Below, in pieces: positions 1 to 9,494 of a stretch of 9,494 bases of DNA. The first letter of the stretch is position 1. Each line of letters starts with the position of its first letter. The stretch covers positions 1-9,494 of the forward strand of contig JAJXTL010000115.1 of assembly GCA_021783855.1 (NCBI GenBank). Reading direction: 5' to 3'. Below the pieces are notes generated by a model. The model had not been told where the DNA came from. It saw only the letters and a program-made list of their open reading frames with translations, and did not search any database. This stretch comes from Pseudomonadota bacterium. GTDB taxonomy: Bacteria; Pseudomonadota; Gammaproteobacteria; Burkholderiales; Gallionellaceae. The position numbers and the translations under genes were made by a program.

Positions 1-20
1 CGGCTGAAATCGGCTGAAAT
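1..20. repeat. 10-bp tandem duplication
   Basis: CGGCTGAAAT is present twice in a row, followed by a related CGAGTAAATC. On the minus strand it encodes the repeated residues F-S-R-F-Q-P if the short open frame there is real. It touches the window edge, so the repeat number is unknown. Confidence 0.6.
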
Positions 21-174
21 CGAGTAAATCAGCCATTTTTAGCACTGAAACTGGCAGTTTCTTCATGCTGAAAGTGGCTTCTTAATATATCCGGGGCGCT
101 TCAGCCCGTTTATGCGAGGCTGGATTGAGGAGATATTTGCATAGTGTTTGTGAGCCTGAGCCGGGCTCGTCCAA
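1..174 (-). mobile_element. beginning of a third gene cassette, truncated by window edge
   Basis: On the minus strand this stretch follows the R' core GTTGGAC of the preceding attC, so it should be the first bases of the next cassette. No convincing gene is visible. A minus-strand ATG at 66-64 opens a frame that stays open to the window edge (22 codons, beginning MKKLPVSVLKMADLLDFS), with only a weak AAGAAG about 15 bases upstream; it would leave an unusually long leader of about 108 bases. A second ATG opens only a 10-codon frame. The content is therefore undetermined. Confidence 0.45.
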
Positions 175-246
175 CAAACGGTTCAGGTCGTGGCTCGCTC
201 CGCGATCACGACCTAACCTTAATCGTTCTAACCTTAATCGTTAGGC
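169..246 (-). other. attC recombination site of cassette 2 (with internal duplication)
   Basis: Read on the minus strand the site starts with R'' GCCTAAC (246-240) and ends with R' GTTGGAC (175-169), which fits GTTRRRY. Inside, GGTTAGGTCGTG pairs with CACGACCTGAACC, leaving one unpaired base in the arm, as expected for the extrahelical bases by which integron integrases choose the bottom strand. R'' is the exact complement of the GTTAGGC core at the start of cassette 2. The site is 78 bp long and would be 63 bp without a 15-bp duplication in its R''-L'' arm. It begins one base after the stop codon of the HEPN gene, the usual compact cassette layout. Confidence 0.82.
213..242. repeat. perfect 15-bp tandem duplication inside attC
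   Basis: CTAACCTTAATCGTT occurs at 213-227 and again at 228-242 without a mismatch. It lies in the R''-L'' side of the attC of cassette 2 and duplicates most of the R'' box and spacer, so the site carries two candidate R''-type sequences (GCCTAAC and GGTTAGAAC-like). The arm on the other side is not duplicated, so a folded site would have a lopsided bulge. Confidence 0.9.
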
Positions 247-247
247 C

Positions 248-820
248 TCATGCGCTCGTTGTACTGCCAGACCACATATCAGCATAGATGCCAAACCTTG
301 ACTCAGGAGGCAGCGCGTCAGTCAATAAGCCTTTGAGGGTATGTACGGCGGTGTAGGCGCGTTGTGCATTACCAAGCGTAATTTCGCGTTCCAACTTCGA
401 GAGTGGGGTATCAAACGCGGCCTTTACCAAGGCGGCTTCCGGTAATACGTTCTTCTTGTGAACTGGCTCAGGCCTAGGATGGGCAATGTCGTTTCGAAAA
501 CCGCCCAAGAATTGTAGCGTTGTCCAAGGCTCCTTCGTTGAGTCTCGAGTAATTGCAAGTCGTTCAACAAGAAGGTCAATTTTCTCGTGCGGACGCAACG
601 GTTCAAATGCGGCCCAGTCGGAAACGATGCGACTGCCTACTGCGTTCGCAAGAGCTTCAATGGCCAGCGACGCCATGACCATTGCCGCCAAGCACTTGTT
701 GAAGCGGCCGCGCTCAGTTGCCACCGCTTCCGCGATGTCGAGTTCCGCAGCGTGCAGGAGCATATGGTGCGCAAAGAAGGTGCGTTCCTCGGTCTTTCGG
801 AAAAGTGGCAGCGGATTCAT
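248..820 (-). CDS. cassette-encoded HEPN-domain protein, candidate RNase/defence protein
   Basis: The 190-residue product has no signal peptide or membrane segment and is predicted mainly helical. Residues 46-64 (AMVMASLAIEALANAVGSR) match the first long helix of HEPN domains with the E-A-L-x-N pattern. Residues 104-116 hold the hallmark R-x4-H motif, R109-N-D-I-A-H114, where Asn after Arg is the favoured residue in metal-independent HEPN RNases. HEPN proteins of this layout occur as toxins, abortive-infection RNases and in RNA-processing systems; the exact family was not recognised. There is no obvious antitoxin (MNT) gene beside it in this cassette. The ATG at 820 is 9 bases after the cassette core and has no Shine-Dalgarno, as in many cassettes; a later ATG is at codon 20. 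Seen: the motif and helix pattern. Inferred: RNase or defence role. Confidence 0.8.
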   Translation of the reverse strand: MNPLPLFRKTEERTFFAHHMLLHAAELDIAEAVATERGRFNKCLAAMVMASLAIEALANAVGSRIVSDWAAFEPLRPHEKIDLLVERLAITRDSTKEPWTTLQFLGGFRNDIAHPRPEPVHKKNVLPEAALVKAAFDTPLSKLEREITLGNAQRAYTAVHTLKGLLTDALPPESRFGIYADMWSGSTTSA

Positions 821-823
821 AAG

Positions 824-886
824 GCCTAACGTAGAATTAACCGGCTCCGCGCTTTTGCGGAGTCCGGGTTGAATGTCGGGTTAGCC
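824..886 (-). other. attC recombination site of cassette 1
   Basis: On the minus strand the 63-bp site reads R'' GGCTAAC (886-880), a 5-base spacer, L'' ATTCAACCCGG, an inner stem CTCCGC/GCGGAG around an AAAAGC loop, L' CCGGTTAAT, a 5-base spacer TCTAC, and R' GTTAGGC (830-824), a perfect GTTRRRY. The arms pair except for a few extra bases on the L'' side (C after ATT, an extra C, and an A before CTCCGC), which resemble attC extrahelical bases. R'' is the exact complement of the GTTAGCC core at 1782-1776 that begins this cassette. Size, spacers and asymmetry all fit a classical attC. Confidence 0.9.
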
Positions 887-1781
887 CTCACGACTTCACC
901 TCAGCAGGATGCGTGGCAATTTTGTTAATCGCAAGCCGGGATTGCTTCATTGGCCTTTGGGACAAACTCATAAACAAACTGCTGATCGCTTGTTGCTGTT
1001 TTGTATTTTATCCTCGCTGTTGTTAATGCCGGCAACGTGTCAATCGTTGGGTCATTGTGCTCAGCGTGATGCTTTAGCAAAGTGACCCGCATCTTCGGCG
1101 GATCAGCGGACACGGGATAGATTGCCATATCTCCTCCATGCGTTAGCTTCCACCAAATTGGGAAACGTTCACCTCCTGGTTCCATCGAAACCGGGTTGAA
1201 CCAAGCAGTAAACCTGTCGTCGGGAATGGTCTTGGGTAGCGTGAACCAATATGTCACGCCACCTTCTGGTTTCTTTTCCTGATCAGGAAGGCGTACATGC
1301 ATTGCGACGTAATTCTGAGCTGGATGCCCGTATCCCTGCTCATATACCGGCTGATCTGCGACCGTCGAGTCCTTTAGTGGCATAAAGCCAGAACCGTCGC
1401 TAAACTGACCAGATCGGATTAAGACCTCTCCAAAGCCAATCCCATAAGTGTGTATGGTTCTGGGGCCGCTAGAAGTTGCGACTCGCCGAATCGTCTTCGG
1501 CGCAAGCTCTAGCTGTTGCTGAGAATACTTTGTGAATAGAGGATGATTTTCGAGTCGATCCAATTCAAGATCATTGAAGTAGATTCGTTTGGTCGGCAGA
1601 CATACCTGAATCTGGACTTCAGTATTGGCATCAAGCTGAGAATCGTTACTCCCCCAAACGGGACTCGTAAAGCAAACCTGCAAGGCCATAAGAATGGACA
1701 AGCCAATAAAACGGCCAAAGCCTTGAACGTCGGGCATATGAATCGAATGGCTCATTTGCGGGGGCTCCATGTGAGGGCTAA
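830..1781 (-). mobile_element. gene cassette 1, attI-proximal (exported protein)
   Basis: The first cassette runs from the cleavage point in GTTAGCC (1781) to the G of the next core (830), about 952 bp. The 12-mer GTTAGCCCTCAC occurs at its start (minus strand, 1782-1771) and again on the plus strand at 880-891, so the similarity between the cassette end and its own start extends beyond the 7-base core. It carries one gene followed by about 38 bases and then the attC. Confidence 0.82.
925..1755 (-). CDS. cassette-encoded exported protein of unknown function
   Basis: I do not recognise a family. With the start chosen here the product has 276 residues. The N-terminus has a short polar region, then a hydrophobic core (FIGLSILMALQVCF) and a plausible signal-peptidase site after P-V-W-G about residue 35, so the protein is probably periplasmic or secreted. 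The mature part is rich in Pro, aromatic and charged residues, has no further membrane segment, and has only two cysteines, one near its start (VCLPTKRIY) and one at the extreme C-terminus (PACD), which could form a disulfide. The start at 1755 has a GGAG Shine-Dalgarno (1768-1765) 9 bases upstream. An in-frame ATG at 1770 adds five residues and lies just 11 bases into the cassette without a Shine-Dalgarno; it remains possible. The coding sequence is more A/T-rich than the housekeeping genes to the right, as expected for an acquired cassette. Confidence 0.75.
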   Translation of the reverse strand: MSHSIHMPDVQGFGRFIGLSILMALQVCFTSPVWGSNDSQLDANTEVQIQVCLPTKRIYFNDLELDRLENHPLFTKYSQQQLELAPKTIRRVATSSGPRTIHTYGIGFGEVLIRSGQFSDGSGFMPLKDSTVADQPVYEQGYGHPAQNYVAMHVRLPDQEKKPEGGVTYWFTLPKTIPDDRFTAWFNPVSMEPGGERFPIWWKLTHGGDMAIYPVSADPPKMRVTLLKHHAEHNDPTIDTLPALTTARIKYKTATSDQQFVYEFVPKANEAIPACD

Positions 1782-1840
1782 CGTTTAAATATACCGAACT
1801 TCTTCTGTATAAGAAAGTGAGTGTTCTGTATAAGATGTCC
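1776..1840 (-). other. candidate attI primary recombination site
   Basis: This lies between the divergent intI and the first cassette, where attI is found in integrons. The core on the minus strand is G^TTAGCC (1782-1776), the junction with cassette 1. About 20 and 41 bases upstream are two direct copies of TCTTATACAGAA, reminiscent of the DR1/DR2 integrase-binding repeats of attI1. A minus-strand TATATT at 1793-1788 could be the -10 of a cassette promoter (Pc), but I found no good -35 at 16-18 bases, so Pc is not assigned. The outer boundary is approximate. Confidence 0.7.
1803..1835. repeat. 12-bp direct repeat pair next to attI
   Basis: TTCTGTATAAGA occurs at 1803-1814 and 1824-1835, exactly 21 bases apart, about two helical turns, so bound proteins would sit on the same face of the DNA. 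Integrase-binding direct repeats of attI are the likeliest role; an operator for intI is the alternative. Confidence 0.75.
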
Positions 1841-1849
1841 TGATATACT
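1841..1849 (+). promoter_or_regulatory. putative extended -10 promoter of intI
   Basis: TGATATACT matches an extended -10 (TGnTATACT against TGnTATAAT) and ends 37 bases before the intI start codon. There is no clear -35 at 17 bases, which an extended -10 can tolerate. The direct repeat at 1824-1835 lies just upstream, so whatever binds it could affect this promoter. No CTGT-N8-ACAG LexA box is visible. Confidence 0.4.
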
Positions 1850-1886
1850 GTAACCTACTGATTTAACAACATACTGGAAATGCAAC

Positions 1887-2987
1887 ATGTCACCGCCTCC
1901 TGCTAACTCAGCACCACATGCGCCTATGCTGTTGGAGGTTGTGCGTGAGCGCATCCAGGCAAAGCATTATAGTCGGCGAACGGAAGAATCATACTCGAAC
2001 TGGATCAAAAAGTTCGTGTTTTTTCATCATAAACAACACCCTCGCGATATGGGGGCGCCAGAAGTGGAAGCCTTTCTGACCGACCTTGCCGTCAACGGCA
2101 GGGTTTCTGCTTCAACGCAGACTCAGGCCTTGTCCGCATTGCTGTTCCTTTACCGGGAGGTGCTTGGCATAGACCTTCCGTGGATGGATGGCCTGGTGCG
2201 AGCAAAACCCTCTCAACGGATTCCAATGGTGCTGTCGGTCAATGAGATTCATCGGTTGATGGCTAGCCTGGATGGGGTGTATTCACTGATGGCCAGATTG
2301 CTTTATGGAAGCGGGATGCGCTTAATGGAATGCGTCAGGTTACGTGTAAAGGACGTTGACTTTGATCGCCTTGAGGTAGTGGTGCGTCAGGGGAAAGGAC
2401 GCAAAGACAGGGTGACGATGTTGCCGGAGTCTCTGGTGCCGGAGTTGCAGGTGCATCTGAAAAAGGTGCGCGTTCTCTTCGATATGGACCGGAAAAACGA
2501 CGTCCCGGGCGTTGAAATGCCGGATGCGCTGGCGAAGAAATATCCCAATGTACCTGGCGGAGAAACTCGTCAGACACATTCCCCTCACCCAAACCCTCTC
2601 CCGCAAGCGGGCGAGGGGACAAACGTATCGCTGCGCGACATTGAAATCACAGCGGGCAAAGAGTGGGGTTGGTTCTGGGTATTTCCCGCCTCAGGCTTGT
2701 CAGATGACCCGAGAACAGGAATTCACCGTCGCCATCACATCTACGAGCAGAATATTCAACGGGCTATTCGCGTTGGAGTGAAAAAGGCAGGAATTGCAAA
2801 GCCTGCTACTACCCACACACTCAGACATTCTTTCGCCACGCATTTGCTGGAGTGCGGCTATGACATCCGTACTATCCAGGAATTGCTCGGACATTCTGAC
2901 GTTTCCACCACAATGATATACACTCATGTGCTGAACAAAGGTGGGCGAGGAGTGATCAGTCCCATCGACAGGATGGTGCTGACGTGA
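1887..2987 (+). CDS. intI: integron integrase IntI (tyrosine recombinase) with internal repeat-derived insertion
   Basis: The protein recombines attI and attC sites, the latter as folded single strands. The N-terminal SAM-like core-binding domain spans about residues 14-105 ([22 protein letters not shown]). The catalytic domain shows Arg145 ([13 protein letters not shown]), Lys170 ([10 protein letters not shown]), His310/Arg313 ([14 protein letters not shown]), His336 ([11 protein letters not shown]) and nucleophile Tyr345 ([14 protein letters not shown]). The IntI-specific segment is present ([31 protein letters not shown]), so this is an integron integrase and not XerC/D. At 366 residues it is longer than the usual 320-340: residues about 223-255, between KYPNV and AGKEWGW, are extra and contain a REP-like repeat. 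All catalytic residues and the frame are intact. The ATG at 1887 has GGAA seven bases upstream. Whether the enzyme is still active cannot be read from the sequence. Confidence 0.95.
2581..2618 (+). repeat. REP-like palindromic repeat inside intI
   Basis: The element has the CCCCTCACCCaAACC leader followed by a hairpin: CCCTCTCCCGC (2594-2604), loop AA, GCGGGCGAGGG (2607-2617), 11-bp arms with one T-G mismatch pair. This is the form of a palindromic repeat dispersed in many proteobacterial genomes. It is normally intergenic; here it is translated as [13 protein letters not shown] within the integrase. The whole stretch missing from other integron integrases is larger, about 2553-2651 (99 bp, 33 codons). 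Confidence 0.85.
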
Positions 2988-3000
2988 AGCACTGCTTCAC
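2984..3000. repeat. perfect 8-bp inverted repeat over the intI stop codon
   Basis: GTGAAGCA and TGCTTCAC flank a single C. The left arm contains the TGA stop of intI. No T-run follows, so it is not an ordinary intrinsic terminator. It may be the end of a small inserted element that separates the present intI end from the integrase relic at 3041-3070. Confidence 0.6.
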
Positions 3001-3040
3001 GAACGACGAGCGGGCGAGCTGTGCAAAGGGAGCCCCGGAC

Positions 3041-3070
3041 CGTGGCGTAATTAGTCCGCTGGACAGGTGA
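3041..3070 (+). pseudogene. relic of a second integrase C-terminus
   Basis: This frame reads R-G-V-I-S-P-L-D-R-stop, nearly the same as R-G-V-I-S-P-I-D-R in the tail of the intact intI (2947-2973) and the typical end of integron integrases. Over the 24 bases from GGN to AGG the two copies agree at 18 positions, and the differences are mainly at third codon positions. It lies in another frame from intI and has no start, so it is a fragment. Alternatives are a displaced original tail of the same gene or chance similarity; the length is too short to be certain. Confidence 0.55.
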
Positions 3071-3107
3071 GTTCGAAAATTGAGGTTGGTTTATTTAGGG
3101 AGTGTTT

Positions 3108-4157
3108 ATGGGTTTAGGGCCGATAATGCTGGATGTGCTGGGCACGGAGTTGACAGAGGATGACGTGACGCGGCTTTTGCATCCGATGACCGGCGGCGTG
3201 ATTCTGTTCCGGCGCAATTTTGTATCGGTTACTCAATTGACCGAGCTGACTTCCGCGATACGCGCGTTGCGCCCGACACCGTTGCTGATTGCAGTGGATC
3301 ATGAGGGCGGGCGGGTACAACGCTTTCACGATGGTTTTACGCGCATTCCTGCCATGCGCGAACTGGGCAAGATATGGGATCGCTCCCCGCAACGCGCCCG
3401 TCATCTGGCGCACCAGACAGGCTTCGTGCTGGCGGCCGAGCTGCGTGGCTGTGGCGTCGATTTCAGTTTTACGCCGGTGCTGGATGTGGATCACGGGCAA
3501 AGCAGCGTGATCGGCGACCGGGCCTTTCACAGCGATCCGCAGGCGATTGCGGAACTCGCGCACCATTTGTTGATGGGCTTGAAACAGGGAGGGATGCATA
3601 CCGTCGGCAAGCATTTTCCGGGACACGGTTTCGTTACAGCCGATTCTCATCTGGCGATTCCGGTGGACGAACGCCCGTTTGTGGATATTGAACTCTGCGA
3701 TCTGGTGCCCTTCCGGCAGATGATCGGTTTCGGTATGACGGCGGTGATGCCCGCGCATGTCATCTACCCTGCGCTGGATAGCCGTCCGGCAGGATTTTCT
3801 CCAGTCTGGTTGAAAACCATATTACGCGACCGGATGGGTTTTGAAGGATGTATTTTCAGCGATGATCTGAGTATGGAAGGGGCAAGCGTCGCCGGCGGCA
3901 TCGTAGAGCGGGCTTCTGCTGCGCTCAACGCGGGATGCGATATGGTGCTGGTGTGCAACAAGCCTGAATCGGCGGATGAGTTGCTGCACGGTTTGCACTG
4001 GGAAATGCCCGCGACCAGCCGCGCCCGCCTGATTCAGATGCGCGGCATGCCGCATCCTGTTTCTATGGTAAAACTGCACGAGGATGCACAGTTTCTCAAG
4101 GCGTTGCAAGAGGTGGCAGGTGTCGGCATCAGTTCGCCTGAACTACCATTAACGTGA
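3108..4157 (+). CDS. nagZ: beta-N-acetylglucosaminidase NagZ (cell-wall recycling)
   Basis: NagZ is a cytoplasmic glycoside hydrolase family 3 enzyme that removes GlcNAc from GlcNAc-1,6-anhydroMurNAc peptides during peptidoglycan recycling. The 349-residue product is close to the family size (E. coli about 341). Visible signatures are [12 protein letters not shown] at the N-terminus, the [12 protein letters not shown] stretch (about 63-74), KHFPGHG (168-174), the Asp179-Ser180-His181 catalytic dyad segment in TADSH, and FSDDLSMEG with nucleophile Asp252. MPAHVIY and [10 protein letters not shown] are also conserved. The ATG at 3108 has a strong AGGGAG five bases upstream; a GTG two codons earlier overlaps that Shine-Dalgarno and is less likely. 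It is preceded by the integrase relic and followed by a 55-base gap to zipA. As a housekeeping gene it probably marks the edge of the integron. Confidence 0.96.
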
Positions 4158-4179
4158 ACGCCGGTTTTTTGAGATAATC

Positions 4180-4197
4180 AGCGCATCTGCATGCGCT
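4180..4197 (+). other. stem-loop in the zipA leader
   Basis: AGCGCAT, loop CTGC, ATGCGCT gives a perfect 7-bp stem ending four bases before the GGGGA Shine-Dalgarno of zipA. Only three Ts follow, so it is a weak terminator candidate at best. A GATAAT just upstream (4174-4179) could be a -10 for the zipA-ligA transcript, but no good -35 is visible. Confidence 0.35.
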
Positions 4198-4212
4198 TTC
4201 GGGGATTTAATG

Positions 4213-7358
<3,146 letters not shown>

Positions 7359-7360
7359 TA

Positions 7361-8242
7361 ATGAGTCAAAGACCATTAAGGGTCATACGCAAGGCAGTCT
7401 TTCCGGTAGCGGGAATGGGCAGCCGTTTTCTGCCGGCCACCAAGGCAAGTCCCAAGGAAATGATGGCGATCGTCGATAAGCCGCTGATTCAGTATGCGGT
7501 GGAGGAAGCCGTCGCTGCCGGTATCACGGATATGATTTTCATTACCGGACGCAACAAGCGTTCCATTGAGGATCATTTTGACACGGCTTACGAGCTGGAG
7601 GCCGAGCTTGAAAAGCGCGGCAAGCATGAATTGTTGCGCATTACGCGAGAAGTGATCCCGGAAGGAATAAATTTTATTTTTATTCGTCAATCCGAGCCCC
7701 TGGGGCTGGGACATGCCGTGCTTTGCGCACAACCGGTTATCAATAACGAGCCTTTTGCGGTCATCCTGGCGGATGATCTGATGGTAGGCGAGAAATCGGT
7801 CACACGGCAGATGGTGGAGGTGTTTGAGCGTCACCATAGTTCGGTGCTGGGCGTGCAGGATGTGCCGCGCGAGCAGACCCGCCAATACGGTATCGTCAGC
7901 AGCAACAAGATCAATGCGGAATTGGAGCAGGTGAGCGGCATAGTCGAGAAACCGGCCCCGGAAGAGGCGCCCTCGACCCTGGCGGTGGTGGGACGCTATA
8001 TCCTGACACCGCGCATTTTTCACCATTTGCACAACGTGAAACCCGGGACCGGCGGTGAAATACAGCTCACCGATGCGATCGCTGCACTGATCGAGGAAGA
8101 ACGGGTGCTGGCCTATCGCTATAAGGGTACGCGCTATGATTGCGGCTCAAAGCTGGGTTATTTGCAGGCAACCGTGTCATTGGGGCTCGAACACCCTGAA
8201 GTCAAGAAAGAGTTTGCCGAATATTTACAGAGTCTGAAGTGA
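7361..8242 (+). CDS. galU: UTP-glucose-1-phosphate uridylyltransferase GalU
   Basis: GalU makes UDP-glucose from UTP and glucose-1-phosphate, the precursor for lipopolysaccharide, exopolysaccharide and other glycans, in the cytoplasm. The 293-residue product has the complete nucleotidyltransferase signature: [19 protein letters not shown] (16-34), the [14 protein letters not shown] block, [11 protein letters not shown] (110-120), metal-binding Asp138-Asp139 in LADD, Lys197 in [17 protein letters not shown] (229-239) and [11 protein letters not shown] (260-270). It starts two bases after the ligA stop, with GAGGGG five bases before the ATG, so it is surely in the ligA transcript. GMGS replaces the more common GLGT in the first loop, a mild change. 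Confidence 0.97.
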
Positions 8243-8249
8243 TACCGGC

Positions 8250-8798
8250 ATGAGCACCTCTGTTCAGCGCGCGCGCGATATTTTGCAGCAGGCCCAACTG
8301 TTGTATACGGCAGACGAGGTACAGGCCGCACTGCACAAGGTCGCGCGTGAAATCAACGGCGCGCTGAGTGAAATGCACCCGCTGGTGCTGTCGGTGATGG
8401 GAGGGGCGGTGGTGTTTTCCGGACAACTATTACCCCTGCTCGACTTTCCGCTCGACTTTGATTATGTGCACGTGTCGCGTTATGGCGATGCGCGGGCAGG
8501 CGGTGCCATGCACTGGAAGGTGGCGCCGCACGAATCGGTGCGTCATCGCGTGGTGCTGCTGCTGGACGATATTCTGGACGAAGGGCATACGCTGGCGGCA
8601 TTGCAACAGCGGGTGCTGGCGCTGGGTGCTGCGCGCTGTTACAGCGCGGTGTTTGCCGACAAGCGGCATGGCAGGGCGAAGCCCGTACAGGCAGATTTCG
8701 TCGGGCTTGCTGTGCCCGATCGCTTTGTGTTCGGTTATGGCATGGATATCGAAGGCGCGTGGCGCAATCTGCCGGCAATTTATGCGGTGAAAGAATAA
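8250..8798 (+). CDS. hpt: hypoxanthine-guanine phosphoribosyltransferase
   Basis: The enzyme converts hypoxanthine or guanine plus PRPP to IMP or GMP in purine salvage. The 182 residues are typical of the bacterial family. Motifs: VMGGAVVFSGQL (49-60) for the first PPi loop, the flexible loop region YVHVSRYG (72-79), the PRPP-binding VVLLLDDILDEGHTL (101-115) with Asp106-Asp107 and likely general base Asp110, ADKRHG (136-141) with the base-contacting Lys138, and the C-terminal VPDRFVFGYGMD (155-166), which matches the I-P-D-x-F-V-x-G-Y-x-x-D pattern of HGPRTs. It starts seven bases after galU; the upstream GAAGTGA is a weak Shine-Dalgarno and translation may be coupled to galU. Hypoxanthine released by the neighbouring MtnP would be its substrate. 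Confidence 0.92.
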   Translation: MSTSVQRARDILQQAQLLYTADEVQAALHKVAREINGALSEMHPLVLSVMGGAVVFSGQLLPLLDFPLDFDYVHVSRYGDARAGGAMHWKVAPHESVRHRVVLLLDDILDEGHTLAALQQRVLALGAARCYSAVFADKRHGRAKPVQADFVGLAVPDRFVFGYGMDIEGAWRNLPAIYAVKE

Positions 8799-8801
8799 TT
8801 C

Positions 8802-8877
8802 AGGATCGAGGATCGAGTGAAAAGCGATGAGCATGAATTATCTCAGTCCTCAATCCTCAATCCACAATCCTCGCTCC
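8802..8877. repeat. palindromic GGATCGA/TCAATCC repeat element between hpt and mtnP
   Basis: The left arm AGGATCGAGGATCGAG (8802-8817) is two copies of a GGATCGA unit. The right arm holds four related units (TCAGTCC, TCAATCC, TCAATCC, ACAATCC, then TCGCTCC, 8843-8877). Fifteen bases of the left arm pair with 8849-8863 with two C-A mismatches, giving a long hairpin with a loop of about 31 bases. There is no T-run. It fills nearly the whole gap between two otherwise close genes and resembles a dispersed intergenic repeat. Confidence 0.7.
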
Positions 8878-8893
8878 TAATCAAGGAAATGAT

Positions 8894-9494
8894 ATGTTGG
8901 CAATCATAGGCGGTCGCGGCCTGACGGAACTGGCGAATCTTAAAATTACCCACCGGCAGGTGATGCGCACGCCTTTTGGCGAGCCTTCCGGGGCGTTCCT
9001 GTTTGGTATGCTCAATCAGCACGAGGTGATTTTCCTGGCACGCCACGGGTTCGGTTATACCATCCCGCCGCATCTGGTGAATTACCGCGCCAACCTGTGG
9101 GCGTTGCGCGAGGCGGGAGTGAGCGATGTGGTCTCTGTTGCAACCGTCGGTGGCATACGCGCGGATCTTGTGCCGGGCGCATTGGTGGTGCCCGATCAAC
9201 TCATCGACTATACACATGGGCGCGATTACACGTTTTTCAGCACCCGCATTACCAGTTACCGGAATATCGATTTTACGCTGCCCTATTCAAGCAAGCTGCG
9301 CAGCCGTATTCTGCGCAGCGCGCAGCAGGTGCAGCAGCCCTGTCTGGATGGCGGAGTCTATGCGACCACACAAGGGCCGCGTCTGGACAGCATCGCCGAG
9401 ATCAATCGCTACGAGCGCGATGGCGCGGACATGGTCGGCATGACCGGCATGCCGGAAGCAGCGCTGGCAAGAGAACTGGAGATGAATTACGCCA
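8894..9494 (+). CDS. mtnP: S-methyl-5'-thioinosine phosphorylase (3' end outside window)
   Basis: The open frame from the ATG at 8894 runs to the window end (200 codons), with a Shine-Dalgarno AAGGAAA at 8883-8889 a few bases upstream. The product belongs to the PNP/MTAP phosphorylase family: start MLAIIGGRGLTEL, phosphate-binding ARHGFGYTIPPHLVNYRAN (49-67), VATVGGIRADLVPGALVVPDQ (82-102), GGVYATTQGPRLDS (153-166) and DMVGMTGMPEAALARELE (179-196). The T-G-M-P-E-A form, rather than T-x-V-P-E of methylthioadenosine phosphorylases, points to the methylthioinosine type described in Pseudomonas; adjacency to hpt supports this because the product base would be hypoxanthine. A methylthioadenosine or general purine phosphorylase remains possible. 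Function: salvage of the by-product of polyamine and quorum-signal synthesis. Confidence 0.88.
   Translation, partial: MLAIIGGRGLTELANLKITHRQVMRTPFGEPSGAFLFGMLNQHEVIFLARHGFGYTIPPHLVNYRANLWALREAGVSDVVSVATVGGIRADLVPGALVVPDQLIDYTHGRDYTFFSTRITSYRNIDFTLPYSSKLRSRILRSAQQVQQPCLDGGVYATTQGPRLDSIAEINRYERDGADMVGMTGMPEAALARELEMNYA

Follow-up and report, generated by a model that had tools for sequence, protein, structure and literature searches.

A sedentary chromosomal integron beside nagZ in a Gallionellaceae genome and an in-frame palindromic repeat in its integrase gene

General features of the integron

The DNA analysed (9,494 nucleotides, hereafter the window) very probably carries a sedentary chromosomal integron of the Gallionellaceae type beside nagZ, whose integrase gene separately took up a copy of a dispersed palindromic repeat and whose integrase may still work. 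The integrase family model, the attC models and the attI comparison supported the proposal of the preliminary description that the window holds a chromosomal integron whose array, divergent from intI, comprises two complete cassettes and the first part of another. An intI of the integron-integrase subfamily, sites with attC architecture and an attI region with variable cassettes beyond it were all present. Downstream of intI, Pfam and NCBIfam identified nagZ, a zipA-type gene, ligA, galU, hpt and an MTA/MTI phosphorylase gene, which places the integron among housekeeping genes of the host, as in a chromosomal (sedentary) integron. A palindromic insert in intI and a duplication in the second attC site were observed in addition to what had been described.

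In the proposed mechanism, cassettes would enter and leave the array at attI (core site 1782-1776) through the action of IntI on the folded bottom strand of attC. At present the array consists of two complete cassettes, one encoding an unknown protein and the other a HEPN-like protein, and the beginning of a third.

Integrase gene and palindromic insert

The integron integrase gene intI (1887-2987, plus strand) encodes 366 amino acids and matched TIGR02249 with 460 bits (cut-off 265). VchIntIA (PDB 2a3v) was a full-length homologue (E 9.7e-116), which the window integrase exceeds by 34 residues placed between KYPN and the alanine after it. Residues R145, H310, R313, H336 and Y345, which we take to be the catalytic residues, were present and were invariant in 53 aligned integrases. 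The nearest listed relatives free of the insert have 328-329 residues. A second copy of the intI C-terminus (RGVISPLDR-stop) was found at 3041-3070 on the plus strand, between intI and nagZ, and a similar duplicated end occurs in the related locus L001.

The extra 34 residues (222-255) are encoded by an in-frame insert of 102 bp (2550-2651, plus strand) lying between KYPN and AGKEWGW, and its DNA is palindromic. This position is presumably just after the IntI-specific I2 helix or segment. Residue Y220 of IntI1 is placed within I2 in a passage of PMC7790495. An assembly join as the source of the insert is argued against by the integrase P0001, which is 98% identical with an equal insert and lies on a contig of 75,929 bases.

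Distribution and coding of the repeat

The insert belongs to a repeat for which 134 of 158 Gallionellaceae genomes gave a match, no more than five candidates being scored in each genome. Full-length copies measured about 120 bp and showed several hairpins by eye. A copy was counted as lying within an ORF if the frame continued without a stop for at least 60 codons to either side of it, and s1 denotes the reading frame of the intI copy. The fetched loci held 77 distinct copies, which were ranked by similarity to the coding intI copy and are thus not a random sample; their frames were s1 (24), s2 (3), s0 (1), a2 (11) and a1 (1). When loci L161-L182, which had been obtained by protein searches, were set aside, the remaining 67 copies gave s1 (16), s2 (3), s0 (1), a2 (6), a1 (1) and a0 (0).

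In 9 of 20 hand-picked host proteins a single Pfam match spanned the insert, and in the other 11 the insert lay outside or between matches. The hosts with a spanning match were TsaD (two), polyprenyl synthetase (two), TGT, TilS, a DAO-type oxidoreductase, a P-type ATPase and a Methyltransf_28 protein; the repeat was in frame in tsaD, tgt, tilS and polyprenyl synthetase genes (L129, L133, L198, L170 and L138). With a sense-frame bias of 16:1:3 and these Pfam hosts, the repeat is read in one frame across unrelated genes and is a protein-coding palindromic element that resembles Rickettsia palindromic elements (RPE) in behaviour. Open in one frame, a copy would yield a peptide rich in proline and at most about 40 residues long, and could for that reason settle in genes without breaking them; intI would have taken up one such copy, about 120 bp in its full form.

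Inserts at the same site in other integrases

An insert at this site was present in 4 of 185 integrase sequences or pieces, namely the window, P0001, P0043 and P0086; the set comprised the listed homologues, the window and ORFs from loci, and the script could see inserts in uninterrupted ORFs only. Inspection by eye added L117 (genome G031), with an insert at the same site and stop codons inside the repeat, and L118, in which the repeat lies some 13 residues farther along. With a 61-aa query spanning the insert, the only intI found to carry it among the 158 family genomes was that of G031, and no intI with the insert was found among 399 genomes of the order. L164 was tried as a further carrier and rejected, as it had no intI outside the repeat. 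Separately, the Rhodocyclaceae-named integrase P0051 has two other insertions at different sites, one of them with a similar proline-rich peptide (PHPQPLSRRGRGE).

In a tree of 157 rows with the insert columns removed, the carriers fell in four places among insert-free integrases. The window and P0001 grouped in a clade of seven (support 0.93), P0043 in a clade of three (0.96), P0086 in a clade of three (0.84) and L117 in a clade of four that includes L118 (0.90), and the node joining the window and P0086 had a support of 0.34. Several independent insertions at a preferred target, the AAC/AAT codon in the conserved KYPN-AG stretch, would account for this scatter, for the presence of AAC or AAT there in 25 of the 53 places matched (in loci that partly overlap) and for the copy about 13 residues onward in L118; yet the insert of every carrier starts with valine after the asparagine, of 24 other copies whose left end could be read only one (L221) has GTG there, and a 34-residue shortened form is common to the window and P0043. 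The valine start and the shared shortened form suggest a shared origin and transfer of the segment rather than four independent insertions, so that repeated insertion, a serious contender, is given rather less than an even chance. No clear gene-conversion patch was seen around the P0043 insert on inspection by eye.

Effect of the insert on the integrase

The predicted structure of the integrase had a mean pLDDT of 75.3, with values below 50 at residues 220-258 (the insert), 1-10, 339-347 (which holds Y345) and 350-353. The insert would lie in the loop just after the I2 segment, the part that recognises attC. Low confidence over the insert is what a flexible loop would give, and hence folding and function of the integrase may well be retained; our best guess is that the insert forms a tolerated, flexible loop.

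Loss of integrase activity through the insert is possible. That the insertion crippled the integrase and that the integron is being lost, as in L001, is nevertheless judged unlikely, since no key residue is missing from the intact ORF, P0001 has the same insert in an intact ORF, and dN/dS between the window intI and the insert-free L101 was 0.089 (329 aligned codons; DNA 88-91% identical), a value that spans the whole time since the split from L101, including the time before the insertion. Weighing on the side of decay are the placing of the insert in a functionally loaded loop, the stop codons inside the same-site repeat of L117, the disturbance of the second attC by a duplication, and the close relative L001, which keeps only an intI remnant beside nagZ and in which the attC covariance model R1 (see below) found no attC.

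Under the preferred reading of a working integrase with a tolerated loop, a bolder proposal can be made with considerable doubt: a selfish palindromic element of Gallionellaceae, inserting in frame and encoding a proline-rich peptide of about 40 residues, would have come to occupy the same codon of the attC-recognition loop in several divergent integrases, leaving these working with an added loop. If this were true, the added loop may alter the choice of attC or attI.

Recombination sites

The core sites on the minus strand lay where they had first been placed, with GTTAGCC at 1782-1776 (the attI/cassette 1 core site), GTTAGGC at 830-824 and GTTGGAC at 175-169. The start of each cassette was likewise confirmed to be complementary to its own R'' region, over 12 of 12 nt for the first (880-891/1771-1782) and 93% of 14 nt for the second (239-252/818-831).

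Three covariance models were used for attC. R1 was built from six attCs of one other genome (L061); R2 from 82 R1 matches in 45 searched loci, some of them overlapping, with the window left out; and R3 from ten sites of the attC2 family, which were chosen by similarity to the window attC2 and make this model less independent. The first site, attC1 (824-886, minus strand, 63 nt), scored 78.8 bits (E 7.8e-21) with R1 and 71.3 bits (E 8.2e-18) with R2, and the next R1 match in the window had an E-value of only 0.49. The second, attC2, was unscored by R1 and R2 in the covariance search of the window and reached 84.5 bits (E 4.5e-25) with R3, so that both sites score as attCs, attC2 with its own family model only. 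Its location on the minus strand was upheld and its proposed extent of 169-246 was not: the canonical site covers 63 nt (169-231), and the remainder derives from a 15-bp tandem duplication (213-227/228-242) that is absent from ten relatives.

DNA matches to the attC2 family were found in 37 of 158 Gallionellaceae genomes, at up to 97% identity. In the ten sites of this family the body was nearly constant and the R'' box varied, a pattern expected for attCs, and in three genomes (G061, G036 and G141) such a site lay about 1.5-3 kb from intI on one contig. attC1 and attC2 are members of separate attC families, each occurring in Gallionellaceae. The earlier observation that the two attCs are unlike thus stands, and the origin of the cassettes from different sources, which had been thought probable, becomes possible only, as both families are present in Gallionellaceae.

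On bottom-strand folding, attC2 had a z-score of -3.96 (0 of 200 shuffles as good) and attC1 one of -2.83 (2 of 200 shuffles as good). A crude attC finder based on folding only returned attC1 alone (-13.5 kcal/mol), a weak result, as 9 of 100 shuffles reached -14. The R''/R' pairing value was 0.01 in the window attC2 and 0.02-0.46 in seven other family members; a block of R''/R' pairing by the duplication was considered. Rfam gave no match in the window, nor in 1-3110 at E 0.1.

The attI side and intI leader (1783-1886) were compared with those of L101. The two sequences were nearly identical from CTAACGTTT / CTAACGTTTAAATATACC to the intI start codon and, by eye, unlike beyond the core site. 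The likeness ends there and so puts a break at the core site, which is the trace that cassette exchange at attI would be expected to leave. Direct repeats TTCTGTATAAGA at 1803-1814 and 1824-1835, 21 bp apart, are both kept in L101 with one letter differing and are possibly integrase binding sites. No sigma-70-like promoter was found at 1700-3200, and the search for a LexA box gave no good one, the best agreeing in 6 of 8 letters.

Gene cassettes

Cassette 1 (830-1781, minus strand) is bounded by core sites and includes attC1. Its ORF (925-1770, minus strand) encodes a protein of 281 amino acids with 68 homologues. The protein matched no Pfam or NCBIfam family, its PDB sequence search was without a match, and 41 homologues gave no consistent Pfam match. 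No relatives turned up among 399 genomes of the order or in plasmids, in both cases in searches run without a positive control.

Cassette 2 (175-829, minus strand), bounded by the core sites 830-824 and 175-169, includes attC2, and its ORF (248-820, minus strand) encodes a HEPN-like protein of 190 amino acids. Pfam and NCBIfam were empty for this protein as well. It has the helical fold of HEPN proteins, and it agrees with the Rx4-6H motif rule of these proteins through RNDIAH at residues 109-114 (R109-x4-H114); in 50 sequences H114 was invariant and R109 was conserved in at least 90%. Of the 399 genomes of the order, 3 had relatives of cassette 2 (best 46% identity), and two weak relatives were found in plasmids. 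The initial statement that neither cassette has a resistance gene is consistent with the lack of Pfam and NCBIfam matches for the two proteins and with the HEPN-like fold of the second. By tblastn, neither cassette gene was seen in the 80 nagZ loci; copies in syntenic position outside a cassette would have told against the cassettes.

The start of the third cassette (1-174, minus strand) is marked by the core site 175-169 and is truncated by the end of the window. The cassette 2 protein of the window is recorded with a longest contig of 9,494 bases, and the window therefore appears to be the entire contig, which puts the array beyond its left end out of reach. An 11-bp tandem repeat (cggctgaaatc) at 1-22, the beginning of the contig, is possibly the point of the assembly break.

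The reading of the attC-like sites as chance palindromes and of the cassette genes as ordinary chromosomal genes, to which the indecisive fold-only test and the missing of attC2 by R1 and R2 lend something, is refuted by the attC model scores (E 7.8e-21 and 4.5e-25) and the attI breakpoint at the core site, and with the cassette genes also rare in the order it can be dismissed for practical purposes.

nagZ locus in relatives

The nagZ protein was 94% identical to that of L001, from a metagenome-assembled genome, and L001 was 94% identical to the window from 3012 onward. Results of tblastn showed intI sequence upstream of nagZ in 10 of 80 nagZ loci, 63 of which had at least 1.5 kb of upstream sequence. 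Among these ten loci, L001 and L051 held remnants, L029 met the contig end and L031 was split into two frames. An intI match at E 1e-40 was obtained in 88 of 158 Gallionellaceae genomes. From these counts of intI and its remnants, the integron looks old beside nagZ in this group and seems to have been lost often. In the genome of a close relative, L090 (G001 C16) contained intI pieces 84% identical at the C-terminus and 79% identical over residues 79-167.

Comparison with known systems and significance

Sedentary chromosomal integrons of other bacteria likewise have a divergent intI, an attI, cassettes ending in attC and mostly unknown cargo. The window differs from them in the coding palindromic insert in intI, the two unlike attC families and the locus on the nagZ side. 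By itself, the integron is one further environmental array with a HEPN-like cargo gene.

Passages of PMC10969869 describe Rickettsia palindromic elements as in-frame fusions with genes unrelated to one another, a conserved peptide being typical of each. The Gallionellaceae repeat is likened to them by behaviour and not by alignment: both are in-frame palindromes, and the host of the latter is a free-living family of iron bacteria. The GTAG/CGTC REPs are palindromes inside ORFs, many of them in genes for DNA synthesis and repair, and recB of two Xanthomonas species was hit by them at about one site, according to a section of PMC3733652. REP units as given there are 20-40 bp, in contrast to about 120 bp with several hairpins in the Gallionellaceae repeat, and the main-text section of that paper on REPs in ORFs names no integron integrase as a host. 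Among open-licence PMC papers, no literature was found on this repeat, its peptide or a palindromic insert in an integron integrase, and none on Gallionella integrons. Coding palindromes are thus already known from Rickettsia and, as REPs, from several other genomes, and the Gallionellaceae repeat family was not found described.

The insert outweighs the integron in significance, since it extends coding palindromes to a family of free-living iron oxidisers, inside conserved housekeeping genes. Acquisition of the I2 helix is held, in a part of PMC7790495, to have given integron integrases single-strand recombination, and natural integrases with an extra loop next to this helix are now on offer. 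Insert-free relatives of intI are up to 97% identical over aligned columns, and natural pairs could therefore reveal how much that region tolerates.
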